A stretch of DNA of 40,959 nucleotides from Sphingobacteriia bacterium (GCA_009930115.1 RZYY01000012.1:1-40959); one strand, 5' to 3'; positions 1 to 40,959 are shown, counted from the stretch's first letter. The notes: generated from the letters alone by a model not told the origin. Translations and numbers: made by a program.

Positions 1-1939
1 GTCCGTTGCTATACTGTACATCCGGAGCAGTGGTATAAAGCTCATGAGAACATACAGTGGCATCTTCACCGGCTACAACAACAGGAAGCATTTGGAAACA
101 CAACAAAGTTGAATCCTGAACGCTTACATCACAAGGTGAATTCGGAGATGCAACAACATAAATCTTAATACAATCTCCATTTAGATAAGTTAAATAATCA
201 AGAGAACTAACTTCGTAAATCGGTTCAAGAACTCCGGTACCTAAATTGGGAACAAAAATACCAGAACCATTGGTGGTGTACCATTCAACCAGTGAATATT
301 CACCATTTGTTTCTACTTCACCTGTAAAATCAAGATTTTCGCCCTCACAAATGGTATAACTGTCCTCAAGAATGTTTATCGTCGGATTAAGCTGAATGAA
401 AATTGAATTTGTAGCAGATGCTACACCGCATGCTTCCTCAACGTAAGCAGTAAGCGTAAATTCAATTAATCCTCCATTGGTCATATCTTCCTGACTGAAT
501 GTATAAGTTGGGGTAATTGCAGCAGGATTATCAAATTCACCATATCCGGTTGTTGTCCATTCGATCACTCTGGTAATATCAGCTGTAAATGAATTACCGC
601 TATTAAATGTGAATGTGCCAGGATAATTTGGATCGAAACTAACCATTGCATCGGCAAAGTGATATTCTGTTATGTCACCTTCGCAAATTGAAGGAATAGC
701 CTCACCTGCATCAGCATAAGGATCGGAAACAAAGCAGAGATAGAAAAAGTCCTGATCGGATACAGTACACGGATCTATTGGAGAGGCATTAACAAAAATT
801 TCGATGCAGCCCTGAAGCCAGTCTAAAGAAGAGGGCTCATAAGTTGGATCCAGGATATTTTCATTTGAAAAGTCACCTGATCCATTGGTTGTTCCCCACT
901 GAATGAGACTATAATTGGTAGCTTCAACCAAACCGGCAAAATCAAAATTTTCGCCATAGCAAACATAAGCGTTTTCCGGAATGATATTAATCACAGGTGA
1001 AGGTTGAAATGTGATTTCAATATCATCACTGAACAGACCGCAATCAAGCGTAATTACATTGAGAGACAATGTAACTGCACCATTGGCAATGTCACCAGCA
1101 CTTGGATAATAAATCGGATTCAGAGCAAACGGATCATTGAATGATCCGGTTCCGCCTGACCACGTCAGGCTTACATATCCTGAAGCGTATGCACCATCCA
1201 ATTCAATTTCGGTTTGTGTATCACAATAAACCTCATCTGAACCGGCAGTAGCATATACTACAGTTACAGTTACATAAGCATCTGTGGTAAGCAATCCGGA
1301 AGTTGCAACAACCTGGAATGTGGTTGTTTCATCAACAAATACAGTAGTTTGTGATGTTGTACCAATCGATGTACCATTATCATACCATTCCCAGGTTTCT
1401 ACCGGATCTCCGGCCAGCTGGAAGGCAGAAAGGGTAACATCACCACCGGCACCACAAATCAATGTCGGATCAGCACTGGCAGTAACAGCAAATGTGGGTC
1501 CAACAACTGCTTCAACTGTTGAAGTTCCAAAGGCCATAAAAGTCTGTGGATCAGTGGCGGCCAAAGTAGCTTCGCACCAGTGATTTTCGAGGTCGGTTGT
1601 TTTATAAACCCGCCAGATAAATGATTCAGACATCCCAAAACCATCTTTTTCGAGGGTGAGAGGGTCATCACCATAGGCTGCAAATGCGTTGGCATAGTCA
1701 GCAGTAAATTCAACTGAGCCACCACATTTCAATGTACCGGCATCATTATAAAACACTCCAACCCAGTCACCTGTTACAATGGGAACACCATTGATCTCAG
1801 GCACCACTGTTTCGGGGATAATAAGAGTATGAGAAAACAGGGTTTCTGTTTTTTCCCATCCTGGCGGGTCAGCCGATACCAAAAAAGGCACCAGCAACAA
1901 CGCCAGCACAAATTTAAACTTGTAAACTTTAGATAACAT
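1..1939 (-). CDS. Large secreted Ig-like repeat protein, 5' part (runs off the left edge)
   Basis: The reading frame starts at an ATG preceded by a strong AGGAGG and stays open for 646 codons to the window edge, so the C-terminus is missing. It opens with a signal peptide (MLSKVYKFKF, then a hydrophobic stretch ending near VSA at about residue 24). Residues 25-125 form a compact domain with GDWVGVFYND and a CGG motif, of a type common in secreted Bacteroidota proteins. An Ig-like domain follows (about 128-215). Then come at least four related units of 90-115 residues, starting near 236, 328, 418 and 531, with a fifth beginning near 631. Each has a Cys-containing start, a W-x-x-G-x-G-x-F core and an L(N/D)P-x-Y-x-P-S turn. 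Such proteins are usually surface adhesins or matrix proteins carrying a terminal T9SS sorting domain, but that end is outside the window. The exact role is unknown. Confidence 0.8.
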   Translation of the reverse strand, partial: MLSKVYKFKFVLALLLVPFLVSADPPGWEKTETLFSHTLIIPETVVPEINGVPIVTGDWVGVFYNDAGTLKCGGSVEFTADYANAFAAYGDDPLTLEKDGFGMSESFIWRVYKTTDLENHWCEATLAATDPQTFMAFGTSTVEAVVGPTFAVTASADPTLICGAGGDVTLSAFQLAGDPVETWEWYDNGTSIGTTSQTTVFVDETTTFQVVATSGLLTTDAYVTVTVVYATAGSDEVYCDTQTEIELDGAYASGYVSLTWSGGTGSFNDPFALNPIYYPSAGDIANGAVTLSLNVITLDCGLFSDDIEITFQPSPVINIIPENAYVCYGENFDFAGLVEATNYSLIQWGTTNGSGDFSNENILDPTYEPSSLDWLQGCIEIFVNASPIDPCTVSDQDFFYLCFVSDPYADAGEAIPSICEGDITEYHFADAMVSFDPNYPGTFTFNSGNSFTADITRVIEWTTTGYGEFDNPAAITPTYTFSQEDMTNGGLIEFTLTAYVEEACGVASATNSIFIQLNPTINILEDSYTICEGENLDFTGEVETNGEYSLVEWYTTNGSGIFVPNLGTGVLEPIYEVSSLDYLTYLNGDCIKIYVVASPNSPCDVSVQDSTLLCFQMLPVVVAGEDATVCSHELYTTAPDVQYSNG

Positions 1940-2022
1940 GTAATCCTCCTTTTTTAAAGGTTTGAAAATAAAATAATTAAAACTAATTTGTTAGCAATCT
2001 CCTGTTTTTGCAAAAAGCGGAA

Positions 2023-2030
2023 CAAATATA
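2023..2030 (-). promoter_or_regulatory. Bacteroidota -7 promoter box for the repeat-protein gene
   Basis: The minus strand reads TATATTTG, a full match to the Bacteroidota sigma-ABfr -7 consensus TAnnTTTG, about 85 bases upstream of the start codon. No clear -33 TTTG was found at the standard spacing. Confidence 0.45.
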
Positions 2031-2363
2031 CAATAAAATTCGGACAGTCCTTTAAAAGCTTGAAAAATTCACAATTTTACGAATTATTAACAATTTTATT
2101 AACAATTAAAAATCACCTGGCAAAACCTCAGACTCTTCAAGTCTTTTCAAATTATAAATAGTCCAAACAAAACCATATGTATCGAATTAAAATAATTAGT
2201 CTCCATAATAATGTACATTGAAACGCTTCTTACTATTCAATCAATTTCCGATGCTAAATTACATGTTTTTTATTGAAATGAATTGTTTTTAATAAAAATT
2301 AATAGGCTTCAAAATATAACCATCAACAGGTATTTTGTTTTCCAGCATGTTATCAAAATGACC

Positions 2364-2371
2364 TATTTTTG
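2364..2371 (+). promoter_or_regulatory. Bacteroidota -7 promoter box for ffh
   Basis: TATTTTTG matches TAnnTTTG and lies 42 bases upstream of the ffh ATG. A TTTG at 2334-2337 could be the -33 element, but the spacer of 26 bases is long. The box overlaps an in-frame TTG codon that would extend Ffh by 15 residues, so that upstream start would be untranscribed or at best leaderless. Confidence 0.55.
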
Positions 2372-2413
2372 CAGGGTTTAACATTTAACATTGAATTAAC
2401 ATTTAAGGGAGAT

Positions 2414-3751
2414 ATGTTTGAAAGTTTAAGCGAAAAACTGGAACGTTCGTTCAAAATTTTAAAAGGTCAGGGTCAGATTACCGAAATTAATGTGGCTGAA
2501 ACCCTGAAAGAAGTCAGAAAAGCTCTGCTCGATGCTGATGTCAGCTATAAAATTGCCAAGCAGTTTACAGACGATGTTAAAGAAAAAGCGCTTGGACAAA
2601 ATGTGCTAACTGCTGTTTCACCTGGTCAATTGATGATCAAAATTGTACATGATAATCTGACCAGTTTAATGGGTGGTGATCATGTGGATATCAATCTGAA
2701 AGGAGACCCGGTTGTTATTCTGATTGCCGGTCTTCAGGGCTCGGGTAAAACTACTTTTTCGGCAAAACTGGCCAACTATCTCAAACAGAAAAAAGGGCGC
2801 AGACCCCTGCTTGTTGCTGGTGACGTTTATCGTCCGGCTGCTATTAATCAATTGCAGGTCCTGGGAAACAGCATTGATGTAGAAGTTTACACCGAAGAAG
2901 ACAGTAAGCAACCTGTCAAAATCGCCAGAAATTCAATCTCCTACGCCAAAGAAAAAAAATACAACGTTGTCATCATTGATACTGCCGGGCGTTTGGCAAT
3001 TGATGAGGAGATGATGAACGAAATTGCTGCAGTAAAAGAAACCGTAAAACCACATGAAACACTTTTTGTGGTTGATGCCATGACCGGTCAGGATGCCGTG
3101 AATACCGCCAGAGCTTTCCACGACCGTTTGAATTACGATGGTGTCGTTCTAACCAAACTCGATGGTGATACCCGCGGAGGTGCAGCGCTGACTATCAGGG
3201 CTGTGGTTAGCAAACCAATTAAATTTGTTGGTATTGGTGAAAAAATTGAAGCACTCGATGTTTTTTATCCAAAACGAATGGCAGACCGCATTCTGGGAAT
3301 GGGTGATATTGTGTCACTCGTTGAAAAAGCCCAGGAACAGTTTGACGAAGAAGAAGCCCGAAAACTTCAGAAAAAGATAGCAAGAGACCAATTCGACTTC
3401 AATGATTTCCTATCCCAAATCAAACAAATTAAAAAGATGGGTAACGTCAAGGATTTGATGAGCATGATTCCCGGAATGGGAAAAGCCATCAAAGACCTGG
3501 ATTTTGATGATGACGCTTTCAAACATGTCGAAGCTATCATCTATTCGATGACACCCGCTGAAAGAGGAAATCCTAAAATCATAAACGGCAGCCGGAGAAA
3601 AAGAATTTCCATGGGAAGCGGAACTGATATTCAGGAAGTCAACCGGCTGTTAAAACAATTTGAAGATACCCGCAAAATGATGAAAATGATGACTACCAGC
3701 GGAGGTAAAGGAATGATGAAAATGATGCAGAATGTCAAAAGAACCCGTTAA
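2414..3751 (+). CDS. ffh: Signal recognition particle protein Ffh
   Basis: Ffh is the GTPase of the signal recognition particle; with 4.5S RNA it takes nascent membrane and secretory proteins to FtsY. The 445-residue product has the full family layout: an N-terminal helical bundle (from MFESLSEKLERSFK), a GTPase domain with P-loop GLQGSGKTT, DTAGR and TKLDGD, and a C-terminal methionine-rich M domain ending in MMKMMTTSGGKGMMKMMQN. I chose the ATG at 2414, preceded by AAGGGAGAT, over an in-frame TTG at 2369: Ffh proteins normally begin here, and the TTG lies inside the putative promoter box. It is the first gene of a co-oriented run with folD, queE and the PorE-like gene. Confidence 0.97.
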   Translation: MFESLSEKLERSFKILKGQGQITEINVAETLKEVRKALLDADVSYKIAKQFTDDVKEKALGQNVLTAVSPGQLMIKIVHDNLTSLMGGDHVDINLKGDPVVILIAGLQGSGKTTFSAKLANYLKQKKGRRPLLVAGDVYRPAAINQLQVLGNSIDVEVYTEEDSKQPVKIARNSISYAKEKKYNVVIIDTAGRLAIDEEMMNEIAAVKETVKPHETLFVVDAMTGQDAVNTARAFHDRLNYDGVVLTKLDGDTRGGAALTIRAVVSKPIKFVGIGEKIEALDVFYPKRMADRILGMGDIVSLVEKAQEQFDEEEARKLQKKIARDQFDFNDFLSQIKQIKKMGNVKDLMSMIPGMGKAIKDLDFDDDAFKHVEAIIYSMTPAERGNPKIINGSRRKRISMGSGTDIQEVNRLLKQFEDTRKMMKMMTTSGGKGMMKMMQNVKRTR

Positions 3752-3797
3752 CTTTCAGAAAAATATACATCCGGAGTTAATCTGATGCAAAACCACA

Positions 3798-3814
3798 CGC
3801 TGAAATATTCAGCG
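3798..3814 (+). terminator. Weak hairpin between ffh and folD
   Basis: Seven-base arms CGCTGAA and TTCAGCG surround a three-base loop, followed by CATTTTCC and later a T run (near 3825-3833). It could be a weak terminator or a processing hairpin. The T tract is displaced from the stem, so the assignment is tentative. Confidence 0.3.
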
Positions 3815-3856
3815 CATTTTCCAATATTTTTTTATGACTCTCTATTTTAAACTACG

Positions 3857-4741
3857 ATGAAAATTATTGATGGAAAAACGACTGCCGAACTTATAAAAAA
3901 CGAAATCAAAACCGAAGTTGCAGCCATTATTGATAAATACAATTCAGCACCCCACCTTGCAGCAATACTCGTGGGCGAAGACCCAGCCAGCAATACCTAT
4001 GTTAACAATAAAGAAAAAGACTGTCGTTCGGTGGGAATGACCTCTTCAGTCTATCGAATGAGTTCCAGAACATCAGAAGAAGAATTGCTGAGAACAATCG
4101 CATTTTTAAACGAAGATGAGCAAATTCACGGATTCATTGTACAACTGCCACTTCCGGAACATATTAATGTTGACAGGATTATAGCCGCAATAAATCCAAA
4201 CAAAGATGTAGATGGTTTTCATCCGATAAATCTTGGAAGAATGATGTTGGGACAAGACAGTTTTTTACCAGCCACACCTTTTGGGATACTCGAATTACTG
4301 AAAAGATACAACATCGAAACAAAAGGTAAAAATTGCGTTGTGCTGGGCAGAAGCAATATTGTCGGGACACCACTCAGTATAATGCTTTCGCGTAAAAACG
4401 ATCCCGGAAACAGCACTGTTACCCTCTGCCACTCCTACAGTAATAATCTTGCTGATATCACCCGCCAGGCAGATATTTTGATTGCAGCTATCGGGAAACC
4501 TGAATTCGTAACAAAAGAAATGATAAAAGAAAATGCTACGGTAATTGATGTCGGCATTCACCGGGTTGTGGATCATGAAAAAAATTCAGGTTATAAGCTT
4601 ATTGGCGATGTAAAATTTGATGAGGTAGCACCAAAATGTAATTATATCACACCCGTCCCAGGTGGTGTGGGCCCAATGACCAGGATAGCATTGCTGTTAA
4701 ATACACTGAAAGCATTCAGAAAAACAACAGGAATCAGCTAG
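3857..4741 (+). CDS. folD: Bifunctional methylenetetrahydrofolate dehydrogenase/cyclohydrolase FolD
   Basis: FolD interconverts 5,10-methylene-THF, 5,10-methenyl-THF and 10-formyl-THF in the cytosol, supplying formyl groups for purine synthesis. At 294 residues it has the usual family length. Visible signatures are the catalytic region SNTYVNNKEKDC (Tyr and Lys of the YxxxK motif), QLPLPEHIN, the PNKDVDGFHPINLGRM segment, the Rossmann motif VVLGRSNIVGTPLS, and the C-terminal TPVPGGVGPMTRIALL. It lies 105 bases after ffh and 23 bases before the called queE start, consistent with joint transcription. The start MKIIDGK matches typical FolD N-termini. Confidence 0.97.
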   Translation: MKIIDGKTTAELIKNEIKTEVAAIIDKYNSAPHLAAILVGEDPASNTYVNNKEKDCRSVGMTSSVYRMSSRTSEEELLRTIAFLNEDEQIHGFIVQLPLPEHINVDRIIAAINPNKDVDGFHPINLGRMMLGQDSFLPATPFGILELLKRYNIETKGKNCVVLGRSNIVGTPLSIMLSRKNDPGNSTVTLCHSYSNNLADITRQADILIAAIGKPEFVTKEMIKENATVIDVGIHRVVDHEKNSGYKLIGDVKFDEVAPKCNYITPVPGGVGPMTRIALLLNTLKAFRKTTGIS

Positions 4742-4764
4742 ATAATTTCCAATCCGCAAATAAG

Positions 4765-5415
4765 TTGATAAATCTTAAAAATATAACACCTGAACAACGT
4801 AAACTGCTGGAAGAAGGAAAAATGTTACCAATTATGGAAGCATTTTACACTCTTCAGGGTGAAGGTTTTAACATGGGTGAAGCTGCATTTTTTATAAGAG
4901 TCGGGGGTTGCGATGTTGGCTGTCGATGGTGCGATGTGAAAGAATCGTGGAACCCCGATCTGCATCCACTTGTTAAAACCTCCGACGTTATTGAACAAGC
5001 AATGAGTTATCCTTCAAAATCTGTGGTTGTTACAGGAGGTGAACCGCTATTGTACAATCTTGATTTTTTGTGCAGACAGCTGAAAATTAACAGCATGAAA
5101 ACCTATCTTGAAACTTCAGGAGCTCACCCGCTTACTGGTACCTGGGACTGGATTTGTCTTTCACCAAAAATAAATCACCCTCCTGAAGAGAATATCCTGA
5201 CTATTGCCAATGAACTGAAAGTTATTATTTTCAATGAAAGCGATATAGCCTGGGCTGAAAAATATGCCAGTTTAGTTTCACCATCCTGCAAACTTTATCT
5301 GCAACCGGAATGGAGCCGCTCGAAATTCATGACTCCTTTTATTATTCAGTACATCATGCAAAATCCAAAATGGAAAATTTCACTTCAGGCACATAAGTTT
5401 ATGAATATCCCATAG
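4765..5415 (+). CDS. queE: 7-carboxy-7-deazaguanine synthase QueE (radical SAM)
   Basis: QueE converts 6-carboxy-tetrahydropterin to 7-carboxy-7-deazaguanine in the preQ0/queuosine pathway, using SAM and a 4Fe-4S cluster. The cluster motif C-x3-C-x2-C is visible as GGCDVGCRWCD near residues 48-58, preceded by AFYTLQGEG; VVVTGGEPLL follows near 88. The 216-residue length suits the Bacteroidota form. The start is uncertain. There is no ATG upstream in frame after the preceding stop; a TTG gives the called 216-residue protein, while an internal ATG at 4822 would remove 19 residues. The segment LLEEGKMLPIMEAF just before the core resembles related proteins, so I kept the longer form. Confidence 0.9.
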   Translation: MINLKNITPEQRKLLEEGKMLPIMEAFYTLQGEGFNMGEAAFFIRVGGCDVGCRWCDVKESWNPDLHPLVKTSDVIEQAMSYPSKSVVVTGGEPLLYNLDFLCRQLKINSMKTYLETSGAHPLTGTWDWICLSPKINHPPEENILTIANELKVIIFNESDIAWAEKYASLVSPSCKLYLQPEWSRSKFMTPFIIQYIMQNPKWKISLQAHKFMNIP

Positions 5416-5473
5416 ATTTGACAAATCATATTTCTTCTTTATTACGTTAGTTTTATTCACACAGATAATCAAT

Positions 5474-7411
5474 ATGAGACTGCATCTGAGGATATTTGCA
5501 CTGTTGCTGTTATTTTTTTTTGCTTACCAAACCCAGGCGCAAAGCCTTTCCACCAAATCAGAACGGGCAAAAAAATTTTTCGGAAATGCCCAGAGAGAAT
5601 TTAACCTGATGAATTATGCTATAGCAAAAAAATACCTCAAGAAAGCGATATCAATTGATGAAAATTTTCTCGAAGCATACATGCTTTTGGGTGATGTTCA
5701 TAAATCACTTATCGAACGAAAAGAAGCAATTGAAGTTTATACAAGAGTTTTGGAAAGAAATACTGAAAAATATCCTGAAGTTTACTATTTTATGGGACTG
5801 ATTTATTTCGAACTTCAACAATACCAATCAGCTGCCAAAAAATTTGAATACTTTTTAAAAACAAATACAAACCATTCAGACCGGCTGACGGATGCAGCTT
5901 ATTTGCTGGAATGCAGCAAATTTGCTCAAAAAGCTGTTGAAAACCCTGTCCCATTTGAACCGGTTAATGTTGGAAATAATATCAATACCACTGGGAACGA
6001 ATATATCAATTCAATAACAAGCGACGAATTACAGATGTATTTTACCGGGAATAACACGATCCATGGTCAGAAAGCAAATAACGACCGGTTTTATATTGCC
6101 GAACGAAAAACCATCTCAGAAAACTGGAATCCATCTCAGCTTGCACCAAATCCTCTCAACACAGTTGAAAATCAGGGAGCTATGAGCATTACCCCTGACG
6201 GACGGTTTCTGCTGCTAACAGGTTGTCATTGGATAAACGGATATGGCAGTTGTGACCTGTATGCCACAGAAATTTTAGAAGGAAAACCAGGTGAACTAAA
6301 GAATCTGGGAGTACCTCCAAACAGTTCACAGTGGGATTCGCAACCCTCTCTTGCTCCGGATGGCAGAACACTTTTCTTTACAAGCAATCGTGCTGGTGGA
6401 TTTGGAAAAGCTGACATCTGGAAAAGCCGGCTGATGGATGACGGAACCTGGTCAGTACCTGAAAATCTCGGTAATAAAATCAATACATCAGGAGACGAAA
6501 TTGCACCTTTCATTCATGCCGATGGTAAGACACTTTACTTTTCATCCGACCGGCACACAGGTATGGGAGGACATGATCTTTATGTTTCACGACTGGATGA
6601 AAAAGGCGAATGGCAATCACCTGAAAACCTGGGCTATCCAATCAATACACCTGATGATCAAATTAATATCGTGGTAAATACTACCGGTAACAAAGGCTAC
6701 ATTTCCGCAAACCTGCCTGAAGGTCAGGGTGGTTTTGACATTTATAGTTTTCAGCTTCATGATGAAATTCGCCCTCAACCAGTAACTTACATAAAAGGTT
6801 TGATCTCTGATTCAAGATCACAATCACCACTCGAAGCCACTTTGGTTTTAATAAGTCTCGAATCCGGAAAGGAAATCATCCGATCGTCAACTGATAAAAA
6901 AAACGGTGAATTTCTATTATGTCTTCCTGTCGATAGCGATTATGCACTAAATGTGTCTTGTCCCGGCTATCTTTTTTATTCCCAAAACTTTTCACTTACC
7001 GAAATCAATACCGAAGCAGACCCGTACCAGCTAAATATCAGCCTGAATCCGATAAAAACGGGTGAAGCCACCACCCTGCGCAATGTGTTTTTTAATGTGG
7101 ATAAAGCAGATTTATTACCCGAATCAGTCGCAGAATTAACTAAACTTGTAGAATTTCTGAAAATAAATGCTTCATTAAAAATAGAAATTGGAGGGCATAC
7201 CGACAACATCGGGGGGGAAACCTATAACCTTCATCTTTCGGAAAAAAGAGCAAAAACAGTGGTTAATTTTCTGGTTAACAATGGCATCGAAAGCCAACGG
7301 TTAACCTGGAAAGGATATGGGTATTCACGCCCTGTTTCTGAAAATACGACAGAACAGGGAAGGGCCAGCAACCGACGAACTGAGGTACTCATCCTGGAAA
7401 TAAATCAATAA
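5474..7411 (+). CDS. PorE-like T9SS envelope protein (TPR, beta-propeller, CRD, OmpA domains)
   Basis: The 645-residue protein starts with a signal peptide (MRLHLRIFALLLLFFFAY, cleavage near TQAQ). Tetratricopeptide repeats occupy about residues 30-135. Beta-propeller repeats of the PD40/WD40-like type follow (about 180-430; recurring motifs such as PDGRTLFFTSNR and ADGKTLYFSSDR). A carboxypeptidase-regulatory-like domain covers about 440-530, and a C-terminal OmpA domain about 535-645, with GHTDNIGG and SNRRTEV as peptidoglycan-binding signatures. This domain order is that of PorE, a type IX secretion component thought to tie the machinery to peptidoglycan. Paralogues with this architecture exist in many Bacteroidota, so the symbol is withheld. 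Its stop lies 9 bases from the convergent cinA stop. Confidence 0.85.
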   Translation: MRLHLRIFALLLLFFFAYQTQAQSLSTKSERAKKFFGNAQREFNLMNYAIAKKYLKKAISIDENFLEAYMLLGDVHKSLIERKEAIEVYTRVLERNTEKYPEVYYFMGLIYFELQQYQSAAKKFEYFLKTNTNHSDRLTDAAYLLECSKFAQKAVENPVPFEPVNVGNNINTTGNEYINSITSDELQMYFTGNNTIHGQKANNDRFYIAERKTISENWNPSQLAPNPLNTVENQGAMSITPDGRFLLLTGCHWINGYGSCDLYATEILEGKPGELKNLGVPPNSSQWDSQPSLAPDGRTLFFTSNRAGGFGKADIWKSRLMDDGTWSVPENLGNKINTSGDEIAPFIHADGKTLYFSSDRHTGMGGHDLYVSRLDEKGEWQSPENLGYPINTPDDQINIVVNTTGNKGYISANLPEGQGGFDIYSFQLHDEIRPQPVTYIKGLISDSRSQSPLEATLVLISLESGKEIIRSSTDKKNGEFLLCLPVDSDYALNVSCPGYLFYSQNFSLTEINTEADPYQLNISLNPIKTGEATTLRNVFFNVDKADLLPESVAELTKLVEFLKINASLKIEIGGHTDNIGGETYNLHLSEKRAKTVVNFLVNNGIESQRLTWKGYGYSRPVSENTTEQGRASNRRTEVLILEINQ

Positions 7412-7420
7412 AAAAAGGTG

Positions 7421-8665
7421 TTAAGCCGAAGCATTTAATTCAATTCTGAGCATATTTAATGCTGCAAGAGCAGCTTTTCTGATATTTCTGCCTCTGTGTT
7501 CCCCAAACAAAAAATTTTTAGCAATCGTTTTATCTCCACAAGCCAGTGCTATCCATGTTGTTCCCACAGGTTTATCATTCGATCCTCCATCAGGTCCGGC
7601 TATACCGGAGACAGCAATACCGTAATCAGTTTTTAAATTGCTTCTTACACCTTGTGCCATTTGCCTGACAACATCTTCGCTCACAGCACCATATTTTTCA
7701 AGAATGGTTGCATCCACACCCAAGAGTTCAGTTTTTACCTGATTTGAATAAGCTATGACCGAACCTGTGAAATAGGACGAACTACCTGGAATACTTGTTA
7801 TCAGGTGAGCTATGTAACCTCCTGTGCAGCTTTCGGCTGTTGCTAACGATTTCTTTTTCAATTTCAGCAAATTGCCAACTACTTCTTCCATTGTTTCTGT
7901 ATTGTACCCAAAAATCACATCAGAAATTAAAGGCTTAAGCTCTTTTTCCAGAACTTCCAATTGGCGTTCAAGAGCTGACTTATTGTCGCCCACGGCTGTA
8001 AGTCGCAACCGCACTATTCCGGGCTGGGGAAGATATGCCAGTTTCACATTTGCTGGTAAATTATTTTCCCATTCTTCGATTGTTTTTGCCAGGAAAGATT
8101 CACCAACTCCCTGTGTTAAAATCGTATGATGGACGATAAAAGAAGCTTCAGTGTATTTTGCAAGCCGGGGCATGACCTGATGGGTAAACATGGTTTTCAT
8201 TTCGAAAGGTACACCCGGCATTGATATAAAAAATTTACCGTCTTTTTCAAACCACATCCCCGGTGCTGTTCCTTCAGGATTGGGCAAAGGAATGCATGCA
8301 GCAGGAACCTCGGCCTGACGTCGGTTTAATTCAGTTACCGGAATGCCTCTGCTATGGAAAAGCCGCCTGACATTTTCAAATGCTTCCTGATTAAAAATCA
8401 GGTATGTATTAAAAAATTCACACAGGACCATCTTGGTCACATCATCCCTGGTTGGGCCTAACCCTCCGGTAATCAATATAATATCAGCCCTTTGCGAGGC
8501 CTGCTCTAGCGTGGACAGAATTTGTTCACGATCATCTGAAATACTGGTAATCTGATTTACCGTGATACCGGACAAACTAAGCTGTTCGCCCAACCATGCC
8601 GAGTTGGTGTCAATCACCTGTCCGATAAGTAATTCATCGCCAATAGTAATAATCTCTGCGTTCAT
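7421..8665 (-). CDS. cinA: CinA family protein (nicotinamide-nucleotide amidohydrolase / competence-damage inducible)
   Basis: The 414-residue product has both CinA halves. The N-terminal molybdopterin-binding-like (COG1058) domain shows IITIGDELLIGQVIDTNS and ITGGLGPTRDD; the C-terminal PncC-type NMN amidase domain (about 255-410) shows ATAESCTGGYIAHLIT, GAVSEDVVRQMA and VSGIAGPDGGS. Proteins of this type deamidate nicotinamide mononucleotide in NAD salvage and may hydrolyse ADP-ribose. Length is standard for the fused form. A TACTTTTG promoter box lies about 45 bases upstream. The gene is divergent from the nucleoside phosphorylase and convergent with the PorE-like gene. Confidence 0.95.
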   Translation of the reverse strand: MNAEIITIGDELLIGQVIDTNSAWLGEQLSLSGITVNQITSISDDREQILSTLEQASQRADIILITGGLGPTRDDVTKMVLCEFFNTYLIFNQEAFENVRRLFHSRGIPVTELNRRQAEVPAACIPLPNPEGTAPGMWFEKDGKFFISMPGVPFEMKTMFTHQVMPRLAKYTEASFIVHHTILTQGVGESFLAKTIEEWENNLPANVKLAYLPQPGIVRLRLTAVGDNKSALERQLEVLEKELKPLISDVIFGYNTETMEEVVGNLLKLKKKSLATAESCTGGYIAHLITSIPGSSSYFTGSVIAYSNQVKTELLGVDATILEKYGAVSEDVVRQMAQGVRSNLKTDYGIAVSGIAGPDGGSNDKPVGTTWIALACGDKTIAKNFLFGEHRGRNIRKAALAALNMLRIELNASA

Positions 8666-8688
8666 TCCAATAATTTTTGGTAAAATGA

Positions 8689-8696
8689 TACCTTTG
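8689..8696 (+). promoter_or_regulatory. -7 promoter box for the nucleoside phosphorylase
   Basis: TACCTTTG, followed by CA, fits the Bacteroidota consensus TAnnTTTG and lies 38 bases upstream of the ATG. No clear -33 element was found. Confidence 0.5.
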
Positions 8697-8709
8697 CAAT
8701 TTTTTCGGC

Positions 8710-8717
8710 AAAAGTAG
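8710..8717 (-). promoter_or_regulatory. -7 promoter box for cinA
   Basis: The minus strand reads TACTTTTG, matching TAnnTTTG, about 45 bases upstream of the cinA start. It faces the plus-strand box at 8689-8696 with only 13 bases between them, so the two predicted transcription starts nearly coincide. Confidence 0.5.
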
Positions 8718-8734
8718 AATTTTTCAATAGTGGT

Positions 8735-9607
8735 ATGGAAAGAATAAAAGAGTCGGAGTTAATTATCAATGCTGACGGGAGCATTTACCATCTGAGCCTG
8801 AAACCTGGTTATCTGGCTGAAAATGTAATTCTTGTCGGTGATCCCGGACGTGTACCAAAAATTTCCCGTCATTTCAAAAAAATAGAGCACAAGAGTCAAA
8901 ACCGTGAAATAATTGTTCATACCGGAATTTATAATAATCTAAGATTGTCTGTCCTTTCAACTGGTATGGGTACTGACAATATCGATATAGTCATGAACGA
9001 ACTCGATGCCCTTGTTAACATTGATTTTGACAAACGTCAGGTTAAGGAAAACCTAACGCGGTTGAATATTGTCCGGTTGGGTACCTCAGGTTCCATACAG
9101 CCGGAAGTTCCGATAAATACCATTGCTGTTTCAACCCATGGAATTGGTATGGATGGGCTGTTAAAATACTATTCAAGTGAATCTGTAATTGAAAAGGAAT
9201 TAACCAGTGCATTCATAAGTCAAACCCATTGGCACAGCTCTTTGCCATATCCATATATTGTATCCTGCTCCGAAGTTCTGCTGAAAAAACTCGGCCATGA
9301 CCTTCAACAGGGAATTACGGCTACTGCACCGGGTTTTTATGGCCCACAGGGCAGAGTTATCCGCCTTCCACTCAATCATCCCGACCTGATGGAGAGAATT
9401 CAAAAATTCAATTTCAACGGTAAAAAAGTCTTGAATTTTGAAATGGAAACTTCAGCTTTATTCGGACTGGGGAAATTACTCGGTCACAACACGTTAACCA
9501 TTTGTGCAGTAATTGCCAACCGCGCTACCGGCGAATATACCGGTAACTACCAGCCTTTGATCGAAAATATGATTGAACTTGTTTTGGAAAGAATTACCAA
9601 AAGTTAA
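8735..9607 (+). CDS. Nucleoside phosphorylase, uridine phosphorylase-like
   Basis: This 290-residue NP-I family enzyme would cleave a nucleoside with phosphate to a free base and (deoxy)ribose 1-phosphate in the cytosol. Signatures are the phosphate-binding VGDPGRVPKIS (near residues 35-45), STGMGTDNIDIVMNEL, VRLGTSGSIQ and the ribose-binding NFEMETSALFGLG. The layout most resembles uridine phosphorylases of Bacteroidota, but purine specificity cannot be excluded by eye. Its stop lies 2 bases from the convergent glycosyltransferase stop. It sits near the extracellular nuclease locus, where a nucleoside-salvage enzyme would be useful. Confidence 0.88.
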   Translation: MERIKESELIINADGSIYHLSLKPGYLAENVILVGDPGRVPKISRHFKKIEHKSQNREIIVHTGIYNNLRLSVLSTGMGTDNIDIVMNELDALVNIDFDKRQVKENLTRLNIVRLGTSGSIQPEVPINTIAVSTHGIGMDGLLKYYSSESVIEKELTSAFISQTHWHSSLPYPYIVSCSEVLLKKLGHDLQQGITATAPGFYGPQGRVIRLPLNHPDLMERIQKFNFNGKKVLNFEMETSALFGLGKLLGHNTLTICAVIANRATGEYTGNYQPLIENMIELVLERITKS

Positions 9608-9609
9608 AC

Positions 9610-10338
9610 TCAGGAAGGTAACGGCAGAATTTTTTTGAACCTCAATTTGATTACTCCCAATACTGCTTCCTTGAAAATCCCGGAACTCATTTTTGAGGTT
9701 CCTTCCCGGCGATCAGTAAAAACGATGGGAACCTCAACAACATTAAATCCAAGCCTTACCGCTGTAATTTTCATTTCAATCTGAAAAGCATAGCCAATAA
9801 ATTTTATTCTGTCGAACCAGATTGTTTCAAGCACTTGTCGTCGGTAACACACAAAACCTGCAGTTGAATCGGCAATCTTAATTCCTGTCACGATTCTGAC
9901 ATATTTCGAAGCATAATAGGACATCATAACCCGCCCCATCGGCCAATTCACAACCCGGATGACACCTCCGACATACCTTGAACCTATTGCTACATCCGCA
10001 CCATTGTGACAAGCTAAGTACAATTTTTGCAAATCGTCGGGGTTGTGAGAAAAATCGGCATCCATCTCAAAAATAAACTCATAATCACGTGCCAGCGCCC
10101 ATCTGAATCCATGAATATAGGCAGTGCCTAATCCCAGTTTCCCTTCTCGCTCTTCGATGAACAACCTGTCCGGAAACTCCTGCATCAGGTGTTTTACAAT
10201 AGCAGCTGTACCATCAGGAGAATGATCTTCAATAATCAGCACATGAAACTCGCCATCAAGGGCAAAAATATAGCGCAGAATTTTTTCGATATTCTCTTTC
10301 TCATTGTAGGTTGGTATGATTACTAATTTATCTGCCAT
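9610..10338 (-). CDS. Polyprenol-phosphate mannosyltransferase (DPM1-like, GT2)
   Basis: The 242-residue protein is a family 2 glycosyltransferase of the dolichol/polyprenol-phosphate mannose synthase type, moving a sugar from a nucleotide donor to a membrane polyprenol phosphate. Seen in sequence: the N-terminal VIIPTYNEKENIEKIL, LIIEDHSPDGTA, the metal-binding EMDADFSHNP (DxD), GSRYVGG, and DRREGTSKMS near the C-terminus. No membrane anchor domain is fused, unlike some longer homologues. It follows the endonuclease I gene by 68 bases on the same strand and could be co-transcribed, although the functions do not obviously match. The sugar transferred cannot be read from the sequence. Confidence 0.88.
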   Translation of the reverse strand: MADKLVIIPTYNEKENIEKILRYIFALDGEFHVLIIEDHSPDGTAAIVKHLMQEFPDRLFIEEREGKLGLGTAYIHGFRWALARDYEFIFEMDADFSHNPDDLQKLYLACHNGADVAIGSRYVGGVIRVVNWPMGRVMMSYYASKYVRIVTGIKIADSTAGFVCYRRQVLETIWFDRIKFIGYAFQIEMKITAVRLGFNVVEVPIVFTDRREGTSKMSSGIFKEAVLGVIKLRFKKILPLPS

Positions 10339-10406
10339 CTGTGCTGATGTTGGTTTGTGTTTTTCAGTTATGAAAAATCATAAATTTTCAGGTAAAATAT
10401 TGATTA

Positions 10407-12305
10407 TTATTGTGTTTTTAACATAATCTTTGATGATGCCGATAAAAATTTGTCTGTGTAAAGTAAGATATATAGCCCATCTTTTAGCCCTGCATGGTTA
10501 AGATTTAAACCAGTTGATTTACTTCCGGTTTCAGGAAATATTACTAATTTTTCCTGACCAAGAACATCAAAAAATGTGAGTTTGCTTTTTTGGGAGGCAG
10601 GATCAGATAGATTCACAACAATTTCACCTGAAGTAGGATTTGGATAAACAAAAACAGTTACCTTCTTCCCTTCCTCGGGTATGGTAGTCGGATCAGATAC
10701 ATCACGCAGTGACCTTAGCTCGATTTTCCATTCAGAATAGTTGTAATTGAGCGGCCCTGTAACTGTATAATGTTCATTAAGTACAGGATCGAATTCAAAC
10801 ACATCGTTGTTGTGAACATTTACCTGACCGGTACCATCACTAACCCGCCACATTCCTGAATTGTTCCAGTGCTGTGAGTATGTACAAACAGCTTCAGGAA
10901 TTCGAACCAATACACTTTCCCAGTCTTCACCCATTTCATTGGCAGTTAAAACTGCCGGTTCAGGAACAACTCTTTCGTTTTTTATCAGTTTGTACATCGA
11001 AACATTGGTCATCTCAGTCATTCCATAATACTCTTTTACCATTCCTGTTAGTACAATACTGTCTCCGATTGCAGGAAAAAAGCCGGATTGATAGACAAAC
11101 AATCCTGCTCGTGGTCCATTGCCGGCCTGAATAAAATATCCGTTCGTGTAAAAAGCTGTTACAATCCCAGTTGTTGTTACCATCTGATTTTCAAATGGAG
11201 AATAATCACCAGTTCCCTGAATATTAATTATTGGTGTTATTTCTCCACTCCAATTTGCCGCTACACGGTAGTTGTAAACCGGTGAACAGATATTTTTACC
11301 GGTTTCCTGTATTAATTGTATTGAAAAACAGATGATTGTCTCTTCAGAATAACCAGGAATCTCTCCACGCCATTGCCCATCCGAAAAAGTCATATCGGTG
11401 TAATCCTGAAGATTATTAAATGAATCACCCCAGTACAATCTTACATTTCCGGCTACCGGCATTGGATTGATGCTTCCAGATACTATAACTGACTCGTTTG
11501 CGGCAGGCTGAGCATTGGAAATGGCAATATTACCGATAGCAAAGTCAGGTAAATCAGCATTTCCCCATATTAATTCGATGAAATAAGGATTGTCAACAAA
11601 AGGATTCCTGTTTTTTTGAAACTGATAAATGACATTATTCCTGTTTCGCTCAAACTGGTCAGGATTGTCCATAAGGTTCCATTCCAACAGTGCCGACAAT
11701 TTACCGTGTTCCGGAAGGGGGTATGTATTCACTCTGTTCACTACAGTAAGATTGGATTCGCCGTTAGTCCATTTGTAACGGGCATCCATATAAAAAATAA
11801 TTCTGGCAATGTCACCTTTTACATCATCACGCGGTTCCCAGGATTCTCCCGGTGTGAATTTACATTGGGTTGCTTCGTTGTGATAATACAGACTGTAGTC
11901 AAAATCCATATTACTTCTCGAGCTGTTCACGGATGCATCTGCAGGTTTCAGATTATGTACGTCCGAATGCATGGGAAGGATATCTTCAAACTGCCCGTGG
12001 GATTTAGCCCAAACATGCTCCCTGTTGAGCTTGTTCCCTCCAGAACCATAATCCATTCCATCCTGAGAACGTCCTGTGTAAACAAGGATAACATTTCCGG
12101 GTATTTCAGGATCGGCATCGGAATAGTAAAGGACATATTTGGAAAAAAAATAGGAGAGGCTGTGATGATTTCTTATGATCTCATGCAGCTTCATTTTTAA
12201 TGCTTCTCCCTTTAATCCTTCAGTACCATTGTAATAACCTACCGGCTGGGATAACAATGCAAGCGGAAAAACCAAAAACAGAATGAAACAGAATTTTTTT
12301 CTCAT
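10407..12305 (-). CDS. Secreted endonuclease I family nuclease with T9SS sorting domain
   Basis: The 632-residue protein has a signal peptide (MRKKFCFILFLVFPLALLSQ). An endonuclease I domain covers about residues 20-245; its active-site region reads NREHVWAKSHGQ and is followed by HSDVHNLKPADASVNSSRS. A middle segment (about 250-350) looks beta-rich, and an OB-fold-like segment (about 355-525) resembles the DUF5689/YhcR type, with TTGIVTAFYTNGYFIQAG. The C-terminal 80 or so residues are a T9SS type A sorting domain (FVYPNPTSGEIVVNL, then GLKDGLYILLY). The expected role is non-specific cleavage of extracellular DNA or RNA at the cell surface or outside. It is the third minus-strand gene after a TonB receptor and a lipoprotein, 29 bases from the latter. 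Confidence 0.9.
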   Translation of the reverse strand: MRKKFCFILFLVFPLALLSQPVGYYNGTEGLKGEALKMKLHEIIRNHHSLSYFFSKYVLYYSDADPEIPGNVILVYTGRSQDGMDYGSGGNKLNREHVWAKSHGQFEDILPMHSDVHNLKPADASVNSSRSNMDFDYSLYYHNEATQCKFTPGESWEPRDDVKGDIARIIFYMDARYKWTNGESNLTVVNRVNTYPLPEHGKLSALLEWNLMDNPDQFERNRNNVIYQFQKNRNPFVDNPYFIELIWGNADLPDFAIGNIAISNAQPAANESVIVSGSINPMPVAGNVRLYWGDSFNNLQDYTDMTFSDGQWRGEIPGYSEETIICFSIQLIQETGKNICSPVYNYRVAANWSGEITPIINIQGTGDYSPFENQMVTTTGIVTAFYTNGYFIQAGNGPRAGLFVYQSGFFPAIGDSIVLTGMVKEYYGMTEMTNVSMYKLIKNERVVPEPAVLTANEMGEDWESVLVRIPEAVCTYSQHWNNSGMWRVSDGTGQVNVHNNDVFEFDPVLNEHYTVTGPLNYNYSEWKIELRSLRDVSDPTTIPEEGKKVTVFVYPNPTSGEIVVNLSDPASQKSKLTFFDVLGQEKLVIFPETGSKSTGLNLNHAGLKDGLYILLYTDKFLSASSKIMLKTQ

Positions 12306-12334
12306 TTACCTGTTTAACGATACAAACCTGTAGA

Positions 12335-14002
12335 TTAATATTTTACTTCGACTTTACTGATTTCCCAGGTGGATGATCCTGCGGTGGTACTGAGGTATTT
12401 GAAAGCAATATAGATTGTTTGATTTTCATACGCAGCAAGACTTACATCACCACTGTTTACGAAAGTCCAGTTGTTGCCCTGGGCTCTTGTGAAACCTGTT
12501 AGTTCGGTCCAAGTTCCGTTTTCTGAAGGATTTCCGCTGCCGGCATAATCATTTGATATTAATACTTTCATATCATCAATGGTGATAATATAATTGATGG
12601 CTTCACGGAAACTCAGTGTAACGCCGGTGAAACCCTCCAGTGAAATAGCAGGAGAGACCAGCCAGTCTTCATTTTCAAAATCCGACCCCTGACTATATCC
12701 AGACATCACGGCACATCCTCCATCAAAGCTACCCCAGCCCCATACCTGATCACCAGTAATACTGAATGCGCTGAATGTTCCGACACTGGATTCAAAATCT
12801 TCGAGAAATACAAAAGTTCCTCCTCCTCCACCACCTTCAAATTCAAAATCAGAATTCTCGCCGCTACTGTCCCTCAATCCGGCAGTACCAAAATAGGTGC
12901 GCAAAGTTCCGTTAACACTCAGCCATTTGCCAAGGTTATCCGGATTATCCATAAGATTTACATCACTACGTAAAGGCGACCCTGCCGGCAGGTTTACAAT
13001 TACACAATTTTGATAATTGTTTTCTTCCGGGTCATCAGCAATCAGCACATTTGTTGCCAGTGTAAAAGGAGGCGCATAATCAATATCATCGTTCGTAGAG
13101 ATAGAAGTTATTCCGGATTTTACTGCTCCAACAATATAACCTTTGACCCAACCAACCTGATAGGGTGTAGCATTTTGATTGGCAATACCAAAGGCAACAT
13201 CCCATGGATCTTCCTGTGTTCCGCTGCCCGAGCCAGATCCACCGCCACCACCATCGCAACGCTCTCCGCTAAGATTAATTTCACCCAAATCCCTTACATA
13301 AAGCTGGATATCGCTGTTAAACTGGCTTGCAATGGCTATGAAAGTTCCGTTACCATCCGGAAGGCTCACATTGGCAAAATTGGCATACCCGCTGGTCCGA
13401 ACAATGACAGTATTATTGTTGCAATCTTTCAGCGTGCGGTTCTGGGTAGTCAGTCCGATGGCATCAGACCAGGTTTTACTGGTGTCGGAAGCTGAGAATT
13501 CGACATCATTCAACTGGATCAGCATTGAATTATAGGCTCCGCCTGATAACTCAGTAATGGTAACTAATTCTGGTTCAACAATAACTCCGGTTTTCAGTTT
13601 TACAATGTTTCGATCAACATCCACTGAATCGAGCTGCATAACGCCACTGTAATCTCCAAGAATTAATCCTTTGAGATACACCCTTACCGAATCACCAACA
13701 TAAAGGCCTCCTGAATTAATCAGCCGAAGATTGATAGCACCGGTAGCATCCTGAATATAGGAATTTTTGTAAATATTACCTGAAGTTTCATCCCCAACAA
13801 TAACACCATAAAACGACATAGCTGTGTCGATTTTATAGTACTGGCCGTTATACATGGTTTTAACCTGTTCGATTGTGATCACCTCTCCGACCGGAATATC
13901 GCCTGATGGCGGCTGATCAAAATCCTGGTCAATACATGAGGTTAAATAAAAAGATAAAGAAATCAAAAGTAAAAGTGAGTGAAAAACAATTTTTTTAAAC
14001 AT
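12335..14002 (-). CDS. DUF5689-type surface lipoprotein with choice-of-anchor-like C-terminal domain
   Basis: With the start at the MFKKIVF methionine the protein has 555 residues and an N-terminal lipoprotein signal: basic start, hydrophobic core and lipobox L-T-S-C with Cys at 23. Acidic residues follow (IDQDFDQ), as is common for lipoproteins sent to the Bacteroidota cell surface. A DUF5689/OB-like domain occupies about 35-240 (ITIEQVKTMYNGQ; SYIQDATGAINLRL). A Gly/Ser linker follows, then a second OB-like segment (about 265-390; EDPWDVAFGIANQN, VGWVKGYIVG) and a C-terminal beta-sandwich (about 400-555; FLEDFESSVGTF, NEDWLVSPAISL) of choice-of-anchor J type. An upstream in-frame ATG at 14041 would bury the signal sequence. 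It lies between the TonB receptor and the nuclease; a nucleic-acid-binding surface role is inferred from the OB-like folds. Confidence 0.82.
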   Translation of the reverse strand: MFKKIVFHSLLLLISLSFYLTSCIDQDFDQPPSGDIPVGEVITIEQVKTMYNGQYYKIDTAMSFYGVIVGDETSGNIYKNSYIQDATGAINLRLINSGGLYVGDSVRVYLKGLILGDYSGVMQLDSVDVDRNIVKLKTGVIVEPELVTITELSGGAYNSMLIQLNDVEFSASDTSKTWSDAIGLTTQNRTLKDCNNNTVIVRTSGYANFANVSLPDGNGTFIAIASQFNSDIQLYVRDLGEINLSGERCDGGGGGSGSGSGTQEDPWDVAFGIANQNATPYQVGWVKGYIVGAVKSGITSISTNDDIDYAPPFTLATNVLIADDPEENNYQNCVIVNLPAGSPLRSDVNLMDNPDNLGKWLSVNGTLRTYFGTAGLRDSSGENSDFEFEGGGGGGTFVFLEDFESSVGTFSAFSITGDQVWGWGSFDGGCAVMSGYSQGSDFENEDWLVSPAISLEGFTGVTLSFREAINYIITIDDMKVLISNDYAGSGNPSENGTWTELTGFTRAQGNNWTFVNSGDVSLAAYENQTIYIAFKYLSTTAGSSTWEISKVEVKY

Positions 14003-14043
14003 AACTGTGAAGATTATTGAATGTTGTAACAAATTTTTCAACG

Positions 14044-16557
14044 TTAAAACCTAAAACTAATATTGGCAAAATATTGAATACCATAAAGATAAAAATATTT
14101 TGGAGGAAATTTTTCCATGTCGTTCGGATCATAGCGGAATTGCTCGAATCCGCCAAAAGCGAAGTCAGTTTCGTTGAGCAGATTATTGATGCTAAGATTG
14201 AGTGCGATGTAATATTTCCCGATTCTCCATGATTTTCCTCCAAAAAGATCGACTGTGTATGCCGACGCCAATTTTTCCTGAGCAAGCAGGTCAAGGTAAC
14301 GAATATCGTCCGAACTGTATAAGCCGGCTCCACCAGCAGATCTTCTGTCAGGATTGGGCTCGAGATATATGTCATCGAAAAAGTTCACATTTACACCCAG
14401 CCACCAATACTTTGGAGAATTGTATTTTATACCTCCCGAAAGTGCCGTCTGGGGATTTCCTCCCACGTAGTAATTCTTTAAGTAAACTTTTCTGTCCACA
14501 GCAAGGATTTCGGAATTATTATCCTGTGAGATGGTTGCCAGCGGACGAGAATTGTAAATCATTTGACCAAGACCTGCAACTGCCGAAAGATTGATGGTTG
14601 AAGTAAGTTTATAGTCAACACCAAATTCGGCACCCATACTGCGTGTATCTACTCCTGTCATTTGATAGTTAACGAAACTGCGAAGGGTTTCATGGTAAAA
14701 ACTTCTGGAATAAACCTGATCATTAAATTCTGTGTAGTATAGTGTTGCTCTGGCCTGTATGGTTGGCGCCCTAAGTACGTAACTGATGTCACCCGAAAGT
14801 ATTTTCTCATTCTCGAGCCCACTGACCACAAAATCCCTTGTTCTTGGTGAAATGTAGGAATCTCTGAAATAAGGAGCTCTGGTCATATACAATGCATTTA
14901 CGAGTACATAATGACGACCAGTTATCTTGTACGTCAAACCACCTTTTATCCCATAATTGGTAAAATTCTGCTTTTCGGAATCACCAAGAGAAGCATCAGG
15001 AAATTTTCCGTTTTGCATGTTTCCTGTTCTCCAAAACTGCGTCATTGAAGCATTAGCAGCTATAAAATAGTCAACTTTTGGATAGGTAAAATCAGCCTGA
15101 ACGAAAAGATCATACTTATGCACGTTGGCATCATAATCATATCCAAAAACATCACCTTTATAAACCGGGCGATTTGGTGTACGAATGTCATTTTGGGCAA
15201 GATCAGGATCGAAAAAATCCTGTTCAGCAAATTTGTCCAGGTCAACGTAAAAATCACCGCCGAGAAGGTCTTCCACCACCTTGTAGGTTCGACCTTTATA
15301 CCACGAAAGGTTGATCCCGGAATTAATGGTCAGATTGGGGTTAATTTCTTTGGTAAGTACTGAATTAAACTGAAATTGACTATGGTCATTTCTCCGGTCT
15401 TCGATGATGTATTTTGAAAAATTACCTGTAACGCTATTCCCTTCAATACCATAAGCATTATTCACGGTGTAAAGGTTTTTTCTGTTGGCGAAATAGAAAA
15501 AATCCCAGTCAATCTGTCTAAAATGCTCATTGTTCAGCCATTGATTGGTAAGATAGCTGAAATAGTCAGGATCATTCTTCCAATAGCTGGGCAGGTTGCG
15601 GTAATAATCCGGCCGGGGGTCGGCTGCATCATACCATTCAAGGGCTGTAGAACCATATCTTCCAAAAAAGTAAGCAAGAGAGGAGGTAATTTTTGTTGTT
15701 TTGTCCGGTTCATAATAATGTGTAAAAAAAATCTTAGGCTGATTATATGAACCAACTCTTGAATTTCGCTTTTCGCCCTGCTGATATCCCCAGTTTGGAT
15801 TATAATAATTTGTTCCGGCAAGGTCGTAGGCTTCCTGGGTAGAAACACCTGCTCTTCCTGCCTTTGAAGGTGCAGCAAAAGCAATAAGACCGAGACTGTG
15901 TTTGTTATTTATTTTTTTTTCGACTGATAAAAAATAGCTCCAGGCATCGTAAAAAGTACCTTCTACATAACCTTCCTCGGCCCATCGGCGGGAACCAGAA
16001 ACGGCAACTGCCCATCCGTTATCCATCAGACCGGTGCTGTGTGTTGCCATTAAGCGGTTTCTGTAGGCACGATTGGTGGATGAATAGGTAAGACGGGTTC
16101 CCGGACGCAGTTTGGATGCCCGTGCTTCGATATTGGTAGCACCGCTTACACCTCCAAAAGTATAAGGTGAGGCAGAGATTCCAAAATCAATTTCCTGTCC
16201 CCGGGTCACATCGTTTAATCCACCCCATGCTGACCAGTAAGCCCGGCCTGTTTCCATATCATTTAAAGGAACACCACCTATTAAAACACTGGTGTTTTCT
16301 GAATCATAACCCCGAACTCTGAAACGTGTCTGACCAAATGTATATCCGGCAGTCGACAGGTAAATGTCTCTTGAAGATTGAAGCAATCCGGAAACATTCT
16401 GGGTTTGTTCGTCTGTTTCAAGATCAAGATCAGCAGCAGTAATAGTAATGATCGGATGCTGAAGAGATTCATCACGAATCAGAGAAGTCGTGTCCACCTG
16501 GGCAAAAACCTGCACAAAAATCAACAATGTGTAAAACGTAATAATGAGTTTTTTCAT
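14044..16557 (-). CDS. TonB-dependent outer membrane receptor
   Basis: The 837-residue product begins with a signal peptide (MKKLIITFYTLLIFVQVFAQ). A plug domain follows (about 35-170; VSGLLQSSRDIYLSTAG, FRVRGYDSENTSVLIGGVPL, YTFGGVSGATNIEARAS), then a long beta-barrel ending in an aromatic C-terminus (YFANISFRF), as BAM substrates do. It lacks the N-terminal carboxypeptidase-like extension of typical SusC proteins. An in-frame ATG at 16614 is rejected because it overlaps the -7 promoter box at 16612-16619. The next genes, 41 bases or less apart, encode a surface lipoprotein and a secreted nuclease, so the likely substrates are nucleic-acid fragments; that is inference from context. Energy would come from TonB-ExbBD elsewhere. 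Confidence 0.92.
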   Translation of the reverse strand: MKKLIITFYTLLIFVQVFAQVDTTSLIRDESLQHPIITITAADLDLETDEQTQNVSGLLQSSRDIYLSTAGYTFGQTRFRVRGYDSENTSVLIGGVPLNDMETGRAYWSAWGGLNDVTRGQEIDFGISASPYTFGGVSGATNIEARASKLRPGTRLTYSSTNRAYRNRLMATHSTGLMDNGWAVAVSGSRRWAEEGYVEGTFYDAWSYFLSVEKKINNKHSLGLIAFAAPSKAGRAGVSTQEAYDLAGTNYYNPNWGYQQGEKRNSRVGSYNQPKIFFTHYYEPDKTTKITSSLAYFFGRYGSTALEWYDAADPRPDYYRNLPSYWKNDPDYFSYLTNQWLNNEHFRQIDWDFFYFANRKNLYTVNNAYGIEGNSVTGNFSKYIIEDRRNDHSQFQFNSVLTKEINPNLTINSGINLSWYKGRTYKVVEDLLGGDFYVDLDKFAEQDFFDPDLAQNDIRTPNRPVYKGDVFGYDYDANVHKYDLFVQADFTYPKVDYFIAANASMTQFWRTGNMQNGKFPDASLGDSEKQNFTNYGIKGGLTYKITGRHYVLVNALYMTRAPYFRDSYISPRTRDFVVSGLENEKILSGDISYVLRAPTIQARATLYYTEFNDQVYSRSFYHETLRSFVNYQMTGVDTRSMGAEFGVDYKLTSTINLSAVAGLGQMIYNSRPLATISQDNNSEILAVDRKVYLKNYYVGGNPQTALSGGIKYNSPKYWWLGVNVNFFDDIYLEPNPDRRSAGGAGLYSSDDIRYLDLLAQEKLASAYTVDLFGGKSWRIGKYYIALNLSINNLLNETDFAFGGFEQFRYDPNDMEKFPPKYFYLYGIQYFANISFRF

Positions 16558-16611
16558 CAGAAATATATTGATTACTTTAATGTTGACAAAACCATCTTTG
16601 ATAAAAGTTTG

Positions 16612-16619
16612 CAAATTTA
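16612..16619 (-). promoter_or_regulatory. -7 promoter box for the TonB receptor operon
   Basis: The minus strand reads TAAATTTG, followed by C, matching TAnnTTTG 54 bases upstream of the chosen start. The -33 element is not obvious. Confidence 0.5.
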
Positions 16620-16660
16620 GACATAATTTAAAATGCCGGGGTGGTTTTATTGCTTTTGTT

Positions 16661-16668
16661 TACATTTG
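16661..16668 (+). promoter_or_regulatory. -7 promoter box for the secreted EEP nuclease
   Basis: TACATTTG fits TAnnTTTG and lies 28 bases upstream of the ATG. It is divergent from the TonB receptor promoter about 40 bases away, so one regulator could serve both. Confidence 0.5.
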
Positions 16669-16696
16669 TGGCAAAATTTAAAACAGGAAAATATTC

Positions 16697-17743
16697 ATGA
16701 GATTCTTCACTACGATAGCTTTCACCATCTTTGTTTTACTTTCAGGATTGAATTTGCACGCACAAGATGAAATGCGATACCGGATTGGTTGCATTGCATT
16801 TTACAACATCGAAAACCTTTTTGACACCATCAATCAGCCAAAGGTGAATGACACTGAATTTACTCCCGAAGGTCCAAACAACTGGAACAGTTCGAAATAT
16901 TACGAAAAGTTGGCTAATTTATCTGAAGTGATTTCAAAAATAGGAGTTGATCTCACTCCTGATGGCCCTGCTGTTCTTGGCCTGTCAGAAATTGAAAATC
17001 GCTCGGTTTTATCAGACCTGGTGATGCAACCTGAACTCAGGCAACACAATTACCAGATCGTCCATCACGATGGCCCCGACCGCAGAGGAGTGGATTGTGC
17101 TTTATTTTACAATCCGAAATATTTCACCATGACCAATTCTCAATCGCGACGCCTCAGGGTTGAGGGGCGTGATAATTTTTTCACCCGCGACCAGTTGGTG
17201 GTATCGGGAATGTTTGATGGTGAAATGATGCATTTTATTGTTAATCACTGGCCTTCTCGCAGTGGTGGACAAAAACGCAGTGAACCACTGCGCATAGCTG
17301 CTGCCCGGCTTACCCGATCAATCGTGGATTCTCTTCTTAACATTGATCCGAACGCAAAAGTGATTGTAATGGGAGACCTGAATGATGATCCTGTGGACAA
17401 ATCGGTGAAAAAAATCATGAACACTACCGACAATCCTGATAAACTAAAATCTGACATGATGTTTAATCCGATGGAAAGACTCTATCGTCAGGGTATTGGA
17501 AGTCTTGCCTATCGCGATGCATGGAATCTTTTTGATCAGCTGCTCCTTACACAGGCACTAACCGGAAATGATAAGAGCACGTATAAATTTTACCGTGCAG
17601 GAGTTTTCAACAAACCATGGTTACTACAAAAAGAAGGAGCTTTTAAAGGATATCCCTGGCGATCGTTTGCCGGAGGAAATTATCTTGGTGGTTACAGCGA
17701 CCATCTCCCTGTTTATCTTTTCATTATCAAAGAGGAAAGATAA
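16697..17743 (+). CDS. Secreted endonuclease/exonuclease/phosphatase (EEP) family protein
   Basis: This 348-residue protein has a signal peptide (about 1-22, ending near LHAQ) and one EEP domain. The family's catalytic blocks are all visible: FYNIENLFD (Asn), GLSEIENR (Glu), DRRGVDCALFYN, NHWPSRSGG (His), VMGDLNDDP (Asp/Asn) and the terminal SDHLPVYLF (Asp-His). EEP enzymes are metal-dependent phosphodiesterases acting on DNA, RNA or phospho-head groups; the FYNIENLFD and NHWPSR subtype resembles extracellular nucleases. No sorting domain is visible, so it may be periplasmic. It is divergent from the TonB receptor/lipoprotein/endonuclease I genes and probably belongs to the same function. Confidence 0.9.
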   Translation: MRFFTTIAFTIFVLLSGLNLHAQDEMRYRIGCIAFYNIENLFDTINQPKVNDTEFTPEGPNNWNSSKYYEKLANLSEVISKIGVDLTPDGPAVLGLSEIENRSVLSDLVMQPELRQHNYQIVHHDGPDRRGVDCALFYNPKYFTMTNSQSRRLRVEGRDNFFTRDQLVVSGMFDGEMMHFIVNHWPSRSGGQKRSEPLRIAAARLTRSIVDSLLNIDPNAKVIVMGDLNDDPVDKSVKKIMNTTDNPDKLKSDMMFNPMERLYRQGIGSLAYRDAWNLFDQLLLTQALTGNDKSTYKFYRAGVFNKPWLLQKEGAFKGYPWRSFAGGNYLGGYSDHLPVYLFIIKEER

Positions 17744-17802
17744 TCCGGCAAAGTTCAGCAGAGGAGTAAACTGAATTTCCTTATGGAAAAGCAAACACCG
17801 AC

Positions 17803-18582
17803 TCAAATAAACTCTATTCTTACTGTATCATCTACCCTAAGACCAAGCAATCCTGCTGCATTGGCCATGCATACAGCAAGCTGAAGATAACCTGAAGAAC
17901 TAAACAAAGCAACAATCTCTCCTTCAGGAACATCCTTGTAAGATTGACTGATTTTTTTTATACTATACCTGGATGCACCAAAAAGTATTCGGAATGGCCT
18001 TTTCTGACCAATTTTTGCAAACAAATCCCTGCTAATGTTGGTAAAAATATTTTCATACTGGTCAATGTAGGTTACATGCCCTTTAATAAGGTTTTCGGAG
18101 GTAACCGGGCACAAACCAATACGAGAAGTCAGCTCCTTGCGCTCAGGCCCCAGCTGAGCAGGATCATTCCCTTCAACAATAAACTGTGCCACCTTAACAA
18201 AAACATCAAAAGCAGCAAACGTGAAAGTATCAGTATCCTGATAAATATCAATTTCGATAAGTTTTTCAGGCTTGTGATCAAATGCCAGCGCAAAAACACC
18301 ATTATCCGCCCCGATAAAATAACTGCCATCATAAACAGCCAGCACATGTGGCATTTCAATGGTAGCCTCTGAAGTAATATCAACAATATGAATGGTGCCT
18401 TCAGGGAAGGAGGAATAGGAATTCCGAAGGACAAAAGCAGCACTGTTGAGATTGAATGGCGGAATATTATGCGTAAGATCCACTACAATGGCACCGGGTA
18501 TTCGGGAATAAATTTTACCTTTCACAATTCCTGCGTAATGATCTTTTGTTCCCCAGTCCGAAAGTAATGTTATAAGCGCCAT
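17803..18582 (-). CDS. DUF62 / SAM hydroxide adenosyltransferase family protein with altered active site
   Basis: The 259-residue length and pattern (ITLLSDWGTKDHYAGIVKG, VDLTHNIPPFN, YFIGADNGVFALAF, C-terminal SSSGYLQLAV) place it in the DUF62 family. Characterised members split S-adenosylmethionine to adenosine and methionine by hydroxide attack; relatives are the fluorinase and chlorinase. The characterised triad is Asp-Arg-His. Here Asp68 is present, but the Arg position of D-P-G-V-G-x-x-R reads as Ile75, and the TFHGRD block reads TFAAFD, with Ala123 in place of His. The activity is therefore uncertain. It is divergent from phoH and convergent with the EEP gene, with its own TAATTTTG box. 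Confidence 0.85.
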   Translation of the reverse strand: MALITLLSDWGTKDHYAGIVKGKIYSRIPGAIVVDLTHNIPPFNLNSAAFVLRNSYSSFPEGTIHIVDITSEATIEMPHVLAVYDGSYFIGADNGVFALAFDHKPEKLIEIDIYQDTDTFTFAAFDVFVKVAQFIVEGNDPAQLGPERKELTSRIGLCPVTSENLIKGHVTYIDQYENIFTNISRDLFAKIGQKRPFRILFGASRYSIKKISQSYKDVPEGEIVALFSSSGYLQLAVCMANAAGLLGLRVDDTVRIEFI

Positions 18583-18619
18583 ATTCTTCAGATACTCTGT
18601 ACATCTTTAAATTAAAAAG

Positions 18620-18627
18620 CAAAATTA
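18620..18627 (-). promoter_or_regulatory. -7 promoter box for the DUF62 gene
   Basis: The minus strand reads TAATTTTG, followed by C, matching TAnnTTTG about 38 bases upstream of the start codon. Confidence 0.5.
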
Positions 18628-18660
18628 GTATTTCTTCAGCACAGCTTGAGTAAAAATTGA

Positions 18661-18668
18661 TAATTTTG
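18661..18668 (+). promoter_or_regulatory. -7 promoter box for phoH-purC
   Basis: TAATTTTG matches TAnnTTTG and lies 51 bases upstream of the phoH ATG. No -33 TTTG is seen at standard spacing. Confidence 0.45.
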
Positions 18669-18719
18669 GGCATCGAAAATCATCGAATTTCAAGCAATAA
18701 AAAACGCTTAACATACTGA

Positions 18720-19706
18720 ATGTCCGAAAAAATCATCCCGATTGAATCTGTAAATCCTTTGGAGATTTTTGGTGTCAATGATACCAATCTGGATCTGCTT
18801 AAAAATCATTTCCCAAAATTGAAAGTTATCGCACGGGGCAATGAAATCAAAATACTTGGAGAAGAAAGCGAAATTGATGTCTTCGAAAAACGATTTGCAT
18901 TAATGGTACTTCATCTCGAACGCTTCGGTAAGCTCAGTGAATATGATGTGCGAGATCTGTTGGAAAGTGAACCGGATTATCTGCCGCAAACGACACCTGT
19001 AGCCGATGTTCTTGTTCACGGACGCAATGGCAAACTGATAAAAGCCCGCACACCCAACCAGCAAAAAATGGTTGAAAGCTGCCGGCATAATGATTTGATT
19101 TTTGCCATTGGCCCTGCAGGAACCGGCAAAACTTACACTGCTGTTGCCCTTGCCGTGCAAGCATTACGCAACCGCGAGATCAAACGGATTATTCTGACCC
19201 GTCCGGCAGTCGAAGCCGGCGAAAATCTTGGCTTTCTTCCCGGTGACCTTAAAGACAAGCTTGATCCCTATCTTCAACCACTCTATGACGCTCTGCGTGA
19301 TATGCTCCCTTCGCAAAAACTGCTTGGTTTTCTCGAAGACGGCACCATTGAAATTGCACCTCTTGCTTTTATGCGCGGTCGCACACTCGACAATGTTTTT
19401 GCTATTCTCGACGAAGCCCAAAATGCTACAGAAAGTCAGTTAAAAATGTTTCTGACCCGCATGGGAACTTCGGCAAAATTCATTGTAACCGGAGATATCA
19501 CACAAATAGATCTACCCCGCAACCAATCTTCAGGCCTTGTTCAGGTAGCAAAAATACTTCGCAACATCCCGGGAATAGATTTTATTTATCTGAACGAAAA
19601 AGATATAGTCCGGCACAAACTCGTTGTTCAAATCATCAACGCATACAGTAAATCTTCATCACAGCAAAAAACAGAAAATGGAAACAATTACTCAAACCAA
19701 CTTTAA
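18720..19706 (+). CDS. phoH: PhoH family ATPase
   Basis: The 328-residue protein has the PhoH layout: an N-terminal region of about 110 residues resembling a KH-like module, then a P-loop ATPase domain with [54 protein letters not shown] (Walker B) and [11 protein letters not shown]. PhoH-like proteins are cytoplasmic ATPases linked to RNA metabolism; in bacteria they often lie beside ybeY, but not here. Its 3' end overlaps the purC start by 29 bases, suggesting translational coupling. Confidence 0.93.
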
Positions 19707-20634
19707 CTTTCCCAATCAGAAAAGTCGTTACACGGGAAAAGTACGTGACGTTTACAATATTCACGACGAGTTGCTGGTAATGATTGCAACCGACAGAATA
19801 TCAGCTTTTGATGTCGTTTTGCCAAAAGGGATCCCATACAAAGGACAGGTTTTAAACCAGATAGCAGCCAAATTTCTCGATGCTACCTCAGACATTGTTC
19901 CCAACTGGAAAATTGCCGTTCCTGATCCTATGGTAACAGTGGGTTTTTACTGTCAGCCCTTTTCGGTTGAAATGATAATTCGCGGTTATTTAACCGGCAG
20001 TTCATGGCGCACTTATCAGAAAGGTGAACGTCAAATCTGTGGTGTCCCAGTTCCTGATGGTATGAAGGAACACCAGGCATTTCCCGAACCAATAATTACT
20101 CCGACAACCAAAGCCACCACTGGTCATGACGAAGATATCACAAGAGAAGAAATAATTAACCGTGGCCTTGTTTCAGAAGAAGATTATCGTCAACTCGAAA
20201 AATACACCCTTGAACTTTTTAAGCGCGGCACCGAAATTGCTGCCATGAAAGGCTTAATCCTGGTAGATACGAAATACGAATTCGGAAAAAAAGACGGTAA
20301 AATATATTTGATTGACGAAATCCACACACCCGATTCATCGCGCTATTTCTACCTGAATGGCTATAATGAAAGACAGGAAAAAGGCGAACCTCAAAAACAA
20401 CTTAGTAAGGAATTTGTACGTGAGTGGCTGATGACCAATAATTTCAAAGGAGAACCAGGACAACAGGTTCCCGAAATGACCAGTGAAATAGTTTCTTCTA
20501 TTTCTGATCGCTATATTGAACTCTTTGAAAAAATAACCGGCGAAAGTTTCGTAAAAGCTGAAACTTCAGAAGTTCCTAAAAGGGTGGAAAATAACACAAG
20601 AAGGTTTTTAGACGATTATTTCCATAATAAATAA
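19678..20634 (+). CDS. purC: Phosphoribosylaminoimidazole-succinocarboxamide synthase PurC
   Basis: PurC joins aspartate to CAIR with ATP hydrolysis, a late step of IMP synthesis. Signatures are [26 protein letters not shown] (shown here only as its key blocks GKVRDVY and DRISAFD), the longer-form [16 protein letters not shown] segment, [11 protein letters not shown], and [13 protein letters not shown]. At 318 residues it is the longer form common in Bacteroidota and yeast rather than the roughly 240-residue E. coli form. I chose the METITQ start; an upstream in-frame TTG would lengthen the overlap with phoH to more than 80 bases. gatD follows after 37 bases. Confidence 0.96.
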
Positions 20635-20671
20635 AATCAAAACGAATTTCAATACTTCAAAACAACTTCAC

Positions 20672-22057
20672 ATGAACGAGGACATTTTTCAGGGCTATAA
20701 AGGAGGAGCACTCGAAACACTAAAAAAGTACAATGTACGTGTCTGGGGGCAAGCAAATGTTAAAACAACCAGAGGACCTTTCACAGGAACAATTCTGCCA
20801 AGATCGGAAAACGATGACGATCAGCATATTGTAATGAAAATACCTACAGGTTACAACATCGGCATTGACATTAAAACCATCCTTGAGATGGAAGAAACAG
20901 GCTACAAAAAGGCCAACTACAAAATCCCTGAAAAAGAATTTCCATATACCAAGGACCTGCCCAGCGTCAAATTATTTGGAACCGGAGGGACAATTGCCTC
21001 CCGCCTCGATTACCGGACAGGTGCAGTAATACCTGCTTTTTCGCCGGGAGAACTTTACGGAGCTGTCCCTGAATTAGCTGACATTTGCAACCTTACTACA
21101 GAAAAAATCTTTGCAGTGTTTAGCGAAAATATGGGACCAAAGCAGTACATAGCACTGGCAAAAGCTATTGGCAGAGAGATCGAAAATGGCATTGACGGAA
21201 TCGTTATAGGACATGGAACTGACACCCTTCATCATACGGGGGCTGCACTCACTTTCATGGTTCAAAATTCTCCCGTACCCATCGTTCTGGTAGGCTCGCA
21301 AAGATCATCCGACCGCCCGAGTAGTGATGCTGCTCTTAATTTAATGCATGCAACCTACGCAGCAGGACATAGTGATATTGCCGAAGTCATGGTTTGTATG
21401 TTTGGCCCAACCTCTGATGAATATGGACTTCTGCACAAAGGTACCCGTGTACGCAAAATGCACTCTTCTTATCGATCAACTTTCAGAACCATTGGTGATA
21501 TTCCACTTGCTATGGTCAGTCGTAAAGGTATTACTCCGTTAAAGAAAGACTATCACCATCGCAGGAAGGATCGCAATGTTACCATAAAACCTTATTTTAG
21601 TGATAAAGTAACAATGCTTTATTATTACCCTGCGATGAAACCGGATATACTGCACGCCATTATTGACCAGGGATATAAAGGAGTGGTAATTGTAGGAACC
21701 GGTCTTGGCCATGTTAACAAAGAACTTTATCCGGCAATTGAACGAGCACACGCTGAGGGAGTCAGTATGTTCATGACACTTCAGACCATTTGGGGGTACG
21801 TTCATATGTTTGTTTACGACACCGGACGCGACATGATGGCAAAAGGGATAATTCCGGCCGGTAATATGCTCCCCGAAGTAGCATTTATCAAACTTGGCTG
21901 GGCACTCGGACAAACAGAAGACCCCAAAGAAGTAAAAAAACTTATGCTGACACCTATCAACGACGATATTACCGAACGAGAACCATACAACGGCTATCTG
22001 GTTTACCAGGGTGGAATTCCGGAAGTAGAAGCCTTCATACGAAAGGTTCATAAGTAA
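20672..22057 (+). CDS. gatD: Archaeal-type GatD (Glu-tRNA(Gln) amidotransferase subunit D / asparaginase family)
   Basis: At 461 residues the protein reads as a full GatD. An N-terminal SH3-like domain (about 20-75; RGPFTGTILPRSEN, PTGYNIGIDI) precedes an asparaginase-type domain with FGTGGTIASRLDYRTGAV (Thr107), GHGTDTLHHTGAAL (Thr183, Asp184), VGSQRSSDRPSSDAALN and GTRVRKMHSS (Lys262): the four catalytic positions of this fold. A C-terminal domain follows (GTGLGHVN, GMLPE-type block GNMLPEVAF). In archaea GatD releases ammonia from Gln or Asn and passes it to GatE, which amidates Glu-tRNA(Gln). No gatE lies nearby. The N-terminal domain argues against a plain AnsA asparaginase, though a glutaminase or asparaginase role remains possible. 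Confidence 0.88.
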   Translation: MNEDIFQGYKGGALETLKKYNVRVWGQANVKTTRGPFTGTILPRSENDDDQHIVMKIPTGYNIGIDIKTILEMEETGYKKANYKIPEKEFPYTKDLPSVKLFGTGGTIASRLDYRTGAVIPAFSPGELYGAVPELADICNLTTEKIFAVFSENMGPKQYIALAKAIGREIENGIDGIVIGHGTDTLHHTGAALTFMVQNSPVPIVLVGSQRSSDRPSSDAALNLMHATYAAGHSDIAEVMVCMFGPTSDEYGLLHKGTRVRKMHSSYRSTFRTIGDIPLAMVSRKGITPLKKDYHHRRKDRNVTIKPYFSDKVTMLYYYPAMKPDILHAIIDQGYKGVVIVGTGLGHVNKELYPAIERAHAEGVSMFMTLQTIWGYVHMFVYDTGRDMMAKGIIPAGNMLPEVAFIKLGWALGQTEDPKEVKKLMLTPINDDITEREPYNGYLVYQGGIPEVEAFIRKVHK

Positions 22058-22237
22058 CAACAATCCTTTCCCCTGAATCAAATCGAAACAGATGTGGAAG
22101 ACCCGGACAAAAAACCAAAGAAATTACACGTTTGCGTCAAAATCCGGTGTCCTCTGCCATAATCTTAACTCAATTTTTCCTTCAATTTATGCAATGTTAT
22201 CCCATAATCAGGGTTTTAACATAAATAACTTGTTACC

Positions 22238-23587
22238 ATGAAATACCTGATAGCCAATGCCAAAATTGTAAATGAGGGCCGAACTTTTAAAGGTTCTGTA
22301 TTAATTCGTGAAAAATACATTGAACAAATTCTGGAACATGAGACAGCCATAAGTTCTGAACAATATCCCGGCTATATTTTTATAAATGCCGAAGATAAAA
22401 TTCTGATGCCTGGTGTTATTGACGACCAGGTACATTTCAGAGAGCCGGGGCTTACACACAAAGCAGACATTTACACCGAAAGCAAAGCGGCTGTAGCCGG
22501 GGGTATTACCTCGTTTATGGAAATGCCAAACACCATTCCCAACACTCTGACACAAACCCTCCTTGAAGAAAAATACAAACTCGGATCCGAAAAATCCCTG
22601 GCCAATTATTCTTTTTACATGGGTTCTTCCAACGATAACCTGTCAGAGATTGTCAAAACTAATCCGGGGACAGTATGCGGTGTAAAAATATTTATGGGAT
22701 CTTCTACCGGAAATATGCTGGTTGACAACCGAGACACTCTTGAAGGTATTTTCAGGGAATCACCATGTCTGGTTGCCGTCCATTGTGAAGACGAGAATAC
22801 CATCAGAAAAAATACAAGTTTTTTTCGAAAAATATATGGCGAAGACGTTCCGGTCTATCTTCATCCAGTGATCCGTAGTGAAGAAGCCTGTTTTAAATCA
22901 TCTTCCCTGGCTGTGGAACTGGCTGAAAAATATAATACCAGACTCCACATATTGCATATCTCCACAGCTAAAGAAACTAATCTATTCAGAAATGACATCC
23001 CGCTGAGCCAAAAAAAGATTACTGCTGAAGTTTGTGTCCATCATCTTTGGTTTAACAGCATCGACTATACCAAAAAAGGAAATTACATCAAATGGAATCC
23101 TGCAATAAAAACAAACAGTGATCGTGATGGACTCTTTCAGGCTTTATTGAACAATCAGCTTGATGTTGTTGCTACTGATCATGCTCCTCACACCAAAGCA
23201 GAAAAGCAAAATACATATTTTAAAGCTCCTTCGGGCGGGCCACTTGTGCAACACTCGCTATCGGTTATGATTGAATTTTACCATCAACACAAAATCTCAC
23301 TGGAACAAATTGTTCAAAAAATGTGTCACGCACCTGCTGAATGTTTCAGAATAGAAAAACGAGGATATATCCGTCCGGGCTATTATGCTGATCTTGTTAT
23401 TGTTGATTTGAATATTCCATGGACAGTTTCTCCGGAAAATATTTTATACAAATGCGGTTGGTCTCCTTTCGAAGATGTAGAATTCAAAGCCAGGGTTATC
23501 AAGACTTTTGTAAATGGTCATCCGGTTTTCGATAACGGTACATTTGACGAATCTGAAAGAGGAATGAGATTGACATTTGACCGGTGA
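22238..23587 (+). CDS. pyrC: Dihydroorotase (class I)
   Basis: Dihydroorotase cyclises carbamoyl-aspartate to dihydroorotate in pyrimidine synthesis. The 449-residue product has the amidohydrolase blocks: GVIDDQVHFREPGLTHKAD (first metal site), AGGITSFMEMPNT, KIFMGSSTGNML, VAVHCEDE, LHILHISTAKE, and VATDHAPHT (catalytic Asp). In the usual D-x-H-x-H-x-R motif the first His is replaced by Gln (DDQVHFR); I believe this substitution is widespread in Bacteroidota dihydroorotases, so it does not by itself imply inactivity. Allantoinase is the main alternative, but the DDQVHFREPG and SSTGN blocks favour pyrC. It stands 180 bases after gatD. Confidence 0.92.
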   Translation: MKYLIANAKIVNEGRTFKGSVLIREKYIEQILEHETAISSEQYPGYIFINAEDKILMPGVIDDQVHFREPGLTHKADIYTESKAAVAGGITSFMEMPNTIPNTLTQTLLEEKYKLGSEKSLANYSFYMGSSNDNLSEIVKTNPGTVCGVKIFMGSSTGNMLVDNRDTLEGIFRESPCLVAVHCEDENTIRKNTSFFRKIYGEDVPVYLHPVIRSEEACFKSSSLAVELAEKYNTRLHILHISTAKETNLFRNDIPLSQKKITAEVCVHHLWFNSIDYTKKGNYIKWNPAIKTNSDRDGLFQALLNNQLDVVATDHAPHTKAEKQNTYFKAPSGGPLVQHSLSVMIEFYHQHKISLEQIVQKMCHAPAECFRIEKRGYIRPGYYADLVIVDLNIPWTVSPENILYKCGWSPFEDVEFKARVIKTFVNGHPVFDNGTFDESERGMRLTFDR

Positions 23588-23620
23588 TTCATCATTTTCC
23601 AATATTGCTTTGCTAAACTA

Positions 23621-24631
23621 CTATTTTCTGGAATTTTCAAAATCCTTTATCAACCCCAGGGCTAACCAATTGGCTATTGCCTGACGGTTACTTTCTATTA
23701 CCAGTCTTTTACGGTCTCTTTCGTGGTTAATATTTCCCAGTTCGATATATGAAGAAACAGGTTTTGTATTGCGAAGTGTGTATAGATTTCTTTCGCTCAC
23801 TGTTCCCCGATAACCACGGTTGGGCTGATTTTCTTTATACTTTTGTTTTATGGTGTTCAGCAGGGTTACTCCAAGCTTTTTACCTTTATTGCTTCCGGGA
23901 TGGTAATAAAAGAAAATATCCACTTTTTGATTAGAATAACGTGAATCAACATGCAGCTCAATCTTTCGCTGGTATTGTCCGCTGTGTTTTTCGTATAACT
24001 GGTTTACTGCATTCACTTTTTGATTGAGTCGTTGCGTGATATTCAGCGGAATTTTTTTATTATCCCAACAATACTCATCTTTGTCACATTTAAGATAAGC
24101 TTCGTCTCTGATTCCATCATTGGGATCCCGGGTAATAACATAAACCATTGCGTGATGCTCGATCAGATTTCTGGCCAGGCGTAGGGCAATATCATAAGCA
24201 TATTCATCTTCACAAAGCTGATGGCCATTTGTTTTGGCAACAGCACCAGGGTCTGGCCCTCCGTGCCCCGGAACAATATAAAAAACAGCACCCCTGAGCA
24301 ATTCATCTTTAAATTCAACTTCCTGATATTTTTCACCAAAAATGGGAAAAGTGCCTGTTGATTTCTTTACGGCAGCCGTTTCTTTAACTGCAACTATAGG
24401 AATCAGATATGTTTTTCCTTTGATCAGTTGAAGGTTTTCGTCAAGTTTATCCTTATTCAGCTCCAGAAAGGTATTCAGGTAATCACCTGGATTGAGGTTG
24501 TGTCTTCTGAGCAATCCATAAATGCCCTCACCCGGCAATGCTTCTACGCTCAGGTTGTCTTGCGCTAATACACTGATTGAAAGTAAAATAAAGGAAAAAA
24601 CAACTATTATGTAATTGATCAGCAAACGCAT
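23621..24631 (-). CDS. N-acetylmuramoyl-L-alanine amidase (Amidase_3) with LysM-like domain
   Basis: The 336-residue protein has a signal peptide (about 1-23, ending ISVLAQ), a LysM-like segment (about 30-80; EGIYGLLRRHNLNPGDYL, LIKGKTYLIPI) and an Amidase_3 zinc hydrolase domain (about 112-330). Zinc and catalytic candidates are His in PGHGGPDPGA, Glu in CEDEYAYDIAL, His in KIELHVDS and Glu in SYIELGNINHERD. Such enzymes cut the bond between N-acetylmuramic acid and L-alanine in peptidoglycan, in the periplasm. Start choice: an in-frame TTG at 24661 overlaps the TATTTTTG promoter box, so the ATG at 24631 is preferred. Confidence 0.88.
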   Translation of the reverse strand: MRLLINYIIVVFSFILLSISVLAQDNLSVEALPGEGIYGLLRRHNLNPGDYLNTFLELNKDKLDENLQLIKGKTYLIPIVAVKETAAVKKSTGTFPIFGEKYQEVEFKDELLRGAVFYIVPGHGGPDPGAVAKTNGHQLCEDEYAYDIALRLARNLIEHHAMVYVITRDPNDGIRDEAYLKCDKDEYCWDNKKIPLNITQRLNQKVNAVNQLYEKHSGQYQRKIELHVDSRYSNQKVDIFFYYHPGSNKGKKLGVTLLNTIKQKYKENQPNRGYRGTVSERNLYTLRNTKPVSSYIELGNINHERDRKRLVIESNRQAIANWLALGLIKDFENSRK

Positions 24632-24658
24632 GAACCTATCGATTAAAATCAATTTTGG

Positions 24659-24666
24659 CAAAAATA
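24659..24666 (-). promoter_or_regulatory. -7 promoter box for the amidase
   Basis: The minus strand reads TATTTTTG, followed by C, matching TAnnTTTG 27 bases upstream of the amidase ATG. Confidence 0.5.
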
Positions 24667-24846
24667 GTACATGTAAAGCTATTTTCCCGAAAAAGCAGAA
24701 AAAGTAATCAACAAACTGATTGTTAATAACTCGTAAATGAACCCGACTGGAACAAATTCCGGAACCTGAAAATCCTGATTCAGCATCATTTGAATAGAAT
24801 CAGACATCGAATTGTAGTTGATCTGATGATAAATGAATAAAAGCTC

Positions 24847-25410
24847 TCATTCGAACATGAATTCAAAATCCCTGTCAGGCATAAAATTTTTGCGATGCCA
24901 GAAAAACAATTTCTTTTCATCCTTTTGCGCGGTTGAATCAGGGGGAATGGAAATGTGAGTAAGCTTCAAAGAGGAAGGAGTTTCAAGTCGATAGTCAGCA
25001 GTTTCGAATGGTTTTCCCCATTTTTGTGTAGTCAATATGATGTATTTAGCTTCATTTGCCTTCAGTTGTTGCCGATAAATGATATGATAAGCGGCTTGTT
25101 CTCCGGGCAAAAGGTTTACAATAAAAAGGGCACCTTGTTCTTTTTGATTAATAATCATGGGCGATGTATCACCTGCCTTGGTTATTGAAAGAAAAAGAAT
25201 TTTCCCATACCTTTTTACATCCGGAAAAGGATAAATCATAGTCTGGTTGATTTCCAATGCAGTATTGTTACGAAAAAAATACAGTCCGTCAACTTCAAAC
25301 ATTCCTTTCTGCAGTCTGAAAGTAAGGTCTTCGCTGAAGAAGTCAACCTTTTGACCATAAGCTAACAAAAAGCCGGGTAACCAACTTACCAGAATCAGAA
25401 TCATTTTCAT
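24847..25410 (-). CDS. Exported protein of unknown function
   Basis: This 187-residue protein is not one I recognise. It has a signal peptide (MKMILILVSWLPGFLLAYGQ). The mature part appears beta-rich: MFEVDGLYFFRNNTALEINQ, MIYPFPDVKRYGKILFLSI, LPGEQAAYHIIYRQQ, KYIILTTQKWGKPFETADY. The pattern of a short extracellular or periplasmic beta-sandwich, with a PFPD turn and an AAYHIIYRQ strand, recalls families that wrap a metal or peptide, but no catalytic motif is evident. It lies on the same strand as the amidase, 180 bases upstream of its promoter, and downstream of the BNR propeller gene. Confidence 0.75.
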   Translation of the reverse strand: MKMILILVSWLPGFLLAYGQKVDFFSEDLTFRLQKGMFEVDGLYFFRNNTALEINQTMIYPFPDVKRYGKILFLSITKAGDTSPMIINQKEQGALFIVNLLPGEQAAYHIIYRQQLKANEAKYIILTTQKWGKPFETADYRLETPSSLKLTHISIPPDSTAQKDEKKLFFWHRKNFMPDRDFEFMFE

Positions 25411-25560
25411 TGTGCAACTACCATTTTGGAATTAGCCAACAGTTTCTTATTCATATTCAACGTATCAGATATTCTCCATCAGTCAGAATGAACATTGCAT
25501 TGTTGGTTCATTCAAAGTGAAAAACATCATTTTCAAAATAGATTTTGGTGAGAAAATCCA

Positions 25561-25638
25561 TCATGATGATTGGATTTGCACTGGTTCGCAACTGGGCAGT
25601 GTTAAAGCCAGCAGGGAGATCAAGATTATTTTTTCCAT
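25561..25638 (-). CDS. Possible 25-residue lipoprotein-signal-like micro-ORF or gene remnant
   Basis: A minus-strand ATG preceded by AGAGGAAAT reads MEKIILISLLALTLPSC and then eight residues before TGA. It has a basic start, a hydrophobic core and a lipobox-like L-P-S-C, as in a lipoprotein signal peptide. The product is too short for a normal lipoprotein, so it may be a remnant, a frameshifted gene or chance. A second frame over the same bases also stays open for more than 50 codons but has no early start codon. Confidence 0.22.
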   Translation of the reverse strand: MEKIILISLLALTLPSCEPVQIQSS

Positions 25639-25724
25639 GATTATTTCCTCTTTTTACACTTTTTTGAATAGTTGATTAAAAAAGCATTCGAAAGATACTC
25701 TAAAAACAAAAAATCCAAAAAGAG

Positions 25725-25772
25725 GCTGTCTCAAAAGCCTTTTTGTATAAAATTCAAGTCTTTTGAGACAGC
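25725..25772 (-). terminator. Perfect inverted repeat, probable terminator of the BNR propeller gene
   Basis: Thirteen-base arms GCTGTCTCAAAAG and CTTTTGAGACAGC pair perfectly around a 22-base spacer. Read on the minus strand the stem is followed by CTCTTTTTGGATTTTTT, and it lies just downstream of the 1,102-residue gene's stop. A rho-independent terminator is the simplest reading. The long loop also allows an insertion-element end or other dispersed repeat. Confidence 0.65.
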
Positions 25773-25800
25773 ATTTAAAAATGTATAAAATCAATAATAA

Positions 25801-28800
25801 CTAGTCCCTGCGAAGTTCCGGAAATCTTCCCGGTGTCCAGGGTGCGCGGTATTTTTCCATTTCTGTTTCGATTAGTTTGATCTCCTGGTCAATTCTTTGA
25901 ATTTCTTCCAAAACCGGCGGTAATTCTTCCATCAGAATCTGATAATTGTCCGTCTGTGTCTTGGTAGGTGCAGAGGTTGAATTCCAGTGCGAATAAGCAA
26001 TCACCCCAAGGCGGTCGTTCAGGGGCATTGGTTCTGGCGGAATTTCTTCTGAGCTAGCTTTTGCCGGAGTACCGTTGAATTTAAAATCTAGTTTGCGTAG
26101 TTGCTCGGCAATTTTTTTAGCTTTTTGGGACAGTTCTTCCGGGGCTTCAGGAGTGTTTTGGAGAGACTGTCTTATTAATTCGTTCTTTTTCATCAGATCA
26201 TCAGCATAGCGGTTAGCACCTCTCATCGAACGGGCAAGTTCAGCAACCTTATTCTGATAAGCCACCAGAGCATTACGGTCATCAGCAGGCAAAGTCACAT
26301 TCTTCAAAGGTTTTGCGGTAAATTCAACCGGTCCGGCCAGACGGGTTATTTCACCATTGTAATCCATTGCCATCGAAACCGTGTAATTCCCTGGTAAAGC
26401 ATGCATTCCAGAAGAGCCATTGCTAAAGGGATCAAACTTTTCTTTTCTCAGATTTACCGGATTTTTCCCCTGGTAACGAAGATCCCAATTGGTTCTGTTT
26501 ATTCCTTCTGAAGGTTTTTCATAAAGCTTTCTAATCACATTTCCGGCATCATCATTAATGGTAAAAACCAGTCTGGGAGCAATTTCATTTTCTTCTTCAA
26601 TTAATTGTTCACGAGTGGGTTGGGGAATGGGATCACCATTTTTGAACAATTCTTTTTCTTTTTTCAACCGCTGTTGTTTTTTTGTTTTTGGAACTTCCTT
26701 CAAATACCAGGTAAAAACTGCTCCAAATTCCGGATTTTTTGCTACATATTGGGTTGCACCCTGCCCATAACGCAAATCACTTTCGATGAACATCAAAGCA
26801 TCTTTTACAGGGAACAGGAGTGCATCAGAATTTCTGAGCTTCTCAGCCGAAAGTTCGCGTAGGGGTGAAAAATCATCAATAATGTAAAAACCACGCCCAA
26901 AAGTAGCTACAACAAGATCATTTTCCCGTTGTTGGATTTTAAGATCTTTCATGGCAACATCAGGAATTCCTGCAGAAAGTTCAGTCCAGATTTTCCCTCC
27001 GTCAAGGCTAAAGAAAACATTAAATTCAGTTCCGACAAATAGCAGGTCCGGATTCACATGATCCTGCACAATGGTATGCACTGTTTCATCCGGCAAATTT
27101 CCTGCAATAGATGCCCATGATGCCCCTTTATCTGAACTTTTCAACAGATAAGGTTTAAAATCATCCCTTTTAATATTGTCGAAAGCAGCAAAAACTACAT
27201 CAGCATCATGCAACGAAGGTTTAATGTCGCTCACATAAGTAAATTCGGGAACGCCAGGAAAGCTGCTTATTTTTCTCCAGTTTTTCCCTCCATCTTCAGA
27301 AACCTGTATCAGACCGTCATCAGTGCCAGCGTAGAGCAGTCCTTCTTTTTTCGGAGATTCTGCCAGTGAAACAATTGTTCCCCATTGTGAAGTGGATACA
27401 TCTTTTGCAACTGCATTTGATGGCCAGTATTTTCCCATAACTTCAAACTGGTTACGATCTTCATTGCGGGTAAGATCTTCACTGATTACTTCCCAGCTGT
27501 TTCCCCGGTCATCACTCCGAAAGACTTTATTTGCCGCCATATAGAGGCGGGTTTTTGAATGCGGACTGAGAAAAAATGGTGCATTCCAGTTCCAACGGTA
27601 AGTCAATTCGTCTTTGCGTGGTTCTGGTCTGACTTTCAAAGCTTCTTCCGATTTTTTATCATACCTGTAAATATTGCCATACTGATATGCAGAATAGACA
27701 ATATCCGGATTTCCTGGTTCAATGGCTTGAAAAAATCCGTCTCCGCCGAGTGTGGTAATCCATTCACAACTGGTTACACCAGCCGAACATATGGATCGTG
27801 AAGGACCTCCAAGGCTGTTGTTGTCCTGCGTACCTCCGTAAACCCAATAAAATGGTTCTGTATCATCCAGCGTTACACGATAAAACTGCGTAACCGGCAA
27901 ATTGCTTTTAAAAAGCCAGTTTTTACCACTATCGAAAGTTTCATAAACACCTCCGTCACCACCTATCATAAAATGGTTAGTATCGTCAGGATCAATCCAC
28001 ATGGCATGATCATCCACATGCCGGTTACTTAAACCAACATTCATCCATGTCTTACCGCCATCGTCCGAAACTTTTGTGACAACATCCAGTAAGTAAACTT
28101 TGTAGGCATTTACCGGATCAGGAACCACAATGTTGAAATACTGCCCGCTGGCATGATAATCGCTCATTTTTTCCCAACTTGCACCTCTGTTTATTGACCT
28201 GAAAAAACCGCCTTTGTCTTCAGCAGCCTCCAAAGCCAGGTAAATCACATCAGGATTAACCGGTGAAACCTCAATACAGCCTCCACCGAAATCAACATTC
28301 GGTAAACCTTTCATGATTTTATTCCAGGTTTTGCCACCATCCGTTGTTTTGTAAACAGCAGATTCAGGCCCGCCGCCAATTTTTGTGTACACATGTCGTC
28401 TCCTTTGCTCGGCAGTGGCATAAAGAACATCCGGATCACGCGGGTCCATGGCAATATGATTTACTCCGGTATTCTCGCTAATTTCAAGGATTTTTTCCCA
28501 TGTTTTTCCACCATCTGTTGTTTTGTAAAGACCACGGTCTCCCCCTGGTCCCCATGCAGATCCTTCAGCAGCCACATACACAATATTTCCGTTTTCAGGA
28601 TGAACAATAATTTTTCCTATCTGACGTGAGGATTTCAACCCCATATTTTCCCATGATTTTCCACTATCCATCGATCGGTAAACACCGTTCCCATAACCAA
28701 GTGCGCGCTGATGATTGTTTTCGCCGGTTCCCAGCCATATTGTACTTGTGTTTGAAGGATCAATGGTGATGGCACCCATAGAATAGGCACCGTAATTGTC

Positions 28801-29109
28801 GAAAATCGGTTCGAAAGTCGTTCCGTTATTCGAAGTTTTCCATACATGCCCCGAAGCAACAGCTACATAATATTCGCTATGGTTTTCGGGATTCACGGCA
28901 AAAGCTGCAATTCGTCCTGAGGTGAATGCGGGGCCAATACTTCTCCATTTTAAACCGGAAAATGTTGAAGACTTTAGGGTATCCCCTTTAACCTCCGATC
29001 CTTTCTTTTTTTGTGCCACAACATTTGCTGAAGTCAGAAGCAGACAAACAGCAATTAAAAGCCCGATCAGACTTCTTCCATTCGATTTTTGAATTAATCT
29101 TAAGATCAT
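25801..29109 (-). CDS. Large exported BNR/sortilin-type beta-propeller protein
   Basis: The 1,102-residue product carries an N-terminal signal peptide (hydrophobic core LIGLLIAVCLLLTSANVVA). It then has many BNR/Asp-box style propeller repeats (about 50-760) with recurring blocks such as KTTDGGKTWEKI, KTTDGGKTWNKI, RSMDSGKSWENM, VSEDGGKNWRKIS and SLDGGKIWTEL. This is the VPS10/sortilin-like or glycosyl-hydrolase-like fold widespread in Bacteroidota and often annotated as glycosyl hydrolase without proof. The C-terminal 300 residues (PGNYTVSM, helical segments, end TPGRFPELRRD) show no T9SS sorting domain. I cannot see glycosidase catalytic residues. It may bind peptides or glycans in the periplasm or outside. 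Confidence 0.85.
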   Translation of the reverse strand: MILRLIQKSNGRSLIGLLIAVCLLLTSANVVAQKKKGSEVKGDTLKSSTFSGLKWRSIGPAFTSGRIAAFAVNPENHSEYYVAVASGHVWKTSNNGTTFEPIFDNYGAYSMGAITIDPSNTSTIWLGTGENNHQRALGYGNGVYRSMDSGKSWENMGLKSSRQIGKIIVHPENGNIVYVAAEGSAWGPGGDRGLYKTTDGGKTWEKILEISENTGVNHIAMDPRDPDVLYATAEQRRRHVYTKIGGGPESAVYKTTDGGKTWNKIMKGLPNVDFGGGCIEVSPVNPDVIYLALEAAEDKGGFFRSINRGASWEKMSDYHASGQYFNIVVPDPVNAYKVYLLDVVTKVSDDGGKTWMNVGLSNRHVDDHAMWIDPDDTNHFMIGGDGGVYETFDSGKNWLFKSNLPVTQFYRVTLDDTEPFYWVYGGTQDNNSLGGPSRSICSAGVTSCEWITTLGGDGFFQAIEPGNPDIVYSAYQYGNIYRYDKKSEEALKVRPEPRKDELTYRWNWNAPFFLSPHSKTRLYMAANKVFRSDDRGNSWEVISEDLTRNEDRNQFEVMGKYWPSNAVAKDVSTSQWGTIVSLAESPKKEGLLYAGTDDGLIQVSEDGGKNWRKISSFPGVPEFTYVSDIKPSLHDADVVFAAFDNIKRDDFKPYLLKSSDKGASWASIAGNLPDETVHTIVQDHVNPDLLFVGTEFNVFFSLDGGKIWTELSAGIPDVAMKDLKIQQRENDLVVATFGRGFYIIDDFSPLRELSAEKLRNSDALLFPVKDALMFIESDLRYGQGATQYVAKNPEFGAVFTWYLKEVPKTKKQQRLKKEKELFKNGDPIPQPTREQLIEEENEIAPRLVFTINDDAGNVIRKLYEKPSEGINRTNWDLRYQGKNPVNLRKEKFDPFSNGSSGMHALPGNYTVSMAMDYNGEITRLAGPVEFTAKPLKNVTLPADDRNALVAYQNKVAELARSMRGANRYADDLMKKNELIRQSLQNTPEAPEELSQKAKKIAEQLRKLDFKFNGTPAKASSEEIPPEPMPLNDRLGVIAYSHWNSTSAPTKTQTDNYQILMEELPPVLEEIQRIDQEIKLIETEMEKYRAPWTPGRFPELRRD

Positions 29110-29152
29110 AGAATTAAATTTTTGAGTTAAAAAAGTAAAGTAATTCGCGTTT

Positions 29153-29160
29153 CAAAAATA
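29153..29160 (-). promoter_or_regulatory. -7 promoter box for the BNR propeller gene
   Basis: The minus strand reads TATTTTTG, matching TAnnTTTG about 43 bases upstream of the ATG. Confidence 0.45.
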
Positions 29161-29332
29161 GGGATGTTTTGCGATAAGTGGATGGTTTGTGTTATAAATT
29201 GTTTGATAGCAGCCTGACAAACTATGATTTACTCAGCCGGACAGCTTTTTGAGAGCGGTCTTTTTTGAAGTTGAGTTTTAATGATGGAATGCTGATTACG
29301 GCATTTGACTTATTTTCGCCAAAATTTTTTCA

Positions 29333-30541
29333 ATGAAATTCTTTCGTTATATTTCGACATTTATCATCCTGATTAATTTTGCCAACCCTTTGGTTGCGCA
29401 AAGAAACGTTTTACAATTCTCAGCGAATCATTCTGCAACGAAGATAAAAAAGGATGACAATAAAAACCTCAGTGCAAATTTTGCAGTCTTGAAGAGATTT
29501 GGCACTGCGCCAATGACTGTCCAGTTCAAGGATATTTCAGACGGTGAACCGACAAAATGGACCTGGAATTTCGGCGACGGACATGCCGATTCAATTCAAC
29601 ATCCGCTGCATACATATGAGCAACCCGGTAACTATACTGTCAAGCTTATCATAGCAGATACATCCGGTACTTCAATTTTATCAAGAAGCAACTATATCAG
29701 CGTTGTGGCCGTTGGTTCCTGCGATACAGCAGCCTGGCCCCTGCAAGGAGATTACATTTATTATGAAATCATTGGGAATGGCTCAGGATATGTTTCCGGC
29801 AACAATTCTTTCGGCAATCTGGCAAAAGCAAGTTTCTTTGATCAGATTGAAATGGAAAGCACGCTGATTGGTGGTATTTTTGATTTTGCAGTTGCCAAAA
29901 AATCTATGGCCAGTAACCTTCCGGTTAATTTTTGTGTTTGGGACGAGAATTTAATTGATAAAACACCCGGCGACATCCTCGCCCAAACATCAATTTCGAT
30001 TTCTCAGCTTGTCGATGAATCAGGTTTTGGATGGGCATCGGCTGTTTTTTTTGACAACCCGCCAACCGTAAACCAGTCTTTTTTTATGGGGCTGCAACTC
30101 CCAAACTCACCAGGAGATACACTGGCACTCTATACTAATTATGACGGAGATACTGAAACAGGTAACGGCTGGGAACAACATAACGATGAAAACTGGTACC
30201 CTTATTCTGACAGTCAGAACAGCTGGGGAATTAATGTAGATCATGCCATTTTTCCGCTGGTTTGCCATGCTACCGGTATTTCAAATCATTTACTTTACCA
30301 GAATATGGTTGTTTATCCGATTCCTGCAAGCGATCAACTCAATATTTTACTAAATGATCCGGGTCTGATTATCAATGAAATTACCCTGACCGACATTACC
30401 GGAAGAGTAATTCTCCATAAGGTCTGCAATACTTTTTTATCAGCAGAACTTGATGTAAGCAGGTTAAAATCGGGTATATATCTTTTAACGATAAAAACAA
30501 AAAACCACTTCATCCATCAAAAAGTGATGATTGATCGTTGA
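29333..30541 (+). CDS. Secreted PKD-domain protein with T9SS type A sorting domain
   Basis: The 402-residue protein has a signal peptide (about 1-22, ending PLVAQ). A PKD domain follows (about 48-125) with GEPTKWTWNFGDGHADS and HTYEQPGNYTVKLIIAD. A middle segment of about 190 residues starting at CDTAAWPLQG looks like a beta-sandwich of lectin or adhesin type, but I do not recognise it. The final 80 residues are a T9SS sorting domain (NMVVYPIPASDQLNILL, ITGRVILHKV, LKSGIYLLTIKTKNHF). Export across the outer membrane by T9SS and surface attachment are expected. A strong terminator follows the stop codon. Confidence 0.85.
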   Translation: MKFFRYISTFIILINFANPLVAQRNVLQFSANHSATKIKKDDNKNLSANFAVLKRFGTAPMTVQFKDISDGEPTKWTWNFGDGHADSIQHPLHTYEQPGNYTVKLIIADTSGTSILSRSNYISVVAVGSCDTAAWPLQGDYIYYEIIGNGSGYVSGNNSFGNLAKASFFDQIEMESTLIGGIFDFAVAKKSMASNLPVNFCVWDENLIDKTPGDILAQTSISISQLVDESGFGWASAVFFDNPPTVNQSFFMGLQLPNSPGDTLALYTNYDGDTETGNGWEQHNDENWYPYSDSQNSWGINVDHAIFPLVCHATGISNHLLYQNMVVYPIPASDQLNILLNDPGLIINEITLTDITGRVILHKVCNTFLSAELDVSRLKSGIYLLTIKTKNHFIHQKVMIDR

Positions 30542-30566
30542 TCTGGTTATTAATTCCTTAAGGAAA

Positions 30567-30610
30567 AGGATGATTAGCCATTGCTCACTAATCATCCTGT
30601 ATTTTTTTAT
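30567..30610 (+). terminator. Rho-independent terminator after the PKD protein gene
   Basis: Eleven-base arms AGGATGATTAG and CTAATCATCCT pair perfectly around a 10-base loop, followed by GTATTTTTTTAT. It lies between convergent genes; the T run best serves the plus-strand gene. Confidence 0.85.
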
Positions 30611-30656
30611 GTCAGTTTGTTTTCAGAGAAAAGTGTTGTTATCCTGGAAAATTAAT

Positions 30657-31925
30657 TCAGGCAGTAGCTTTTGAAGCAGGTTTAACCAGCGAAATGGTGA
30701 TTACTGCAACAAAACATAAGATTCCACAGATGGTGAAAGCCAGCGGAAAATTTCCCATATCTCCAAGTCTTCCGCCCATCACAGGACCAAAAATACCTCC
30801 GACCGCATAAGCCAGAAATACCCATCCGTAGTTTTGTCCGACATATTTAGTACCAAAAGTATCAGCAGTGATTGTTGGAAACAGGGCAAAATTTCCCCCA
30901 AAATTAAATCCGATCAAAATAGCAAAAAGATAAAGTGTATAAGGGTTTCCAGCCATCCATTGAAAAAGAATAACAAACAGTCCCTGAGTTGCCATCATCA
31001 TAATTATGGAAGTTTTTCGGCCGATTTTATCACTTATTATTCCCCAAACGATTCGACCCAGCCCATTGAAAAGAGCGAAGAATACGGCCATTGCAAGAGT
31101 AGCAGCAGCACCGGCAGCTTCAGCAGTAAAACCTGCCTGGGTGAGCGCTTCTTTTGGCCACAACCGCATGAGGCCAATACTCATTAGTCCGGCCGCTGCA
31201 CCAAACGTAAAGGTGAGTAGAATGAGATAAAACTGGGGTGTACGCAACATTTCCCCACTGTTAAAATCAACTGTTCCAGCTGAGTTTTTTTTGGTTGCGA
31301 CAGGGGGTGTCCATCCTTTGGGAGCCCATCCTTCAGGTGGGAAGACCATCCAGATGCTGCCAAATGCAACAATAACCAGATAAGCAATCCCATAATAGAT
31401 AAAAGTGTTGGATATACCAACTTTCGAAAGCAACTCTCCACCACCAAGCGGCCCCAGTTTGTCAGCAAGTGCCATCCAGAGAGTGGCTCCAAAACCAAAT
31501 CCGGCAACTGCAAGACCTGTGATTAATCCCTTTTTATCAGGAAACCACCGCATACCAACAGCAATAGGTACTACGTAACCCAAACCAATTCCACTTCCTC
31601 CAAGAATACCCACAAAAATGAAAGTCGTGGTGAAATTTTCGGCACCAAACAATCCGGCAAGAATATATCCCAATCCCAACACAATGCCTCCGGACAAGGC
31701 AAGTTTTTGGGGGCCTACTTTTGGCATCATCCTGCCTGCAAGAACCATGACAATTGCGAAAAATGCAAGCCCGGCCGAAAAGACCCATTGGGTTTCAGCT
31801 TTTGTCCAACCTGCATCAACTAAAATTCCGGTATAGACTGACCAGGCATAAATAGCTCCAAGTGCGAGTTGTATAAGAATGGCGCCAAGGACTACCATAC
31901 CTCTGTTTTTTCCTGTTGTGCTCAT
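30657..31925 (-). CDS. OFA family MFS transporter (oxalate/formate antiporter-like)
   Basis: The 422-residue membrane protein has about 12 hydrophobic segments and major-facilitator features: LGAIYAWSVYTGIL near the N-terminus, FPDKKGLITGLAVAGFGFGA between helices 4 and 5, and GRIVWGIISDKIGRK in the central loop. The YAWSV and FPDKKG blocks are typical of the OFA family, which moves oxalate, formate or other small monocarboxylates. The adjacent porin and acetyl-CoA synthetase genes suggest a carboxylate such as acetate or lactate, by inference. A terminator-like hairpin separates it from acs, so it may have its own promoter or depend on read-through. Confidence 0.9.
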   Translation of the reverse strand: MSTTGKNRGMVVLGAILIQLALGAIYAWSVYTGILVDAGWTKAETQWVFSAGLAFFAIVMVLAGRMMPKVGPQKLALSGGIVLGLGYILAGLFGAENFTTTFIFVGILGGSGIGLGYVVPIAVGMRWFPDKKGLITGLAVAGFGFGATLWMALADKLGPLGGGELLSKVGISNTFIYYGIAYLVIVAFGSIWMVFPPEGWAPKGWTPPVATKKNSAGTVDFNSGEMLRTPQFYLILLTFTFGAAAGLMSIGLMRLWPKEALTQAGFTAEAAGAAATLAMAVFFALFNGLGRIVWGIISDKIGRKTSIIMMMATQGLFVILFQWMAGNPYTLYLFAILIGFNFGGNFALFPTITADTFGTKYVGQNYGWVFLAYAVGGIFGPVMGGRLGDMGNFPLAFTICGILCFVAVITISLVKPASKATA

Positions 31926-31957
31926 GTTTTCAATTTTTTAGGTTATTAATAAAAAAG

Positions 31958-32002
31958 AAGAAAAGGCATTTTTGACCCCAAGGGTTCTAAATGCCTTTTC
32001 TT
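31958..32002 (-). terminator. Terminator hairpin after acs
   Basis: Fourteen-base arms AAGAAAAGGCATTT and AAATGCCTTTTCTT pair perfectly around a 17-base loop. On the minus strand they are followed by CTTTTTTATT. The hairpin lies 15 bases beyond the acs stop and just before the transporter gene, so it may end or attenuate transcription between them. Confidence 0.8.
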
Positions 32003-32016
32003 GTAATGATTGTCAT

Positions 32017-33939
32017 TTAACGTTTTACCTGAACTTTTGCACCGGCAATAATTTCTTCAACTACACCCGGATCGAGCAATGTGGAAGTATCGCCCAGATT
32101 AGAGGCATCTCCTTCACCAATTTTTCGTAAAATTCTCCTCATGATTTTCCCTGATCTTGTTTTTGGAAGTCCGCTAACGATTTGTATGATATCAGGTTTT
32201 GCAATTGGTCCGATTACTTTGGTTACAGTATCACGAATTTCCTTTTCGATGGTATCCATTTCATGTTCGGAAAGTTCTTCGCAGGTAACATATGCATAGA
32301 TACCCTGACCTTTAATATCGTGAGGATATCCGACAACTGCAGATTCGTTGACTTTTGGATGCTGGTTAATTGCATCTTCAACTTCAGCAGTTCCAATCCT
32401 GTGACCGGAAACATTGATAACATCATCAATACGTCCAATAATGCGGTAGAAGCCTTCTTCATCGCGTTTTGCACCATCACCGGTAAGATAATATCCCTTG
32501 AATGAAGAGAAATATGTTTGATAGCACCTCTGGTGGTCACCATAGGTAGTCCGCAACATCCCCGGCCATGGGAATTTAATACACAGAATACCTTCTACTC
32601 CGGTACCTTTTAATTCGTTTCCTTCATTGTCAAGCAAAACAGGTTGAATACCCGGTAAAGGCAATGTAGCGAAAGATGGTTTGGTTGGTGTTATTCCGGC
32701 AAGTGGAGAGATCATTATCCCTCCGGTTTCGGTTTGCCACCAGGTATCCACAATCGGACATTTCCCCTTGCCTACTACATCATGGTACCAGCGCCAGGCT
32801 TCTTCATTGATGGGTTCGCCAACTGTTCCAAGCACTTTGAGTGAACTCAGGTCATATTTTGTTACATACTCATTACCTTGAGCAATCAGGGCTCGAATAG
32901 CAGTAGGTGCTGTATAAAACTGTTTTACTTTGTACTTTTCTACAGTCTGCCAAAATCTGCCTGCATCAGGATATGTAGGCACGCCTTCAAACATCAGTGA
33001 TGTTGCACCAGTAAGCAGCGGACCATAAACAATATAGGTATGACCGGTAACCCATCCAATGTCGGCAGTACACCAGAATATGTCTCCGTCATTGTATTGG
33101 AAAACATTTTTGAAGGTGTACTCGGCGTAAACCATGTATCCGGCAATAGTATGCAAAACGCCTTTGGGTTTACCGGTTGATCCTGAAGTATAAAGAATAA
33201 ACAGAGTATCTTCCGAATCCATTATTTCGGCTTTATTGTCTGTACTAATGCCTTCTATAAAATCGTGCCACCAAATATCTCGTCCCGGAACCATAGAAAC
33301 GTTGTCACCAGTACGATTGAAAACAATAACATTTTTTACTGAAGGACAATTACTTATTGCCTCGTCAACAATATCTTTCAGTGAGATGCTTTTGGTTCCG
33401 CGATATGCTCCATCACTTGTAATTACCAGGTTTGATTCGGCATCAAGAATTCTGTCTGCCAGTGCATTTGCCGAGAAGCCTGCAAAAACAATTGAGTGAA
33501 TGGCTCCGATGCGGGCACATGCAAGCATGGCAATAGCCAACTCTGGTATCATTGGCAAATAAAGGGCTACACGATCTCCTTTTTTAATACCAAGCTTTAG
33601 CAATGCATTGGAAAACTGACGAACTTTGTCGAACAGTTCACCATAGGTCAGCACAACGTTATCTTCTTTTGGATCATTGGGTTCCCAGATGATAGCAGGC
33701 TGGTCCTTGCGCAAAAAAAGGTTCCGTTCGAAGATATTTTCGGTAATATTTAATTTACCATTGACGAACCATTTGACATATGGTGCGTCTTTTCCTTCAA
33801 AATACCAGTCCAGTACTTTGTCCCATTTCTTTTGCCAGTAATGTGATTCAGCAATTTTTGCCCAAAATGTTTCCGGATTCGCTACGCTCTCCTGATACTT
33901 TTCAAAGTATTCAGCCAGGCTGGTGATCTTGTTTGTCAT
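32017..33939 (-). CDS. acs: Acetyl-CoA synthetase (AMP-forming)
   Basis: Acs makes acetyl-CoA from acetate, ATP and CoA in the cytosol, the high-affinity route for acetate use. The 640-residue length is typical. Visible blocks are ILYTSGSTGKPKGVLHT (ATP loop), VDTWWQTETGG, YLTGDGAKRDEEGFYRIIGR (adenylate-forming core) and the C-terminal PKTRSGKIMRRILR, whose lysine is the regulatory acetylation site in this family. It follows the porin gene by 50 bases on the same strand and is followed by a strong hairpin. Together with ackA at 36.8 kb it allows interconversion of acetate and activated acetate by two routes. Confidence 0.97.
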   Translation of the reverse strand: MTNKITSLAEYFEKYQESVANPETFWAKIAESHYWQKKWDKVLDWYFEGKDAPYVKWFVNGKLNITENIFERNLFLRKDQPAIIWEPNDPKEDNVVLTYGELFDKVRQFSNALLKLGIKKGDRVALYLPMIPELAIAMLACARIGAIHSIVFAGFSANALADRILDAESNLVITSDGAYRGTKSISLKDIVDEAISNCPSVKNVIVFNRTGDNVSMVPGRDIWWHDFIEGISTDNKAEIMDSEDTLFILYTSGSTGKPKGVLHTIAGYMVYAEYTFKNVFQYNDGDIFWCTADIGWVTGHTYIVYGPLLTGATSLMFEGVPTYPDAGRFWQTVEKYKVKQFYTAPTAIRALIAQGNEYVTKYDLSSLKVLGTVGEPINEEAWRWYHDVVGKGKCPIVDTWWQTETGGIMISPLAGITPTKPSFATLPLPGIQPVLLDNEGNELKGTGVEGILCIKFPWPGMLRTTYGDHQRCYQTYFSSFKGYYLTGDGAKRDEEGFYRIIGRIDDVINVSGHRIGTAEVEDAINQHPKVNESAVVGYPHDIKGQGIYAYVTCEELSEHEMDTIEKEIRDTVTKVIGPIAKPDIIQIVSGLPKTRSGKIMRRILRKIGEGDASNLGDTSTLLDPGVVEEIIAGAKVQVKR

Positions 33940-33989
33940 AATTTTATAAAATTAAATTAGTAATTGATTAAGAACTGTTTATGTTATTT

Positions 33990-35228
33990 TTAAAAGAAAT
34001 AATATATTCCTAAAAGTAAACGTAGGTTCCCGATCTCTTTTTCATTTGTTACAGTCCCATCTGATTCAGGATTTCCATAAGCTGCTACGGTGTATTCGAT
34101 TTCGGGAGCAAATCTGAATTTTCCGGTGTTGTAAATTACCCTTGGTGAAATACGGTAAAGGTAGGCTATATCAGCTCCGCGAACATATTTTGCTCCAACA
34201 ATGTCGTCGGTTGTTCCCAGATTTTTTGAGTAGCCTCCAAAAAGCCCGAATTGCCATTTGGTTCCGTTTGTTTGCAAATCAGTCCAGACCGAAAAAGTAG
34301 TATAGGGTGTATATTTCTCTTGATCAGTCATCGGATCGATTTCTTTCACTGCATAGCCGCCAAGCATGGTCAGATTGAACATATCCTGACCGTAAATTCC
34401 CATTGCTTTGATGGTCAGCTCAGGAACTTTAACTTTAAAGTATGCCAGACCAATGAGGCCACTTGTAGTATTGTTGGTTTTTAAATTATTATTTGTAGCA
34501 AGTCTTGGTTTCAGCACCTGGTAATTTCCGCTTATTCCGGCCTGAAAGGCAGTCCCTTGTTCTTTATTTTCAGTTTGAAATTCCAATTTGAGGTTTAATG
34601 CTGGCAATCCGGCGTTCCGCAAATATCTTGAGCTTCCGCCTTCCGGGCCGTTACTTACAAAATCCCTTTGAGAAATGGCAGTTAACGTTACCCCGATGTC
34701 GCCGACATTTTGAGTGAAGGCAATTTGCGGATTACGTGAAAAAGGCAGGAACGGAGCACCCGTATTAAATGAAACTACTTCCGGGAAACTTGTTGTGATA
34801 AACAAAGGATGCCAATTCTGTCCAACAATCAATTGTGCATTATCCCAGTTCAATTTTATAAAAGCATGTCTCAACCTGAAACCATTGACATCTCCATCGG
34901 AATGGCCAAAAAATTCTCCTTCAATTACCCCTGAAGTTTTTGCACCAAGCGCATCAGGACCAAAGATTTTGCCGTGCAATCTTGTCTGAATGCTGAGCAT
35001 ATTAAAATTTGGAACTGCATTGATGTCTTCACCGTGGGCATCCGGTACCTCGTTGAGCGGAAAAAGCAAAAAATGCCCTTCACGGATTGCGGTGGTTTGA
35101 CGAGAATCCCATAAGACATCTGTCTTTACAAAACCTGAAAACTCAATACCAAATTTTGGCGGATTTTGGGAAAAAGCGCCAACAGCAAGTATTAAACAAA
35201 GAATAGAGAACTGTAATCGTTTTTTCAT
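33990..35228 (-). CDS. Outer membrane porin-like beta-barrel protein
   Basis: The 412-residue protein starts with a signal peptide (MKKRLQFSILCLILAVGAFS). It has alternating amphipathic strands throughout and ends in LRLLLGIYYFF, with a terminal Phe as in BAM-folded barrels. Segments such as FGIEFSGFVKTDVLWDSRQ, SGVIEGEFFGHSDGDVNG and FIKLNWDNAQLIVGQNWHP resemble DcaP-type or diffusion porins of Bacteroidota. It is 50 bases upstream of acs on the same strand, suggesting entry of small organic acids, though substrate specificity cannot be read. A TAATTTTG promoter box with a TTG 21 bases before it lies about 55 bases upstream. Confidence 0.85.
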   Translation of the reverse strand: MKKRLQFSILCLILAVGAFSQNPPKFGIEFSGFVKTDVLWDSRQTTAIREGHFLLFPLNEVPDAHGEDINAVPNFNMLSIQTRLHGKIFGPDALGAKTSGVIEGEFFGHSDGDVNGFRLRHAFIKLNWDNAQLIVGQNWHPLFITTSFPEVVSFNTGAPFLPFSRNPQIAFTQNVGDIGVTLTAISQRDFVSNGPEGGSSRYLRNAGLPALNLKLEFQTENKEQGTAFQAGISGNYQVLKPRLATNNNLKTNNTTSGLIGLAYFKVKVPELTIKAMGIYGQDMFNLTMLGGYAVKEIDPMTDQEKYTPYTTFSVWTDLQTNGTKWQFGLFGGYSKNLGTTDDIVGAKYVRGADIAYLYRISPRVIYNTGKFRFAPEIEYTVAAYGNPESDGTVTNEKEIGNLRLLLGIYYFF

Positions 35229-35280
35229 TAAGATTTTGATAAAGTGTTCTTAATTAAAGATTTAATCAAAATAATGAGGC

Positions 35281-35312
35281 CAAAATTAACAATATTTTCT
35301 GTTCACGAACAA
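35281..35312 (-). promoter_or_regulatory. Promoter of the porin-acs genes with a TGTTC-AC-GAACA dyad
   Basis: On the minus strand TTG (35312-35310), a 21-base spacer and TAATTTTG (35288-35281) make a plausible Bacteroidota promoter. Inside its upstream part, TGTTCACGAACA (35300-35311) has perfect five-base arms with a two-base centre, a possible operator. Confidence 0.5.
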
Positions 35313-35491
35313 TAGTTTGAGTGATTTTCATTCACAATACACCCATTATTCTGTTAATTTTCTGATTTTGAAGATAAATTATATTTACGTTATTTTGTAT
35401 TTATTTCATTTTTAAATTGTTATAAAATAACAAATCTATCTTTAAACTTACCAGGAAAAAAAATCCATTGAAATTTATATCCATTTTAAAT

Positions 35492-35637
35492 AGTGTCCGC
35501 CAGAAAACTCTTAATGTTGAAAATCATTGTTTACCCCAAACCTAAAAAGAGCAATGATTTTCAACGATTTACTCCCTTTAAGGCAGGGGTAAATAAATTG
35601 ATGAAAATCAAATTTAGGGTGTTTTATGGCGGTCACT
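35492..35637. mobile_element. MITE-like palindromic element, about 146 bp
   Basis: The ends form an imperfect inverted repeat: AGTGTCCGCCAGAAAAC at the left, and the complement of the right end reading AGTGACCGCCATAAAAC, with two mismatches in 17. Inside, arms GTTGAAAATCATTG (35516-35529) and CAATGATTTTCAAC (35552-35565) pair perfectly, and TTTACCCC (35530-35537) can pair with GGGGTAAA (35586-35593). There is no transposase. Small size, terminal repeats and AT-rich flanks (TTAAATA left, TTAATA right) fit a non-autonomous insertion element, but the family is unidentified and a target duplication is uncertain. Confidence 0.55.
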
Positions 35638-35676
35638 TAATAGCAAAAAGAGCCGTTCAAGGTGGTATTCTTTAGT

Positions 35677-35684
35677 TACTTTTG
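35677..35684 (+). promoter_or_regulatory. -7 promoter box for the dehydrogenase-ackA genes
   Basis: TACTTTTG, followed by CA, matches TAnnTTTG and lies 80 bases upstream of the start. A TTC at 35656-35658, 18 bases before it, could stand in for the -33 TTG. The box starts 40 bases from the right end of the MITE-like element. Confidence 0.5.
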
Positions 35685-35764
35685 CACCATGATAAAACTG
35701 CTGCTTTCAACAGATTTTTTTCTACTATTAACTGATAATTAATAAATTAATTAAAATAATAATC

Positions 35765-36733
35765 ATGTCAGTAAGTTTGGAGAGGTTTGCCCTCAATCAA
35801 CAGATGAAACCAAAGGGACAACTGCAAAAGGTTGGTTTAATTGGTTGTGGTGCTGTAGGTCAGGAAATTGCACTGCTAATCAGTCAAAAAGGAATTGAAG
35901 TTGTGTTCATTGATTTAAGCAAGGAATTAATTGATTCAATCCTCATCAACATGTCGGAGGAACTGGATAAGCTCATCAACAAGTGGGGAATGACTCCCAG
36001 TGAGAAAAAACTGGTGATGTCACGCATTAAAGGAAGCCTGAATTACGAAGACATTGCCGACTGCGATGTCATCATCGAAAGTATCAACTCGCAAAAAGCT
36101 GCAGCCAATCTTGAAGAGCGAAAAGAGGTTTTTCGCAAAATCGAACAGCATGTAAAACCTGACGCTGTTATCACTTCAAATACAGCCACAATGATGATTT
36201 CTGATCTGGCTGCTGTTCTTGAACATCCGGAGCGTTCAGCGGGTATGCATTTCATCAGCCCGGTTTCAAAAATAAACCTGGTGGAGGTGGTTTCTCATTT
36301 TCACACTAACCAGGTATCGCTCGATGTCATTAACAAGTTTGCCAAGATGATCGGAAAAAAGGTAATTGAAGTAAATGAGTCGCCGGGTAATATCAGCACA
36401 CGAATGATTGTAAACATGATTAACGAAGCGTGCGCCATACTCACCGAAGGTGTTGCTTCAGTTTCCGATATTGATGAAGTGATGATGGAAGTAACGGGAA
36501 ATTCATTTGGCCCCTTTGAAATGGCCGACAGATATGGTATAGATAAAATTCTGAAATGGATGAACAATCTGTATCATGAATTTGGTGAACTCAAATACAA
36601 ACCAAATCCTATCATCAAACGCATGGCAAGAGCAAAAATGTTTGGCCGTCGCACGGGTGAAGGTTTTTACAAATGGGAAGGGAACCACAAAATCATCAAG
36701 ACCGGTAGTATTAAAAACCTCGGACGTGAATAG
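35765..36733 (+). CDS. 3-hydroxyacyl-CoA dehydrogenase homologue with divergent active site
   Basis: The 322-residue protein has the two-domain fold of 3-hydroxybutyryl-CoA dehydrogenases. An NAD-binding Rossmann motif VGLIGCGAVGQEIA follows a 22-residue N-terminal extension, and the C-terminal helical domain has FGPFEMADRYGIDK and GRRTGEGFYKW. The His-Glu pair is present (GMHFISPVSKINLVE, His162 and Glu174). The block usually reading SNTSSL is SNTATM, and the PGFVVNR block reads PGNISTR, so the usual Ser and Asn appear replaced by Ala and Thr. Substrate is therefore open: 3-hydroxybutyryl-CoA is the default, another hydroxy acid is possible. ackA follows 33 bases after the stop. Confidence 0.85.
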   Translation: MSVSLERFALNQQMKPKGQLQKVGLIGCGAVGQEIALLISQKGIEVVFIDLSKELIDSILINMSEELDKLINKWGMTPSEKKLVMSRIKGSLNYEDIADCDVIIESINSQKAAANLEERKEVFRKIEQHVKPDAVITSNTATMMISDLAAVLEHPERSAGMHFISPVSKINLVEVVSHFHTNQVSLDVINKFAKMIGKKVIEVNESPGNISTRMIVNMINEACAILTEGVASVSDIDEVMMEVTGNSFGPFEMADRYGIDKILKWMNNLYHEFGELKYKPNPIIKRMARAKMFGRRTGEGFYKWEGNHKIIKTGSIKNLGRE

Positions 36734-36766
36734 TTTAGTTTGTTTTATCATTTAAAAAATCAGATC

Positions 36767-37975
36767 ATGAAAATTGTCGTATTGAATTGCGGAAGTTCAT
36801 CAATTAAATATCAACTTTTTGAGATGCCTCAGGTTGAGGTGCTTGCCAAAGGACTGGTGGATAAAATCGGACTTAAAGGAGCAATGATTAAACATGAACG
36901 GAATGATGGCCGGGTGCTAAAGGTAGAAGGTGAAATTCTCGATCATAAAGCAGGGATAGAATATCTGCTCGGCATCCTGACAGACCCTGAACACAGGAGC
37001 CTGAAAAGTCTTCAGGAAATTGACGCTGTCGGACACCGTGTGGTTCATGGTGCTGAAGAATTTAGCGGAAGTGTGGCAATCACCCCCGAAGTAATCAAAG
37101 CACTGGAACAATCATCCGACCTTGCACCTTTGCACAACCCTCCAAACCTGAAAGGTATTTATGCCATGCAGCAACTGCTCCCAAGTGTACCACAGGCAGG
37201 TGTATTCGATACTGCTTTCCACCAAACCATGCCCGAGTATTCCTATCTTTATGGTATTCCTTTTTCTCTTTACGAAAAATACAAGATTCGCCGATACGGA
37301 TTTCACGGAACAAGCCATAAATATGTTTCAGCAAGAGCTTGTGAAATTCTGGGAGAAGACATCACCAAACAAAAAATTGTAACTTGCCATTTAGGGAATG
37401 GCGCTTCAATGGCAGCCGTAAAATATGGAAAATCCATCGATACCTCAATGGGAATGACTCCAATCGAAGGTGTAATGATGGGAACCCGTTGTGGTGACCT
37501 CGATGTAGGTGCGCTGTTTCATATTATGAACAAAGAAAACATTACAGCAAAAATTGCCAATACACTTGTAAATAAATTCAGCGGTGTACTTGGTGTATCG
37601 GGAATTTCATCTGATATGCGTGATGTGGAGCTCGCAGCAGAAAAAGGAAATCACCGGGCTGCTGTAGCCTATCAGATGTATGCTTACCGCGTTAAAAAAT
37701 ATGTAGGAGCTTATGCTGCGGCAATGGGCGGAGTAGATATTATTGTTTTCACCGGAGGAATTGGTGAAAACGATTCCATAACCCGCGCAAATGTAATCGA
37801 AGGACTGGAGTTTCTGGGCGTGGACTTTGACTTTGAACTGAACAAAGGTCTCCGAGGCAAAGAGGTCGTGCTCTCTAAACCCGGATCAAAAGTAAAAGTA
37901 CTTGTGATTCCGACTAACGAAGAAATGATGATCGCAAAAGACACTTACACCATAGTTACTGAGGGTAAAATATAA
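36767..37975 (+). CDS. ackA: Acetate kinase
   Basis: AckA interconverts acetyl phosphate plus ADP with acetate plus ATP, usually the ATP-yielding end of acetate fermentation. The 402-residue product has all the family blocks: VLNCGSSSIKYQLFE at the start, GHRVVHGAEEF, FDTAFHQTMPE, RYGFHGTSHKYV, CHLGNGASMAAVKYGKS, GMTPIEGVMMGTRCGDLD and VFTGGIGEND. The start MKIVVLNCG matches the family; an in-frame TTG 27 bases earlier is rejected. No phosphotransacetylase gene is adjacent. It is probably co-transcribed with the dehydrogenase homologue and is convergent with the racemase genes. Confidence 0.97.
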   Translation: MKIVVLNCGSSSIKYQLFEMPQVEVLAKGLVDKIGLKGAMIKHERNDGRVLKVEGEILDHKAGIEYLLGILTDPEHRSLKSLQEIDAVGHRVVHGAEEFSGSVAITPEVIKALEQSSDLAPLHNPPNLKGIYAMQQLLPSVPQAGVFDTAFHQTMPEYSYLYGIPFSLYEKYKIRRYGFHGTSHKYVSARACEILGEDITKQKIVTCHLGNGASMAAVKYGKSIDTSMGMTPIEGVMMGTRCGDLDVGALFHIMNKENITAKIANTLVNKFSGVLGVSGISSDMRDVELAAEKGNHRAAVAYQMYAYRVKKYVGAYAAAMGGVDIIVFTGGIGENDSITRANVIEGLEFLGVDFDFELNKGLRGKEVVLSKPGSKVKVLVIPTNEEMMIAKDTYTIVTEGKI

Positions 37976-38111
37976 CCTGAAAAGCGCGAAATCTCACCTT
38001 TCTGAGAGTCTTCCGGAAAACCGTGGTTGTTGCAACAATCTGCTTTATCGTTATAATCTTGAAAAGGCAGAATAGTAGGCTTTTAAGAAAGCTTCATTTA
38101 AAAACTTCAGA

Positions 38112-39185
38112 TCAGTTTACCACGATTTTTGTAATGTAATTGGAATTCATTGCAGCAAGAATTCCCATGTAACTCATCCGAAAGGTGATAATATCCCCGA
38201 CTTTATACTTTTTATTATTATCGCCCAAATCCATCACCATCATGTCGGAACTTGCACCCATAAATGCGATGGTTTCATCTTCGGAGGTTATATCATCAGG
38301 TTTTATGTCAAGTAATCCAATATCAAGTATAGCTCTGCAGGAGGTTTTTCCATAGTCATTTTCATCAAACTGGGGTGTTTCTCCGGCCACATTGGTACCA
38401 AGCTCACCAGTTGGAATTTTTGGTTTTTCCATCAACTCAATAATTTCGGTATGCAATCTGAGGATATCTGCTTTCATTCCGGGAATAATCTCATTTTCAA
38501 ATAAATCCACCCCACGAAAAAGGGTCTCACCTACCCTGAAGTGATTAACTCCTTTAGGAATTAACTTTTTAAATATCAAAGGAATTGTAACAGAAGACCC
38601 ACCGGTAACCCAGGGGATTTTCTTTCGAAACTTCGCTTCAATCAATTGCTTGTAAAGACTGAGCTGGATGAGTTTATCCTGAGTAGGCATAACTCCGTTA
38701 AGACAGTTCAGGTTGGCACCGATCCCGATAATTTCTATTCCGGGTAAATTGAAAATTCTCGCATAAAAATCTATCAGATTTTCACCCATTACTCCCTCTC
38801 GTAAATCACCCATTTCAATCATGATGATTATTTTGTGGATTTTGTTTTGTTTCAGCGCCTCATCAGAAATCATTTTGATGATTCCGTAATCAGTATTAAA
38901 ACTGACATCGGCATATTTTATCAATCGGGGAATTGATCTTTTGGGTGGTGGTTTAATGTAAACAGTCTGTATTTGAGGTGCCATATCCTTAATTACTTTG
39001 AGATTACTGATACGGGAATCATGAATTTCAGTTACTCCAAGATCTACTAATTCTTTAATAAATGTTTTATTACCACAAAAAAGCTTGCTGACCACACCCC
39101 ATTGAATGTTATTTTTCTTAAAAAGCTTATCAAGAAACTGGTAATTATGTCTGAGTTTTTTTCTGTTAAGTTCGATGTAGGCCAT
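38112..39185 (-). CDS. Alanine/ornithine racemase family PLP enzyme (Orr-like)
   Basis: The 357-residue protein is a fold-type III PLP enzyme of the ornithine racemase group, which interconverts L- and D-ornithine as the entry to D-ornithine catabolism in amino-acid fermenters. The PLP lysine is in WGVVSKLFCGN near residue 34. Other blocks are MIEMGDLREGVMGENL, GIGANLNCLNGVMP, WVTGGSSVTIPL, FRVGETLFRG and, near the end, FMGASSDMMVMDLGD. The sequence is well apart from the adjacent Alr, so both can be functional. Its start is 11 bases after the alr stop, so they are likely translated from one message. Specificity for ornithine rather than another amino acid is inferred from family resemblance. 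Confidence 0.82.
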   Translation of the reverse strand: MAYIELNRKKLRHNYQFLDKLFKKNNIQWGVVSKLFCGNKTFIKELVDLGVTEIHDSRISNLKVIKDMAPQIQTVYIKPPPKRSIPRLIKYADVSFNTDYGIIKMISDEALKQNKIHKIIIMIEMGDLREGVMGENLIDFYARIFNLPGIEIIGIGANLNCLNGVMPTQDKLIQLSLYKQLIEAKFRKKIPWVTGGSSVTIPLIFKKLIPKGVNHFRVGETLFRGVDLFENEIIPGMKADILRLHTEIIELMEKPKIPTGELGTNVAGETPQFDENDYGKTSCRAILDIGLLDIKPDDITSEDETIAFMGASSDMMVMDLGDNNKKYKVGDIITFRMSYMGILAAMNSNYITKIVVN

Positions 39186-39196
39186 GGCTATTATTT

Positions 39197-40348
39197 TTAA
39201 TCAACAATTTTTCGTGGAATATTTTGAGGAAGTCTTGCAAGCAGCTCATAATTCAGCTGATCACTGAATTCAGTAAAGGAGGACACGGAAATCACCCTGT
39301 CACCCTGCTTGCCAATAAATACAACCTCATCACCAATTTTCACATCATCAATTCCGGTAATGTCCGCAATCATCATGTTCATATTGACGAGTCCAATAAT
39401 CCCGGCGCGTTGCCCTTTGATGAGCACGCGCCCCTGATTACTGAGAGATCGGCTGTATCCATGCGAATAACCCGTAGGAATAATTGCAACAAGCATGTCA
39501 GTTTTTGCTAGATAGTTAGTTCCGTAACTCACAAATTCACCTTCTTTGACTTCTTTGATGCTCATAATACTGCTTTTCCAGCTCAATACGCGTTTCAACG
39601 GATCGCTTCTGTCATTTTGCTGATGAGTAAAATGTATAAATGTTTCGGGACTTGGCCACAGACCATACTGCAAAATACCAATTCGAACCATATCCATTTG
39701 TGTAACCGGATAAGCAATTGAAGCTGCAGAACAAGCTGTATGAAATTGTTCAGGCAGAATACCGGCTTTCAACAACAACCGTTGCTTTTGTCTGAATTTT
39801 CGGATTTGATGTTGAATACGATGATAATTTGAAATACTTTCAGCACCGGAATAATGCGTGCAAAGCCCTTTGACCCTGAAATATTCCTTGTTGGCTTTAA
39901 TCTTTGCAACAGCTTTTCTTATGTCTTTATCCACCAAACCCGTGCGGTTCATACCTGTCTCAATTTCAAGATGAATAACTGCATTTTTACCTGATTTTTT
40001 TGCCGCAGAAAGAGCAGTTTCCAGAGTTTCATTTTCAAAAACATAAAGTTCAATCCCATTTTCAACAGCCCATTCAATATCTTTTGGATTGCTCCATCCC
40101 ATAACCATAATTTCTGCGTGATTTTTCAGTGCTTTTTTTACCTGGTAAGCCTCATCGAGACTAAAAACCGAAAAATGATCTATACCACATTCTTCCGCAA
40201 TTCCAACAAAAGGCTCAATTCCATGTCCGTAGGCATTTGCTTTAACCACTGACGAAATACGCACGCCGGGACGAAGAAAGGATTGTAAAAAGCGAATATT
40301 ATGTCGAAGCGCAGATATGCTTATTTCAATAGTTGAAGTACTATGCAT
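39197..40348 (-). CDS. alr: Alanine racemase
   Basis: Alr makes D-alanine for peptidoglycan using PLP. The 383-residue protein has the PLP lysine in SSVVKANAYGHGIEP (about residue 37), EIETGMNRTGL, CTHYSGAES, a SAASIAYP segment and the second catalytic tyrosine in SYGTNYLAKT, followed by IPTGYSHGYSRSLSNQG and NMNMMIADIT. Length is standard for a stand-alone Alr, not the Bacteroidota MurF-Alr fusion, so another alr may exist in the genome. It is the middle gene of a minus-strand set with the GNAT protein (17 bases upstream) and the Orr-like protein. A broad-specificity racemase is a reasonable alternative. Confidence 0.9.
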   Translation of the reverse strand: MHSTSTIEISISALRHNIRFLQSFLRPGVRISSVVKANAYGHGIEPFVGIAEECGIDHFSVFSLDEAYQVKKALKNHAEIMVMGWSNPKDIEWAVENGIELYVFENETLETALSAAKKSGKNAVIHLEIETGMNRTGLVDKDIRKAVAKIKANKEYFRVKGLCTHYSGAESISNYHRIQHQIRKFRQKQRLLLKAGILPEQFHTACSAASIAYPVTQMDMVRIGILQYGLWPSPETFIHFTHQQNDRSDPLKRVLSWKSSIMSIKEVKEGEFVSYGTNYLAKTDMLVAIIPTGYSHGYSRSLSNQGRVLIKGQRAGIIGLVNMNMMIADITGIDDVKIGDEVVFIGKQGDRVISVSSFTEFSDQLNYELLARLPQNIPRKIVD

Positions 40349-40365
40349 AATTGTCCTGCATTGTT

Positions 40366-40857
40366 TTATGGCCGGTTTTCATTTGTTGTACCGGCTGCAT
40401 TCTTTGATGGTTTTCCATTTTTGTAATAGCGCATTTCAAGATATGGATTTTCAAATCCGATTTTTCTGTATAAAAAATTTGCCGGGTTGTTATGTTCAAC
40501 ATGCAGTGCAATATCTCCTTTGGCCAGCTTTATTGATTTTTCCATAAGCATTTTCCCCACTCCTTTACCCCTGTAATCGCGATGCACAGCAATATAGACA
40601 AGAATATTCTCAGGAATATAGCCTTCCATTCCCGTTTTGTTCATAACTAAAGCTCCGATGATTTTGTCATTTTCTGTTTCCTGCAAAATAAACCCTCCTG
40701 CCAGCGGATATGGATTCATGGCATATTCTATTGCTTTGGCGATGTGCTCTTTTCTGTCCCCATAATCATCCAGGTGTTCATATAAAAAATCGATCAAATC
40801 GTTCTTTTCTTTCGTTGTAATGATGTCTGCAGGATTAAAAATCTTCTCTTGTATCAT
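40366..40857 (-). CDS. GNAT family N-acetyltransferase
   Basis: This 163-residue GNAT protein would transfer an acetyl group from acetyl-CoA to an amine. The acetyl-CoA pyrophosphate-binding motif is VHRDYRGKGVGKMLM (Q/R-x-x-G-x-G/A form), followed by IALHVEHNNPANFLYRKIGF, the conserved end of the fold. It heads the set with alr and the Orr-like gene, so an amino acid or its racemised product may be the substrate; this is inference. Upstream are a good promoter and a perfect 14-base palindrome. Confidence 0.87.
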   Translation of the reverse strand: MIQEKIFNPADIITTKEKNDLIDFLYEHLDDYGDRKEHIAKAIEYAMNPYPLAGGFILQETENDKIIGALVMNKTGMEGYIPENILVYIAVHRDYRGKGVGKMLMEKSIKLAKGDIALHVEHNNPANFLYRKIGFENPYLEMRYYKNGKPSKNAAGTTNENRP

Positions 40858-40877
40858 TTAATTTATTTTTAAAAATA

Positions 40878-40891
40878 GTTTCTATAGAAAC
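40878..40891. promoter_or_regulatory. Perfect palindrome GTTTCTATAGAAAC, candidate operator
   Basis: The 14-base sequence is its own reverse complement. It abuts the -7 box of the GNAT-alr-orr promoter, covering the likely transcription start, and lies between divergent genes. This is a typical place for a repressor site; the regulator is not known. Confidence 0.5.
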
Positions 40892-40918
40892 AAAAATAGT
40901 GTTTTTTTTCTAAAGCAA
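40891..40918 (-). promoter_or_regulatory. Promoter of the GNAT-alr-orr genes
   Basis: On the minus strand TTG (40918-40916), a 17-base spacer and TATTTTTG (40898-40891) give the best two-part match to the Bacteroidota promoter in the window. Confidence 0.6.
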
Positions 40919-40938
40919 CCAAAAAATTTCAATTTTTT

Positions 40939-40959
40939 ATGAGAAAAGCCATAGTAGTT
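40939..40959 (+). CDS. Possible start of a divergent gene cut by the right edge
   Basis: An ATG followed by six open codons reads MRKAIVV, a typical beginning of a Rossmann-fold or similar cytosolic protein. No Shine-Dalgarno is obvious. Only seven residues are visible, so neither the gene nor its product can be confirmed. Confidence 0.35.

Follow-up and report, generated by a model that had tools for sequence, protein, structure and literature searches.

A candidate outer-membrane DNA-uptake module of Bacteroidota with added secreted nucleases in an uncultured Bacteroidales genus

The closest described counterpart of the locus analysed here is found in Riemerella anatipestifer, a duck-infecting relative. 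A transposon screen for natural transformation in this species yielded two unfamiliar outer-membrane proteins encoded by adjoining genes, RA0C_RS04915, which has a CarboxypepD_reg domain, and RA0C_RS04920, which has DUF5689 and DUF5017 domains (PMC8459023). Markerless deletion of either gene reduced natural transformation below detection, and the authors speculated that RA0C_RS04920 binds DNA and RA0C_RS04915 carries it across the outer membrane (PMC8459023). Homologues of the pair were reported to be widespread in Bacteroidetes, above all in Flavobacteriaceae, with the receptor found only in the latter, and RA0C_RS04910 was mentioned once, as an upstream neighbour with unchanged transcription (PMC8459023). 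Transformation of Riemerella is also affected by iron and lowered by deletion of tonBA and tonBB, for which indirect effects were favoured (PMC8383284).

We analysed a DNA stretch of 40,959 nucleotides (hereafter, the window) that encodes a TonB-dependent receptor, a DUF5689 lipoprotein and two nucleases. The receptor-lipoprotein pair is of an already known kind (PMC8459023). The EEP-family nuclease as a conserved partner of the pair, the occurrence of the complete module in uncultured Bacteroidales and the recruitment of secreted nucleases are not stated in the literature searched, and we regard them as new provisionally, because subscription journals lay largely outside the search. Within the same limits, and with the proviso that prior work may exist, we found no published role for the EEP nuclease and no report of nucleic-acid utilisation loci.

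Gene content of the window and its Riemerella counterpart

Domains in the window were assigned by Pfam and NCBIfam profile searches. The four open reading frames proposed in the initial annotation were all present, and the searches bore out both their coordinates and their identities (Table 1). Reading leftwards from 16.6 kb, the minus strand carries the receptor, the lipoprotein and then endonuclease I, with gaps of 2 bp and 29 bp between successive genes, and 82 bp separate the receptor from the EEP gene. An ATG at 16557 is likely the true receptor start and yields a signal peptide. The TAnnTTTG elements of the divergent intergenic region are consensus matches only, in a window where a pattern scan of both strands found 1.27 such elements per kb.

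Table 1. Features of the module and of a gene to its left (positions in the window)
Feature	Position	Strand	Evidence or remark
Nucleoside phosphorylase	8735-9607		Real gene, left of module
Endonuclease I (EndA fold), OB-type middle region, T9SS type A sorting tail	10407-12305	-	PF04231, PF18962/TIGR04183
DUF5689 outer-membrane lipoprotein	12335-14041	-	DUF5689, 165 bits; DUF6359, 95 bits; DUF5017/choice-of-anchor J
TonB-dependent receptor	14044-16614	-	TonB plug PF07715, 24.4 bits (cut-off 23.9)
Divergent intergenic region	16612-16668	.	Bacteroidota -7-like TAnnTTTG elements, one per direction (16661, +; 16612, -)
EEP-family nuclease	16697-17743	+	Exo_endo_phos_3 PF19580, 435 bits

The arrangement is far beyond chance, because it recurs across the Bacteroidota phylum. 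The window genome is a draft of 541 contigs with 8.9% contamination; despite this, finding the same locus in sister species makes an assembly error at this site unlikely. The other species of the genus examined (L175) has the gene order EEP, receptor, lipoprotein, EndA and GT2, and EndA shows 65% identity to the window copy. To the left of the module, positions 7421-10338 of the window hold cinA, the nucleoside phosphorylase gene and GT2, whose order beside the module is kept in L175. In other Bacteroidales, GT2 paired with dihydroorotase is often found beside the module.

For comparison with Riemerella, Bacteroidota genomes were searched with the window receptor, followed by the family of one strong match, which led to genome G248, a single contig of 2,164,087 bases. 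Its locus (L067) comprises, in order, recA, dinB, sdhB, sdhA, sdhC, comEC, two further genes, a divergently oriented EEP gene, the receptor and the DUF5689 lipoprotein. These eleven genes fit RA0C_RS04870 (RecA), RA0C_RS04895 (ComEC), RA0C_RS04915 and RA0C_RS04920 at exactly the published spacing, and the positions of dprA and the DUF1343 gene in G248 agree with the places predicted from the tags. Since its gene order matches the published locus tags, we regard G248 as R. anatipestifer ATCC 11845 or a strain nearly identical to it; RA0C_RS04910 would therefore be the divergent EEP nuclease. In this Weeksellaceae-like genus, comEC lies three genes from EEP (L067, 6404-11625), and in another (L070 of G220, 4965-8897) dprA lies two genes from EEP.

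The window proteins match their G248 counterparts at 33% over 855 aa for the receptor (449 bits), 32% over 280 aa for the lipoprotein (BLASTP, E 1e-24) and 39% over 390 aa for the EEP nuclease (E 4e-93). A maximum-likelihood tree of 37 proteins places the receptors of the loci, including those of the window and G248, together and separates them from paralogues by a branch with 100/100 support. They form groups corresponding to Weeksellaceae-like and Flavobacteriaceae-like families, to Saprospiraceae with Chitinophagaceae, and to Bacteroidales, and thus follow taxonomy as expected for old vertical inheritance. Judged by sequence, the window receptor is an orthologue of RA0C_RS04915, and the window EEP nuclease is an orthologue of the protein encoded at the RA0C_RS04910 position.

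In both loci, homologous genes for the receptor and the DUF5689 lipoprotein follow one another in that order, and an EEP gene diverges from the shared intergenic region. In contrast to its Riemerella counterpart, the window receptor has no N-terminal CarboxypepD_reg domain, the window lipoprotein has an extra DUF6359 domain, the operon ends with a T9SS endonuclease I, and comEC and recA are not neighbours.

Conservation of the module and co-occurrence of the EEP nuclease

We compared 80 Bacteroidota loci that were picked from one genome scan by the receptor alone; these loci are mutually related, and the counts given below are not independent. In 76/79 loci, the first or second gene after the receptor encodes a DUF5689 lipoprotein, in support of the initial reading of the two as a pair. 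Where the upstream side is present, the EEP gene is the immediate and divergent neighbour in 56 of the 74 loci, in genomes that contain only one to three EEP genes each. The module is present in Bacteroidales, Flavobacteriales, Saprospiraceae and Chitinophagaceae. The four-gene neighbourhood of the initial annotation is therefore conserved in Bacteroidota as regards the EEP nuclease, the receptor and the lipoprotein, but not as regards endonuclease I, which is near the module in 6/80 loci. By the same measure, receptors with no endonuclease I nearby are the rule, while the association with the EEP nuclease holds.

The distribution is uneven among close relatives: the receptor is found in 3/3 genomes of the window genus versus 0/9 in four sister genera (G256-G266; several are >93% complete). 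The genes that recur downstream of the module were considered as transport components and rejected, as they are not TonB/ExbBD. They encode a glycosyltransferase, a dihydroorotase and a MORN protein in Bacteroidales and RapZ-C/NTP-transferase/lysine-decarboxylase-like proteins in Weeksellaceae-like genomes.

The window EEP nuclease is a stand-alone protein of 348 aa with, by eye, an ordinary Sec-type signal sequence and neither a lipobox nor a T9SS tail. The motif residues E39, E98, E100, H184, D227, N229, D335 and H336 are at least 96% invariant among 57 aligned copies, and 56 of the 57 have no lipobox. We infer from the invariant fold motifs and the missing lipobox that the protein is a periplasmic, active enzyme. 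Extracellular nucleases of the ExeM/NucH type have an EEP fold and OB-type domains from the superfamilies seen here, but the window EEP scores 28 bits against this family, far below the 300-bit cut-off.

In the EEP tree, the locus copies form one group, inside which just two unlinked copies are nested (G037 and G134); G037 has the receptor and lipoprotein elsewhere. Co-occurrence was assessed with the window EEP as a query against 57 genomes, 31 with the receptor and 26 without a receptor orthologue. Of the 31 receptor-bearing genomes, 30 gave an orthologue-level match, and the result for G107 was ambiguous. In seven of the genomes with a match, all from one Flavobacteriaceae-like genus, the EEP gene is relocated; in six of these it remains on the same contig at a distance of 17-49 kb. 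The 26 receptor-negative genomes comprise 18 with no EEP match, six with paralogue-level matches only and two with orthologues (G134 and G259). The resulting contrast, approximately 30/31 versus 2/26, corresponds to p ~1e-12 in Fisher's exact test, with the caveat of shared ancestry. Within families f1, f3 and f6, the EEP nuclease and the receptor are jointly absent from genomes whose close relatives have both. Taken with the divergent neighbourhood, this co-occurrence upholds the initial grouping of the EEP gene with the receptor and lipoprotein. Retention of the gene with the pair across most of the phylum suggests an overlooked part of DNA import.

Recruited nucleases and a possible nutritional role

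The window endonuclease I scores 124 bits against PF04231, and its PF18962/TIGR04183 sorting tail scores above the cut-off, which marks it as a T9SS type A cargo nuclease. Its OB-type middle region matches the N-terminus of the ExeM/NucH profile at 36 bits (cut-off 300). Given that EndA lies near the module in just 6/80 loci outside the window genus, endonuclease I is a lineage-specific addition and not a core component. The genome of the window encodes two further endonuclease I genes on contigs C66 and C86 (L001, L002), which, at 275-277 bits, are nearer to the family consensus than the window copy at 127 bits.

Nucleases of other folds occupy comparable positions elsewhere. A DNA/RNA non-specific endonuclease (Endonuclease_NS) with an OB domain, whose fold is unrelated to that of endonuclease I, follows the lipoproteins at the third position in two loci (L104:13689-14939 and L105:13663-14913). 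In a cluster from the window family (L181, G259:C159, 1-7100), a paralogous, more distant TonB receptor is accompanied by a T9SS lamin-tail protein, by a PLD-type nuclease to which a DUF5689-like domain is fused, and by a divergent EEP gene orthologous to that of the window. This repeated recruitment of differently folded nucleases supports nucleic acid as the substrate, as first suggested for the window, and leaves room for a role in feeding. In another locus (L043 of G103, 10978-18501), the EEP-receptor-lipoprotein module directly adjoins a second cluster, which consists of a paralogous TonB receptor with its own lipoprotein and an endonuclease I that has a lipobox.

Feeding was the role favoured in the initial annotation. 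On this reading, the nucleases degrade extracellular DNA and the pair imports the fragments for phosphorus, nitrogen or nucleosides, Riemerella transformation being a reuse of the importer. The operonic T9SS endonuclease I of the window genus, the EndA genes near the module in 6/80 loci and the three clusters with other nucleases all speak for it, and so does Flavobacterium johnsoniae, which has homologues of the pair yet is not transformable under Riemerella conditions (PMC8459023), a fact that also weighs against the transformation reading. However, some 72 of the 80 loci have neither extracellular nuclease beside the module, and SusD or nucleoside-transport genes are absent at the locus. 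The nucleoside phosphorylase, which had been proposed as a possible user of imported products, has no homologue in any of the 80 related loci and is near the module within the window genus only. The sole genetic evidence on the pair is the loss of transformation: as the window pair is homologous to two genes essential for this process in Riemerella, transformation uptake is the role with experimental support (PMC8459023). We therefore regard nutrition as a rather unlikely primary function, although the two roles are compatible.

The initial comparison with polysaccharide utilisation loci holds for the general plan, which in both cases includes a TonB-dependent receptor, a surface lipoprotein and secreted depolymerases. 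It does not extend to the protein families: Pfam and NCBIfam searches gave no SusC or SusD family match among the window proteins, and nucleases take the place of glycoside hydrolases. The earlier interpretation is, overall, supported in part.

Predicted structures and a proposed route of DNA import

The lipoprotein, which by eye has a lipobox (FYLTSC), consists of DUF5689 (residues 53-254), DUF6359 and a C-terminal jelly roll of the choice-of-anchor J/cleaved-adhesin-like type. Its predicted model has a mean pLDDT of 87 and a pTM of 0.52, so that domain placement is uncertain though the model is locally confident. The modelled C-terminal domain resembles gingipain cleaved-adhesin and CBM/MAM jelly rolls, with Z scores of 15-18 (top match 17.7 over 160 residues, rmsd 2.8). 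In the model, the strand order of the DUF5689 region is compatible with two five-strand OB units. A single weak Foldseek match relates this region to tandem-OB HIN domains (5z7d, prob 0.95, TM 0.16), in a list filled by the jelly-roll domain, and a weak signal of kinship links it to the OB region of endonuclease I (BLASTP E 4e-4, HMM E 0.36). Net charge was considered as a sign of DNA binding and rejected: every lipoprotein domain is net negative, a property that gives no hint of a DNA-binding surface.

The AlphaFold model of the receptor (pTM 0.83) has its best matches among FhuA/PqqU-class TonB-dependent transporters. The solved structures nearest to it are transporters for PQQ, siderophores and metals, although the resemblance is one of fold, with 10-13% sequence identity, and SusC is not among the 50 best matches of the fold search. 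Sequence searches found no relatives with solved structures. To our knowledge, no structure shows a TonB-type barrel passing DNA.

We consider it likely that the locus serves natural transformation in Bacteroidota as a module for DNA uptake at the outer membrane. The DUF5689 lipoprotein would bind extracellular DNA at the surface and hand it to the receptor, which, energised by TonB, would pass it through the outer membrane. The EEP nuclease would then process the incoming DNA in the periplasm, by nicking or trimming it or by generating single strands. The HHH protein and ComEC would next move it to the cytoplasm, and DprA/RecA would integrate it. In the window genus, the added T9SS endonuclease I probably breaks DNA outside the cell or in biofilms into fragments suitable for import, and imported DNA may also feed the cell. 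The window genome encodes ComEC, DprA, DUF1343 and HHH homologues, corresponding to other factors essential in Riemerella; these are necessary for the model and not support for it. Co-occurrence of ComEC and the HHH protein with the receptor was rejected as evidence, since both occur in 57/57 genomes tested, with or without the receptor, and their presence accordingly gives no support for the putative competence of the window organism.

Several observations count against DNA import by this route, chief among them the failure of F. johnsoniae to transform noted above. Two receptor-negative genomes keep the EEP gene, and iron or nutrients may account indirectly for the effect of tonB deletion in Riemerella. 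The window lipoprotein scores below the Riemerella subfamily cut-off, and the window receptor has no CarboxypepD_reg domain.

Some members of EEP families are phosphodiesterases with substrates other than nucleic acids, which counts in favour of another ligand: the receptor would import a metal, cofactor or peptide indirectly needed for competence, and the EEP protein would be a neighbouring phosphodiesterase whose function has no connection with DNA. This is consistent with the nearest solved folds of the receptor and with the influence of iron on Riemerella transformation (PMC8383284), but it is most improbable, given that the loss of transformation in the deletion strains is complete and not partial (PMC8459023) and that nucleases of various folds recur as partners.

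A further-reaching version of the uptake model, which we put forward tentatively as possible rather than probable, is that the divergent EEP nuclease is a third, hitherto unassigned component of a phylum-wide DNA-uptake machine, responsible for periplasmic DNA processing, to which uncultured Bacteroidales added T9SS-secreted nucleases for combined DNA feeding and transformation. The EEP nuclease would then be a candidate for the conversion of double- to single-stranded DNA, to which the Riemerella screen had assigned no protein (PMC8459023), and the comparison with G248 names a concrete nuclease at the RA0C_RS04910 position, testable in a tractable strain. If correct, the model helps to predict which Bacteroidota are able to acquire genes by transformation.

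The subfamily to which the Riemerella lipoprotein belongs also bears on a separate literature. Against NCBIfam NF052645 (M949_1556 family lipoprotein), which has a cut-off of 475 bits, the window lipoprotein reaches only 162 bits, versus 599 bits for the Riemerella copy (L067:14730-16133) and 717 bits for the copy in L057. M949_1556 has been studied for antigenicity and pathogenicity (cited in PMC12566107). The M949_1556 literature and that on the Riemerella lipoprotein may thus concern one transformation gene.
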